Source: Thiohalobacter sp. (GTDB taxonomy: Bacteria; Pseudomonadota; Gammaproteobacteria; DSM-19610). From it: a DNA stretch of 47,048 nt. Positions 1 to 47,048 of this stretch are shown here, piece after piece. The stretch spans positions 1-47,048 of the forward strand of contig JALSRZ010000114.1 of NCBI GenBank assembly GCA_026984515.1. Direction: 5' to 3'. Each line of letters opens with the position of its first letter. Within the stretch, counting starts at the first letter, position 1. The notes beneath the pieces were generated by a model. The model saw nothing but the letters and a program-made list of their open reading frames with translations. It had not been told where the DNA came from and did not search any database. Both the position numbers and the translations under genes were made by a program.

Positions 1-1022
1 CAACCGGTCAACAGGGCCTCCACCACCACGTTCCCGAACCCCTCGTAACGCGAGGAAAGCACAAATACGGATGCCTTCCTGAGGTAGGGGTAGGGGTTTA
101 CCTTGAAGCCGGGCATTTCGAAATCGCCCGCGATGCCGAGCCGCTCCGCCAGACCCTGCAACATCTTCCTGTGCTCGGATTGCGGACCGGAGGTCTCGTC
201 CCCCCCCAGCAGCATCAGGCGCACCTGCCTGCGTTGCCGGACCCTGGCGAACGCCCGCACCAGTAGCGGGAAGTCCTTCTGGGCCACAAATCTTCCCATG
301 CCGAGAATCACGGGCACTGTATCGGACCGAAACCAGGGATGATCCAGTGGCTCCCTGCCGAGCGCTTCCATCTCGGGTGTTTCGATCGGGTTATAGATGG
401 TTGTCACGCTATTCGGGTTCAGGTCGAGATACTGTACGCTGTCTTTTTCGACACCCCTGGAAACCGCAACGACCGCGTCTGCACGCCGGTAACAGCGCTG
501 CATGACCGGCCGCAGGTACTGAAGCCGCTTCTTGCCCCGCCGATAGCCCTCCAGCACCTGGGTCGATATATTGATATGCGCGCCCACCACCACCCGCGTC
601 CTGGCTTTGCAGCAGTATTTTGCCAGCACCGCATTAATGTTCGACTTGGGTAAGGCCGACAGCAACACGTCGACTTCGTTGGCCCGCAAATGTTCGGCAA
701 TGGCCGGGATATATTTGAAGCCCTTGGGCACCTTGCGGCTGTTGATCACGGCGCTCAGCAACTGCCCGCTACCCGCGGGATCCGCCCTGACTGCACACAG
801 CAGTCCGCGTAACGGTGAAGCTGTTTCCAGGGATACGAGATTCACGCCGGCCGGGATACTGTTGCTCAACACCCCTTCCACCTTGCAGACGAGGAGGTCC
901 ACGTGGTGTCCCAGCCTGGCAAAGCCGCGCGCAAGATTGAGAATAACTTTCTCGGCACCGCCTCCCGTCAGGTTGTCCAGCAGGAAGGAAATCCGCGCCG
1001 GCACGAATTCCGGGGTTGTCAT
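1..1022 (-). CDS. GT4-family glycosyltransferase (C-terminus cut by window edge)
   Basis: This is the N-terminal 340 codons of a GT-B glycosyltransferase; the reading frame is open to base 1, so the C-terminus lies outside. The N-terminus has the nucleotide-sugar glycosyltransferase signature DNLTGGGAEKVILNLA (about residues 16-31). The C-terminal donor-binding part shows GRFVAQKDFPLLVRAF and, at the window edge, SSRYEGFGNVVVEALL with the EGFG/E pattern of GT4 enzymes. It probably transfers a sugar to a lipid-linked or surface polysaccharide in the cytoplasm. It is the last visible member of a minus-strand run with the amidotransferase at 1181-3130 and a paralogous GT4 at 3143-4441. The ATG at 1022 is chosen because the glycine-rich motif follows at the usual distance. 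Sugar specificity cannot be read. Confidence 0.88.
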   Translation of the reverse strand, partial: MTTPEFVPARISFLLDNLTGGGAEKVILNLARGFARLGHHVDLLVCKVEGVLSNSIPAGVNLVSLETASPLRGLLCAVRADPAGSGQLLSAVINSRKVPKGFKYIPAIAEHLRANEVDVLLSALPKSNINAVLAKYCCKARTRVVVGAHINISTQVLEGYRRGKKRLQYLRPVMQRCYRRADAVVAVSRGVEKDSVQYLDLNPNSVTTIYNPIETPEMEALGREPLDHPWFRSDTVPVILGMGRFVAQKDFPLLVRAFARVRQRRQVRLMLLGGDETSGPQSEHRKMLQGLAERLGIAGDFEMPGFKVNPYPYLRKASVFVLSSRYEGFGNVVVEALLTG

Positions 1023-1180
1023 TGGATGCAAACCCCTGCGACCCCGTGCCGTGCGGGAACCATACTGTCCAAGATACAATCTCCTTGCTCTGCGCCCAGT
1101 TTATGCAGCTTCAGGCCGGCAAACAAGTGTGCCGTAGTTCACACACGACCGGGAACGCGGCCGTCACGGTGGCCGTGCAA

Positions 1181-3130
1181 TCAGGCGTGCCCGACCCCGC
1201 GATACCAGGTCTGGAACATCAGGATCGCCCACATCAGTTCCGAATGGTTGGCCCAGCCCCGCAGGTGCTGCTGCCACGCCTCACGCACTGCCTCCACCTC
1301 GAACACACCCTGCTCACGCAGGGTGTGTTCCGAAACCAGGTCTTCGACCCAGTCCCGCAGCGGGCCAACCAGCCATTCCTTGACCGGTACGCTGAACCCA
1401 CGCTTGGGCCGATCGACCAGCTCCCGCGGCACGTAACGCATCAACAGGTCCCTGAGCACCAGTTTGCCGGTGCGGCCATCGAACAGGTAGTCGCGCGGCA
1501 TCGACCAGGCGAATTCGAGCACGCGATGATCCAGCAGCGGGCTGCGCGATTCCAGGCTCACTGCCATGCTGGCACGATCCACCTTGACGAGAATATCGTC
1601 GGGCAGGTAACCGATGTAGTCATAGTGCAGCATGGCGAACAGGGCGTCATCCGTATCCGCCCAGCAAGCAGGATCAGCGAGCTGTGTATGCGGGTCGCTG
1701 GCGCCGGCAACAAAGCGGTCGACCGGCAGGCATCGGTTAAACTTGTTTGCCAGTATTTCCTGTGGCGAGTTTGCCCGCCAGTTACAGGAACGCTGACTGG
1801 TTTTCCCCACCCTGCGCGTCCAGCGCGGCACCGTGCCTGCACTGCCCCTGCGTCCCCAGGCCCAGGCCTGTTCACCCATAAAGCGGGTAGCTTCAGCCAG
1901 CATCGACCTGATTCCTGCAGGCACCCGGTGCACGTCATGCCAGTGTTTCAGGCAGTTCTTGTAACGCCGGTAACCGGCAAACTGTTCATCGCCACCGTCT
2001 CCGGTCAGCACCACCTTGACCTGCTCGTGGGCCAGCTTGCAGACCAGGTAGGTGGGAATCTGCGAAGAGTCCGCGAAGGGTTCGTCGTAGATAAAGGGCA
2101 ACTTTTCCACCACGGACAGCGCCTGGTCCGGCGTGATATAGAGTTCGTGGTGCTCGGTGCCGAGATACTTTGCTACGGCGGCCGCATAACCGGCTTCGTT
2201 GTATTTCTCTTCCCAGAAACCAATGCTGAAGGTCTTTACCGGCCGGTCCGCGGCACGCTGCATGAGTGCCACGACCATGGAAGAATCGATACCACCGGAC
2301 AACAATGCACCCACATCGACATCGGCAACCATGCGATCCGCGACCGTGTCGTGCAACACACTGTCCAGCAGGTCCAGTGCTTCCTCGTAGCTGCCGGTGA
2401 AGCGGTTCGCCTGCCCGTCCTCGAGCACCTTGCGCGCTGACCAGAATACCTGCGGCTGCACCGTGCGCGCGCTGCCCTGTACCGGTATTTCTGCCAGGCT
2501 GCCGGGCGGCAGTTTATGGATACACCGGTAAATGGAGTTTGGCTGTGACACCCAGCCGTACTGGAGATACTGTCCCAGCGCATTGTGATCCAGGCCAGTG
2601 TCAAAATCGGGGTGCTGACGCAGCGCCTTGAGTTCCGATCCGAACAGGAAGGTATCGCCACACCAGCCGTAATACAGCGGCTTCTTGCCTACACGATCGC
2701 GGGCCAGGGTCAGTACACCGGTCTTCCGGTCCCAGAGCGCGATGGCGTACATCCCCTCGAGCCTGGCAATGGCCTCCCTCGCACCCAGCTGTTCGGCCGC
2801 TGCCAGGATCACCTCGGTGTCCGAATGCCCCCGGTAGGGGTAGGCACCATCCCCGAGCTGTTTGCGCAGGCGCATGAAGTTATAGACCTCACCGTTGAAC
2901 GACAGCACGTAACGCCCGGATGCCGACATCATGGGCTGTGCCCCGGCATCGCTGAGATCGATGATCGACAGCCGCCGGTGCCCCAGGGCCAGCGGGTGAT
3001 CCGGATCCACCCACACACCACCGGCATCAGGTCCGCGGTGGGTAATAGTATCCGTCATGCGCGTGCAAACCGCCTGCAGTTCGCCGACCGATGCCTTTTT
3101 CTGCTGAATGAATCCGGTGATGCCGCACAT
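1181..3130 (-). CDS. asnB: Asparagine synthase-type glutamine amidotransferase (polysaccharide cluster type)
   Basis: Glutamine-hydrolysing asparagine synthase family, 649 aa. Cys2 follows the initiator Met (MCGITGF), giving the N-terminal nucleophile of a class II glutaminase, with HRGPD near 31-35 and SFNGEVYN near 77-84. The synthetase half has the ATP-pyrophosphatase motif SGGIDSS at 278-284. The enzyme transfers glutamine-derived ammonia to a carboxylate activated by ATP. In glycan clusters such proteins often amidate uronic acids rather than free aspartate, and lying between two GT4 genes makes that likely, though this is inference. The stop of the upstream GT4 is 12 bases before this ATG, so they form one operon. 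Downstream, 158 bases separate it from the next GT4. Family call is firm; substrate is not. Confidence 0.9.
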   Translation of the reverse strand: MCGITGFIQQKKASVGELQAVCTRMTDTITHRGPDAGGVWVDPDHPLALGHRRLSIIDLSDAGAQPMMSASGRYVLSFNGEVYNFMRLRKQLGDGAYPYRGHSDTEVILAAAEQLGAREAIARLEGMYAIALWDRKTGVLTLARDRVGKKPLYYGWCGDTFLFGSELKALRQHPDFDTGLDHNALGQYLQYGWVSQPNSIYRCIHKLPPGSLAEIPVQGSARTVQPQVFWSARKVLEDGQANRFTGSYEEALDLLDSVLHDTVADRMVADVDVGALLSGGIDSSMVVALMQRAADRPVKTFSIGFWEEKYNEAGYAAAVAKYLGTEHHELYITPDQALSVVEKLPFIYDEPFADSSQIPTYLVCKLAHEQVKVVLTGDGGDEQFAGYRRYKNCLKHWHDVHRVPAGIRSMLAEATRFMGEQAWAWGRRGSAGTVPRWTRRVGKTSQRSCNWRANSPQEILANKFNRCLPVDRFVAGASDPHTQLADPACWADTDDALFAMLHYDYIGYLPDDILVKVDRASMAVSLESRSPLLDHRVLEFAWSMPRDYLFDGRTGKLVLRDLLMRYVPRELVDRPKRGFSVPVKEWLVGPLRDWVEDLVSEHTLREQGVFEVEAVREAWQQHLRGWANHSELMWAILMFQTWYRGVGHA

Positions 3131-3142
3131 GTTAACCGCCGT

Positions 3143-4441
3143 TCAGTAGGTGCCTGCAGTCCGGTGCCGCCGCGCTACCAGGGCATCCAGTACTTTGAGA
3201 TAGGATTGGGTGGCCGTATCCACCGCGAACTGTTCGGCCCTTTCCAGCAGCAGCCCCCGGTCGGGCGGATCGTCCAGCGTCTCCCCGATCGCGCTGGCCA
3301 GCGCCTGCTCATCGCCGACCGGCACCAGCGCACCGTAGCGTCCGTTATCCAGTATTTCGGCAGCGCCACCAGGACAGTTGGTGCTGACAACAGGACAAGC
3401 GCAGGCCAGTGCCTGGATCAGCACCCCCGGCAAACCCTCGTAGGTGGAAGATTGTACCAGCACGGCGGCGCGGGACATGTACTGGAAGGGGTTATCGACA
3501 AAACCCGGCATGTCCAGGTCTTCCTGAACACCCAGTTGTACCGCCAGTTCCTGCAAGCGATCACGCTGCCTGCCTTCGCCAAGAATCACAAGTCGCACCG
3601 GGCGTCTTGCCCGCACGCGTGCAAAGGCACGCACCAGGGTGGGGAAATCTTTCTGTTCCGCCAGGCGCCCGACGCCGATGAGCACGGGCGGTTCATCATC
3701 AGCAAACCAGGGATGAGACAACGCTTCGGCAGCCTGCAAGCGGAGCCGGTCATCGACCACCGGGTTGTAGATAGTTTGCACCGCGCCAGGCGGCATGCCT
3801 GTGATCGCCACCAGGTCTTCGGCCACCTGGCTGGAGACCGCAATAATGGCATCCGCGGAAGGATAGTTCTGCCGCACCAGCGCAGGCAGGTAGCGCCAGC
3901 GCCACTTGCGCCGGGAAGACGCGTTTTCGCAGTGCCGGGAAAGTGCTATGCGTTCACTGACCGCAACGGGCAGCGCCGGGTCCACTGCGTTCCGGGCCCA
4001 GATGGCAGCCAGGTTGGTATAGGTCATCGCCGACAGCAGAACGTCGGGCTTCCGCTCACGCAGGTAGTCCTTCAGGGAAGCCGTATATTCGACTTCCGGT
4101 GCCGATTTACCCGGCAGCACCACCGCCCGCAGCACCGGTCCCGGCCAGCCCCGGTTGGCCAGCAACGCCGACAGGCGCGCGCGCAGCAGGCTCTCCGCCT
4201 GCAGTACCACCAGGCGCACCCCGCTGGGCACACTGTTGACATAGGCGCCTTTCAGCCGGCAAACAACCAGGTCGACTTCACGCCCGTGCGCGACCATGGC
4301 GCGCGCCAGGCTGAGCATGGACCGCTCTGCTCCACCACCTTCCAGCGACGGCACGAAAACTGCAATCCGGCGAGCCATCTGCACGCGGTCCGGCGCCGGG
4401 GAATCGTCGTGCAGAGCCTGAACTTGCTGGTAGTTTGTCAC
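3143..4441 (-). CDS. GT4-family glycosyltransferase
   Basis: GT-B fold glycosyltransferase of 432 aa. The N-terminal region has FVPSLEGGGAERSMLSLARA, the C-terminal domain has VGRLAEQKDFPTLVRAFA and YEGLPGVLIQALACACPVV, the donor nucleotide-sugar site of GT4 enzymes. It is clearly paralogous to the protein at 1-1022 (same GGGAE, VDLVVC and QKDFP segments). It is the first gene of a minus-strand operon with asnB and the second GT4. The start drawn is a GTG preceded at a reasonable distance by CAGG; an in-frame ATG at 4378 (MARRIAVF) is an alternative and removes a 21-residue leader. It probably adds one sugar to an O-antigen or capsule repeat unit; donor and acceptor are unknown. Confidence 0.88.
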   Translation of the reverse strand: MTNYQQVQALHDDSPAPDRVQMARRIAVFVPSLEGGGAERSMLSLARAMVAHGREVDLVVCRLKGAYVNSVPSGVRLVVLQAESLLRARLSALLANRGWPGPVLRAVVLPGKSAPEVEYTASLKDYLRERKPDVLLSAMTYTNLAAIWARNAVDPALPVAVSERIALSRHCENASSRRKWRWRYLPALVRQNYPSADAIIAVSSQVAEDLVAITGMPPGAVQTIYNPVVDDRLRLQAAEALSHPWFADDEPPVLIGVGRLAEQKDFPTLVRAFARVRARRPVRLVILGEGRQRDRLQELAVQLGVQEDLDMPGFVDNPFQYMSRAAVLVQSSTYEGLPGVLIQALACACPVVSTNCPGGAAEILDNGRYGALVPVGDEQALASAIGETLDDPPDRGLLLERAEQFAVDTATQSYLKVLDALVARRHRTAGTY

Positions 4442-4513
4442 TGGAAACCTGTGTCAGGTGGTTCTTCACAGTGCGAGGCCACTCCTCACCGCAAAAACCG
4501 AATCGGCATTTTA

Positions 4514-4557
4514 CCTCAGTTTGAGGCGGCCCGGCCATCTCGGATATACTGCGCGCC
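4514..4557 (+). promoter_or_regulatory. Candidate sigma-70 promoter for the methyltransferase gene
   Basis: TTGAGG at 4521-4526 and TATACT at 4545-4550 are 18 bases apart, about 50 bases before the ATG at 4600. A 5-3-5 inverted repeat (CCTCA-GTT-TGAGG, 4514-4526) overlaps the -35 element and lies between the divergent GT4 and methyltransferase genes, so it could be an operator. Pattern match only. Confidence 0.45.
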
Positions 4558-4599
4558 TCCAGGGCCGTTTCCCTGCCGGGCACGAACAGACCGTGACAC

Positions 4600-5349
4600 A
4601 TGAAAAACTATAAGCTGTTGCACTGGACGCCCGATATGGTGCAGGCGTTCTGGGACTACGAGTCCGCCTTCCCGAAAAATTTTTTCACCTACAGCCGACG
4701 CCACGAAATCATTCGACAGCTTGGCCGGTACCTGCCGGCAGGCTGCGCTGTGCTCGACTACGGCTGCGGACCCGGCAACCTCATTGAGCCGCTTCTGGAT
4801 ACCGGGTTCAGGGTAAGCGGCCTGGACTCGTCGCCTTCGACCCGGGAAACGGTGAAAACCCGCTTTGCAGACCGGCCGGGCTTCACCGGCGTCTATGACC
4901 AGGAAGAAATCAACCGGTCGGGACTGAAGTTCGATGCCATTATCGTCGCCGAAGTCATCGAACACCTGTATGACGAGCAGCTGGACGCGCTGCTGGGCAC
5001 ACTCAAAACGCTGTCCCATAAAGGCACACACATTGTTTTCACCACACCGAACGAGGAATGCCTGGAAGACAGCTATATCCTCTGCCCCGTTTCGGGCGAG
5101 CTTTTTCACCGCTGGCAGCACGTGCGGAACTGGTCGGAATCCAGTATCAGCGCTTACCTTGCGGAGCGCGGTTTTACCGACACTCGCACCTTCACCACTG
5201 ACTTCGATGCCACGCTGACCATCCGCGGCAAGCACAACCCGTTGCGCATACGCTGGTGGAGCGCAGTGCGCACACGCCTGCGCTACCGCACCCGGCCAGA
5301 GCGCAAACGCCCCCACCTGGTCATCATCAGTCGTCCCACACCCGAATAA
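4600..5349 (+). CDS. Class I SAM-dependent methyltransferase
   Basis: A 249-aa Rossmann-fold methyltransferase. Motif I is LDYGCGPGNL (about 51-60) for S-adenosylmethionine binding, followed by SGLDSSP (acidic residue at the end of strand 2) and IIVAEVIEHLYDEQ (about 112-125), the post-II motif of the UbiG/COQ5-like group. A basic C-terminal tail (RYRTRPERKRPH) may touch membrane or a phosphorylated acceptor. No membrane segment or signal peptide is seen, so it is cytoplasmic. It lies divergent from the GT4-asnB operon and just upstream of a GT-A-like protein, so methylation of a glycan or glycolipid is plausible but unproven. Confidence 0.85.
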   Translation: MKNYKLLHWTPDMVQAFWDYESAFPKNFFTYSRRHEIIRQLGRYLPAGCAVLDYGCGPGNLIEPLLDTGFRVSGLDSSPSTRETVKTRFADRPGFTGVYDQEEINRSGLKFDAIIVAEVIEHLYDEQLDALLGTLKTLSHKGTHIVFTTPNEECLEDSYILCPVSGELFHRWQHVRNWSESSISAYLAERGFTDTRTFTTDFDATLTIRGKHNPLRIRWWSAVRTRLRYRTRPERKRPHLVIISRPTPE

Positions 5350-5358
5350 GGGTTTATT

Positions 5359-5387
5359 TTCTTACCCGCCCATTTTTTTAGTATAAT
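5359..5387 (+). promoter_or_regulatory. Candidate promoter with perfect -10
   Basis: A consensus TATAAT at 5382-5387 sits 40 bases before the ATG at 5428, preceded by a T-rich run. The -35 is weak (TTCTTA near 5359-5364, 17-base spacer). It suggests the gene at 5428 has its own promoter rather than depending on the methyltransferase. Confidence 0.45.
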
Positions 5388-5427
5388 TCCCGTCACCGCC
5401 CATTTCCCCGGCAGGATTGCGACCCCA

Positions 5428-6366
5428 ATGGACAATTGCGTCTTCATCCAGACCAACCACAAACAGATCGTCGGCGCCCTGGTCGCCGAGTACGCGCTGA
5501 AACGTAATTCAGCGCACGCCGATCAGTTCGACGTCAGGATCATGGACACCCGTGACTACCCCTTTTTCGCGGCCCGCGAGGGTCAGTTGTACCTGCGCGA
5601 CGGCGTCAAGCGCACCTGGCTGAACGATGACCTGCAATCCTTCACGCCTACCCGCTTCATGCCCCCGGAACTGATGGGTTACCAGGGGCGCGCCGTGGTG
5701 ATCGACCCGGATATTTTTGCGCTGGCCGACATCCGGGAACTGCTGGGTCGCGACATGCACGGCAAGGCCATCATGTGCCGCATGCGTTCCGGTCCCAAGG
5801 GACTGGTGGACCGCTGCAAGGCCAGCAGCGTGATGCTGCTCGACTGCGCACAACTGACCCACTGGAAAGTGGAAGAACAGTTCAATGAAATGTTCGAGTT
5901 CACGCGCGACTACATGCCCTGGATCTGCCTGCGCAACGAAAACCCGGATTCCATCGACTTCTTCGAACCCGAATGGAACGACTTCGACAAACTCACCGCC
6001 GACACCAAGATGCTGCACGTCACGCGCCGCAAGACCCAGCCCTGGAAAGCCGGTCTGCCGATCGACTGGCGGCCCGCGGAACGCTTTCGCCTGTTCCCGC
6101 CACTGGCCTGGGCGATGCGTGCGCGCCGTCACCTGTTTGGCGAATACGGCCTGCTGGGCAACTACAGGGAACACCCGGACAGCAACCAGACCAACCTGTT
6201 CTTTGGACTGCTGAAAGAATGCGTAGACAAGGGCATTGTCAGCGAAGACATGCTGCGCGAGGAAATGAAACAGAACCACGTGCGGCACGATGCCTTTGAA
6301 GTGCTGGAACGGACGCCCGATCTCGCGCCCCCGGGCAACCCGCCGTTAAAGCTGTCAGCCGCCTGA
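5428..6366 (+). CDS. Uncharacterised protein, possible GT-A (GT8-like) glycosyltransferase
   Basis: A soluble 312-aa protein without signal peptide or membrane helix. I do not recognise a named family. The start (CVFIQTNHKQIVGALVAEYAL) and the central GYQGRAVVIDPDIFALADI (about 86-104) resemble GT8-like GT-A enzymes. There a DxD (here DPD) at the end of a beta strand binds the metal and nucleotide sugar. A His in TKMLHVTRRKTQPWK (about 194-208) is where GT8 enzymes keep a second metal ligand. The stop is 44 bases from the convergent ELM1-like stop. Context (GT4s, methyltransferase, LPS export genes) fits glycan work. Function is inference; a structure prediction would settle the fold. Confidence 0.6.
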   Translation: MDNCVFIQTNHKQIVGALVAEYALKRNSAHADQFDVRIMDTRDYPFFAAREGQLYLRDGVKRTWLNDDLQSFTPTRFMPPELMGYQGRAVVIDPDIFALADIRELLGRDMHGKAIMCRMRSGPKGLVDRCKASSVMLLDCAQLTHWKVEEQFNEMFEFTRDYMPWICLRNENPDSIDFFEPEWNDFDKLTADTKMLHVTRRKTQPWKAGLPIDWRPAERFRLFPPLAWAMRARRHLFGEYGLLGNYREHPDSNQTNLFFGLLKECVDKGIVSEDMLREEMKQNHVRHDAFEVLERTPDLAPPGNPPLKLSAA

Positions 6367-6409
6367 TCCCCGGCGCAAGCGGCCGATGCTGGCCTGGAGC
6401 TTTGACGGG

Positions 6410-7483
6410 CTAAAGCGCAAATAAAGCACGCACCCGCGCGGCGGCGCGTTGCGTATCGTCGGGCATCCCCGGGCTTGCTGCATCGGGGAACGACTCACCC
6501 AGCCATACTGCCCGACCGTCCTGTACCAGCTGCTGCTGGATCCTCCCCACGTCGCGGTGCATGCGCCGCGGTGCGAGGTACATGGCGAAATGATGACTCA
6601 GCGGTTTGAATCGAAAATTATGCCGGTGCCGCCACCAGGCGCCGGCATCCCCCGGGTCAAAGATATACAGTGGCTTGGCGGTCCAGGCCGCTTCGGTCAG
6701 CATGGACATGCTTTCCCCCGTCACTACCAGCTGATCGGCCAGCGCCAGGTAGGCCAGGTAGGGGTTTTCGTCCTGGTCGGCGCGCCAGCTATGGATATGG
6801 GCGGGTACGCTGATCGCTGCCTGCAGCGCTGCAAATGACGCAACCGGGGTTCGCGCACTGCTGCTGATCAGCAGGCTGCCGCCGTGCTCCTGCGCCAGGC
6901 GGTTAGCCTGTTGTCCGAGCACACGGCCTTTTTGCCGGGTAAATACGAAGGGTCCGCTGTCGCCGCCTACCAGCAGCGCAATCCAGGGGCGCGGTAAAGG
7001 CTCCAGGCGTGCGCGCCACTGCCCGGCGGCCTGCGCCAGGGATTCGTTGCTGACACTGTGCAGCGGTAAATGGTTGTGCAGCACGTTGGGCTGATCCGGC
7101 AAAAAATACTGCGGGGTGGTTACGATAAGGTCATAGCAGCCCAGCGGCGCCCAGGGGCGCCCGATATGCACCAGCCGGGTGCTACCGCCCGCCTGCCTGC
7201 GAATCCAGCGCGCCACCGGTTCATTGCGCCGCCCGGCGCTAATCACCAGTTGCGGCCAGGGTGGCTTCAACTCGCTGGAAGCCGTGCGCTCGATCCCGGC
7301 CAGCGTGGCGCCCAGCAAGCGGTTGGTGAGCAATTCATAGCGCCGGTAGCGGAAACGTTTGACGCTGCAGGGCCAGCCCAGCGCCTCGGCCAGCGCCCGG
7401 ACCTGCGCGTTGTCCCCCGCCTTGTGACCGGTCAGCAGCCAGGTCGAAGGCCCGGCATCGCCACCTTGTACTGATTCGTCCAC
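6410..7483 (-). CDS. ELM1-like protein (mitochondrial fission ELM1 family, DUF1022), copy 1
   Basis: A 357-aa protein of the Mito_fiss_Elm1 family. Landmarks are TWLLTGHKAGDNAQ (about 14-27), LAEALGWP, LVHIGRPWAPLGCYDLIVTTPQY in the middle, LLVGGDSGPF, and VVTGESMSMLTEA towards the C-terminus. The fold is related to GT-B glycosyltransferases, and the GESMSMLTEA segment sits where such enzymes bind nucleotide sugar; bacterial function is not established. The start is GTG at 7483; no in-frame ATG lies upstream near it. It is divergent from lptF across 110 bases. A second copy lies at 11670-12779, so the pair brackets lptF, lptG and an ABC exporter. A role in envelope lipid or glycan synthesis is inferred. 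Confidence 0.8.
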   Translation of the reverse strand: MDESVQGGDAGPSTWLLTGHKAGDNAQVRALAEALGWPCSVKRFRYRRYELLTNRLLGATLAGIERTASSELKPPWPQLVISAGRRNEPVARWIRRQAGGSTRLVHIGRPWAPLGCYDLIVTTPQYFLPDQPNVLHNHLPLHSVSNESLAQAAGQWRARLEPLPRPWIALLVGGDSGPFVFTRQKGRVLGQQANRLAQEHGGSLLISSSARTPVASFAALQAAISVPAHIHSWRADQDENPYLAYLALADQLVVTGESMSMLTEAAWTAKPLYIFDPGDAGAWWRHRHNFRFKPLSHHFAMYLAPRRMHRDVGRIQQQLVQDGRAVWLGESFPDAASPGMPDDTQRAAARVRALFAL

Positions 7484-7548
7484 TCGCCGGATCGACCCGC
7501 ATGGAAAATCGCGAGCTTACCTGAATCAGCGCTGGACTGCAGCGCCCG

Positions 7549-7575
7549 TTCACACCTGACCAAATCCGGTACAAT
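7549..7575 (+). promoter_or_regulatory. Candidate promoter for lptFG
   Basis: TACAAT at 7570-7575 with TTCACA at 7549-7554 (15-base spacer, slightly short) lies 18 bases before the lptF ATG at 7594. The resulting 5' leader would be only about a dozen bases. Pattern match only. Confidence 0.4.
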
Positions 7576-7593
7576 GCGGTTCCAGTCCCCCGC

Positions 7594-8676
7594 ATGACAG
7601 GAAAGCACTTGCTCCTGAACCGCTACATTACCGCCGAGATCATCAAGCCCATGTTTCTGGGTATGGCATTGCTGATCATTGTGTTCACCGGCTACAGCCT
7701 GGGCGTCAAACTGACGCAGGCAGCCGAGGGGGAAGTACCGCTGGCCATCGTGGCGCGCCTGATCGGGCTGAACAGCATCATCGCCATGGAAGTGCTGCTG
7801 CCGACCGCGCTGTACCTGTCCATTATTGCCACCCTGAGCCGCCTGTACCGCGACTCGGAAATGATCGCCATGCAGGCCACCGGCTTCGGCGAGTTCCGGA
7901 TCATTCGCTCCATCACCCTGCTGTCCCTGCTGGTGGCGGTGGTCGTCGGCGTTATCTCCCTGTATGCACGACCCTGGGCCTACCGGGAAAGCTACCAGAT
8001 CGAGGCGGAAGCGCGCGCCGAATTCGACATACGCAGAATTGAACCCGGCCGTTTCACCGAGTTGCAGGGCAGCAAATACGTGCTGTTCGCACGCGCGGTA
8101 GACAAGGAGCATGGGCGACTCAAGGAAGTTTTCCTGCAGAGTGACAAGGACGGGAAAATCCAGGTAACCTATGCCCGGGAGGCATTACTGCCGCCGGTCA
8201 GCGCGGGTCAACAACGCAGTTTCGTGTTCCACGACGGCTACAGTTACGTGCTCGACCAGCAGGGCAGCAAAGATACCACGCTCAGGTTCGGCGAACTGGT
8301 GGTGCCGATCCCGGACGTAACCAGGGACGTCAGTTACCGGCGCAAGGCGGAACCCACCGCCAGCCTGGCCGAATCCCGCGCCGCCAAGGATATCGCTGAA
8401 TACCAGTGGCGGACTTCCACACCGCTGGCGACCCTGGTGCTTGCCCTGGTCGCTGTCCCGCTCAGCCGCAGCTCGCCCCGGCAAAGCCGCTATTACAGCT
8501 TCGTGGTGGCCATCCTGGTCTATGTCGGCCTGTTCATCCTCACCAGCGCTGCGCGCAGCTGGGTGGCGGACGGCCGCATCCCCGCGTTCCCCGGCCTGTG
8601 GTGGGTGTACACCCTGCCACTGCTGCTGTTCGCCGCCCTCACCGGCCTGCCGGCACTGAAGCGCAGGATGGGATAA
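7594..8676 (+). CDS. lptF: LPS export ABC transporter permease LptF
   Basis: Inner-membrane permease of the LptB2FG complex, which extracts lipopolysaccharide and pushes it along the LptC-A-D bridge. The protein is 360 aa, the usual length. It starts LLLNRYITAEIIKPM, a typical amphipathic N-terminal helix, then three membrane segments (about 20-40, 60-80, 100-125), a periplasmic jellyroll-like domain (about 130-265, FTELQGSKYVLFARAVD), and three C-terminal membrane segments. It is separated from lptG by seven bases. In many gammaproteobacteria lptF lies next to pepA; here the neighbour is an ELM1-like gene. Confidence 0.94.
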   Translation: MTGKHLLLNRYITAEIIKPMFLGMALLIIVFTGYSLGVKLTQAAEGEVPLAIVARLIGLNSIIAMEVLLPTALYLSIIATLSRLYRDSEMIAMQATGFGEFRIIRSITLLSLLVAVVVGVISLYARPWAYRESYQIEAEARAEFDIRRIEPGRFTELQGSKYVLFARAVDKEHGRLKEVFLQSDKDGKIQVTYAREALLPPVSAGQQRSFVFHDGYSYVLDQQGSKDTTLRFGELVVPIPDVTRDVSYRRKAEPTASLAESRAAKDIAEYQWRTSTPLATLVLALVAVPLSRSSPRQSRYYSFVVAILVYVGLFILTSAARSWVADGRIPAFPGLWWVYTLPLLLFAALTGLPALKRRMG

Positions 8677-8683
8677 CCCATTC

Positions 8684-9754
8684 ATGGGCTGCCTCGACCG
8701 CTACATCGCGTGGAAACTGGTAAAAGGCTGGCTGCTGATCTGGGCGGTCGTCTCCGCGATCTTCGGGCTGCTGGCTTTCATCGAAGAACTGGACCGCGTC
8801 AACGAGCACTACCGGACGCTGGACGCCCTGCACTTTGTGCTCTATACCCTGCCACAGCGTTCGATGGACCTGGCGCCGGTGATTATTTTGCTGGGCTCGC
8901 TGCTGGCGCTGGCCGGTCTGAACAGGAACAGCGAAATCATCGCCATCCGCGCAGCGGGGGTTTCGCTGCTGCGTTTCTTCCGCTCGGTCGCCATACCCGC
9001 ACTGGCACTGGTAATCACGCTGTACGCGGTCAGTGAATTTATCGCCGCACCTCTCTACCAACAGGCAGAAATCCGCAAAATACTCATCCGCACCAACAAG
9101 GCCAACCTGCTGCGGGGCAAGGGCCTGTGGTCCAACAACGGCTACAGTTTCTTCAATGTGCGCACCCTGAAACACAGCAATGCGCCGCGCAGCATCTACC
9201 TGTACGAGTTCGACAAAACCGGCCGGCTGCTGAATTTTGTCTACGCCAGCCGTGCCCGGCTCAACAAAAGCCGGCGCTGGGACCTGCTCGACGTCGGGCA
9301 GAAATCACTGGTCAATAACCAGCTCAAAAGCCAGCACCTCGACCACCTGGAAATGGGTCCGTTCTGGTCGCGGGACGAACTCCCCGCCCTGCCTCTGTCC
9401 ACCTCCGGCATGACACCCAGCGGGCTTTACGAATACTCGGGCTACCTGAAGTCAACGCAACAGGTGTCGGAACGGATCGAGCAACTGTTCTGGCAGCGGG
9501 TCTCCCTGCCCCTGACGGCGGGCGCCATGGTATTACTGGCGACCCCCATCGGCGCCGGCCTGGGCAGCACCCGCAGTAACGCCTTCGGCAAAAGCCTGGC
9601 CATCGGGGCAGGTGTCGGCATCCTGTTCTACCTGGCCTCCCAGCTCATACAAACCGGCGGCGCCATCGCCGGCCTGCCACCCCAGCTGGTCGCTTTCCTG
9701 CCCGTCATGCTGGTCACCGTTGCTTCCGGGTTGCTGATTTACCGGATGCGCTGA
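8684..9754 (+). CDS. lptG: LPS export ABC transporter permease LptG
   Basis: Second permease of the LptB2FG complex, 356 aa. The N-terminus LDRYIAWKLVKGWLLIW is the characteristic LptG start and is followed by FIEELDRVNEHY, corresponding to the conserved region after helix 1. Membrane segments lie near 13-35, 62-80 and 95-118, then a periplasmic domain (about 125-260), then three helices (about 275-355). No LptB gene is in the window, which is normal since lptB usually sits with lptC and lptA. Co-transcribed with lptF. Confidence 0.94.
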   Translation: MGCLDRYIAWKLVKGWLLIWAVVSAIFGLLAFIEELDRVNEHYRTLDALHFVLYTLPQRSMDLAPVIILLGSLLALAGLNRNSEIIAIRAAGVSLLRFFRSVAIPALALVITLYAVSEFIAAPLYQQAEIRKILIRTNKANLLRGKGLWSNNGYSFFNVRTLKHSNAPRSIYLYEFDKTGRLLNFVYASRARLNKSRRWDLLDVGQKSLVNNQLKSQHLDHLEMGPFWSRDELPALPLSTSGMTPSGLYEYSGYLKSTQQVSERIEQLFWQRVSLPLTAGAMVLLATPIGAGLGSTRSNAFGKSLAIGAGVGILFYLASQLIQTGGAIAGLPPQLVAFLPVMLVTVASGLLIYRMR

Positions 9755-9756
9755 AT

Positions 9757-9785
9757 TTGTCGCCGCGCGTCACTCAGGGCATAAT
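9757..9785 (+). promoter_or_regulatory. Candidate promoter upstream of the ABC exporter
   Basis: TTGTCG at 9757-9762 and CATAAT at 9780-9785 are separated by exactly 17 bases, just after the lptG stop. A further TATAAC lies at 9913-9918 nearer the ATG at 9940. The 185-base spacer suggests the exporter gene is not simply read through from lptG. Confidence 0.45.
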
Positions 9786-9939
9786 CAGCACCGGCCCGGC
9801 CCGCCGGGGCGGCCCGATCTGTCGCCATCGCGAGGAATACAGCGATCTCCCACCGCCTGAGTCAGAATAACGGGATTCCCGCAGCCGGTTTTCCCTGCCC
9901 GTGCGGCTTCGTTATAACCTGCGCTGCTGAGCCTTTCCT

Positions 9940-11679
9940 ATGCGTTTGATGCTGACATTTTTCCGCGCCTACCCCTGGCAATCCGCGCTGATGCTGCTGG
10001 CCCTGTTGTCTGCCGGCATCGCAGAAAGCGTCGGACTGTCCGCCCTGCTGCCCCTGCTCAATGTCGCCATCCGCAACAACGCCGGCAGCAGTGACGGCAG
10101 TGTCGTGGCGGAACCGGAAAACGACGTGGAGCGCATCGTCAACGAAACGCTGGCCAACATTGGACTGGACCCTACTATCGGCGTACTGCTGAGTATTATT
10201 GTCATCGCCGTCACCCTGAAAAGCCTGTTGCTGCTGGTCGCCAAAAAACAGGTGGGCTACACCGCGGCCCAGGTCGCGACCGATCTCCGCCTGGAGATGC
10301 TGCGCGCCGTGCTGCGCGTCAAGTGGGAATATTTCCTGCACCAGCCGGTCGGCAAACTGACCAATGCCCTCGCCACCGAGTCACAGCGCTCGTCGGATTC
10401 CTTCGTTAACGGCGCCACGGTCATCACCCTGCTGATCCAGGCGGTCATCTATGGTTCGGTCGCGGTCGCCGTCTCCTGGAAAGCCACCCTGGTCAGCCTT
10501 GCTGCCGGCGCGGTCATCATCGGCATCTCGCACTTCCTGGTGCGTATGGCGCGCAAGGCCGGCAAACGGCAAACCAGTCTGCTGATCGCGCTGCTGACCC
10601 GCCTGACCGACACCCTGCAGTCCGTCAAACCACTCAAGGCCATGGCCAGGGAACACCTGGCCGACACGGTACTGGCACTGAAAACCTCGAAACTCAACAG
10701 GGCCCTGCAGAAACAGGTGTTCAGCACGGCGTTACTCAGCTCCGCACAGGAAGAGATGTTCACCATCATCATAGCGCTGGGCATGTACGTGGCGCTGGTG
10801 AAATTCGATATGCCGTTCGCGACCGTGCTGGTGCTGGTCGCACTGCTGGGCAAGATGCTCAGCCAGATGGGCAAGGTGCAGAAGCAGTACCAGAAAATGG
10901 TACTGGGAGAAAGCGCCTTCTGGTCACTGAAAGAAACTATTCGCGAGGCCGAACAGGCCCGCGAGGTGCTGGGTACCGGCCGGCAGCCGTCCCTGGAAAA
11001 ATCAGTACGACTGGACGCCGTCGGCTTTGCCTACGATGAGAACCCGGTACTGGGCAAGCTCAGTATCGAGATACCCGCCGGCTGCCTGACCACCCTGATC
11101 GGGCCATCGGGATCGGGCAAAACCACGGTGGTCGACCTGGTGATCGGCCTGCTGCGGCCACAAACGGGTACCGTGTCCATCGACGGGATCCCGCTTGACG
11201 AACTGAGCCTGAAATCCTGGCGTCACATGATCGGTTACGTACCGCAGGAAACCCTGCTGCTGCACGATTCGGTGCTGCACAACATCACCCTGGACGACCC
11301 TGAACTGAGTGAACAGGACGCGGTGCAGGCCTTGCAGGATGCCGGGGCCTGGGAGTTCGTAGCCGGCATGACGCAGGGCATCCACAGCACCGTCGGCGAA
11401 CGCGGCACCAAACTGTCCGGCGGTCAACGACAGCGCATCATGATTGCCCGCGCGCTGGTGCACAGGCCGAAACTGCTGATACTGGATGAAGCCACCAGTG
11501 CACTGGACCCCGAGAACGAAGCCGCGATCGGCAGGACCATGCAGGACCTGCGCGGCCGGCTGACCATCCTGGCGATATCCCACCAGACCGCGCTGGTGAA
11601 TTCCGCCGATCGTGTCTACCGTCTGCAGGATGGCAGCGCGGTACTGCAGGAAAACACGCGGCCGGCTGCTCAGGAATAA
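9940..11679 (+). CDS. Type I ABC exporter, membrane domain fused to ATPase (MsbA/PglK-like)
   Basis: A 579-aa half-transporter that would work as a homodimer. About six membrane segments occupy residues 10-310 (first helix SALMLLALLSAGIAESVGLSALL). The ATPase domain has Walker A GPSGSGKTT (about 388-396), the signature KLSGGQRQR (about 490-498), Walker B LLILDEATSAL (about 512-522) and a switch His in AISHQ. Such proteins flip lipids, lipid-linked oligosaccharides or peptides. Position after lptFG and before the ACP-SPT pair suggests an envelope lipid substrate, which is inference. The stop overlaps the convergent ELM1-like stop by ten bases. It is somewhat divergent from canonical MsbA in the membrane domain, so I avoid that name. 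Confidence 0.88.
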   Translation: MRLMLTFFRAYPWQSALMLLALLSAGIAESVGLSALLPLLNVAIRNNAGSSDGSVVAEPENDVERIVNETLANIGLDPTIGVLLSIIVIAVTLKSLLLLVAKKQVGYTAAQVATDLRLEMLRAVLRVKWEYFLHQPVGKLTNALATESQRSSDSFVNGATVITLLIQAVIYGSVAVAVSWKATLVSLAAGAVIIGISHFLVRMARKAGKRQTSLLIALLTRLTDTLQSVKPLKAMAREHLADTVLALKTSKLNRALQKQVFSTALLSSAQEEMFTIIIALGMYVALVKFDMPFATVLVLVALLGKMLSQMGKVQKQYQKMVLGESAFWSLKETIREAEQAREVLGTGRQPSLEKSVRLDAVGFAYDENPVLGKLSIEIPAGCLTTLIGPSGSGKTTVVDLVIGLLRPQTGTVSIDGIPLDELSLKSWRHMIGYVPQETLLLHDSVLHNITLDDPELSEQDAVQALQDAGAWEFVAGMTQGIHSTVGERGTKLSGGQRQRIMIARALVHRPKLLILDEATSALDPENEAAIGRTMQDLRGRLTILAISHQTALVNSADRVYRLQDGSAVLQENTRPAAQE

Positions 11680-12779
11680 GCAAACAGCGCACGTACCCGG
11701 CTCACCGCGCGTTGCATATCCGAAAGGCTGCCGGTGGCCGGTGGTTGCGACGGCTGACCCAGCCACACCGCCCGCCCTTCGGCCAGCAACTGCCGGTGCA
11801 CCAGGCGAATATCACGACTGAGACGCAGCGGACCGAAGCGCATCAGCCAGCGGTAGGTCAGCCCGCTCAGTCTGAAATCCGCCTCGGCAGGGCACTCGGG
11901 GCGCATGGGATAGCCGTAGCCACCCAGGTCCGCCATATACAGCGGTTTGCCGGTCGCGCAGGCCTCGCCCAGCATGGAGATGCTGTCCGCTGTGACGACC
12001 AGTTCGTCGCTCAGCGCGAGGATGCCAAAATAGGGGTTGCTGTCATCATCAGGCTGCCAGCGGTACAGATAGTGGGGTACCTCGAGCTGCTGCTGAAATG
12101 CCTGGATCGCCGCTTGCGAAGTGCGCGCACTGGTCGATATCAGCAGGGAGCCGTTACACTGCGCGGCCATCCGACCGGCCTGCCGCGCAATGCGCGCCGC
12201 ATTCTTCGGTCCCAGCGTGTAGGGACCGCTGTTACCGCCGAGAATCACACCGGTGAAAGGCTTCGGCAAGTGCTCAACGCGCGGTAAAAGCCGCTGCCCC
12301 TGCTCGGCAAGCCGTTCCGGTGTGACCTGGTTCAGGGGCATGGCGTTCTGCAGCACGCGCTGGTGCGCGGCCAGGCGGTACTGCGGCGTGGTGATGACCA
12401 GGTCAAAACGATCCGGCGCTGCCCAGGGCCGGCCGATGTGCACCAGCCGGGTCCGGCCACCGGACTGGTTGCGAATCCAGCGCCCGACCGGCTCATTGCG
12501 CATCCCGGCGGTGATCACCAGGTCCGGCCAGGGTGGCGCCAGTTCGCTGGACTGCTGCAGGCGTACCCCGCGCAGGTCGCTGCCCCGGAACAGGCTGGTG
12601 CGAAACTCGCTTTTGCGGTAACTGAGCGTTTTGAGTTCAAACGGCCAGCCCAGCGCCTCTGCCAACGCCAGGATCTGGCTGCGCTCGCCGGCCCGGTAGC
12701 CGGTAACCAGCCATACGCGGGGATTTGCTTCATCAGGACCGGTAGCCGGGTCGGATGGGGTGGTGACAGGTTGATTCAT
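11670..12779 (-). CDS. ELM1-like protein (mitochondrial fission ELM1 family, DUF1022), copy 2
   Basis: Second Mito_fiss_Elm1 member, 369 aa from the ATG at 12779 (MNQPV). An upstream in-frame ATG at 12836 would add 19 poorly conserved residues. Shared blocks with copy 1 are WLVTGYRAGERSQ, LAEALGWPFELK, LVHIGRPWAAPDRFDLVITT, GGNSGPY, VVTADSISMLGEA and the C-terminal run ending AVSRVRALFAY. The family is related to GT-B glycosyltransferases, but a reaction has not been shown for bacterial members as far as I know. It converges on the ABC exporter and is divergent from the ACP gene with a 133-base spacer in which I see no convincing promoter. The two copies may act on related but different acceptors. 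Confidence 0.8.
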   Translation of the reverse strand: MNQPVTTPSDPATGPDEANPRVWLVTGYRAGERSQILALAEALGWPFELKTLSYRKSEFRTSLFRGSDLRGVRLQQSSELAPPWPDLVITAGMRNEPVGRWIRNQSGGRTRLVHIGRPWAAPDRFDLVITTPQYRLAAHQRVLQNAMPLNQVTPERLAEQGQRLLPRVEHLPKPFTGVILGGNSGPYTLGPKNAARIARQAGRMAAQCNGSLLISTSARTSQAAIQAFQQQLEVPHYLYRWQPDDDSNPYFGILALSDELVVTADSISMLGEACATGKPLYMADLGGYGYPMRPECPAEADFRLSGLTYRWLMRFGPLRLSRDIRLVHRQLLAEGRAVWLGQPSQPPATGSLSDMQRAVSRVRALFAYS

Positions 12780-12912
12780 GGGTCCCGGCTGTGTATGACG
12801 GCCGCCCGTGGCACCGCCGCCCAACTCCAAGTACAATTCAGCGTTCCGAATCTAGCGGCTTGTGCAGGCCGCGTCAATTTTCCGTTAACTGCATCCGGAC
12901 AAACGTTTCTCC

Positions 12913-13155
12913 ATGCCTGACTACAACGCATACCTGGCGAATATCTTCGAGATTCTCAAGCCGTTCGCCAAACAGGGCATCCTGCTCAACGAAGAGAGCG
13001 AGCTGGTCACCGAACTCGGCCTGACCTCGCTGCAGGTCATGGAGCTGATCGAGCAGCTGGAGGATCACTTCGACATGTCGATCCCGCTCAATATTCTGCC
13101 GGATATCCGCACTGTGCACGACCTCGCGCTGGCGCTGGAAAAACTCAATCCCTGA
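12913..13155 (+). CDS. Acyl carrier protein paired with SPT-like enzyme
   Basis: An 80-aa acidic, helical carrier protein. The phosphopantetheine site is Ser39 in LGLTSLQVMELI; the usual DSL is TSL here, as in several specialised carrier proteins. Helix 2 and the C-terminal LALALEKL fit the four-helix ACP fold. It is too divergent to be the fatty acid synthesis AcpP, and no fab genes are nearby. Only two bases separate its stop from the next ATG. In bacterial sphingolipid loci (for example Caulobacter) a dedicated ACP lies next to serine palmitoyltransferase and delivers the acyl chain; the same arrangement here suggests that role. Confidence 0.85.
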   Translation: MPDYNAYLANIFEILKPFAKQGILLNEESELVTELGLTSLQVMELIEQLEDHFDMSIPLNILPDIRTVHDLALALEKLNP

Positions 13156-13157
13156 CC

Positions 13158-15699
<2,542 letters not shown>

Positions 15700-15806
15700 C
15701 GAACTTTCCGCACGGACTACCCCTCAGGGGAAAAACGGTTGCCCATCAGCCATCAGCCGGCCGGCGACAAAACGCAATCATTCGCCATTGTCACCCCTTT
15801 TAATTT

Positions 15807-16193
15807 TCAGGCTTTCCTGCCGATCAACTCGATCGGATATCCGTCCGGATCTTCCACAAATGAAATGATGGTTGTCCCGGCATTCATCGGCCCGGCATCG
15901 CGCAGGATTTTGCCGCCACGCTTGCGGATCTCGTCGGTGGCCTGGTAAACATCGTCCACCTCCAGCGCGATATGCCCGTAACCGGTGCCGATGTCGTAGC
16001 GGTCAGTATCCCAGTTGTACGTAAGTTCGATGACTGTATTTTCCGATTCATCGCCGTAACCGATGAAAGCCAGCGTGAATTTACCGTCAGGGTAATCCTT
16101 CTGCCGCAACAGGCGCATACCCAGCACTTCGGTATAAAACCTGATCGATCGGTCCAGATCGCCGACCCGTAACATGGTATGAAGTATGCGCAT
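15807..16193 (-). CDS. gloA: Lactoylglutathione lyase (glyoxalase I)
   Basis: Converts the hemithioacetal of methylglyoxal and glutathione to S-lactoylglutathione. The 128-aa protein has the four metal ligands at the positions known for E. coli GloA: His5, Glu56, His74 and Glu122. [19 protein letters not shown] is the family start. Its length indicates the short, nickel-type enzyme that works as a dimer in the cytoplasm. It starts 26 bases after the argG stop on the same strand, so the two are probably co-transcribed, an association with no obvious metabolic logic. About 107 bases lie between its stop and that of murA; no convincing terminator is seen there. Confidence 0.95.
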
Positions 16194-16219
16194 AGCGTTT
16201 TCCTCCCGCTTCGTGCAGC

Positions 16220-17431
16220 CTACTGTTTTCTGCGTGCTGCTATACGCAGCCGCAATGCATTCAGCTTAATGAAGCCTTCGGCGTCCTTCTGGTTGTAGGC
16301 GCCCTCGTCGTCCTCAAAGGTGGCGATACGCTCATCGAACAGGGAATCCGTTTCCGACACGCGACCTGCAATGATCACGTTACCCTTGTACAGTTTGACG
16401 CGCACCTTGCCGTTCACGGTTGCCTGGGAGGCATTGATCATCTGCTGCATCATTTCCCGCTCGGGACTCCACCAGTAACCGTTATATACCAGCTCGGCGT
16501 AGCGAGGCATCAGTTCGTCCTTCAGGTGCGCCACTTCGCGATCCAGGGTTAGCGATTCGATCGCCCGGTGCGCCTTGAGCATGATGGTGCCTGCGGGTGT
16601 TTCATAGCAGCCGCGCGACTTCATGCCTACGTAGCGGTTTTCCACGATGTCGTCCCGGCCTACGCCGTTTTCACCGCCCAGCCTGTTCAGCTGCTCCATC
16701 ACCTGACCAGGGCTTACGGCCTTGCCATCGATGGCCACGATGTCACCGTTTTTATATTCCAGCTCTACGTAGGTCGGCGTATCCGGCGCCTGTTCCGGCG
16801 CGACGGTCCAGCGCCACATCGATGCTTCCGGCTCTGCCCAGGGATCTTCCAGGATGCCACCCTCGTAGGAAATATGCAGTGAGTTGGCATCCATGGAGTA
16901 CGGCGATTTTTTGCCCTTGTTGAAGTCCACCGGGATGCCGTGTTTCTCTGCGTAGGCCATCAGCGATTCCCGCGAACCCAGGTTCCATTCACGCCACGGG
17001 GCGATGACTTTCACATCCGGTTTCAGTGCATAGGCACCCAGTTCGAAACGCACCTGGTCATTGCCCTTGCCGGTAGCGCCGTGCGAAATGGCATCTGCAC
17101 CCGTCTCGTTGGCGATCTCAACCAGTCGTTTGGCAATCAGGGGGCGTGCAATGGAGGTGCCCAGCAGGTATTCACCTTCGTAGATCGCATTGGCACGAAA
17201 CATGGGGAACACGTAATCGCGCGCAAAATCCTCGCGCAGGTCCTCGATATAAATTTCCTTCACACCCATTGCCTGCGCCTTGGCACGCGCCGGTTCGACT
17301 TCCTCACCCTGGCCGATGTCGGCGGTAAAGGTCACCACTTCGCAACCGTAGGTGTCCTCCAGCCACTTGAGGATAATGGAGGTATCCAGACCACCCGAGT
17401 AGGCAAGGACGACTTTGTTTACTTTTGACAT
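16220..17431 (-). CDS. argG: Argininosuccinate synthase
   Basis: Joins citrulline and aspartate with ATP to give argininosuccinate, the penultimate step of arginine synthesis. The 403-aa length is that of the short bacterial type. The N-type ATP pyrophosphatase loop is AYSGGLDTS (10-18), and [15 protein letters not shown] (about 115-129) is the citrulline/aspartate-binding signature. The ATG has AGAAGG about ten bases upstream. argD and argF lie together 20 kb away, so the pathway is dispersed. Upstream is a 422-base spacer full of inverted repeats. Confidence 0.97.
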
Positions 17432-17500
17432 AGTGTAAAAACCTTCTCTGTATCTTTAATTGTGGTGGTGGTAAAGGGAGTTGTCCGTCTGATTTCAGGA

Positions 17501-17834
17501 CGATGACTTGCCCGCTGCGCGGGTTCCCTGCGCTTCTCGACATTTTGCACGCCCGCTAAACTCGCGGGCCGCACAAAACGCAGCCCACTCAGACAGACGC
17601 TCGCTCTATCGCAAAATATCTGCGATGCCCGGCTGTATGAGACGGGAGTGTGTGCGCCCGGATTCGGGTCGTTGACGCAGCCGAGCATCGCAGTAAAAAG
17701 CGGATGAAGCGAACCCTTGTCTGAGCGGTTTCGCAGAAACCGCGAGTTTGGGTTCGCGCCGCTTTTTACGAGAAGCGCAGGGAACCCGCGCAGCGGGCAA
17801 GTCATCGACCCGAATCCGGGCGCATACACTCCCG
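17501..17834. repeat. Composite inverted-repeat element in argG upstream spacer
   Basis: The 422-base spacer between argG and the E2-E3 gene has no credible gene. It holds a perfect 39-base inverted repeat (arm A 17501-17539, partner 17769-17807). A second 29-base inverted repeat has one mismatch (B 17643-17671, partner 17806-17834). Between them is a nested hairpin: outer stem 17693-17703 with 17759-17769 (11 bp), middle stem 17709-17716 with 17750-17757 (8 bp), inner stem 17725-17732 with 17736-17743 (8 bp, three-base loop). A small hairpin lies at 17608-17626. The A and B pairs interleave rather than nest, so this looks like two overlapping copies of a mobile palindromic repeat. No transposase is present. 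Confidence 0.8.
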
Positions 17835-17853
17835 TTTCCACCACCGTTAACGA

Positions 17854-20800
17854 TCAGGCTTTAGCCTTCATCTTTGCACTACGCCGCAAGCGCGACCCCA
17901 GCCGCCGCGCCAGCTCACCAAACATCTCTGTCTGCGTGGGATGCGGATGAATCGCATGGCCCACCTGCTCCAGCGTCATGTTGCCCGACACCATCATCAC
18001 CGCCTCACCAATCAGCGTATCCGCGTGATCCGCCAGCAGGTGCACACCAATGATGCGCTGCGTTTTCCTGTCCGCCACGATCTTGATCATGCCGTGCAGC
18101 TCGTTGTTGATCATGGCCTTGGCGTCGATATTCATCGGCACCCTGGCTTCCACCGCATCGATACCTTTGGCTTTCGCCTGATCGACGGACAGCCCGACAA
18201 ACGCCGCTTCGGGACGCGTAAAGATCACACCGCAGTCCTTGTCCTGGTCGTACTTCATGTCTTCGCCCAGAATGGTGGCGGCCGCTACACGGCCCTGTTG
18301 CGCCGCCGTATGCGCCAGCATCAGGCCACCGATGACATCGCCGATGGCGAAAATGTGCGGCACGCTGGTACGACAACGCGCATCGGCCTTGATAATACTT
18401 CTCTCGCTGGCGACACCCGCCTTATCCAGGCCCAGCCCGTCCAGTACCGGACGTTTACCGGTACCCATAATGACGTAGTCGACCTTGATGGTATGCGCCT
18501 TGCCGTCGCTGTCGCTGTACTTGACGCTGACCGCGCCGGCCTTGCCGCTGATCTTTTCGATCTGTACCGAAGTATGCACCGTCAGGCGCGGGTCGTCGTT
18601 GAGCACGCCGGTCAGGTGTTTGGCGATTTCCGGCTCCACCTCGGCGAGGATGCGCTCCTGCGCCTCCAGCAGGGTCACCCGGGTACCGAAGTCCTGGAAA
18701 ATCTGTGCCATTTCCAGGCCGATGGCACCGCCACCGATCACCACCAGTTTCTTCGGCTGCTGTTGCAGCTGCCAGACGGTATCCGAGGTCAGCACTCCGC
18801 CACCTTCGACCAGTCCTTCCACGGCGCCAGGAATGGGTGGGACGAAGGGCGGCGCACCGGTTGCGATCACCGCACAGCCAAACGTCATGTGCTCGCCCTG
18901 CGGCTGGTCTGCGCTAGCTGCACGTGTGTGGGGATCATCCTGGTTGCCCGAAGTATCGATGAGCAGGGTATGGTCGTCGACGAAGCGCCCGAAACCCTGC
19001 ACATATTTGATCTTCACACCCTTGTCGGTTTTCAGCGCCATGTCACCGCGCGTTTCCAGCACCTTGCGGCGGGTCGCTTCCAGGGCATTCCAGTCCAGTT
19101 TCGGCTTGCCCGGCGTGATACCCAGGTGGCCGTCGTGCAGGCGGTCGCGGATGCGATCCGCCGCGGCACGCCAGGCTTTGGAGGGAATACATCCGCGCCA
19201 CAGGCACTCGCCACCCGGGAACGGTGAATCGTTGATCATGGCCACCTTGAGACCGTGTGCCACCAGGTCACGCGCGCAGTCTTCACCACCGGGCCCGCCG
19301 CCAACCACGACCACGTCATAGTCCCAGTCGCCTTCCGGCACAGCGGGACCGCTCGGACCCATCCAGGCATCGGGCTGTTCAACCAGCTCTTTCAGCGCCT
19401 TGAGGTACATCGCCACTTCGGCGCCATTCACGACGCGGTGATCCGCAGTGATGGTGAAGGGACTGCCCTGCTCGGTGTTGGCGGAAATGGCAAGAATAGC
19501 CGCAATACCCGGCGTGGCGATGGCGTCAAAATGACTGACACCGAACATGCCCATGTTGGAAATCTGGAAGGTCGAGCCGCTGTACTCTTCCGGCTTCAGG
19601 CGACGCTTGCGCGCGCGTTCCACCAGGTCTTTCCAGTCTTCGTTGAGCTCGCCGAGTTCGCGGCTTTCACAACCACGCAGCACCGGCACCACCAGGCCAC
19701 CGCCATCGGCCGATACGGCCATGCCGACATCCACGTTACTGCGTTCCACCAGCTTGTCCTGCGGCTGGTAACACCAGTTCATTTTCGGGAACTGTTGCAT
19801 GGCCAGGGCGCAGGCTTTGGCGATGCTAACGGTCACCGAGGAACCCTGTGCCCTGGAGGCCTTGATCAGTGCAGAGAGCCGGATGTGGGTGCTTACATGG
19901 AAAGTCGGCATACCCAGCGATCCGGTCATGGCATCGCTGATGGCTTTTTCCAGCTTGTTCATGGCGCGGCCGTCACCCGGCACGTCGACCTGCGGGAAGC
20001 CCGCAACAGCCGGTGCTGCGGATAGCTGTGCTGACTGCACATCGGCCGCCACGATGACACCGCCCGGCCCGGTGCCTCCCAGCGTGGACAGATCGATACC
20101 GCGCGAACCGGCGACGGCGCGCGCGTAGGGGGTGGCTCCCCGGCCCTGCGGACGCGCTGCCGGCATGCCGCCGCTTACCACGGGGGCTGTGGCAACCGGC
20201 TCGGAGGCCACCGGCGCCGGTGCATCATCTGTATGGCTTTTCTGCTTCACGGTGGCGGCGGCAACCGGCGCCGCTTCTTCGTTGACCACCTGGTCTGCTT
20301 CCGCCACCAGGTAGGCCAGCGGCGCACCCACCGGCACAGTAGCATCTACCGGCACCAGCGGGCCGGACAGGTAGCCTTCGCGAAATACTTCCACATCCAT
20401 GATCGCCTTGTCGGTTTCCACCGTGGCCACGATGTCGCCGCGCTCAATGCGGTCGCCGATATTTTTTTCCCAGCTGACCAGCACGCCTTCGGTCATGGTG
20501 TCGGACAACTGCGGCATGGCAATGGTGAAAGATACGCCGACCGGTGCCTGCGCTGCGGCCGCTTCCTGCGGTTCCGGCTCGCTCCCCCGGGCGGCAGACG
20601 CATCCGTGTCATCGTCAGTTGCTGCCGGCGCGGGTGCGTCAGCACCTTCCTGCTGCACCTCATCGGCACGCTCTACCAGGAAGGCAATGGCTTCACCGAC
20701 CGGCACCGTACTGTCAACCGGTGTCAATGGTCCGGACAGGTAACCTTCACGGAATACCTCGACATCCATGATCGCCTTGTCGGTTTCCACCGTGGCCACG

Positions 20801-20910
20801 ATGTCACCGCGCTCGATGCGGTCGCCGATATTTTTTTCCCAGCTGACCACCACGCCTTCGGTCATGGTGTCGGACAACTGGGGCATCTTGATTACATAGG
20901 GTTCAGCCAT
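17854..20910 (-). CDS. Fused dihydrolipoamide acyltransferase (E2) and dihydrolipoamide dehydrogenase (E3)
   Basis: A 1018-aa protein combining two subunits of a 2-oxoacid dehydrogenase complex. In order: lipoyl domain 1 (about 3-80, lipoyl Lys45), acidic Ala/Pro linker, lipoyl domain 2 (about 128-205, Lys168), a second linker, peripheral subunit-binding domain (about 256-292, ATPYARAVAGSRGIDL), and acyltransferase domain (about 305-515, His491 in DHRVVNGA). The E3 flavoprotein (530-1018) has FAD motif GGGPGG, redox pair Cys569/Cys574 in GGECLWRGCIPSK, NAD motif GGGAIGLEMA and C-terminal HPHPTQTE. The acyltransferase motif has Asn where HxxxDG normally has Asp. The ATG at 20910 is chosen because KMPQLSDTMTEG follows; an upstream frame is unconserved. 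The E1 genes lie directly upstream. Pyruvate is the likeliest substrate. Confidence 0.93.
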   Translation of the reverse strand: MAEPYVIKMPQLSDTMTEGVVVSWEKNIGDRIERGDIVATVETDKAIMDVEVFREGYLSGPLTPVDSTVPVGEAIAFLVERADEVQQEGADAPAPAATDDDTDASAARGSEPEPQEAAAAQAPVGVSFTIAMPQLSDTMTEGVLVSWEKNIGDRIERGDIVATVETDKAIMDVEVFREGYLSGPLVPVDATVPVGAPLAYLVAEADQVVNEEAAPVAAATVKQKSHTDDAPAPVASEPVATAPVVSGGMPAARPQGRGATPYARAVAGSRGIDLSTLGGTGPGGVIVAADVQSAQLSAAPAVAGFPQVDVPGDGRAMNKLEKAISDAMTGSLGMPTFHVSTHIRLSALIKASRAQGSSVTVSIAKACALAMQQFPKMNWCYQPQDKLVERSNVDVGMAVSADGGGLVVPVLRGCESRELGELNEDWKDLVERARKRRLKPEEYSGSTFQISNMGMFGVSHFDAIATPGIAAILAISANTEQGSPFTITADHRVVNGAEVAMYLKALKELVEQPDAWMGPSGPAVPEGDWDYDVVVVGGGPGGEDCARDLVAHGLKVAMINDSPFPGGECLWRGCIPSKAWRAAADRIRDRLHDGHLGITPGKPKLDWNALEATRRKVLETRGDMALKTDKGVKIKYVQGFGRFVDDHTLLIDTSGNQDDPHTRAASADQPQGEHMTFGCAVIATGAPPFVPPIPGAVEGLVEGGGVLTSDTVWQLQQQPKKLVVIGGGAIGLEMAQIFQDFGTRVTLLEAQERILAEVEPEIAKHLTGVLNDDPRLTVHTSVQIEKISGKAGAVSVKYSDSDGKAHTIKVDYVIMGTGKRPVLDGLGLDKAGVASERSIIKADARCRTSVPHIFAIGDVIGGLMLAHTAAQQGRVAAATILGEDMKYDQDKDCGVIFTRPEAAFVGLSVDQAKAKGIDAVEARVPMNIDAKAMINNELHGMIKIVADRKTQRIIGVHLLADHADTLIGEAVMMVSGNMTLEQVGHAIHPHPTQTEMFGELARRLGSRLRRSAKMKAKA
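20363..20517 (-). repeat. Direct repeat, lipoyl domain 2 copy
   Basis: A 155-base segment repeated 369 bases away at 20732-20886, inside the E2-E3 gene. By eye there are nine mismatches, about 94 percent identity, and the encoded lipoyl cores are nearly identical. This points to recent duplication or ongoing gene conversion. Confidence 0.9.
20732..20886 (-). repeat. Direct repeat, lipoyl domain 1 copy
   Basis: Partner of the 155-base segment at 20363-20517, in the same orientation and frame (offset 369 bases, 123 codons). It encodes the first lipoyl domain of the E2-E3 fusion. The linker DNA between the copies is not repeated. Confidence 0.9.
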
Positions 20911-20932
20911 GGATGGATCCCGTATCAGAAAA

Positions 20933-21913
20933 TCATTTGCCGAGCATCTTGCGCACAGCCGCCACGACATCGCCGGCATTGGGAATCGCCGCTTTTTCCA
21001 GCGTGTGGTTGTAGGGAATCGGGACATTGACCGCGGATACGCGCACCGGCGCCGCATCGAGTTCGAAGAAGCATTCTTCGTTGATGATCGCCATCACTTC
21101 AGCACCCACACCCACAGTCGGCTCAGCCTCCTCGGCGATGACGGCCCGGTGGGTCTTGCGCACCGAGGCAACGATACCGGCACGGTCCAGTGGCGCCAGC
21201 GCAAACAGGTCGATGACCTCAGCCTCGATACCATGCTGCTTCGACAGGGTCTCGGCCGCCTGCAGGCACCAGTGCACAGAGATGTTGTAACCGAACAGCG
21301 TGACATCACGCCCCTCACGCACCACTTCGGAACCTTCCAGCGAGTGGAAGTATTCCTCGTCGGGCACCTCGCCCTTCATGTTGTACATGAGTTCGTGTTC
21401 GTTGATGTAGACCGGGTCGTTGCAGCGTACGGCCGACTTGAGCAGACCATAGGCCTGGCGCGGGTTGCTGGGCGTTACCACGCGCAGACCGGCGATACCC
21501 ATGAATACTTTTTCCATGCGCGCGGAATGCTGCGCGCCCAGCTGGTGGGCGGTACCGCCTGCCGAGCGTACCACCACCGGCGCTGTCAGCTGGCCACCGG
21601 ACATGTAACGCACCTTGGCCGCACTGTTGAACAGCTGGTCCATGGCCAGCCAGGCAAAGTTCACCGACATGATCTCAATGATCGGCCGCACGCCGAGGAA
21701 AGAGGCGCCGATACCAAGGCCGGTATACCCGTTTTCAGATATCGGTGTATCGATGACGCGCTCCGGCCCGTACTTGTCATACAGTCCGTTGGTGGCCTTG
21801 TAGGTGCCGCCGGCAACGCCGATATCCTCACCCATGCAGATCACCAGCGGGTCGTTGGTCATTTCTTCATCGTGGGCACGACGGATCGCTTCCCAGTACA
21901 TCAACTCAGCCAT
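20933..21913 (-). CDS. pdhB: 2-oxoacid (pyruvate) dehydrogenase E1 beta subunit
   Basis: The beta subunit of a heterotetrameric E1, 326 aa. MAELMYWEAIRRAHDEEM, CMGEDIGVAGGTYKATNGL (about 30-48) and DTPISENGYTGLGIGAS (about 55-71) contain the glutamate that activates thiamine diphosphate. GLRVVTPSNPRQAYGLLKSA and EVIDLFALAPLD match the transketolase C-terminal part. The ATG at 21913 overlaps the E1 alpha stop by one base (TGATG), implying translational coupling. The E2-E3 gene begins 22 bases downstream. Similarity is to the plastid/Gram-positive E1 alpha-beta type, unlike the single-chain AceE of enteric bacteria. Confidence 0.94.
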   Translation of the reverse strand: MAELMYWEAIRRAHDEEMTNDPLVICMGEDIGVAGGTYKATNGLYDKYGPERVIDTPISENGYTGLGIGASFLGVRPIIEIMSVNFAWLAMDQLFNSAAKVRYMSGGQLTAPVVVRSAGGTAHQLGAQHSARMEKVFMGIAGLRVVTPSNPRQAYGLLKSAVRCNDPVYINEHELMYNMKGEVPDEEYFHSLEGSEVVREGRDVTLFGYNISVHWCLQAAETLSKQHGIEAEVIDLFALAPLDRAGIVASVRKTHRAVIAEEAEPTVGVGAEVMAIINEECFFELDAAPVRVSAVNVPIPYNHTLEKAAIPNAGDVVAAVRKMLGK

Positions 21914-22905
21914 CAGCGGCCCCCTCCGTACACCCAGGGGTCATTTTCGGCCAGGGTGTATTTTTCCAGTTCATCGACGCGCGGTTCCGGTGAAGACTCG
22001 GCAAAGGCAATCACTTCCTCCTCGATCTCGTCCAGCACCTCGCTGTCCATCGCCTTGTAGTCCTCGCCGGTCAGCTCACCCGCCTCGATCAGACGGTCGC
22101 GCAGCATGATGATGGGATCGCGGTTTGACCACATGCGTTCCTCGTCCCTGGAACGGTAGGCATTGGAATCGGACATGGAGTGACCACGGTAACGATAGGT
22201 CATGAGCTCCAGGAAATAGGGTCCCTTGCCGGAACGCACATGACCGATCGCTTTTTTCGCCGCCTTGAATACTTTCTCGATATCCTGGCCGTCTTCCTGC
22301 GCGGAGGGAATGTTGTACCCGGATACGCGCTTGTACTGGTCGATGACCGCGGTGGAACGATCGATACGGGTACCGATGCCGTACAGGTTGTTTTCACACA
22401 CATACAACACCGGCAGGTCCCACAGTTTGGCCATGTTCAGCGATTCGTGGAAAGTACCCTGGTTGTTGGCTGCGTCGCCCAGGAAGCAGATCACGATTTC
22501 GTCGCCCCCTTTCATCTTGACCGCCTTGGCCATGCCGGCCGCCAGCGGGAACGGACCGCCAACCAGCGCATAACCGCCCATGAAGCGGTGCTCTACGTCG
22601 AAGATGTGCATGGAACCACCGCGTCCTTTGGAAGAACCGGTCTCCTTTGCATACAGCTCGGCCATGACCTTTTTCGGGTCCGCACCGCACTTGATGGCGT
22701 GGACATGATCACGGTAACTGGTGATCACGTAATCGTGCCCTTTTTTCGAGGCTTCCAGCACCCCGTGGGCACAGGCTTCCTCACCCGAATACAGGTGCAG
22801 AAAACCGCCAATTTTTCGTTCGACGTACGCTTCGTAGCAGCGCTCCTCAAAGCGCCGCGCAAACAACATTTCGCGCAACAGCCGTTTTTTGTCGGCGAGA
22901 TTCAT
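21913..22905 (-). CDS. pdhA: 2-oxoacid (pyruvate) dehydrogenase E1 alpha subunit
   Basis: Thiamine diphosphate-dependent alpha subunit that decarboxylates the 2-oxoacid, 330 aa. MLFARRFEERCYEAYVERKIGGF is the family start, GEEACAHGV follows, and the thiamine-Mg motif is GDAANNQGTF (143-152). YRYRGHSMSDSN (about 255-266) is the conserved loop. RGGSMHIFD is typical of pyruvate-specific E1. A strong Shine-Dalgarno AAGGAG lies just upstream of the ATG at 22905. It is the first gene of the pdhA-pdhB-E2/E3 operon. Branched-chain and acetoin dehydrogenases share the architecture, but no acetoin or leucine genes are nearby. Confidence 0.94.
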   Translation of the reverse strand: MNLADKKRLLREMLFARRFEERCYEAYVERKIGGFLHLYSGEEACAHGVLEASKKGHDYVITSYRDHVHAIKCGADPKKVMAELYAKETGSSKGRGGSMHIFDVEHRFMGGYALVGGPFPLAAGMAKAVKMKGGDEIVICFLGDAANNQGTFHESLNMAKLWDLPVLYVCENNLYGIGTRIDRSTAVIDQYKRVSGYNIPSAQEDGQDIEKVFKAAKKAIGHVRSGKGPYFLELMTYRYRGHSMSDSNAYRSRDEERMWSNRDPIIMLRDRLIEAGELTGEDYKAMDSEVLDEIEEEVIAFAESSPEPRVDELEKYTLAENDPWVYGGGR

Positions 22906-23170
22906 GAGGCTCCTTGCTGTTCCAGGGGGCTGACACAGTCCCCGTCTGTGAATAGAAATAATTGATATTTCAGTGAATATTGAGCATGCTGCGGCACCAG
23001 GCAGCGCGCTTGCCGCCGGCTCCGGCCGCTCGCTCGCGCGATCCGGCTACCCGGCCAAAATCCAGCCCGGTATGATCTGTGTTTTAGTCGGGCAGGTCAA
23101 GGTGAAAAATGTCGGCAATTGTTGTAAAAGCGTCGAAAAATCAACGGAAAACGACCGGAATACCGCCACT
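22906..23170. promoter_or_regulatory. Divergent spacer between pdhA and pyrC
   Basis: This 265-base spacer should hold promoters for both operons. On the pdhA side an imperfect palindrome (GGGGCTG-ACA-CAGTCCCC, 22927-22944) lies just upstream of the ribosome-binding site and could be an operator. An AT-rich stretch follows at 22950-22985. On the pyrC side TATGAT at 23071-23076 is a plausible -10 without a clear -35. These are pattern matches only. Confidence 0.35.
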
Positions 23171-24199
23171 GTGAAAATCACCATCCGCCGCCCGGACGAC
23201 TGGCACTTGCACGTGCGTGACGGCACTGTACTGCAAACGGTCGTAGCGCACACGGCACAGCATTTTGGCCGCGCCATCATCATGCCCAACCTCAAACCCG
23301 CGGTGACTGATACCGCGAGCGCGCTGGCCTATCGTGATCGCATCCTCGCTGTGCTGCCGGCGGACAGCCGCTTTGAACCGCTGATGACCCTCTACCTGAC
23401 TGACAACACCCGCAGCGACGAAGTGCGCAAGGCACAGGCCAGTGGCCACATCCACGCGGTCAAATACTACCCCGCCGGGGCCACCACCAATGCCGACTCC
23501 GGCGTCACCGACATCGGGAACGTCATGCCGGTGCTGGAGACCCTGCAGGAAATCGGTATGCCGCTACTGGTACACGGCGAGGTGACAGACCCGGCGGTGG
23601 ACGTGTTTGACCGCGAGGCGGTATTTATCGACCGGGTACTGGCACCGCTGGCAGCACGCCTGCCCGACCTCAGGCTGGTGCTGGAACACGTCAGCACCCG
23701 CCAGGGTGTCGAGTTTGTCGTCGACAGCAGCGAGCGGGTCGCGGCGACCCTGACTGCGCACCACCTGCTGATGAACCGCAATGCCCTGTTCACTGGCGGC
23801 ATCCGCCCGCACCACTACTGCCTGCCGGTACTGAAACGCGAGCAACACCGGCTGGCCCTGCTGGACGCGGCCACCAGTGGCAACCCGAAATTCTTTCTCG
23901 GTACCGACAGCGCGCCGCACGCTCGCAGCGCCAAGGAAAACAGCTGTGGCTGTGCCGGTCTGTATACCGCGCACGCAGCCATCGAACTCTATGCCGAGGC
24001 CTTCGAACAGGCCGGGGCGCTGGACCGGCTGGAAGGCTTTGCCAGCTGTTTTGGTGCGGATTTCTACGGTTTGCCGCGCAACGAGGACCGGATCAGCCTG
24101 GTGAAAACGCCCTGGCAGGTACCAGCCGATTACCCGCTGGACAATGATCGGCTGGTGCCCATGCGATGCGGCGAAACCGTCGACTGGATGGTTGAGTGA
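23171..24199 (+). CDS. pyrC: Dihydroorotase
   Basis: Cyclises N-carbamoyl-aspartate to dihydroorotate in pyrimidine synthesis. From the GTG at 23171 the protein is 342 aa, close to the E. coli enzyme. [13 protein letters not shown] gives the zinc-binding HxH (His12, His14), followed by [32 protein letters not shown] contains the lysine that becomes carboxylated, LLVHGEVTD and LEHVSTRQ hold further histidines, and [14 protein letters not shown] holds the catalytic aspartate. The frame is open back to 22973, but the extra 66 residues are unlike the family, so GTG is preferred on homology. Its ribosome-binding site is weak. Confidence 0.94.
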
Positions 24200-24205
24200 A
24201 CCCTG

Positions 24206-25105
24206 TCAGTACACCCGCGTGACCCGGTAACCCTGCCCGCTCAGCAGCGTCAGCAGCCCCTCACTGCCGGGCAGATGCAGGGCGCCTACCGCAATAAACT
24301 GGTTGCCTTTCTGCAAGCGTTTTTGCATACGCTCTGCCATGCGGTGGTTACGGTCAACGATCACTTTGCGGTTAAAATCCTGCGCCATTTCCGGATCGCT
24401 TTCCTGCATGGCGCTTTCATTGATTTCCATCAACCGCTTCAGGTCCCGGTCGAGGTACGCGGCCTGCAGGTCGGTGAGCATCTGCGGAATGTCCGACAGC
24501 TTATCCAGCGTATCCTTCAGCAGCGCAATCTGCACATCCAGCGGCAGCTCATCAAACAGTGCCAGCTGTTCGCCGACACTCTCCAGCCCGCTGACGTGCT
24601 TGCCACTGCGCTTTGCCTGCTGATACAGCACCTGGTCGAGCACCTCACCGCCCTGGTTGGGTGGCGTCATCAGGGTCACGGCGACCGCCCAGGGCTTCAT
24701 GCCGGCAACCAGCACATCCGGCACACCCTGTTTGCCCAGCGCCTGTACCGCGCGCCGGTACAGCCCGGGCCCGACCAGCGACTCCAGGCTGCTGCCTTCG
24801 GCCAGCATCAGTGCCGTCGCGAGACTCTGCAGCGCCTGCGGATCCAGTTCGACCTCCAGCGTCACCGCATCCGCCCGATTGAATGCTCGCTGCACTGCCG
24901 TGGGCAGTTGCGTCACACGCGGGTCGTCGCTGTGCATGGTGCCAAACAGGTAACTCGGTGCAACACCGGCAGACTCGATCTTCCACAGCAACCCGCTATC
25001 GAAACGTCCCCCGGCCTGCACAGCGGCCGCGGCTACACACAGGACCAGCGCCAGCAGCAGCCACCAGGCGTGGCGGGAATACGCGTTGGATTGTTTCACG
25101 TTCAT
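24206..25105 (-). CDS. TraB/GumN family protein
   Basis: A 299-aa secreted or membrane-anchored protein. The N-terminus has a basic start and hydrophobic segment ([18 protein letters not shown], about 14-31), giving a likely signal peptide. [14 protein letters not shown] (about 52-65) and the C-terminal [16 protein letters not shown] carry the two GxxH motifs of the TraB/PrgY/GumN family, thought to be metal-dependent peptidase-like. Bacterial function is poorly defined. The ATG at 25105 is chosen because the longer open frame upstream runs through the rnt coding region. The divergent rnt start is only 25 bases away. It converges on pyrC with six bases between stops. Confidence 0.88.
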
Positions 25106-25130
25106 GGGCGGCTTCCGGTATGCTGTCAAC

Positions 25131-25751
25131 ATGGTAAACGATACCGAATCAGCAAAAATTGCCAACCGGTTCCGCGGTTTTCTTCCCGTGGTTGTCGACG
25201 TCGAAACAGCGGGCTTTAACCCGAAACGCGATGCCCTGCTGGAAATCGCCGCCGTTCTGCTCGAGTTCGACACGGCGGGACAACTGCATCCCGTGGACAC
25301 CCATGCCTGTCATGTGGAACCTTTTCCAGGAGCCAACCTGGACGAAACCTCACTGGAATTTACCGGCATCGACCCCTACCACCCGTTCCGAATGGCCAAA
25401 CCGGAAGAAGAGGCCCTGCGGCAGATTTTTCAACCGGTACGCCGCGCGGTCAAGGAAAGCGCCTGCACGCGCGCCATCCTCGTGGGCCATAACCCGTCTT
25501 TCGACCTGGGCTTCGTCAACGCCGCCGCCGAGCGTTGCAAAATCAAACGCAACCCCTTCCACCCGTTCAGCAGCTTTGACACCGCCACGCTGGGAGGACT
25601 GGCCTACGGCCAGACCGTGCTGGCGCGTGCCGCGAAAGCCGCCGGCATCGAGTGGGACCAGGAACAGGCGCACTCCGCCAAATATGACGCAGAACGTACG
25701 GCGGAGTTATTCTGCACAATCGTGAACCGGTGGGATTCGACCATTAGCTGA
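25131..25751 (+). CDS. rnt: Ribonuclease T
   Basis: DEDDh 3'-5' exoribonuclease that trims tRNA and other stable RNA 3' ends and turns over tRNA CCA ends. The 206-aa protein starts [28 protein letters not shown] gives Asp23 and Glu25. [13 protein letters not shown] supplies the third acidic residue, and [14 protein letters not shown] supplies the catalytic His and last Asp. Length and FRGF start match gammaproteobacterial RNase T. It starts 25 bases from the divergent TraB-like gene, so its promoter must overlap that gene's 5' coding sequence. Confidence 0.95.
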
Positions 25752-25774
25752 TGGCCGCTCCTGCACGCCTCTAT

Positions 25775-26818
25775 CTATTTACTACCGAGCACTGTCCAGC
25801 CGGGTGTTGCCGGTAAACGCGGCAGCTTCTGTTCCGGGAATTCACCGGTCAGTCCGTTCAGGAAAGCCACGATGTCGGCCACCTGGGCGTCACTGAGCGT
25901 CTTGTTGAGCTGTACTTTCGCCATCACTTTCACGGCCTCGTCCAGGCTTGCCACCTGGCCGGCGTGGAAATACGGGGCGGTCAGCGCGATGTTGCGCAAG
26001 GTCGGCACCTTGAACAGGTGCAGGTCTTCTTTCTTGCCGGTTGCCTCGAAACGACCCTTGTCCTTCATCAGGTCATAACGCTGGACGTACTCGCTGTCTT
26101 CGAAGGTCGGGAACTTCATGAAGAAACCGGTCCCTGCCGCCATGGTCGGGCCGTTAAAGGCCGGTCCGGAGTGACAGCTGGTGCAACCGGTGTCGGCAAA
26201 GGTCTTCATACCTCGCTGCTGCTGTTCAGTCAGCGCCTTTTTATCCCCTTTTACAAACCGGTCATAGGGACTGTTGGGGGTAATCATGGTGCGTTCAAAG
26301 GCCGCAACCGCTTTGGCGGCGTTGTCCACCGTCATGGGGTTCTCGGTACCGAAGGCACGCTCAAAGTAAGGTTTGTAACCCGGTATCGCCCGTACGCGGT
26401 TCATGGCTTTTTCCAGGTCACTCATCCCCATCTCCACCGGGTTGGTCACCGGCCCCCGGGCCTGGTCTTCCAGGCTCGCGGCGCGGCCATCCCAGAACTG
26501 GGATGAGGAAAAGGCCGAATTCCAGACCGAGGGCGCGCTGCGGCCGCCGGTCTTGCCGTGCACACCCATGGAAACCGGGCGGTTGTCATCACCACCCAGC
26601 ATCAGGTTGTGGCACGAATTACAGGAAACCGTACCGGTCTGTGAAAAGCGCGGGTCCATGTACAGCAGCCGCCCCAGTTCGACTTTTTCCGCGCTGGTCG
26701 GGTTGTCCGCCGGGGCCGGGGCCTGCTCCGGCAGGGTCTGCCATTCATACGCGGTAGCGGTGTTTGTCGTCAACGCGAAAACAATAGACAATAAGGAGGT
26801 TCTCAGATACATAGTCAT
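25775..26818 (-). CDS. Di-heme cytochrome c peroxidase
   Basis: Periplasmic di-heme peroxidase of the CcpA/MauG family that reduces hydrogen peroxide with electrons from cytochrome c. The protein is 347 aa with a signal peptide cleaved near residue 23 (TATA-YEW). Heme sites are CNSCH (66-70) and CTSCH (212-216). ELGRLLYMDPRFSQTGTVS is the typical lead-in, and APSVWNSAFSSSQFWDGRA (about 95-113) is the family signature. A well-placed AAGGA precedes the ATG. The upstream region has a Fur-family-like palindrome. Another gene of unknown function diverges from it. Confidence 0.93.
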   Translation of the reverse strand: MTMYLRTSLLSIVFALTTNTATAYEWQTLPEQAPAPADNPTSAEKVELGRLLYMDPRFSQTGTVSCNSCHNLMLGGDDNRPVSMGVHGKTGGRSAPSVWNSAFSSSQFWDGRAASLEDQARGPVTNPVEMGMSDLEKAMNRVRAIPGYKPYFERAFGTENPMTVDNAAKAVAAFERTMITPNSPYDRFVKGDKKALTEQQQRGMKTFADTGCTSCHSGPAFNGPTMAAGTGFFMKFPTFEDSEYVQRYDLMKDKGRFEATGKKEDLHLFKVPTLRNIALTAPYFHAGQVASLDEAVKVMAKVQLNKTLSDAQVADIVAFLNGLTGEFPEQKLPRLPATPGWTVLGSK

Positions 26819-26862
26819 ATTTCCTTATATTTCATAGGGGAGTAATGGGTTCAAGTTTTAGA

Positions 26863-26879
26863 TTTAGACTCATTCTAAA
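26863..26879. promoter_or_regulatory. Palindrome resembling a Fur/PerR/Irr-type operator
   Basis: TTTAGACTCATTCTAAA is a 6-5-6 perfect inverted repeat between the peroxidase gene and the divergent gene at 26922. It differs at one position from the TTTAGAA-N3-TTCTAAA pattern known for Irr-like members of the Fur family. On the minus strand it covers a possible -10 (TAGAAT) with TTCACT 16 bases upstream, so binding would repress the peroxidase. The regulator is unknown. Confidence 0.5.
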
Positions 26880-26921
26880 CCATTCCCCCGGTGAGTGAAA
26901 CCATACTGAACAGGTGAACGG

Positions 26922-27488
26922 ATGACCACCCTGCCCGACAAAGACGAACAGATTATCGAAGCCCACACCGGACTGATACACCGCGTGGTCATTGGCTGCC
27001 AGAATCGCGGTATGGTACCCGACCTGGACGACATCCTGAAACAGGCCGAACAGAACGGCTGGCTGCAGCTGGTGGGCGCGATTCGGAAGATACTGGCGGG
27101 AACGCGCAACGACACGGTACTCAGCGGCCTGGACGACGAGGACCGGGTCATCGTGCAGTCTATCCTGCGCGGCCTGCAAAACCCGGAGACCCTGCCTGAC
27201 CTCGGTGCCGGCGCAGACGGCGCCATGGCCGCCCCGGGTATTGCTGCCATGATCAACGGCGCTCGCTCCGGCAACCTCGAAACCCTGCAATTACTGGGCA
27301 CCATGGCCCAGCAGATGCTGAAGGCCGGTGGCGACATGGCCCGCCTTGCCGGCATTATACGCCCGCTGGTACAGGGTGAGCGCGATGCTGACAAGCTGAC
27401 CGAGGGCATGACGGAAGAGGGCGAAAAACTGGTCCTCGCCATCCTCAGGGAGCTGGCAGAACTGGATGCGGTCAGGACCAGCCACTAA
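26922..27488 (+). CDS. Protein of unknown function
   Basis: A 188-aa soluble, mainly helical, acidic protein without signal peptide, membrane helix or recognised catalytic motif. Residues 1-75 (DEQIIEAHTGLIHRVVIGCQNR, ILKQAEQNGWLQLVGAIRKILAG) look like paired helices. A Gly/Ala-rich middle (GAGADGAMAAPGIAAMINGAR) precedes a second helical part with GNLETLQLLGTMAQQMLKAGGDMARLAGIIRPLVQGE. I do not recognise the family. It shares a divergent promoter region with the cytochrome c peroxidase and is followed by a CBS-GGDEF gene on the same strand, with about 97 bases between its stop and the likely GTG start. Confidence 0.75.
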   Translation: MTTLPDKDEQIIEAHTGLIHRVVIGCQNRGMVPDLDDILKQAEQNGWLQLVGAIRKILAGTRNDTVLSGLDDEDRVIVQSILRGLQNPETLPDLGAGADGAMAAPGIAAMINGARSGNLETLQLLGTMAQQMLKAGGDMARLAGIIRPLVQGERDADKLTEGMTEEGEKLVLAILRELAELDAVRTSH

Positions 27489-27585
27489 CCTGCATTATTG
27501 CGACGAATTCACGAAATTTTCCCTGACAACTGCCGTTAAGGCATACACACCGACGTATTCATTGTCCAATAGCCAGGGAATCCAG

Positions 27586-28560
27586 GTGAAAGAAATATCC
27601 GTAAGCGATCTGATGACTCGCGACATCGAACTGATGGCGCCCGACACACCCCTGCATGAAGTCATCACGCGCATGCAGCACAACCGGTACTCCTGCACCC
27701 TGATCGGCAGCCACGGCAGCCCGGAAGGGATTATCACCGAACGTGACCTGGTACAGATCCTGATGAAACTGGTGGATGACCCGGATCTCGCCGGGCAGCC
27801 CGCCGCTGCATTCATGTCGACACCGCCTCATACGGTGCAACAGGAACAGTCCCTGTTCGATGCACTGGTGATCTCCCGTGCCGAACATGTTCGCCACCTG
27901 CCGGTGGTGGATAACAACCAGCAGCTGGTCGGCCTGCTGACCCAGACCGACCTGACCCGGGCCCATTTCCGGGTGACCGAAATGCAGCAGGTCATCATTG
28001 AGCGCGCCATAAAAACCCGTACGGAAGAACTGCTCAATGCCAACCGCGAACTGGAATCACTGTGCATGGAAGATGCACTGCTCGGTATCGGCAACCGACG
28101 CTCAATGGAAGTGGACATGCAGCATACCCATTCACTGGCCGACCGTTACCAGCGGCCCTATACCGTGGCGTTACTGGATATCGATTACTTTAAACGCTAT
28201 AACGATCACTATGGCCACCAGGCCGGCGACCGGGCGTTGCAGCAGGTAACAGAGACGATCAATTCCGCCATTCGCTCATCCGATCGCCTGTACCGCTACG
28301 GTGGCGAAGAGCTGTTGCTGCTGCTGCCTGATACTGTTGCCGAAGGTGGCGCCAACCTGTGCCGACGCCTGGTTCGCGAGCTGTTCGATGCCGCGATCCC
28401 GCATTGCAAGAGCCCGTACGACGTCATCACCGTCAGCGCAGGACTGGTGGATAACCGGCAGCCGGCACCGGGCGCAGGCCAGGACTGGCAGGCAGTGGTG
28501 CACCGTGCCGACCAGGCACTCTACCAGGCGAAACACCGCGGCCGCAACCGCGTTGCCTGA
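27586..28560 (+). CDS. Diguanylate cyclase with two CBS domains
   Basis: A cytoplasmic 324-aa protein: CBS pair (about 1-125) then GGDEF domain (about 160-324). The CBS part has SVSDLMTRDIELMAPDTPL and HLPVVDNNQQLVGLLTQTDL, which usually bind adenine nucleotides. The active-site loop is GGEEL (239-243) with Tyr before it; the family usually has F or L last, so activity is likely. The inhibitory I-site RSSD (230-233) is five residues upstream, so feedback inhibition by c-di-GMP is expected. The GTG at 27586 is preferred because conservation starts at VKEISVSDLM; an open frame begins earlier at 27466 and would overlap the preceding gene. Confidence 0.9.
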   Translation: MKEISVSDLMTRDIELMAPDTPLHEVITRMQHNRYSCTLIGSHGSPEGIITERDLVQILMKLVDDPDLAGQPAAAFMSTPPHTVQQEQSLFDALVISRAEHVRHLPVVDNNQQLVGLLTQTDLTRAHFRVTEMQQVIIERAIKTRTEELLNANRELESLCMEDALLGIGNRRSMEVDMQHTHSLADRYQRPYTVALLDIDYFKRYNDHYGHQAGDRALQQVTETINSAIRSSDRLYRYGGEELLLLLPDTVAEGGANLCRRLVRELFDAAIPHCKSPYDVITVSAGLVDNRQPAPGAGQDWQAVVHRADQALYQAKHRGRNRVA

Positions 28561-28610
28561 ATCACTGGCAGCACATACACTCCACACTGGATCGCACCGG
28601 GAGCAAGGGA

Positions 28611-30080
28611 ATGACTCGAACACCTGTTTGCCAACGTTACCGGATGGCACTCGCCGGAATGGCGTGCGCCCTGCTGTTGCCCGGTGTTGCCAACGCAGCG
28701 GAAAGCAGCCACCTGCAGGACTTCACCGGCCACTGGGCCAGCTGGCTGGCGGTCGGACTGTTCGTGCTGGCCTACAGCTTTGTCATCGCCGAAGAAGCGC
28801 TGCACATGCGCAAGTCGAAACCCACCATGGTGGCGGCCGGGCTGATCTGGGTCATCGTTGCGCTGGTCTACGCCGCAAGCGGCGACACCCACAGTGCTGA
28901 AATCGCCGTCAAGCACAACCTGGAGGAATTCGGGGAACTGTTCCTGTTCCTGCTGGCGGCGATGACCTATATCAACACCATGGATGAACGCGGCGTCTTC
29001 GAAGCGCTGCGTGTATGGCTGGTTACCCGCGGTTTTTCGCTGCGCCAGGTGTTCTGGATCACCGGACTGCTGGCCTTCGCGATATCACCGGTTGCCGACA
29101 ACCTCACCACGGCGCTGTTGATGTCCACGGTGGTAATGGCCGTGGGCGGCAGCAATCACCGCTTCGTGACGGTGGCCTGTATCAACATCGTGGTTGCCGC
29201 CAACGCCGGCGGCGCCTTCAGCCCGTTCGGCGACATCACTACCCTGATGGTCTGGCAAAAAGGCATCGTACAGTTCCAGGAATTTTTCAGCCTGTTCATA
29301 CCGTCGGTAGTGAACTGGCTGGTACCTGCAGTCATTCTCGGACTGACCGTACCCGGCACAGCACCCGAGGCCAGCAGCGAGCGGGCCGAACTGCAGTACG
29401 GTGCCTGGGTAGTGGTCGGCCTGTTCATCCTGACCATTACCATGGCGGTGTCGGCACACAATTTCCTGCACCTGCCGCCGGTGCTGGGCATGATGACCGG
29501 GCTGGGTTTTCTCAAGCTGTACGGTTACTACCTCAAGCGCCGCTCATCATCCGTGTTCGCCGCCCCGGCTGAATCACCGGGCAGCAATAACCTGGATATA
29601 GAAAAACAGCCGGTACACGGCGGTCAGGCCGAGTTCAATATCTTCAAATCCCTGGAGCGCGCCGAATGGGACACCCTGATGTTTTTCTACGGCATCATCC
29701 TCTGCGTGGGCGGCCTGGGAGCGCTGGGGTACCTGGCGGCCGGGTCGGAACTCATGTATGGCGATATGGGCGCAACCCGGGCCAATATCCTGGTCGGCGC
29801 ACTTTCCGCGATCGTCGATAATATCCCCGTCATGTTTGCTGTTCTGGCCATGCAACCGTCCATGGACACCGGCCAGTGGCTGCTGGTTACGCTGACCGCC
29901 GGGGTCGGGGGTTCACTGTTATCCATCGGTTCCGCTGCCGGCGTGGCCGTCATGGGGCAGGCGCGCGGGATCTACACCTTCTTCTCGCACCTGAAATGGA
30001 GCTGGGCCATAGCGCTGGGCTATGCAGCCAGTATCTGGGTACATTTCCTGGTGAATGCAAAACTCTTTAGTGGCACATAA
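28611..30080 (+). CDS. nhaD: NhaD-type sodium/proton antiporter
   Basis: Integral membrane Na+(Li+)/H+ antiporter of the ion transporter superfamily, 489 aa with about a dozen hydrophobic segments. The N-terminus looks like a cleavable or uncleaved signal (GMACALLLPGVANAAESS). VIAEEALHMRKSKPTMVAAGLIW, AISPVADNLTTALLMSTVV, INIVVAANAGGAFSPFGDIT and SAIVDNIPVMFAVLAM contain the polar motifs of the NhaD family. Alkaline, saline or marine bacteria commonly carry it, supporting a salt-exposed lifestyle. A GGGAGCAAGGGA sequence precedes the ATG. It ends in a strong terminator shared with grxD. Confidence 0.93.
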   Translation: MTRTPVCQRYRMALAGMACALLLPGVANAAESSHLQDFTGHWASWLAVGLFVLAYSFVIAEEALHMRKSKPTMVAAGLIWVIVALVYAASGDTHSAEIAVKHNLEEFGELFLFLLAAMTYINTMDERGVFEALRVWLVTRGFSLRQVFWITGLLAFAISPVADNLTTALLMSTVVMAVGGSNHRFVTVACINIVVAANAGGAFSPFGDITTLMVWQKGIVQFQEFFSLFIPSVVNWLVPAVILGLTVPGTAPEASSERAELQYGAWVVVGLFILTITMAVSAHNFLHLPPVLGMMTGLGFLKLYGYYLKRRSSSVFAAPAESPGSNNLDIEKQPVHGGQAEFNIFKSLERAEWDTLMFFYGIILCVGGLGALGYLAAGSELMYGDMGATRANILVGALSAIVDNIPVMFAVLAMQPSMDTGQWLLVTLTAGVGGSLLSIGSAAGVAVMGQARGIYTFFSHLKWSWAIALGYAASIWVHFLVNAKLFSGT

Positions 30081-30119
30081 AAAAGGGGCAGGGTCAAATA
30101 CTCACCCTGCCCCTCGTTT
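30081..30119. terminator. Bidirectional rho-independent terminator
   Basis: An A-run, a perfect GC-rich stem (GGGGCAGGGT pairing with ACCCTGCCCC around a short loop) and a T-run lie between the convergent stops of nhaD and grxD. The symmetric A and T tracts mean it can stop both transcripts. Confidence 0.9.
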
Positions 30120-30130
30120 TCAACAGCCTG

Positions 30131-30454
30131 TTAGTGCGCCTTGTTGACCGCCTCCTGCAACAGAGGTTTCAGCTCACCCTTCTGGAACATCTCCATGGCG
30201 ATGTCATGTCCGCCGATCAGTTCCCCGTTCACGTACACCTGCGGGAAAGTCGGCCAGTTGGCGTAACGCGGCAGGTTTTCGAAAATCTCCGGGTCAGCCA
30301 GCACGTTGACGTGTGCAAAATCGACTCCGCATTCCTGCAACATCTGCGAGGTGCGACTGGAATACCCGCACATCGGCATCTGCGGCGTACCCTTCATGAA
30401 AATAACCACGGGATTACTCTCAACGGTTTGTTTGATACGTTCCATCACGTCCAT
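30131..30454 (-). CDS. grxD: Monothiol glutaredoxin, Grx4 family
   Basis: Carries and delivers [2Fe-2S] clusters with glutathione, usually with a BolA partner. The 107-aa protein has IFMKGTPQMPMCGYSSRTSQ with the active-site Cys29; the motif is CGYS rather than the commoner CGFS. WPTFPQVYVNGELIGGHDI is the conserved glutathione-binding part. A GAGG ribosome-binding site lies seven bases before the ATG. It lies downstream of the amidotransferase gene on the same strand with a 106-base gap, and converges on nhaD. Confidence 0.95.
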   Translation of the reverse strand: MDVMERIKQTVESNPVVIFMKGTPQMPMCGYSSRTSQMLQECGVDFAHVNVLADPEIFENLPRYANWPTFPQVYVNGELIGGHDIAMEMFQKGELKPLLQEAVNKAH

Positions 30455-30560
30455 TCTGTATACCTCACGAAATAAAGATGCCCCTGGGGAATCGCTTCAG
30501 TGTACCCAGCAAACGGGCGCACAAAAAGGCTTTTTTCACATGGTTATAGCCGGATACCGC

Positions 30561-32342
30561 TCAGGCCGGGTTGTCTACATTGCGCTGCAACCAGAATTCC
30601 AGTGCCGCCAGGTGCCACAGCTTGCTGCCTTTCAGGCGGGTCAGCTGGTGTTCGGGATCGTCGAGGATGAGCTGCACATAGCTTCTCCTGTACAGACCGC
30701 GTTCCCGACAGGCCTGTGAGTTGAGCAGGTCACGCATGAACTCCAGGAACTGCCCCTGCACAAACTTCAGGGCCGGCACCGGGAAGTAGGCCTTGGGCCG
30801 GTCGATGACCGCATCCGGTACCAGGCCGCGTGCCAGTTGCTTGAGCGGGTACTTGCCATGTTCGCGCAGCTTCAGCTGTGACGGCATGCGCATAGCCAGC
30901 TCCACCAGTTCATGGTCGAGGAACGGTACACGTGCCTCCAGGCCCCACGCCATGGTCATGTTGTCCACCCGCTTTACCGGGTCATCCACGATCAACGTGG
31001 TGACATCGAAATGCAGCACGCGGTTCAGGTAGTCATCACTGGCTACTGACTGCAGGCGTTCTGCAACCAGCGCGCTGGTATAGTCCTGCCCCGCGCAGGC
31101 CGGTGTCACCATGCGCAGGTACTCGTCGTGGTCCCGGTCAAAATAAAACCGGCGGAAACGTTCCAGGTCACTGCCGCCGGCCTGTTGCATTTGCGGATAC
31201 CAGAAGTATCCGGCAAACACCTCGTCCGCACCCTGCCCGCTCTGCACCACCTTGACGTGCTGCGATACCCGTTCGGACAGCAGAAAGAAGGCGATGGCAT
31301 CCTGCCCTGCCATGGGTTCCGCCATGTGATCGATGGCTTCCGGCAGACGCTCCAGCACTTCGTGGTTGGGAATATGTATTTTATGGTGCTGCGTTCCGTA
31401 GCGTGCCACGACCTGGTCGGAAAACTCGAATTCATCACCCTGCTCGTGCGGGTGGTCTTCAAACCCGACCGAGAAGGTCAACAGATCGTTACCACCGTGT
31501 TCGGCCAGCAGCGCCACCAGCAGGCTGCTGTCCAGCCCACCGGACAACAGCACCCCCACCGGCACATCGGCTATCAGGCGGCGACGGCGTACCGCGTTCA
31601 CCAGCGCTGTGCGTGTCGCTTCCAGCCAGTCCTCTTCACGCATCCCCGGGTCAGGCGGTGCAGCGTCCAGCTGCCAGTATGGAAAGCTGCGTTCGCTGCC
31701 GTCAGCGCCCAACACCAGTACATGAGCCGGGGACAGCTTGCGCACCCCCTTCAGCAGGGTGCGCGGCGCGGGAACCACCGCGTGCAGCGTGAAATGATGG
31801 TGCAGGGCTACCGGATCGATCGCGGTATCCACGTTGCCCGCGGCCAGCAGCGCCTGGGTGCTGGAAGCAAAGCGGAAACGCTGGTGATCGTGGCTGTAGT
31901 ACAGAGGCTTGACGCCAAAACGGTCGCGCACCAGAAGTAACTGTTGCTGCCGGCTGTCCCAGATTGCAAGTGCGAACATGCCGTGCAGCCGTGTGGCAAA
32001 CGATTCGCCCCAGGCGGCATAGGCCTTGAGCACCACCTCGGTGTCGCCCTCACTGCTGAAACTGAACCCCTTGTCGATCAGCTCACTGCGCAGTTCCCGG
32101 TAGTTGTAGATCGCCCCGTTGAATACCAGTACCAGGCCGCGTTCGGCATCCACCCAGGGCTGGTTGGAAGCATCGGACAGGTCGATCACCGACAGGCGCC
32201 GGTGACCAAAAGCCACCCTGCTGTCGACATAGCGGCCCTCGTGATCCGGACCACGGCGCTCCAGCCGTTTCAGCATGCGTCCCAACGCCGCCCGGTCGGG
32301 TGGACCGGCGTCCAGTTTCAATTCACCACAGATTCCACACAT
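30561..32342 (-). CDS. asnO: Asparagine synthase-like amidotransferase, N-acetylglutaminylglutamine amide (NAGGN) type
   Basis: Class II glutamine amidotransferase, 593 aa from the ATG at 32342. Cys2 (MCGICGEL) is the nucleophile, RRGPDHEG follows, FNGAIYNY binds the product, and SGGLDSS (267-273) is the ATP-pyrophosphatase loop. VPAPRTLLKGVRKL, FEDHPHEQGDEFEFSDQV and VVQSGQGADEVFAGYFWYP fit, from memory, the subfamily that amidates N-acetylglutaminylglutamine to the osmolyte NAGGN. The partner dipeptide synthetase normally lies next to it but is not in this window. If the subfamily is right, the product would help in salt stress, matching the NhaD neighbour. A general asparagine synthetase role is the alternative. 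Confidence 0.83.
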   Translation of the reverse strand: MCGICGELKLDAGPPDRAALGRMLKRLERRGPDHEGRYVDSRVAFGHRRLSVIDLSDASNQPWVDAERGLVLVFNGAIYNYRELRSELIDKGFSFSSEGDTEVVLKAYAAWGESFATRLHGMFALAIWDSRQQQLLLVRDRFGVKPLYYSHDHQRFRFASSTQALLAAGNVDTAIDPVALHHHFTLHAVVPAPRTLLKGVRKLSPAHVLVLGADGSERSFPYWQLDAAPPDPGMREEDWLEATRTALVNAVRRRRLIADVPVGVLLSGGLDSSLLVALLAEHGGNDLLTFSVGFEDHPHEQGDEFEFSDQVVARYGTQHHKIHIPNHEVLERLPEAIDHMAEPMAGQDAIAFFLLSERVSQHVKVVQSGQGADEVFAGYFWYPQMQQAGGSDLERFRRFYFDRDHDEYLRMVTPACAGQDYTSALVAERLQSVASDDYLNRVLHFDVTTLIVDDPVKRVDNMTMAWGLEARVPFLDHELVELAMRMPSQLKLREHGKYPLKQLARGLVPDAVIDRPKAYFPVPALKFVQGQFLEFMRDLLNSQACRERGLYRRSYVQLILDDPEHQLTRLKGSKLWHLAALEFWLQRNVDNPA

Positions 32343-32445
32343 GTTGTTCTCTTGTCCGCAACAGTTTCCTTGTACGGCAGGACGCACCGGTGTACGGACA
32401 GTATTCCGGTTACTGTTCCGGTGGTCCTCTCGGCCTGAACGGGAA

Positions 32446-32451
32446 ATTATA
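32446..32451 (-). promoter_or_regulatory. Candidate -10 element upstream of asnO-like gene
   Basis: TATAAT on the minus strand lies about 100 bases before the ATG at 32342. No good -35 is seen at the right distance, which would suit a stationary-phase or activator-dependent promoter. The leader contains an imperfect hairpin (GGAACAGTA / TACTGTCC). Confidence 0.3.
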
Positions 32452-32515
32452 CTTTAGTCTACGTCAAACAGATGGCAGGTGACAGCATGGCTCCGCCGGA
32501 GTACGGGGACTGGCT

Positions 32516-34129
32516 TCAGTTTTCGGATACTTCGGCGGTGGAAGGGCTCACCAGCGTCAGCGACCCGCGACGCGGCCCCGCCAGCGCGGATTCCAGGCAG
32601 CTGAGGTGCCGGACGACCTGGTTACGTCCGTTGGACTTGGCCTCGTACAATGCCTTGTCGGCGGCCCGCATCAGCTGGCTCAGGGAGCCAGCGCCGGACG
32701 CGCCACGACAGCAACTGATCCCGATGCTCACCGTGATCGGAATTTCCATGCCACGGTAATTGGCCGGTGAACGAGCCACCAGCTCGCGCAGCTTGCCGGC
32801 CAGTGCAAAACTCGACCCGGTGTCCTCTGCCACATTCAGGATCAGGAATTCCTCGCCACCAATCCGGAACAGGTAATCACTGGCCCGTGAGTTATGCTTG
32901 AGCAGCCGGGAAAAATGCACCAGCACTGCGTCACCGCCCGGATGGCCGTGGCAGTCATTGATGGCCTTGAAGTAATCCAGGTCCAGGAGAATGGCCGTCA
33001 GGTAACAGCGGTCGCGCACCACCCGGGCAAACAGCCCCGGCGCCACTTCCTGCAGGTAGCGCCGGTTATACAAGCCCGTCAGACTGTCTGTGATCGCGGT
33101 TTCCTGGAGCTTGCGATGCGCGCGCCGGACACGCGTCTGCTCGCGCCGCAGTGCATCGAGCACATCGGCAAAACGGTTTACCAGCTGGTCCATTTCGGTC
33201 CTGGACTCGGAGCGATTCATCACCGGAAGCCTGCCCTGCACCATCTCTTCAGTGATACGCATCAGTTGACTGAACGGCTTGCTGAAATTACGCACCATCA
33301 GCCAGCCCACCAGCAACACCGCCAGCGCGCCGAGCACCGAAAATGTGTAGACCCAGCGCTGGTAATGGTCCAGCAGGTTGACCAGTACTGATTCGGAGAT
33401 ACCGAGCCACAGGCGTGGCACTTCCGGATCGACCTTGCCGAGCGCCACCTGGCGCAGCTGGAAAGACTGGCCCCGCCCTTCCAGCACGCCCGAACGGGTA
33501 TCGATCGGCATTCCCTGGTAACGTGCGTTACTGCTCCACAGGATGGAACCGTCTTTTTCAAACAGCAGCAGGTAATCACTGACCGGGTTTTCCTGCAAAC
33601 CCAGCCACTGCGGACCCAGTGTCCTGGTCACTACCGTGGTGGCCAGCCGCTGGCCCTCGTACACAACCGGCGCCATCACGACCATCACCACACCTTGCGG
33701 TGAACTGAAGTAAAAATAGTCATCGCGGGACGACGCAAGGTGACGGCGCGCCTGCTCTGCAAGCTGCGGGTGCTGCCCGCCCAGCAGCACCTCGCCGCGG
33801 TCAGACAGGATCAGGCAGGCATCATGCGGCAGCGAGCTGAACTGTCGTTCAACATAAGGGACCAGGCTTTCCCGGCTGGTACCGAGTTCGAGAATAATAT
33901 ACAGGTATTCCTGCAGGCGCTGATCGTCCGCGATGATCGTGGCGTAGCCCTGCAGCTCATGACGTTCCGCGCGCACATCCTGTTCCCTGCGCTGCACGGC
34001 GTAGCGCAGGCGTTCTTCTGCTCCTTCCACGACGACATCCCTTGCCGCCTTGAACGACAGGGTCATCATCCCTATAAGTAAAACGATCAGCATCCCTACA
34101 TAAAGCAGCAACCGCGATCTGTAGGTCAT
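32516..34129 (-). CDS. Membrane diguanylate cyclase with periplasmic sensor and HAMP domain
   Basis: A 537-aa c-di-GMP synthase. Membrane helix 1 is near 6-25, then a periplasmic sensor of about 230 residues that could be Cache-like. Helix 2 (VLGALAVLLVGWLMV) is near 263-280, then HAMP, a short coiled coil (RREQTRVRRAHRKLQE) and the GGDEF domain. The active site is GGEEF (424-428) with I-site RASD (415-418), so it should be active and product-inhibited. Its ATG overlaps the stop of the PstS-like gene (ATGA), implying coupled translation and probably a shared signal: the periplasmic protein may present ligand to the sensor. Confidence 0.92.
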   Translation of the reverse strand: MTYRSRLLLYVGMLIVLLIGMMTLSFKAARDVVVEGAEERLRYAVQRREQDVRAERHELQGYATIIADDQRLQEYLYIILELGTSRESLVPYVERQFSSLPHDACLILSDRGEVLLGGQHPQLAEQARRHLASSRDDYFYFSSPQGVVMVVMAPVVYEGQRLATTVVTRTLGPQWLGLQENPVSDYLLLFEKDGSILWSSNARYQGMPIDTRSGVLEGRGQSFQLRQVALGKVDPEVPRLWLGISESVLVNLLDHYQRWVYTFSVLGALAVLLVGWLMVRNFSKPFSQLMRITEEMVQGRLPVMNRSESRTEMDQLVNRFADVLDALRREQTRVRRAHRKLQETAITDSLTGLYNRRYLQEVAPGLFARVVRDRCYLTAILLDLDYFKAINDCHGHPGGDAVLVHFSRLLKHNSRASDYLFRIGGEEFLILNVAEDTGSSFALAGKLRELVARSPANYRGMEIPITVSIGISCCRGASGAGSLSQLMRAADKALYEAKSNGRNQVVRHLSCLESALAGPRRGSLTLVSPSTAEVSEN

Positions 34130-35004
34130 TGCATACGGGTTTCGGAGGATTCCAGTTGCAGGAGGTTATAACGTTCGGCTACGGCCTTGAATGCCGGCCC
34201 GGTCTGCACTTCGTGAATAATTTTCAGTACGTCCTCACCAGGCGTCCGGTTGGTCACCGCGGACAGGTTACGGAAAAACGGGTAGTGCTTGCTGCGCAGG
34301 TTCTCTGCCGTGGGCCGGTAGCCGTCGATACGCAGCACCTTGAGTTTGCTGTCTGCCCCGAAATCCCAGGTCGAACCGATATGGCCCAGCGCGGAACTGA
34401 AATCACTGACACGTTGCACCATGTCCGCGGCACTGCTCACGTTGAGGCGTTTCTGGCGAAATTCGGCGGCATCGGGAAGGATGGTTTTCCAGTGTCCCGG
34501 CCGTTTCTTGCAGTGCAGCCGTGTCACCAGGACGATTGGCTGGTCATTGCCGCCCACTTCTTTCCAGTTGACGATATCCCCGCGCATGATGCCACGCACC
34601 TGTTCCACCGTTAGATCGGACACCGGGTTGGCCCGGTTGACGACGATGAGCACCGGTTCCAGCGCCAGCGGATACACCAGCAGCTTTTTACTGTCCACTT
34701 CCTCCTGGCTGAGCGGGCAACAGACAAAACCGAAGGTCTCGTGCCCGGGTTCGTTCAGCATGGCGGTCCGGATACCGGCGTTACAGCCCATACCCAGGGT
34801 GGAATTGCGGCCGTGCAGTTCAATGGAACGGCCCGAGACTTTTTCCAGGTCCGCTTTCAGTGAATCGAATATCACCCACGCAAAATGCGCACCGGCACCG
34901 GTGATGATGGTGTCCGTATCCGCAGTGGCACGTCCGGCGGCAGAAGTCAGTAGCAGGGCAGCCGCGCAGATGTGCAGCAACGAAAGCAGCTTTATCTTCT
35001 TCAT
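34126..35004 (-). CDS. PstS-like periplasmic substrate-binding protein
   Basis: A 292-aa secreted protein with a clear signal peptide (MKKIKLLSLLHICAAALLLTSAAGRATA). ITGAGAHFAWVIFDSL and IELHGRNSTLGMGCNAGIR resemble the phosphate-binding P-loops of PstS, but the usual TGSGAG/GS-rich pattern is altered. LALEPVLIVVNRANPVSDLTVEQVRGIMRGDIVNW is the conserved PBP-like block. It is not next to permease genes but overlaps a diguanylate cyclase by four bases, so a sensory rather than transport role is likely. The ATG at 35004 is chosen for the signal peptide. Ligand could be phosphate or another oxyanion. Confidence 0.87.
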   Translation of the reverse strand: MKKIKLLSLLHICAAALLLTSAAGRATADTDTIITGAGAHFAWVIFDSLKADLEKVSGRSIELHGRNSTLGMGCNAGIRTAMLNEPGHETFGFVCCPLSQEEVDSKKLLVYPLALEPVLIVVNRANPVSDLTVEQVRGIMRGDIVNWKEVGGNDQPIVLVTRLHCKKRPGHWKTILPDAAEFRQKRLNVSSAADMVQRVSDFSSALGHIGSTWDFGADSKLKVLRIDGYRPTAENLRSKHYPFFRNLSAVTNRTPGEDVLKIIHEVQTGPAFKAVAERYNLLQLESSETRMQ

Positions 35005-35101
35005 TAGATGATGTTCCAACCTTATTGATTCTTGTGTTAGCGAACCGTACCTGGAGGTGCCGCACAGCGTCGCACGACGGCCCTGTCGACAGTCCGTTGA
35101 G

Positions 35102-35145
35102 TCTATAACGACCATGCGTCAAAAATCTGAACTGTTTCACAGTTC
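35102..35145 (-). promoter_or_regulatory. Candidate promoter with palindromic operator for the PstS-like/cyclase operon
   Basis: GAACTGTTTCACAGTTC (35129-35145) is a perfect 7-3-7 inverted repeat. On the minus strand it overlaps a weak -35 (TTCAGA) placed about 18 bases from TATAGA (35102-35107), some 95 bases before the ATG. It does not match a Pho box. A second short palindrome (CTGTCGACAG, 35083-35092) lies in the leader. Confidence 0.4.
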
Positions 35146-35262
35146 TCCATGCTGACGGTGCTTAGTTACTGATATTTAATGAATTTAAGACCCCCCTACA
35201 GGAACCCGCGTAATTTCAGTTACCTTCCCAGTGCTGTCCGGTTAACCGGTAACCCGTGCAGA

Positions 35263-36804
35263 TCAAAGCAGGCAACCGCCACCACCCGGCGTTTCCACCA
35301 GCAAACGGTCTCCGCTACCGACCTGCACGAGCTGTTTGGCCGCCAGCGCCCGGCCGTTCAGCCGGTTTTCACCCGGTGCGCCCGCCCCACCTCCCAGCAA
35401 GCCCCAGGGACGGTGCCGGCGCCGTTCGGTCAGCAGGGTGACCTGCGCCGGCGCCAGGAACTCGTATTCCCGGCACAGGCCGTTTCCTCCCCGGTGACGG
35501 CCGCTCCCGCCCGATCCCCTGCGCACGGCATAACGGTGAATCCGCACCGGGTAGTTACCTTCCAGTACCTCGATCGGGGTATTCAGTGTATTGGTCATGT
35601 GCGACTGCACTGCATCCAGCCCGTTGCCCTGTACGTGCGCGCCCATGCCGCCACCAATGGTTTCGTAATAATCCCAGCTGTCCCGCGCACTTCTGGCGCC
35701 CATCGCCAGGTTATTCATGGTCCCCTGGCTGGCAGCCGTCACGCGTTCAGGAACCGCCTGTGCCAGCGCACCCAGCAGCAGGTCAACAATGCGACTGCTG
35801 GTTTCGACATTCCCGGCCGCGACCGCAGCCGGTGGCCTGGCATTGACCAGGCAAGCTTCCGGTGCGCGGAGTTCGATGCGGCGAAAACTGCCCGCGCAAG
35901 CCGGCGTGCGTTCATCCATCAGGCAGCGAAAGACATAGAACACAGCCGCGGCCGTCACCGACAGCGGGCAGTTGATATTGCCGTCCACCTGTCCGGCAGT
36001 ACCGGAAAAATCTACCTGCACCCGGCCCGCCACAACTGTCAGGCAGACACGCAGGGGAATATCCCGGTTACCCTGCCCGTCATCGTCCATCACGTCCTCG
36101 AACCGGTACCTACCATCCGGCAGGGATTCCAGCGTGGCACGCGCCATCCTTTCCCCGTAGTCGTTCAGCAGTTCCAGCCTCCGCAACCAGGTCTCCCCCG
36201 TCAATCCGGCCAGCAACGCCTGTACCCGCTGCACACCGGTACGGTTGGCACTGATCTGTGCGGAAAAGTCGCCTTCGGTAACCGCCCGGTTATGCGTCGC
36301 CGCGATGATGCGCTCCAGCACCTCCGGCTGTACGACTCCGGCCCTGACCAGCAGCGTCGGCGGCAGAATCAGTCCTTCCTCATCCAGGCGGCTGCCAATC
36401 GGCATGGACCCCGGACTCTCGGCACCGATATCGGCATGGTGCGCCCGGTTGGCGACAAACGCCACGCACTGCCGCTGCACAAAAACCGGTGCCAGCAGGG
36501 TGATGTCCGGAAGGTGGGTGCCGCCCCGGAAGGGGTCATTCAGCACCACCATGTCCCCTTCTGCCCAGGTTCTTTCCGCCACCAGGCCGGTCATGGCCCA
36601 GGCCATGCTGCCGAGGTGAACCGGGATATGCGCTGCTTGCGCGCAGAGCTGCCCCCGGGGGTCGAAAATCGCACAGGAATAATCCAGGCGGTCTTTTATA
36701 TTGGGTGAAAAGGCAGCGCGCCGCAGCACCGCGCCCATTTCGTCACAGACCGCCGAGATACGACTGGAAAAAATACCGAGTTGAATAGCATCCATACTTT
36801 TCAT
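35263..36804 (-). CDS. Hydantoinase B/oxoprolinase family protein (HyuB-like)
   Basis: A 513-aa protein of the HyuB family, the partner of HyuA in ATP-dependent hydrolysis of hydantoins or 5-oxoproline. SRISAVCDEMGAVLRRAAFSPNIKDRLDYSCAIFD is the family start. AEGDMVVLNDPFRGGTHLPDI (about 75-95) and FVANRAHHADIGAESPGSM (about 112-130) are hallmark motifs. NPIEVLE-type sequence (TNTLNTPIEVLEGNYPVRI) lies near 400, and it ends LLVETPGGGGC. The C-terminus stops shortly after the GGGG, where relatives often continue GYG. No HyuA gene is adjacent, which is unusual. The start at 36804 has GGGG upstream at suitable spacing; 36867 is an alternative. Confidence 0.88.
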   Translation of the reverse strand: MKSMDAIQLGIFSSRISAVCDEMGAVLRRAAFSPNIKDRLDYSCAIFDPRGQLCAQAAHIPVHLGSMAWAMTGLVAERTWAEGDMVVLNDPFRGGTHLPDITLLAPVFVQRQCVAFVANRAHHADIGAESPGSMPIGSRLDEEGLILPPTLLVRAGVVQPEVLERIIAATHNRAVTEGDFSAQISANRTGVQRVQALLAGLTGETWLRRLELLNDYGERMARATLESLPDGRYRFEDVMDDDGQGNRDIPLRVCLTVVAGRVQVDFSGTAGQVDGNINCPLSVTAAAVFYVFRCLMDERTPACAGSFRRIELRAPEACLVNARPPAAVAAGNVETSSRIVDLLLGALAQAVPERVTAASQGTMNNLAMGARSARDSWDYYETIGGGMGAHVQGNGLDAVQSHMTNTLNTPIEVLEGNYPVRIHRYAVRRGSGGSGRHRGGNGLCREYEFLAPAQVTLLTERRRHRPWGLLGGGAGAPGENRLNGRALAAKQLVQVGSGDRLLVETPGGGGCLL

Positions 36805-36950
36805 TATGCCCCGAATGGGAATTGCGCGGGCCCTGCAGATTGCATTCGTACGGGACGAACCGTACACTTCGCAATCCTGAGCGAATCAGTTGGTTTCTCC
36901 ACCGGCTCAATAATCAAGATCAAGACCCAATTTTTGAGGAGCAGTCAAAA

Positions 36951-37544
36951 ATGAACCCTTTAACTTCCATCCTGGGCACCATCATATCCGGCTTTGTACT
37001 GGCCGTGATCGTCGTGGTTGCACTGGGCACATCCGGTGTCAATCCATTAGAGTTTGAAGTCTGGTTCCATGTCCTGGCGGGCGTTGTCTGGATCGGCCTG
37101 CTCTACTATTTCAACTTTGTACAGGTGCCGGCGGTTGGACAGGCACTGGCCGAAGCCGACAGCGGCGGCCCCGGCCCGGCAGCCATTAACAAGTACGTTG
37201 CGCCGCGTGCACTGCTCTGGTTCCGCTGGGGCGCGGTGGCGACCTGGCTGACCGGTGTCGGCGCGCTGCAGAACCTGGCCGAAGGCGGCGCCATGAAAGC
37301 GTTTACCCTGAGCGAAGGCTTCCAGGTCATTGGCGTCGGCGCCTGGCTGGGCACCATCATGCTGTTCAATGTCTGGGTCCTGATCTGGCCCAACCAGAAG
37401 AAAATCCTGGGCATGGTCGAAGCCACCCCGGAACAGATCGCCGGCGCCAAGAAAGTCGCCCTGATGGCCTCCCGCACCAATACGCTGCTGTCCATCCCCA
37501 TGCTGATGTGCATGACCGGGCATATGCACGGCTTGCCTTTCTAG
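36951..37544 (+). CDS. Small membrane protein related to urate oxidase N-terminal (PuuD-like) domain
   Basis: A 197-aa integral membrane protein with about four or five hydrophobic segments (near 7-27, 36-56, 85-105, 123-145, 168-188). VWFHVLAGVVWIGLLYYFNFVQVP is the conserved block shared with the membrane part of PuuD-like urate hydroxylases. Conserved His residues (His38 and the C-terminal TGHMHG) could bind heme, which is inference. It lacks the cytochrome c domain of PuuD. GAGGAG precedes the ATG at 36951. It diverges from the HyuB-like gene, so a link to purine or hydantoin breakdown is possible but weak. A strong terminator follows. Confidence 0.68.
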   Translation: MNPLTSILGTIISGFVLAVIVVVALGTSGVNPLEFEVWFHVLAGVVWIGLLYYFNFVQVPAVGQALAEADSGGPGPAAINKYVAPRALLWFRWGAVATWLTGVGALQNLAEGGAMKAFTLSEGFQVIGVGAWLGTIMLFNVWVLIWPNQKKILGMVEATPEQIAGAKKVALMASRTNTLLSIPMLMCMTGHMHGLPF

Positions 37545-37565
37545 CGACTGTCTGCGCAAACCGCC

Positions 37566-37597
37566 GAAACCCGGCCACCGGCCGGGTTTTTTATTTG
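37566..37597 (+). terminator. Rho-independent terminator
   Basis: AACCCGGCC (37568-37576) pairs with GGCCGGGTT (37580-37588) across a three-base loop, followed by a T-rich run. It ends the membrane protein gene and separates it from argD. Confidence 0.9.
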
Positions 37598-37623
37598 GAA
37601 AACACCCGCAGACACTATAGAAT
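37595..37623 (+). promoter_or_regulatory. Candidate promoter for argDF
   Basis: TTGGAA at about 37595-37600 and TAGAAT 17 bases further on, immediately after the preceding terminator and about 55 bases before the argD ATG. No clear ARG box was recognised. Confidence 0.4.
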
Positions 37624-37678
37624 TTCGTTTTTGCTATGGCGGCTTCTCCGGAGCTGCCTTTTGTTTTTGGGGCCCCGG

Positions 37679-38860
37679 ATGACCGAGCACCTGATGAAAA
37701 CCTACCAACCGCTGCCCGTCAGTTTCACGCATGGTGAAGGTCCTTACCTGTTTGACCACTCCGGCGAACGCTACCTGGATGCCCTCAGCGGCATCGCCGT
37801 ATGCGGACTGGGGCACGCCCACCCGGCAGTCAGCGAGGCCATCTGCGCCCAGTCCCGGCGCCTGCTGCACACTTCCAACCTGTACCAGATCGATCAGCAG
37901 GAACAACTGGCCGACGAATTGTGCCGGGTGGCCGCCATGGACCGCGTGTTCTTCGCCAATTCCGGCGCCGAAGCCAACGAAGCCGCACTGAAACTGGCGC
38001 GTCTCTATGGCCACGGCAAGGGCATCGACACCCCCCGGGTGATCGTAACCGAGGGCAGCTTCCACGGCCGTACCCTGGCGACCCTGACTGCGACCGGCAA
38101 TCGCAGGATACAGGCCGGTTTCGAACCGCTGGTGCCCGGTTTCCTGCGTGCGCCCTACGACGAGCTGGATGCCATCCGCACCATCGCGAGCAACAGCACC
38201 GGCGTGGTTGCGGTACTGGTCGAACCCATTACCGGCGAAGGCGGTGTGCGCGTACCCGCGCCGGACTACCTGGCCGAACTGCGCGGCTTGTGCGACCGGC
38301 ACGGCTGGCTGCTCATGCTGGACGAGATCCAGACCGGCATGGGACGCACGGGCCAGTGGTTTGCGCACCAGGACACGGGTATCCAGCCGGATGTCATGAC
38401 CCTGGCCAAGGGCCTGGGCAACGGCGTCCCGATCGGCGCCTGCCTGGCGCGCGGTGTTGCAGCCGACATTTTCCAGCCGGGCAACCACGGTTCCACCTTT
38501 GGCGGCAACCCGCTGTCCGCAAGTGCCGCACTGGCGGTACTGCACACACTGGAGCAGGAACAGCTGGTGGCGCGGGCCGCGCAGCTGGGGGCACGTATGC
38601 GGGCACAGCTCGAACAACGCCTGGCTACGCTCGACGGGGTCATCAGCATCCGTGGCAAGGGGCTGATGCTGGGTATAGAACTGAACCGCCCGTGCGGCGA
38701 ACTGGTGGCGCAGGCATTGCAGCGCAGGCTGCTGATCAACGTAACATCGGCTACGGTGGTGCGCCTGTTGCCACCACTGATCCTGACGGATGAACAGGCC
38801 GACCACATCTGCTCGACGGTATGCGAGCTCATCGAACGATTTCTGGAAGCCTCCCCATGA
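37679..38860 (+). CDS. argD: Acetylornithine aminotransferase
   Basis: PLP enzyme of arginine synthesis that converts N-acetylglutamate semialdehyde to N-acetylornithine; family members can also act on succinyl-diaminopimelate. The 393-aa protein has [17 protein letters not shown] for phosphate binding, [29 protein letters not shown] with the cofactor aspartate, and the PLP Lys244 in [33 protein letters not shown] follows. ATG at 37679 is chosen; 37694 (MKTYQP) is also possible. Its stop overlaps the argF start by four bases. Confidence 0.95.
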
Positions 38861-39759
38861 GTACACGACACTTCCTGACCCTGATGGACCTGTCCGTCGA
38901 TGAACTGCACCAGCTCATCGAACGCGCGATGGAACTCAAGCACCTGCAACGCCAGGGGAAGATACACGAATCCCTGAAGAACCGGGTGCTGGCCATGGTC
39001 TTTGAAAAATCGTCCACCCGCACCCGGGTTTCCTTCGAAACCGGCATGGTGCAACTGGGCGGGCACGCCATGTTCCTGTCCCCCAGGGATACCCAGTTCG
39101 GACGCGGTGAACCCATCGAGGACAGCGCCCGGGTGCTGTCCCGCATGGTGGACGCCATCATGATACGCACCTTCGAGCACGAAAAAATTGAACGCTTTGC
39201 CGAATATTCTTCCGCGCCGGTCATCAATGCGCTGACCGACCTGTACCATCCCTGCCAGTTACTGGCCGACATGCAGACCTGGTTCGAACAGCGCGGGGAT
39301 ATCCGGGGCGCGACGGTAAGCTTTATCGGTGACGGCAATAACATGTGCCATTCCTATGTCAACGCTGCGCGGCAGTTTGACTTCAGGCTGCATATCGCAA
39401 CGCCGGCATCCTACCGGCCGGACGCAGACATCGTCGCCGCCGCGGGCGACCGCGTCAAGCTGTTTGAACAACCCCTGGAAGCGGCCAGGGGCGCCGACCT
39501 GGTAGTGACCGACGTGTGGGCGAGCATGGGCCAGGAGGAAGAGCAAAGCGAACGCCAGAAGGAGTTCGCCGCATTCCAGGTCAACCGGGAGCTGATGGAC
39601 CAGGCTGCCGGGGACGCACTGTTCATGCATTGCCTGCCCGCACACCGTGGTGAAGAAGTCACCGCGGAGATTATCGATGACCCGAAAAGCGTGGTATGGG
39701 ATGAAGCAGAGAACCGCCTGCACGCCCAGAAAGCGCTGCTCGAATTCCTGATGGTGTAA
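38857..39759 (+). CDS. argF: Ornithine carbamoyltransferase
   Basis: Makes citrulline from ornithine and carbamoyl phosphate. The 300-aa protein has the carbamoyl phosphate loop STRTR (53-57), [11 protein letters not shown], and the ornithine site [13 protein letters not shown] near 257-269. The LxDLYHPCQ and [11 protein letters not shown] segments are typical of the anabolic enzyme. The ATGA overlap with argD implies coupled translation. The stop lies six bases from the convergent phoU stop with no visible hairpin, so the two transcripts may overlap. Confidence 0.97.
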
Positions 39760-39765
39760 GCCGCC

Positions 39766-40470
39766 CTACTCTTCGGACTGCTGATCCACCCGGGTGTGGC
39801 GAACGTCCTTGCCCTTGACCAGGTAGATCACGTATTCACAGATATTGGTGGCGCGGTCACCGATGCGCTCTATGGCCCGGGCGGCAAACATGGCCTGCAG
39901 GATGCTCGGAATGGAACGCGGGTCTTCCATCATGTAGGTCATCAGCTCGCGCATCAGCGAATCGTACTCGCTGTCCACGCGGCGGTCCTCGCTCCAGATC
40001 TCAACCGCCTTGTCCGTATCCAGGTGCGCAAAGGCATCCAGCGCCCCGTGCACCATGCCGCGCACGTGCTGGCCGAGGTTGTGTATCTGGGTAAACAGGC
40101 GCGCCGCGTGCTCCTGGCCCGCCAGGCGGCTGGCCATGCGCGCGATGCGCTCGGCCTCGTCACCGATGCGTTCCAGGTCAGTGATGGTTTTTATGACCGC
40201 AACGATCAGGCGCAGATCACTGGCGGCGGGCTGACGCCGGGCCAGCACATTGTTGCACTCTTCGTCGATTGAGACCTCCATGGCATTCACCTGGTAGTCA
40301 TTCTCGATGATCGCGGTTGCGATGGCTGCATCTCTTTTTTCCAGCGACTCCATGGCTCCCTGGATCTGCTGCTCGACCAGACCACCCATGGCCAGCACGC
40401 GGTTGCGTATATCTTCCAGTTCCTCGTTATACCGCCTGGAAATATGTTGCCCGATATTCAGGTTTTCCAT
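39766..40470 (-). CDS. phoU: Phosphate signalling regulator PhoU
   Basis: Negative regulator linking the Pst transporter to the PhoR-PhoB system. The 234-aa protein is a double three-helix bundle with the metal-binding repeats ERIGDEAERIARM (about 105-117) and ERIGDRATNICEYVIYLVKG near the C-terminus. It is the last gene of pstC-pstA-pstB-phoU, 22 bases after pstB. Loss of PhoU usually makes the Pho regulon constitutive. Confidence 0.96.
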   Translation of the reverse strand: MENLNIGQHISRRYNEELEDIRNRVLAMGGLVEQQIQGAMESLEKRDAAIATAIIENDYQVNAMEVSIDEECNNVLARRQPAASDLRLIVAVIKTITDLERIGDEAERIARMASRLAGQEHAARLFTQIHNLGQHVRGMVHGALDAFAHLDTDKAVEIWSEDRRVDSEYDSLMRELMTYMMEDPRSIPSILQAMFAARAIERIGDRATNICEYVIYLVKGKDVRHTRVDQQSEE

Positions 40471-40492
40471 CTGCAGACTCCCTGGTAGTCCT

Positions 40493-41317
40493 TTAGCCGT
40501 AACGACCGGTTATGTAGTCTTCCGTCATTTTCTCTGACGGGTTGGTGAAAATCTTGTTGGTCGAATCATGCTCTATCATCCTGCCCATGTACATGAACGC
40601 CGTGTAATCCGACACGCGCGCAGCCTGCTGCATATTATGGGTTACGATCACGATCGTATACTTTTCCTTCAGTTCATCGATCAGTTCCTCGATCTTGAGT
40701 GTCGATATCGGGTCCAGCGCGGAAGCAGGTTCATCCAGCAGCAGCACTTCGGGTTCAACGGCGATGGCACGTGCGATCACCAGGCGCTGTTGCTGCCCAC
40801 CCGACATACCCAGCGCATTCTGGTGCAGGCGTGACTTGACCTCGTCCCACAGGGCTGCGCCGCGCAAGGCTTTTTCAACCACTTCGTCCAGGGTACGACG
40901 ACTCTTTATGCCCTGCAGACGCAAGCCGTAGGCAACATTCTCGTAAATACTCTTGGGGAACGGGTTGGGCTTCTGGAACACCATGCCCACCCGCTGGCGC
41001 AAACGGGCCACCTGCACTGCGGGTGCGTATATATTCTCTCCGTCCAGCCGGATACTGCCCTCGATACGCACACTGTCGACCAGGTCGTTCATGCGATTGA
41101 AACAGCGCAACAGGGTGGATTTTCCGCAACCACTGGGGCCGATAAAGGCCGACACCCGCCGACGCGGGATACGCAGGTTGATGTTGTCCAGCGCCTGCGC
41201 CTCTCCGTAGTACAGATTGAGATCGCTGACTTCAAGACAGATGTCCTGTGCACCGGCATCGTCTGCGCGCACCCGGTCTTCAGGTATCCCGGCATCGATA
41301 CGCCGTATATTTTCCAT
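40493..41317 (-). CDS. pstB: Phosphate ABC transporter ATPase PstB
   Basis: ATP-binding subunit of the high-affinity phosphate importer. Walker A is GPSGCGKST, the signature [16 protein letters not shown], Walker [14 protein letters not shown], and the switch His lies in [14 protein letters not shown]. The C-terminal [13 protein letters not shown] is diagnostic for PstB. An ATG at 41323 is also in frame; 41317 is preferred because GGAG sits seven bases before it. pstA ends about 20 bases upstream. Confidence 0.97.
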
Positions 41318-41340
41318 GTTCATACTCCGCTAAACAGGCC

Positions 41341-43008
41341 TTACTGCTCCAGTGAGCGGTAACGCTCACGCAGACGGTTGCGAATGGCAATCGCCGCCAG
41401 GTTGAGCAGCACGATCACGACCACCAGCAGCAGGGCCGTGGCAAAAACCAGCGGCCGTGCCGCCTCGACATTGGGGCTCTGGAAGCCGACATCGTAGATG
41501 TGAAAACCCAGGTGCATGAACTTGCGGTCCAGGTGGATAAAGGGTGCATTACCGTCCACTGGTAACGCCGGCGCCAGTTTCACCACGCCCACCAGCATCA
41601 GCGGTGCAACCTCACCCGCAGCGCGCGCCACCGCCAGGATCACACCGGTCATCATGGCCGGGCTGGCCATGGGCAGCACCGTGCGCCACAGGGTCTCCGC
41701 CCGGGTGGCGCCCAGCGCCAGGCTGCCTTCGCGAATAGAGGCCGGTATCCGCGACAGGCCTTCCTCGGTCGCGACGATGACCACGGGCACCGTCAACAGC
41801 GCCAGCGTCAGGGATGCCCACAGCAGCCCCGGGGTACCGAAGGTCGGTGCCGGCAGGGCTTCCGGAAAGAACAGCCGGTCGATACTCCCGCCCAGGAAAT
41901 ACACAAAAAACCCCAGTCCGAACACCCCGTACACAATGGACGGTACCCCCGCCAGGTTGTTCACGGCGATGCGTATCAGGCGGGTGAGCGGACCCTGCTT
42001 CGCATATTCGCGCAGGTACACGGCAGCGACGACACCAAAGGGGGTCACCAGTACCGACATCAGCAGCACCATCATGACCGTGCCGAAAATAGCCGGAAAG
42101 ATCCCGCCCTCGGTGTTGGCCTCGCGCGGGTCCGCGCTGACAAACTCCCACAACTTGGCCAGGTAGAAAGCCAGCTTGTCGGTCAGTTGCATGGCGTTGG
42201 GTTGATAGGCGCGCACAATACCCGCCAGCGGAATATCAACCTTGCGCCCTCCCATCACCGTCATGGTGACCGTATCGCGCCGCAGCTTGCGGTACAGCTC
42301 GTCCAGGTTCTGATGCAGTCCGCTGAACTTCGCCTGCAGGGTTTTGCGCTGCTGCCCGATTTTCGCCAGCGCTTCGGGCGTATCTTCACCCTCCAGCTCC
42401 AGCTTGCGTTTTTGCAGGCGCAACCGTTCGATGCGGTAGTTGATCGATCCGATCTCGCCTTTTTCCAGCCGGCGTATCCTGGCCCGCAGTTTCTCCACGT
42501 ACTCCAGTCCCTGCTGCAGTTCCTGCCAGGCGGCCTCACCCTGCGCGACCTGCTTGCCGTTGCGCTGCAGGGACTGGATGAAACCGTAAAAGTCGCCCCA
42601 TTCGAGGCGTTCCAGCACCACCAATGGCTGAGGCAGGGAGCGTGCTTCGATATCGTCCGCCAGGATCCAGCGGAAATCCAGGCCGGAAGTATCCCGGTTG
42701 GCGGTCTTCAGCAGATAACGCTCAACCGTACCCTCGACATTTTCAGCGATGGTTTCCCCGGCGTCGCGCAGGTGTTCGACACTGACCTGTTCCTTCTCGC
42801 GGATCTGGCCGAGCAACTGCTGTAGCTCTCCATCGGGCGCACGGTACTGCAATTCCCACACGGGTGACGGCCAGAAATGGCCCAGCCCGTTGATCGCGAT
42901 CAACAGCAACAGGCCCAGCACCATGGTGAGACTGGCTGCCACCGCGGCGGCGGTAAGCCATATCCAGGGGGCACCGCTGTTTGCCCAGTATCTGAAGGTG
43001 ATGGTCAT
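41341..43008 (-). CDS. pstA: Phosphate ABC transporter permease PstA (long form)
   Basis: Permease subunit of 555 aa, far longer than the roughly 300-residue E. coli PstA. After the first membrane helix (about 17-38) a periplasmic insertion of about 240 residues contains a predicted coiled coil (EKLRARIRRLEKGEIGSINY and LRLQKRKLELEGEDTPEALA, about 170-220). The transporter core follows, with AIFGTVMMVLLMSVLVTPFGVVAAVYL and the ATPase-contact loop EGSLALGATRAETLWRTVLP. Long forms exist in pseudomonads and related bacteria. pstC ends nine bases upstream. Confidence 0.94.
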   Translation of the reverse strand: MTITFRYWANSGAPWIWLTAAAVAASLTMVLGLLLLIAINGLGHFWPSPVWELQYRAPDGELQQLLGQIREKEQVSVEHLRDAGETIAENVEGTVERYLLKTANRDTSGLDFRWILADDIEARSLPQPLVVLERLEWGDFYGFIQSLQRNGKQVAQGEAAWQELQQGLEYVEKLRARIRRLEKGEIGSINYRIERLRLQKRKLELEGEDTPEALAKIGQQRKTLQAKFSGLHQNLDELYRKLRRDTVTMTVMGGRKVDIPLAGIVRAYQPNAMQLTDKLAFYLAKLWEFVSADPREANTEGGIFPAIFGTVMMVLLMSVLVTPFGVVAAVYLREYAKQGPLTRLIRIAVNNLAGVPSIVYGVFGLGFFVYFLGGSIDRLFFPEALPAPTFGTPGLLWASLTLALLTVPVVIVATEEGLSRIPASIREGSLALGATRAETLWRTVLPMASPAMMTGVILAVARAAGEVAPLMLVGVVKLAPALPVDGNAPFIHLDRKFMHLGFHIYDVGFQSPNVEAARPLVFATALLLVVVIVLLNLAAIAIRNRLRERYRSLEQ

Positions 43009-43017
43009 GGCTCAGCC

Positions 43018-45267
43018 TTAAAGACTACTGTACTTTTCACGCAGGCGCTGCCGGACGATTTCAGCACCGGTATTGAACACAAAAGTAAAGACAAACAGCA
43101 CCAGGGCGGCCAGGAACAGCACCCGGTAGTGGGTACTGCCCACCTCCGACTCCGGCATTTCCACGGCGATGTTGGCCGACAGGGTCCGCATGCCTTCAAA
43201 GATATTCATATCCATTACCGGTGTATTACCGGTTGCCATCAGAACGATCATGGTCTCCCCGACGGCACGCCCCACTCCCATCATGATGCCGGAGAAAATG
43301 CCCGGGCTGGCCGTCAGCAGGACGACCCGGACCAGCGACTGCCAGGGTGTGGCACCCAGCGCCAGCGAACCATAGGTCAGGTATTTCGGTACACTGAATA
43401 TCGCGTCCTCGGCGATGGAAAAAATGGTCGGAATCACGGCGAAGCCCATCGCCATACCGACCACCAGTGAATTGCGCTGATCGAAACCGATCCCCATCTC
43501 GTGCTGCAGCCAACCCGGCATGTCTCCGCCGAACAACCACTGCTCCAGCAGCGGGCTGAGACCCAGGGACAGGGCGCCGGCACCGACCACCACCGGCACC
43601 AGCAGGGCGGCCTCCCAGCCATCGGGCACAAAGCGGCGCAGCGCCACCGGCAGGCAACTCCACAGGAACGCTACCAGCAGGACCAGCAGCGGCATCAGCA
43701 ACAACAGGGCAAACACCCCCGGCAGGTGTGTCTCCACCAGCGGGGCCAGCCACAGGCCGGCCAGGAACCCCAGGATGACCGTCGGCAGGGCCTCCATGAT
43801 TTCGATCGTGGGCTTGACCAGCTGGCGCATTTTCGGCGCCATGAAATAGGCCGTGAACACCGCACCCATGATGGACAGGGGTATGGCGAACAGCATGGCA
43901 TAGAAGGCCGCTTTAAGGGTGCCGAAGGTCAGGGGGGTGAGACTGAACTTGGGCTCGAAATCATTACTCGATGCCGAGGACTGCCAGATGTACTCCGGGT
44001 GATCGTAGCCTTCGTACCAGACTTTCGACCACAGCGAACTCCAGGACAGCTCCGGGTATTCGTTGCGGATGTACCAGAAGTGCAGTTGGCCGTCATCATC
44101 CAGCGCCCACAGGGCATTGGCGCGTGGTGCAATCGCCATCTGCACGATGGCGGAATCCGCAACCTTCTGCTGCAGGAGTTGCGTGTGGGCCGTCGCGTGG
44201 TAGGCGGTGATATCACCCTGGCGGTTACCGGCATAGAATCCCTTGCGGCTGTATTCAGCGACCAGCGAACGCAATTCGCCGCTGGTATCGAAGCTGCGGA
44301 TCTTTTCCAGGTGACGCCCGCCCTCCTCGTTGCGCACCGAGAACCACTGGTTGATTACGCCATCGTCACCGGCCACCATGATGGATGCCCCGCCGGCCAG
44401 CAGCGTGGCTGCCCGCACCTTGACACCCGGCGCGGTAATACTCAGCTGCTCCACCAGGCGGGGCTGTGAAAGATCGGTGACGTTGAACCAGGCCAGCTTG
44501 CCGGCACGACTGATCACATAAAGATCGCTCTGCACCGGGTCGACCAGCAGTGCCCGTATGTCCTGCAGGTCCGTATTGCCGCTGCTGCGCTCGAACGCGA
44601 AAGTTGACTCGTCCTCAAGCAGAGACTCCTCCGGTGTGGCGCGCACCACGGACAGCATGCCGTTCTTGCTCCAGCCCACCAGGGTGAACACCCCTTCCTC
44701 CTCCTGCACCGCTATCCTGGCCAGGGCGGAATGTTCACTGGCGACATCGACCAGGGCGGTACCCAGCGGGTAATCAAGTTGCGGGGTAATGACACGCCGG
44801 TCATCCGGGTAGGTCACCTTGTAGTGCTGCCGAACCACCAGCGCCTGGCCGTTACTCAGCCCCAGCGCCACGACGCCGGAAGCCGGTCGCGCCGCCGAAA
44901 AACTGACGACCTGGACACCCTTCGGAACCGGTAACCACAGCTGCCTGACCAGCGCGCCATCACGGGTGGAAATGAATCGTACCGTCCCGTCGCGCGCAAA
45001 CACCGCGCCCATTTCAGCCTGTTCCTCGATCGCCAGGTGGAGGACCGGCGCATCGGCCGGAACCGCGTACACCGCACTCTCATTCATCTCCGGCGTCTCG
45101 CCCAGGGGCGCCACCACGTAAACAAGGTATATAAATATCAACAGGATAGAAAGGATTACCGAGATACCGCCGGCTGCTACCATGTAACGGGCCAAACGGT
45201 CCTTCAGCAGCCGCAGCCGCAGGTGTGCGCCGTGTTTTCCGTAAGCAAGTGCAGCAGGCTCTGACAT
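43018..45267 (-). CDS. pstC: Phosphate ABC transporter permease PstC (long form)
   Basis: Permease of 749 aa, more than twice the size of E. coli PstC. Membrane helix 1 (about 28-50) is followed by a periplasmic domain of about 360 residues with repeated beta-propeller-like strands (for example DGTVRFISTRDGALVRQLWL, AGDDGVINQWFSV). The permease core then has TLKAAFYAMLFAIPLSIMGAVFTAYFM and the ATPase-contact loop SLALGATPWQSLVRVVL. The start is drawn at 45267 (MSEPAALAY); 45276 is also in frame but would lie too close to the Pho promoter -10. It heads pstC-pstA-pstB-phoU. Confidence 0.92.
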   Translation of the reverse strand: MSEPAALAYGKHGAHLRLRLLKDRLARYMVAAGGISVILSILLIFIYLVYVVAPLGETPEMNESAVYAVPADAPVLHLAIEEQAEMGAVFARDGTVRFISTRDGALVRQLWLPVPKGVQVVSFSAARPASGVVALGLSNGQALVVRQHYKVTYPDDRRVITPQLDYPLGTALVDVASEHSALARIAVQEEEGVFTLVGWSKNGMLSVVRATPEESLLEDESTFAFERSSGNTDLQDIRALLVDPVQSDLYVISRAGKLAWFNVTDLSQPRLVEQLSITAPGVKVRAATLLAGGASIMVAGDDGVINQWFSVRNEEGGRHLEKIRSFDTSGELRSLVAEYSRKGFYAGNRQGDITAYHATAHTQLLQQKVADSAIVQMAIAPRANALWALDDDGQLHFWYIRNEYPELSWSSLWSKVWYEGYDHPEYIWQSSASSNDFEPKFSLTPLTFGTLKAAFYAMLFAIPLSIMGAVFTAYFMAPKMRQLVKPTIEIMEALPTVILGFLAGLWLAPLVETHLPGVFALLLLMPLLVLLVAFLWSCLPVALRRFVPDGWEAALLVPVVVGAGALSLGLSPLLEQWLFGGDMPGWLQHEMGIGFDQRNSLVVGMAMGFAVIPTIFSIAEDAIFSVPKYLTYGSLALGATPWQSLVRVVLLTASPGIFSGIMMGVGRAVGETMIVLMATGNTPVMDMNIFEGMRTLSANIAVEMPESEVGSTHYRVLFLAALVLFVFTFVFNTGAEIVRQRLREKYSSL

Positions 45268-45276
45268 ATCCAGCAT

Positions 45277-45310
45277 ATCGTACCCGGCCAATATGACGTT
45301 TGTGTGACAA
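45277..45310 (-). promoter_or_regulatory. Pho box and -10 for pstC operon
   Basis: On the minus strand TTGTCAC-ACAA-ACGTCAT (45293-45310) matches the two-half PhoB site, and a TACGAT -10 (45277-45282) follows after exactly ten bases, the spacing of PhoB-activated promoters. The predicted start of transcription falls within a few bases of the ATG at 45267, so the message may be almost leaderless. Confidence 0.6.
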
Positions 45311-45316
45311 CCGGCC

Positions 45317-45335
45317 CGGCGCGTTTTTCGCGCCG
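45317..45335. repeat. Perfect 7-5-7 palindrome upstream of sigma-54 promoter
   Basis: CGGCGCG, five T residues, CGCGCCG lies between the pstC Pho box and the sigma-54 element. It could be an operator or a small terminator-like hairpin; the T tract is in the loop, so a terminator is unlikely. Confidence 0.55.
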
Positions 45336-45336
45336 C

Positions 45337-45352
45337 TGGCACTGAACTTGCT
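45337..45352 (+). promoter_or_regulatory. Sigma-54 promoter for the PilZ gene
   Basis: TGGCACTGAACTTGCT has the invariant GG (45338-45339) and GC (45350-45351) with ten bases between, and matches the TGGCAC-N5-TTGCT consensus fully. It points to the PilZ gene at 45408, giving a leader of about 45 bases that includes the ribosome-binding site. Confidence 0.75.
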
Positions 45353-45407
45353 TGAGTAGGGTCAACCAACAACCGCACCCAAACCACGTGCCAGAGAGGA
45401 AATGCCA

Positions 45408-45725
45408 ATGGGCGTTGAACACCGATGGAGTTCTCGTAAAGAGATCAATATAGACGTAAACCTGTACTACCCACCGGTCGGTATGATTAACGGCAAGACC
45501 CGCAATGTGAGTCTCGAGGGTATGTATGTCGATGTAGAAGGGGTTCGTATACCGACCCAGGCGAGGCTGGAAATCTGCTTTACCGCAGACGTGCGCGGCA
45601 AACCGGTCGAGCACCGCCTGCCCGCCTACGTGGTACACGGCAACGATGGCGGCATTGGCCTGATGTTACAGCATGTCGGCTACCGGGAATTCGATGCCCT
45701 GCGTTACATGCTGAATGCCGCCTGA
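45408..45725 (+). CDS. PilZ domain protein (c-di-GMP receptor)
   Basis: A single-domain 105-aa PilZ protein. The c-di-GMP motif RxxxR is R6-W-S-S-R10, and the second motif is NVSLEG (33-38), matching [D/N]xSxxG. The rest (LEICFTADVRGKPVEHRL, AYVVHGNDGGIGLMLQHV) fits the beta barrel. The ATG at 45408 is preferred over 45402 because GAGAGGA (45394-45400) has seven-base spacing to it. It lies opposite to, and between, pstS and pstC and has its own sigma-54 promoter, so its output is probably controlled separately from phosphate uptake. Confidence 0.9.
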   Translation: MGVEHRWSSRKEINIDVNLYYPPVGMINGKTRNVSLEGMYVDVEGVRIPTQARLEICFTADVRGKPVEHRLPAYVVHGNDGGIGLMLQHVGYREFDALRYMLNAA

Positions 45726-45746
45726 GCAGCAGTTTCCGCCCGGCAC

Positions 45747-45770
45747 AAAAACCCCCGCACCAGGCGGGGG
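45747..45770 (-). terminator. Rho-independent terminator of pstS
   Basis: CCCCCGC (45752-45758) pairs with GCGGGGG (45764-45770); on the minus strand the stem is followed by five U residues. It separates pstS from downstream pstC and also faces the convergent PilZ gene end. Confidence 0.85.
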
Positions 45771-45795
45771 TCGCATCCAGCTTGCAGTGGCAGGC

Positions 45796-46773
45796 TTACT
45801 GCAGCCTGGCCAGTTCCTTGTCCGCCACCTTCAAGGGCAGGGGGATATAGCCGTCCTTGACCACGGTCATCTGGCCGGACTTCGACAACACCATCTTCAG
45901 GAACTCGCGTTCCAGCGGCGGCAACGGTTTGTTGGGTTGCTTGTTGACGTAGATATACAGAAAGCGGGCCAGCGGATAATGGCCACTGATGGCGTTGTCC
46001 GGGGTAGCGGCAACAAAAGGTTTACCCGCCTCTTTCGCCAGGGGAACCGTTCGCACACCCGAGGTTTTGTAACCGATCCCGGAATAACCGATACCGTTGA
46101 GTGAGGCGGACACCGACTGCACCACCGACGCGGAACCGGGCTGCTCATTTACATTATTCCTGTAATCGCCCTTGCACAACGCCTTTTTCTTGAAATACCC
46201 GTAGGTACCGGAAACCGAGTTGCGGCCGTAAAGCTGAATGGAACGCGTTTTCCAGGCGCCTTCCAGGCCCAGCGCGCCCCAGGTATTGATCGCATCCGGG
46301 TAGCCGCACTTGCGGGTCGAGGAAAATACCGCGTCCACCTGCGGAATGGTCATGCCCTTGATCGGGTTGTCCTTGTGTACGAATACCGCCAGCGCATCAA
46401 TGGCGACACGGATGCGTGTCGGCTTGTAACCGTAACGACGTTCGAAGGCCTCTATTTCCTTGTCTTTCATCTTGCGGCTCATCGGCCCCAGGTTGGAAGT
46501 ACCTTCGGTCAACGCAGGCGGCGCCGTCGAGGAACCGGCAGCCTGTATCTGGATATTCACGTTGGGGTAGTTGCGCTTGAACTCTTCCGCCCACAGGGTC
46601 ATCAGGTTGGCCAGGGTATCCGATCCCACACTGGACAGGTTACCGGATACACCGCTGGCGCGGCTGTAGTCGGCGAGGCCGGCATCTACTTTCGAATCCG
46701 CCATAGCGTGACCGCTCAGCACCAGGGTAAAAGACAGGGCGCCTGCCAGCAGGCCGGGTATACAGGGTTTCAT
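45796..46773 (-). CDS. pstS: Phosphate-binding periplasmic protein PstS
   Basis: High-affinity periplasmic phosphate receptor, 325 aa, with signal peptide ending near residue 25 (SGHAMA-DS). [19 protein letters not shown] and [27 protein letters not shown] form the phosphate loops, and [18 protein letters not shown] is the third. [10 protein letters not shown] and [14 protein letters not shown] are conserved. A GAGGAG sequence precedes the ATG. The rest of the transporter is transcribed separately because a terminator and the PilZ gene intervene. This permits a higher level of binding protein than of permease. Confidence 0.96.
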
Positions 46774-46832
46774 CGGGTACTCTCCTCAATAAAGCGTATG
46801 TACAAAAAATCGCAGCGTGTTACCGGGAAGAG

Positions 46833-46866
46833 ATACTATGCCCGGAATATTACGGCTGTATGACAT
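46833..46866 (-). promoter_or_regulatory. Pho box and -10 for pstS
   Basis: On the minus strand ATGTCAT-ACAG-CCGTAAT (46849-46866) matches six of seven positions in each half of the PhoB consensus, and TAGTAT (46833-46838) follows after exactly ten bases. The leader is about 55 bases. This is the standard PhoB class II arrangement in which the Pho box replaces the -35. Confidence 0.75.
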
Positions 46867-47048
46867 TTTCCGGCCGGTTGTTCGCGCCGGGGCCACGCCG
46901 GTCGCGTTATGCCTGTCGAATTACGCTGACGCCAATCCGACCCGTAAAATCCGGCGAACGTCCTGTCAGGACCCTGTTCTGCCGGTTCGGCCAAAGCGTG
47001 GAGTTATGCCGTTCAGGCAGTTCGGGCTAGTGACCGCACTCGACGTGA
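46867..47048. other. Right-hand edge, no supported gene
   Basis: About 180 bases upstream of the pstS Pho box. A short open frame starts at an ATG at 47006 (MPFRQFGLVTALDV) and runs off the window; GGAG lies only two bases before it, so the start is doubtful. I see nothing else that can be supported. Confidence 0.3.

Follow-up and report, generated by a model that had tools for sequence, protein, structure and literature searches.

A PstS-fold periplasmic protein with a Cys/His site in place of the phosphate site, encoded with a membrane diguanylate cyclase, is a candidate co-receptor for c-di-GMP signalling

The Vibrio receptor for AI-2 is LuxP-LuxQ, in which LuxQ binds the periplasmic binding protein LuxP. 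In the polyamine co-receptor NspS-MbaA of Vibrio cholerae it is a binding protein that hands the signal on to the receptor (PMC8967002), and the activation of receptors, c-di-GMP enzymes included, by loaded solute-binding proteins is widespread (PMC9602780). The inputs of most c-di-GMP receptors are unknown. At the locus described here the input would be a separate soluble protein with a highly conserved and unusual site, which could be purified and screened so that the signal might be found directly.

The locus lies in a window of 47,048 nucleotides, the whole stretch of DNA that was analysed, from a Thiohalobacter sp. of hydrothermal-vent type, and its features are collected in Table 1. Binding-protein and cyclase genes are both read from the minus strand, the stop of the former and the start of the latter falling within a common ATGA, and this -4 overlap recurs in relatives (L032, L033, L034 and L035-L038). 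No permease gene adjoins the pair. The view taken in a preliminary description of this DNA, that of a PstS-like periplasmic protein coupled to a membrane diguanylate cyclase and lacking a permease, is confirmed by the overlap, by the PBP_like_2 and GGDEF matches and by the genes beside the pair. A terminator and promoter scan and an Rfam search of the locus gave nothing useful. About 4 kb from the pair there is a second GGDEF gene (364 aa, 27466-28560, plus strand), and an N-acetylglutaminylglutamine amidotransferase gene (30561-32387, minus strand; TIGR03104, 928.8 bits) adjoins a glutaredoxin-like gene.

Table 1. Positions, in the window, of the gene pair, of its sites and domains and of the pst cluster.
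Feature	Position	Strand	Basis or remark
PstS-fold periplasmic binding-protein gene	34126..35004	-	ORF, 292 aa; PF12849 54.6 bits; AlphaFold model
Predicted Sec signal peptide, ~residues 1-32 (...GRATA-D)	34909..35004	-	Sequence reading; residues 1-28 are a low-confidence segment of the model
His40 codon (GAGAHF; PstS Thr10 position)	34885..34887	-	Invariant in 25 orthologues
Cys74 codon (GMGCNAG; PstS Ser38 position)	34783..34785	-	Invariant in 25 class-1 and 13 class-2 proteins
Cys95-Cys96 codons (FVCCPL; PstS Asp56-Ala57 positions)	34717..34722	-	Invariant in 25 class-1 and 13 class-2 proteins
RLHCKKRPGHW motif, residues 162-172	34489..34521	-	Replaces the R-x-x-G-S-G-T phosphate loop; R162 = PstS Arg135
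ATGA stop/start overlap (translational coupling)	34126..34129	-	ORF coordinates; same -4 overlap in relatives
Membrane diguanylate cyclase gene	32516..34129	-	ORF, 537 aa; GGDEF 127.2 bits
Periplasmic sensor domain of the cyclase, ~residues 30-255, dCache-like	33365..34042	-	Model pLDDT 82.4; Foldseek
HAMP-like linker, residues 277-328	33146..33301	-	Sub-threshold here; matched in the aligned sensor family
GGDEF domain	32618..33097	-	Pfam match
I-site RASD and active-site GGEEF (RASDYLFRIGGEEF)	32846..32887	-	RxxD-x5-GG[DE]EF
pstS-pstC-pstA-pstB-phoU, complete cluster	39766-46773	-	~5-12 kb from the pair, same window

The binding protein has a sole Pfam match at E<=1, to PBP_like_2 (PF12849; 54.6 bits against a cut-off of 27). 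Among solved structures its AlphaFold model (pLDDT 84.5) is closest to 4gd5 (VIA Z 24.6, rmsd 2.7, 237 residues; Foldseek 1.2e-19), a phosphate-bound PstS-like protein, and by this match it has the two-lobed PstS fold. With the PstS family of NCBIfam (TIGR02136) it reaches 80.3 bits, under the cut-off of 206.6. Linkage to pstCAB is likewise absent, the pst cluster of the window being separate and having a PstS of its own that scores 274.7 bits with the same profile and keeps the S-G-T loop. For this reason, and given that no permease gene lies alongside, a second pst-like transporter employing the binding protein was rejected. The PstC (796 aa) and PstA (555 aa) of the cluster are unusually long.

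The phosphate-binding residues of E. coli PstS are well established, and they were mapped by alignment from the E. coli sequence, which matched 1ixh end to end in the PDB set. Thr10 corresponds to His40, Ser38 to Cys74 and Asp56 to Cys95, with Cys96 alongside at the position of Ala57. In the phosphate loop Arg135 is kept as Arg162, Asp137 becomes His164, Gly138 becomes Cys165, and Ser139-Gly140-Thr141 is replaced by Lys166-Lys167-Arg168. All the phosphate-ligand side chains checked are changed but those of Arg135 and Phe11; within the set Thr10, Ser38, Asp56, Arg135 and Ser139-Gly140-Thr141, Arg135 alone is kept. An HMMER alignment to 4gd5 gave an identical register. His40, Cys74, Cys95, Cys96, Arg162, His164, Cys165, Lys166, Arg168 and His171 are invariant in 25 orthologues (class 1), among which Lys167 varies, and Cys74, Cys95, Cys96, Arg162, His164, Cys165 and Arg168 remain so when the 13 proteins of a distant subfamily (class 2, see below) are added (n=38).

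This rebuilt site bears directly on the ligand. A protein that senses phosphate or a related oxyanion, and so tunes c-di-GMP to the phosphate supply, would be in keeping with the PstS fold and with a nearest solved structure that is phosphate-bound, as well as with the retained Arg162, the extra Lys/Arg of the loop and the pstSCAB-phoU genes nearby. Also, phoU or pst genes lie close to the pair in some relatives, and AioX, a related periplasmic fold, senses arsenic oxyanions (PMC5908839). Since in this lineage the pair is about 5 kb from phoU/pst, a phosphate-related role is conceivable. However, Thr10, Ser38, Asp56, Ser139, Gly140 and Thr141 are all replaced, the family score is far from that of the pst-linked protein with its S-G-T loop, and in most other clades the pair sits in neighbourhoods without a recurring pst gene. 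We therefore hold phosphate to be an unlikely ligand on the sequence, and c-di-GMP control by phosphate supply to be very improbable. Phosphate or another oxyanion had been the ligand offered in the preliminary description; with invariant Cys, His and Lys/Arg now at the ligand positions and a genuine PstSCAB-PhoU in the genome this proposal was not supported, and phosphate was dropped as the leading idea on the residue mapping and the family score. The binding protein did not fall into the PhnD-like family of AioX-type arsenic sensors either, PF12849 alone being matched (Pfam, E<=1).

The cyclase matches GGDEF (PF00990) at 127.2 bits. Its GGEEF active site (32846-32860) and the RASD I-site (32876-32887) stand at the canonical spacing, five residues apart, and RxxD-x5-GG[DE]EF is present in every relative with a contig that reaches the motif; an intact GGEEF and an I-site had been noted before, and on sequence the protein qualifies as a diguanylate cyclase. 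The HAMP domain also claimed at that time stood in part, since the window protein itself scores 16.5 bits, under the Pfam cut-off of 25, but 12 of the 19 aligned sensor regions match (best E 1.7e-9). In the model of the periplasmic region a dCache-like domain lies between two long helices, TM1 and one that spans TM2 and HAMP. Foldseek placed the sensor domain near the dCache domains of chemoreceptors (E ~1e-6, TM 0.39-0.43 to the query), DctB and LuxQ (3c30), the likeness of the model to LuxQ being weak and at the level of the fold only. No Pfam domain is above cut-off in the sensor domain and no Cache match is seen in the window protein, weak Cache matches being confined to single relatives.

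Within the GTDB family the binding protein has orthologues in eight genomes, the window's own included, and the cyclase is adjacent in all eight. The genome-wide scan turned up 25 orthologous loci, all of them from gammaproteobacterial or proteobacterial MAGs, several of which bear the names Thiohalobacter, Thiogranum, Chromatiales or Ectothiorhodospiraceae. A GGDEF gene follows downstream on the same strand in every one. In 18 (type A) it shares its sensor region with the window cyclase, the contigs of L034 and L041 stopping just inside the GGDEF domain, and in the remaining seven it encodes another membrane GGDEF protein with a different sensor region (type B), in which EAL is present in the five whose contig is long enough. 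Between binding protein and type-B receptor a YgaP-like transmembrane gene is found at L043 (1821-2114, PF11127) and L047 (1997-2308). A survey of 369 genomes of the class added 12 loci, ten of them with GGDEF. At L099 (G318) a 607-aa histidine kinase (HisKA/HATPase) is fused to the same type-A sensor domain (310 bits), and L107 has no obvious partner and decayed motifs (His40 lost, PGHW changed to PGNW). With the 25 scan loci, the 12 survey loci, the window and G004 taken together there are 39 orthologous loci, and in 38 a receptor gene lies downstream, for a histidine kinase in one and for a GGDEF protein in 37; the loci are related by descent and are not independent events.

What is independent in this evidence is the occurrence of the pair in several neighbourhoods that are not related to one another, with two types of receptor and with a single exchange of output. 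The neighbours of the pair differ between clades and are mostly housekeeping genes; in class 1 they are those for hydantoinase and NAGGN synthase, the hemA-prfA-prmC-moeB/gat group or htpG, and the receptor gene alone is constant. These conserved class-1 neighbours track clade synteny and hold no hint of a ligand. Since GGDEF matches number only 35 in the 3.37 Mb of the window's own genome, the cyclase being one of them, a receptor behind the binding protein in nearly all loci and in different neighbourhoods goes beyond chance. Lack of pairing in relatives had been named beforehand as the finding that would count against a two-part sensor, and in this survey the pairing held.

The reciprocal search, with a profile of the type-A sensor in the 369 genomes, found it in 18 places, in 15 of which the binding protein is adjacent. 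At two of the exceptions (G016:C55 and G354:C7) the cyclase occupies its usual syntenic locus and the binding-protein gene is missing; the third (G000:C59:52108; L144, 5509-7113) is another type-A cyclase of the genome to which the window belongs, also without a binding-protein gene and beside a 642-aa GGDEF protein with a type-B-like start. In G004 (L025, G004:C1, 9044-9544) the binding protein has lost about 80 residues internally and the coupled cyclase is intact, a natural loss, the genome being complete. The cyclase does not strictly need the binding protein, and because it can be kept without its partner the claim for the pairing is limited and regulation of either sign would be conceivable. 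These three places and the truncated protein of G004, together with the direct binding of ligands that is frequent in dCache-like domains, would also suit a binding protein that acts as a scavenger or scaffold in an accessory role and is co-transcribed with a cyclase that senses on its own and does not dock it. We regard this as decidedly unlikely in view of the near-universal two-way pairing, the exchange of output, the several neighbourhoods and the recurrence of the linkage in two subfamilies, both distant, where the sensor domains are others. The coupling of a binding-protein gene to that of a c-di-GMP enzyme in the membrane, with no permease and with conservation in relatives, is the arrangement of a co-receptor of the NspS-MbaA type. 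Conservation of the pairing, the reciprocal search and the swap of output behind one sensor domain strongly support the two-part sensor put forward in the preliminary description.

A wider search extended the Cys/His signature beyond the orthologues. In class 2, with 13 proteins of ~330-355 aa, the gene immediately downstream encodes a receptor (GGDEF, GGDEF-EAL or histidine kinase) in 10 loci (L112, L113, L031, L118, L120, L122, L126; L115, L116, L137), and in L114, L119 and L123 it does not. At L114 (3421-5687) CHASE2-like and adenylate-cyclase-like ORFs come after the Cys/His binding protein, possibly one interrupted gene and a further type of output. Class 3, from other Pseudomonadota, shows CC and RPHC..RP, the latter the counterpart of RLHCKKRPGHW, in all four members, each with a receptor immediately downstream; by sequence reading, not Pfam, two of these are GGDEF-EAL proteins, one is a hybrid histidine kinase and one has GAF with no recognised output in the ORF. 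Among 14 sampled PstS-like loci without the signature, an adjacent GGDEF was found in one (L121), and L134 has a response regulator. The receptors of classes 2 and 3, set against this single GGDEF in 14, indicate that the Cys/His signature tracks signalling and not transport.

That an exported protein has an invariant Cys/His site suggests, at the level of sequence, that the ligand is a soft metal or involves thiol chemistry. For the metal, Cu(I) is a guess. Just upstream of the binding protein in the class-2 loci L114 (7004-7492) and L115 (4734-5234) there is a gene for a small, membrane-anchored Cys/Met protein with no Pfam name, the homologues of which lie elsewhere beside genes for SCO1 (PF02630), PCu(A)C (PF04314) or NosL (PF05573). 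This protein likely handles copper, and in this way the class-2 context points weakly to copper, the hint being present in two of 13 class-2 loci and in none of class 1. Searches with the SCO1 and PCu(A)C profiles found no copper genes near class 1. In the window a MauG/MbnH-like di-heme protein is encoded at 25775-26818 on the minus strand; at 216.6 against 362.85 bits for MbnH it falls under the curated cut-offs, and it was rejected as a copper link on this score and for its distance of 7 kb.

The main rival dispenses with a diffusible ligand altogether. Disulfides of the invariant cysteines would follow the redox state of the periplasm and control the cyclase as HmsC controls HmsD. HmsC, which is periplasmic and has several Cys pairs, regulates HmsD in a redox-dependent manner (PMC8846402), four invariant Cys occur here in an exported protein, and MAGs from vents or resembling sulfur oxidisers make up most of the relatives. 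Against this, His40, His164, Lys166, Arg168, His171 and Arg162 are invariant too, which describes a composite binding site and not cysteines alone, and the PstS fold is otherwise kept. Such a mechanism is in our judgement rather unlikely.

We favour a co-receptor, with a probability of about 0.68, in which the binding protein senses a soft metal or a thiol/redox signal, docks on the dCache-like domain and sets c-di-GMP. After export of the binding protein to the periplasm, a ligand would bind or react in the cleft of the PstS fold, at the Cys/His/Lys/Arg site that takes the place of the phosphate site. The loaded or modified protein would then dock on the dCache-like periplasmic domain of the cyclase, a step that we infer by analogy with NspS-MbaA and LuxP-LuxQ; as the sensor region differs in the type-B partner, the docking would have to suit two receptor types. 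The change would travel via TM2 and HAMP to the GGDEF dimer and alter its output of c-di-GMP, the biofilm signal. As to the ligand, a soft metal ion (with Cu(I) as the leading guess) or else a thiol/redox signal would be most likely, ahead of phosphate. More tentatively, and at somewhat less than even odds, the PstS-fold family with the invariant Cys4/His/Lys/Arg site may be a widespread and undescribed sensor of soft metal (perhaps Cu(I)) or of thiol/redox state, serving only as a detachable sensor that plugs into GGDEF, GGDEF-EAL and histidine-kinase receptors through dedicated periplasmic domains.

If this is a metal or redox sensor, it would let the metal or redox state of the periplasm bear on whether sulfur-oxidising and vent bacteria form a biofilm, and it would exemplify the conversion of a phosphate-binding fold into a different chemical sensor. 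As a caution, the name 'phosphate ABC transporter substrate-binding protein' need not mean that a protein binds phosphate. No Cys/His PstS-like sensor or PstS-diguanylate cyclase pair was found described in the literature searched, most subscription papers lying outside its scope. A binding protein that feeds a c-di-GMP receptor is of a known kind, and its unusual pocket appears to be undescribed in that literature.

Compared with PstS (TIGR02136; 4gd5; E. coli PstS 1ixh), the binding protein shares the fold and the Arg of the phosphate loop, and differs in its replaced phosphate ligands, in a score below the family cut-off, in having no transporter genes attached and in its linkage to signalling receptors. 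As in LuxP-LuxQ, a periplasmic binding protein goes with a periplasmic domain of the tandem-PAS/dCache type, LuxQ (3c30) being among the Foldseek matches; LuxP, however, is a binding protein of the sugar-binding type and the output there is a kinase, whereas here it is mostly GGDEF. AioX, ArxX and ArrX (PMC5908839) are likewise periplasmic binding proteins repurposed as the first component of signalling, but they are PhnD-like and work with histidine kinases in arsenic clusters, in contrast to PF12849, mostly c-di-GMP receptors and no arsenic cluster seen here. With HmsC-HmsD, and YfiR-YfiN, the pair has in common a periplasmic protein with Cys residues as the regulator, here putative, of a diguanylate cyclase in the membrane (PMC8846402), although HmsC is a different protein, PBP_like_2 being the only Pfam match here. 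Like NspS-MbaA, the candidate pair encodes a periplasmic binding protein together with a c-di-GMP enzyme of the membrane, and a dedicated permease is lacking. NspS is a polyamine binder of the PotD type, unlike the PstS-type fold with a Cys/His site and PF12849 as its only Pfam match, and MbaA is a GGDEF-EAL protein, whereas the window cyclase has GGDEF only and its type-B relatives have both.
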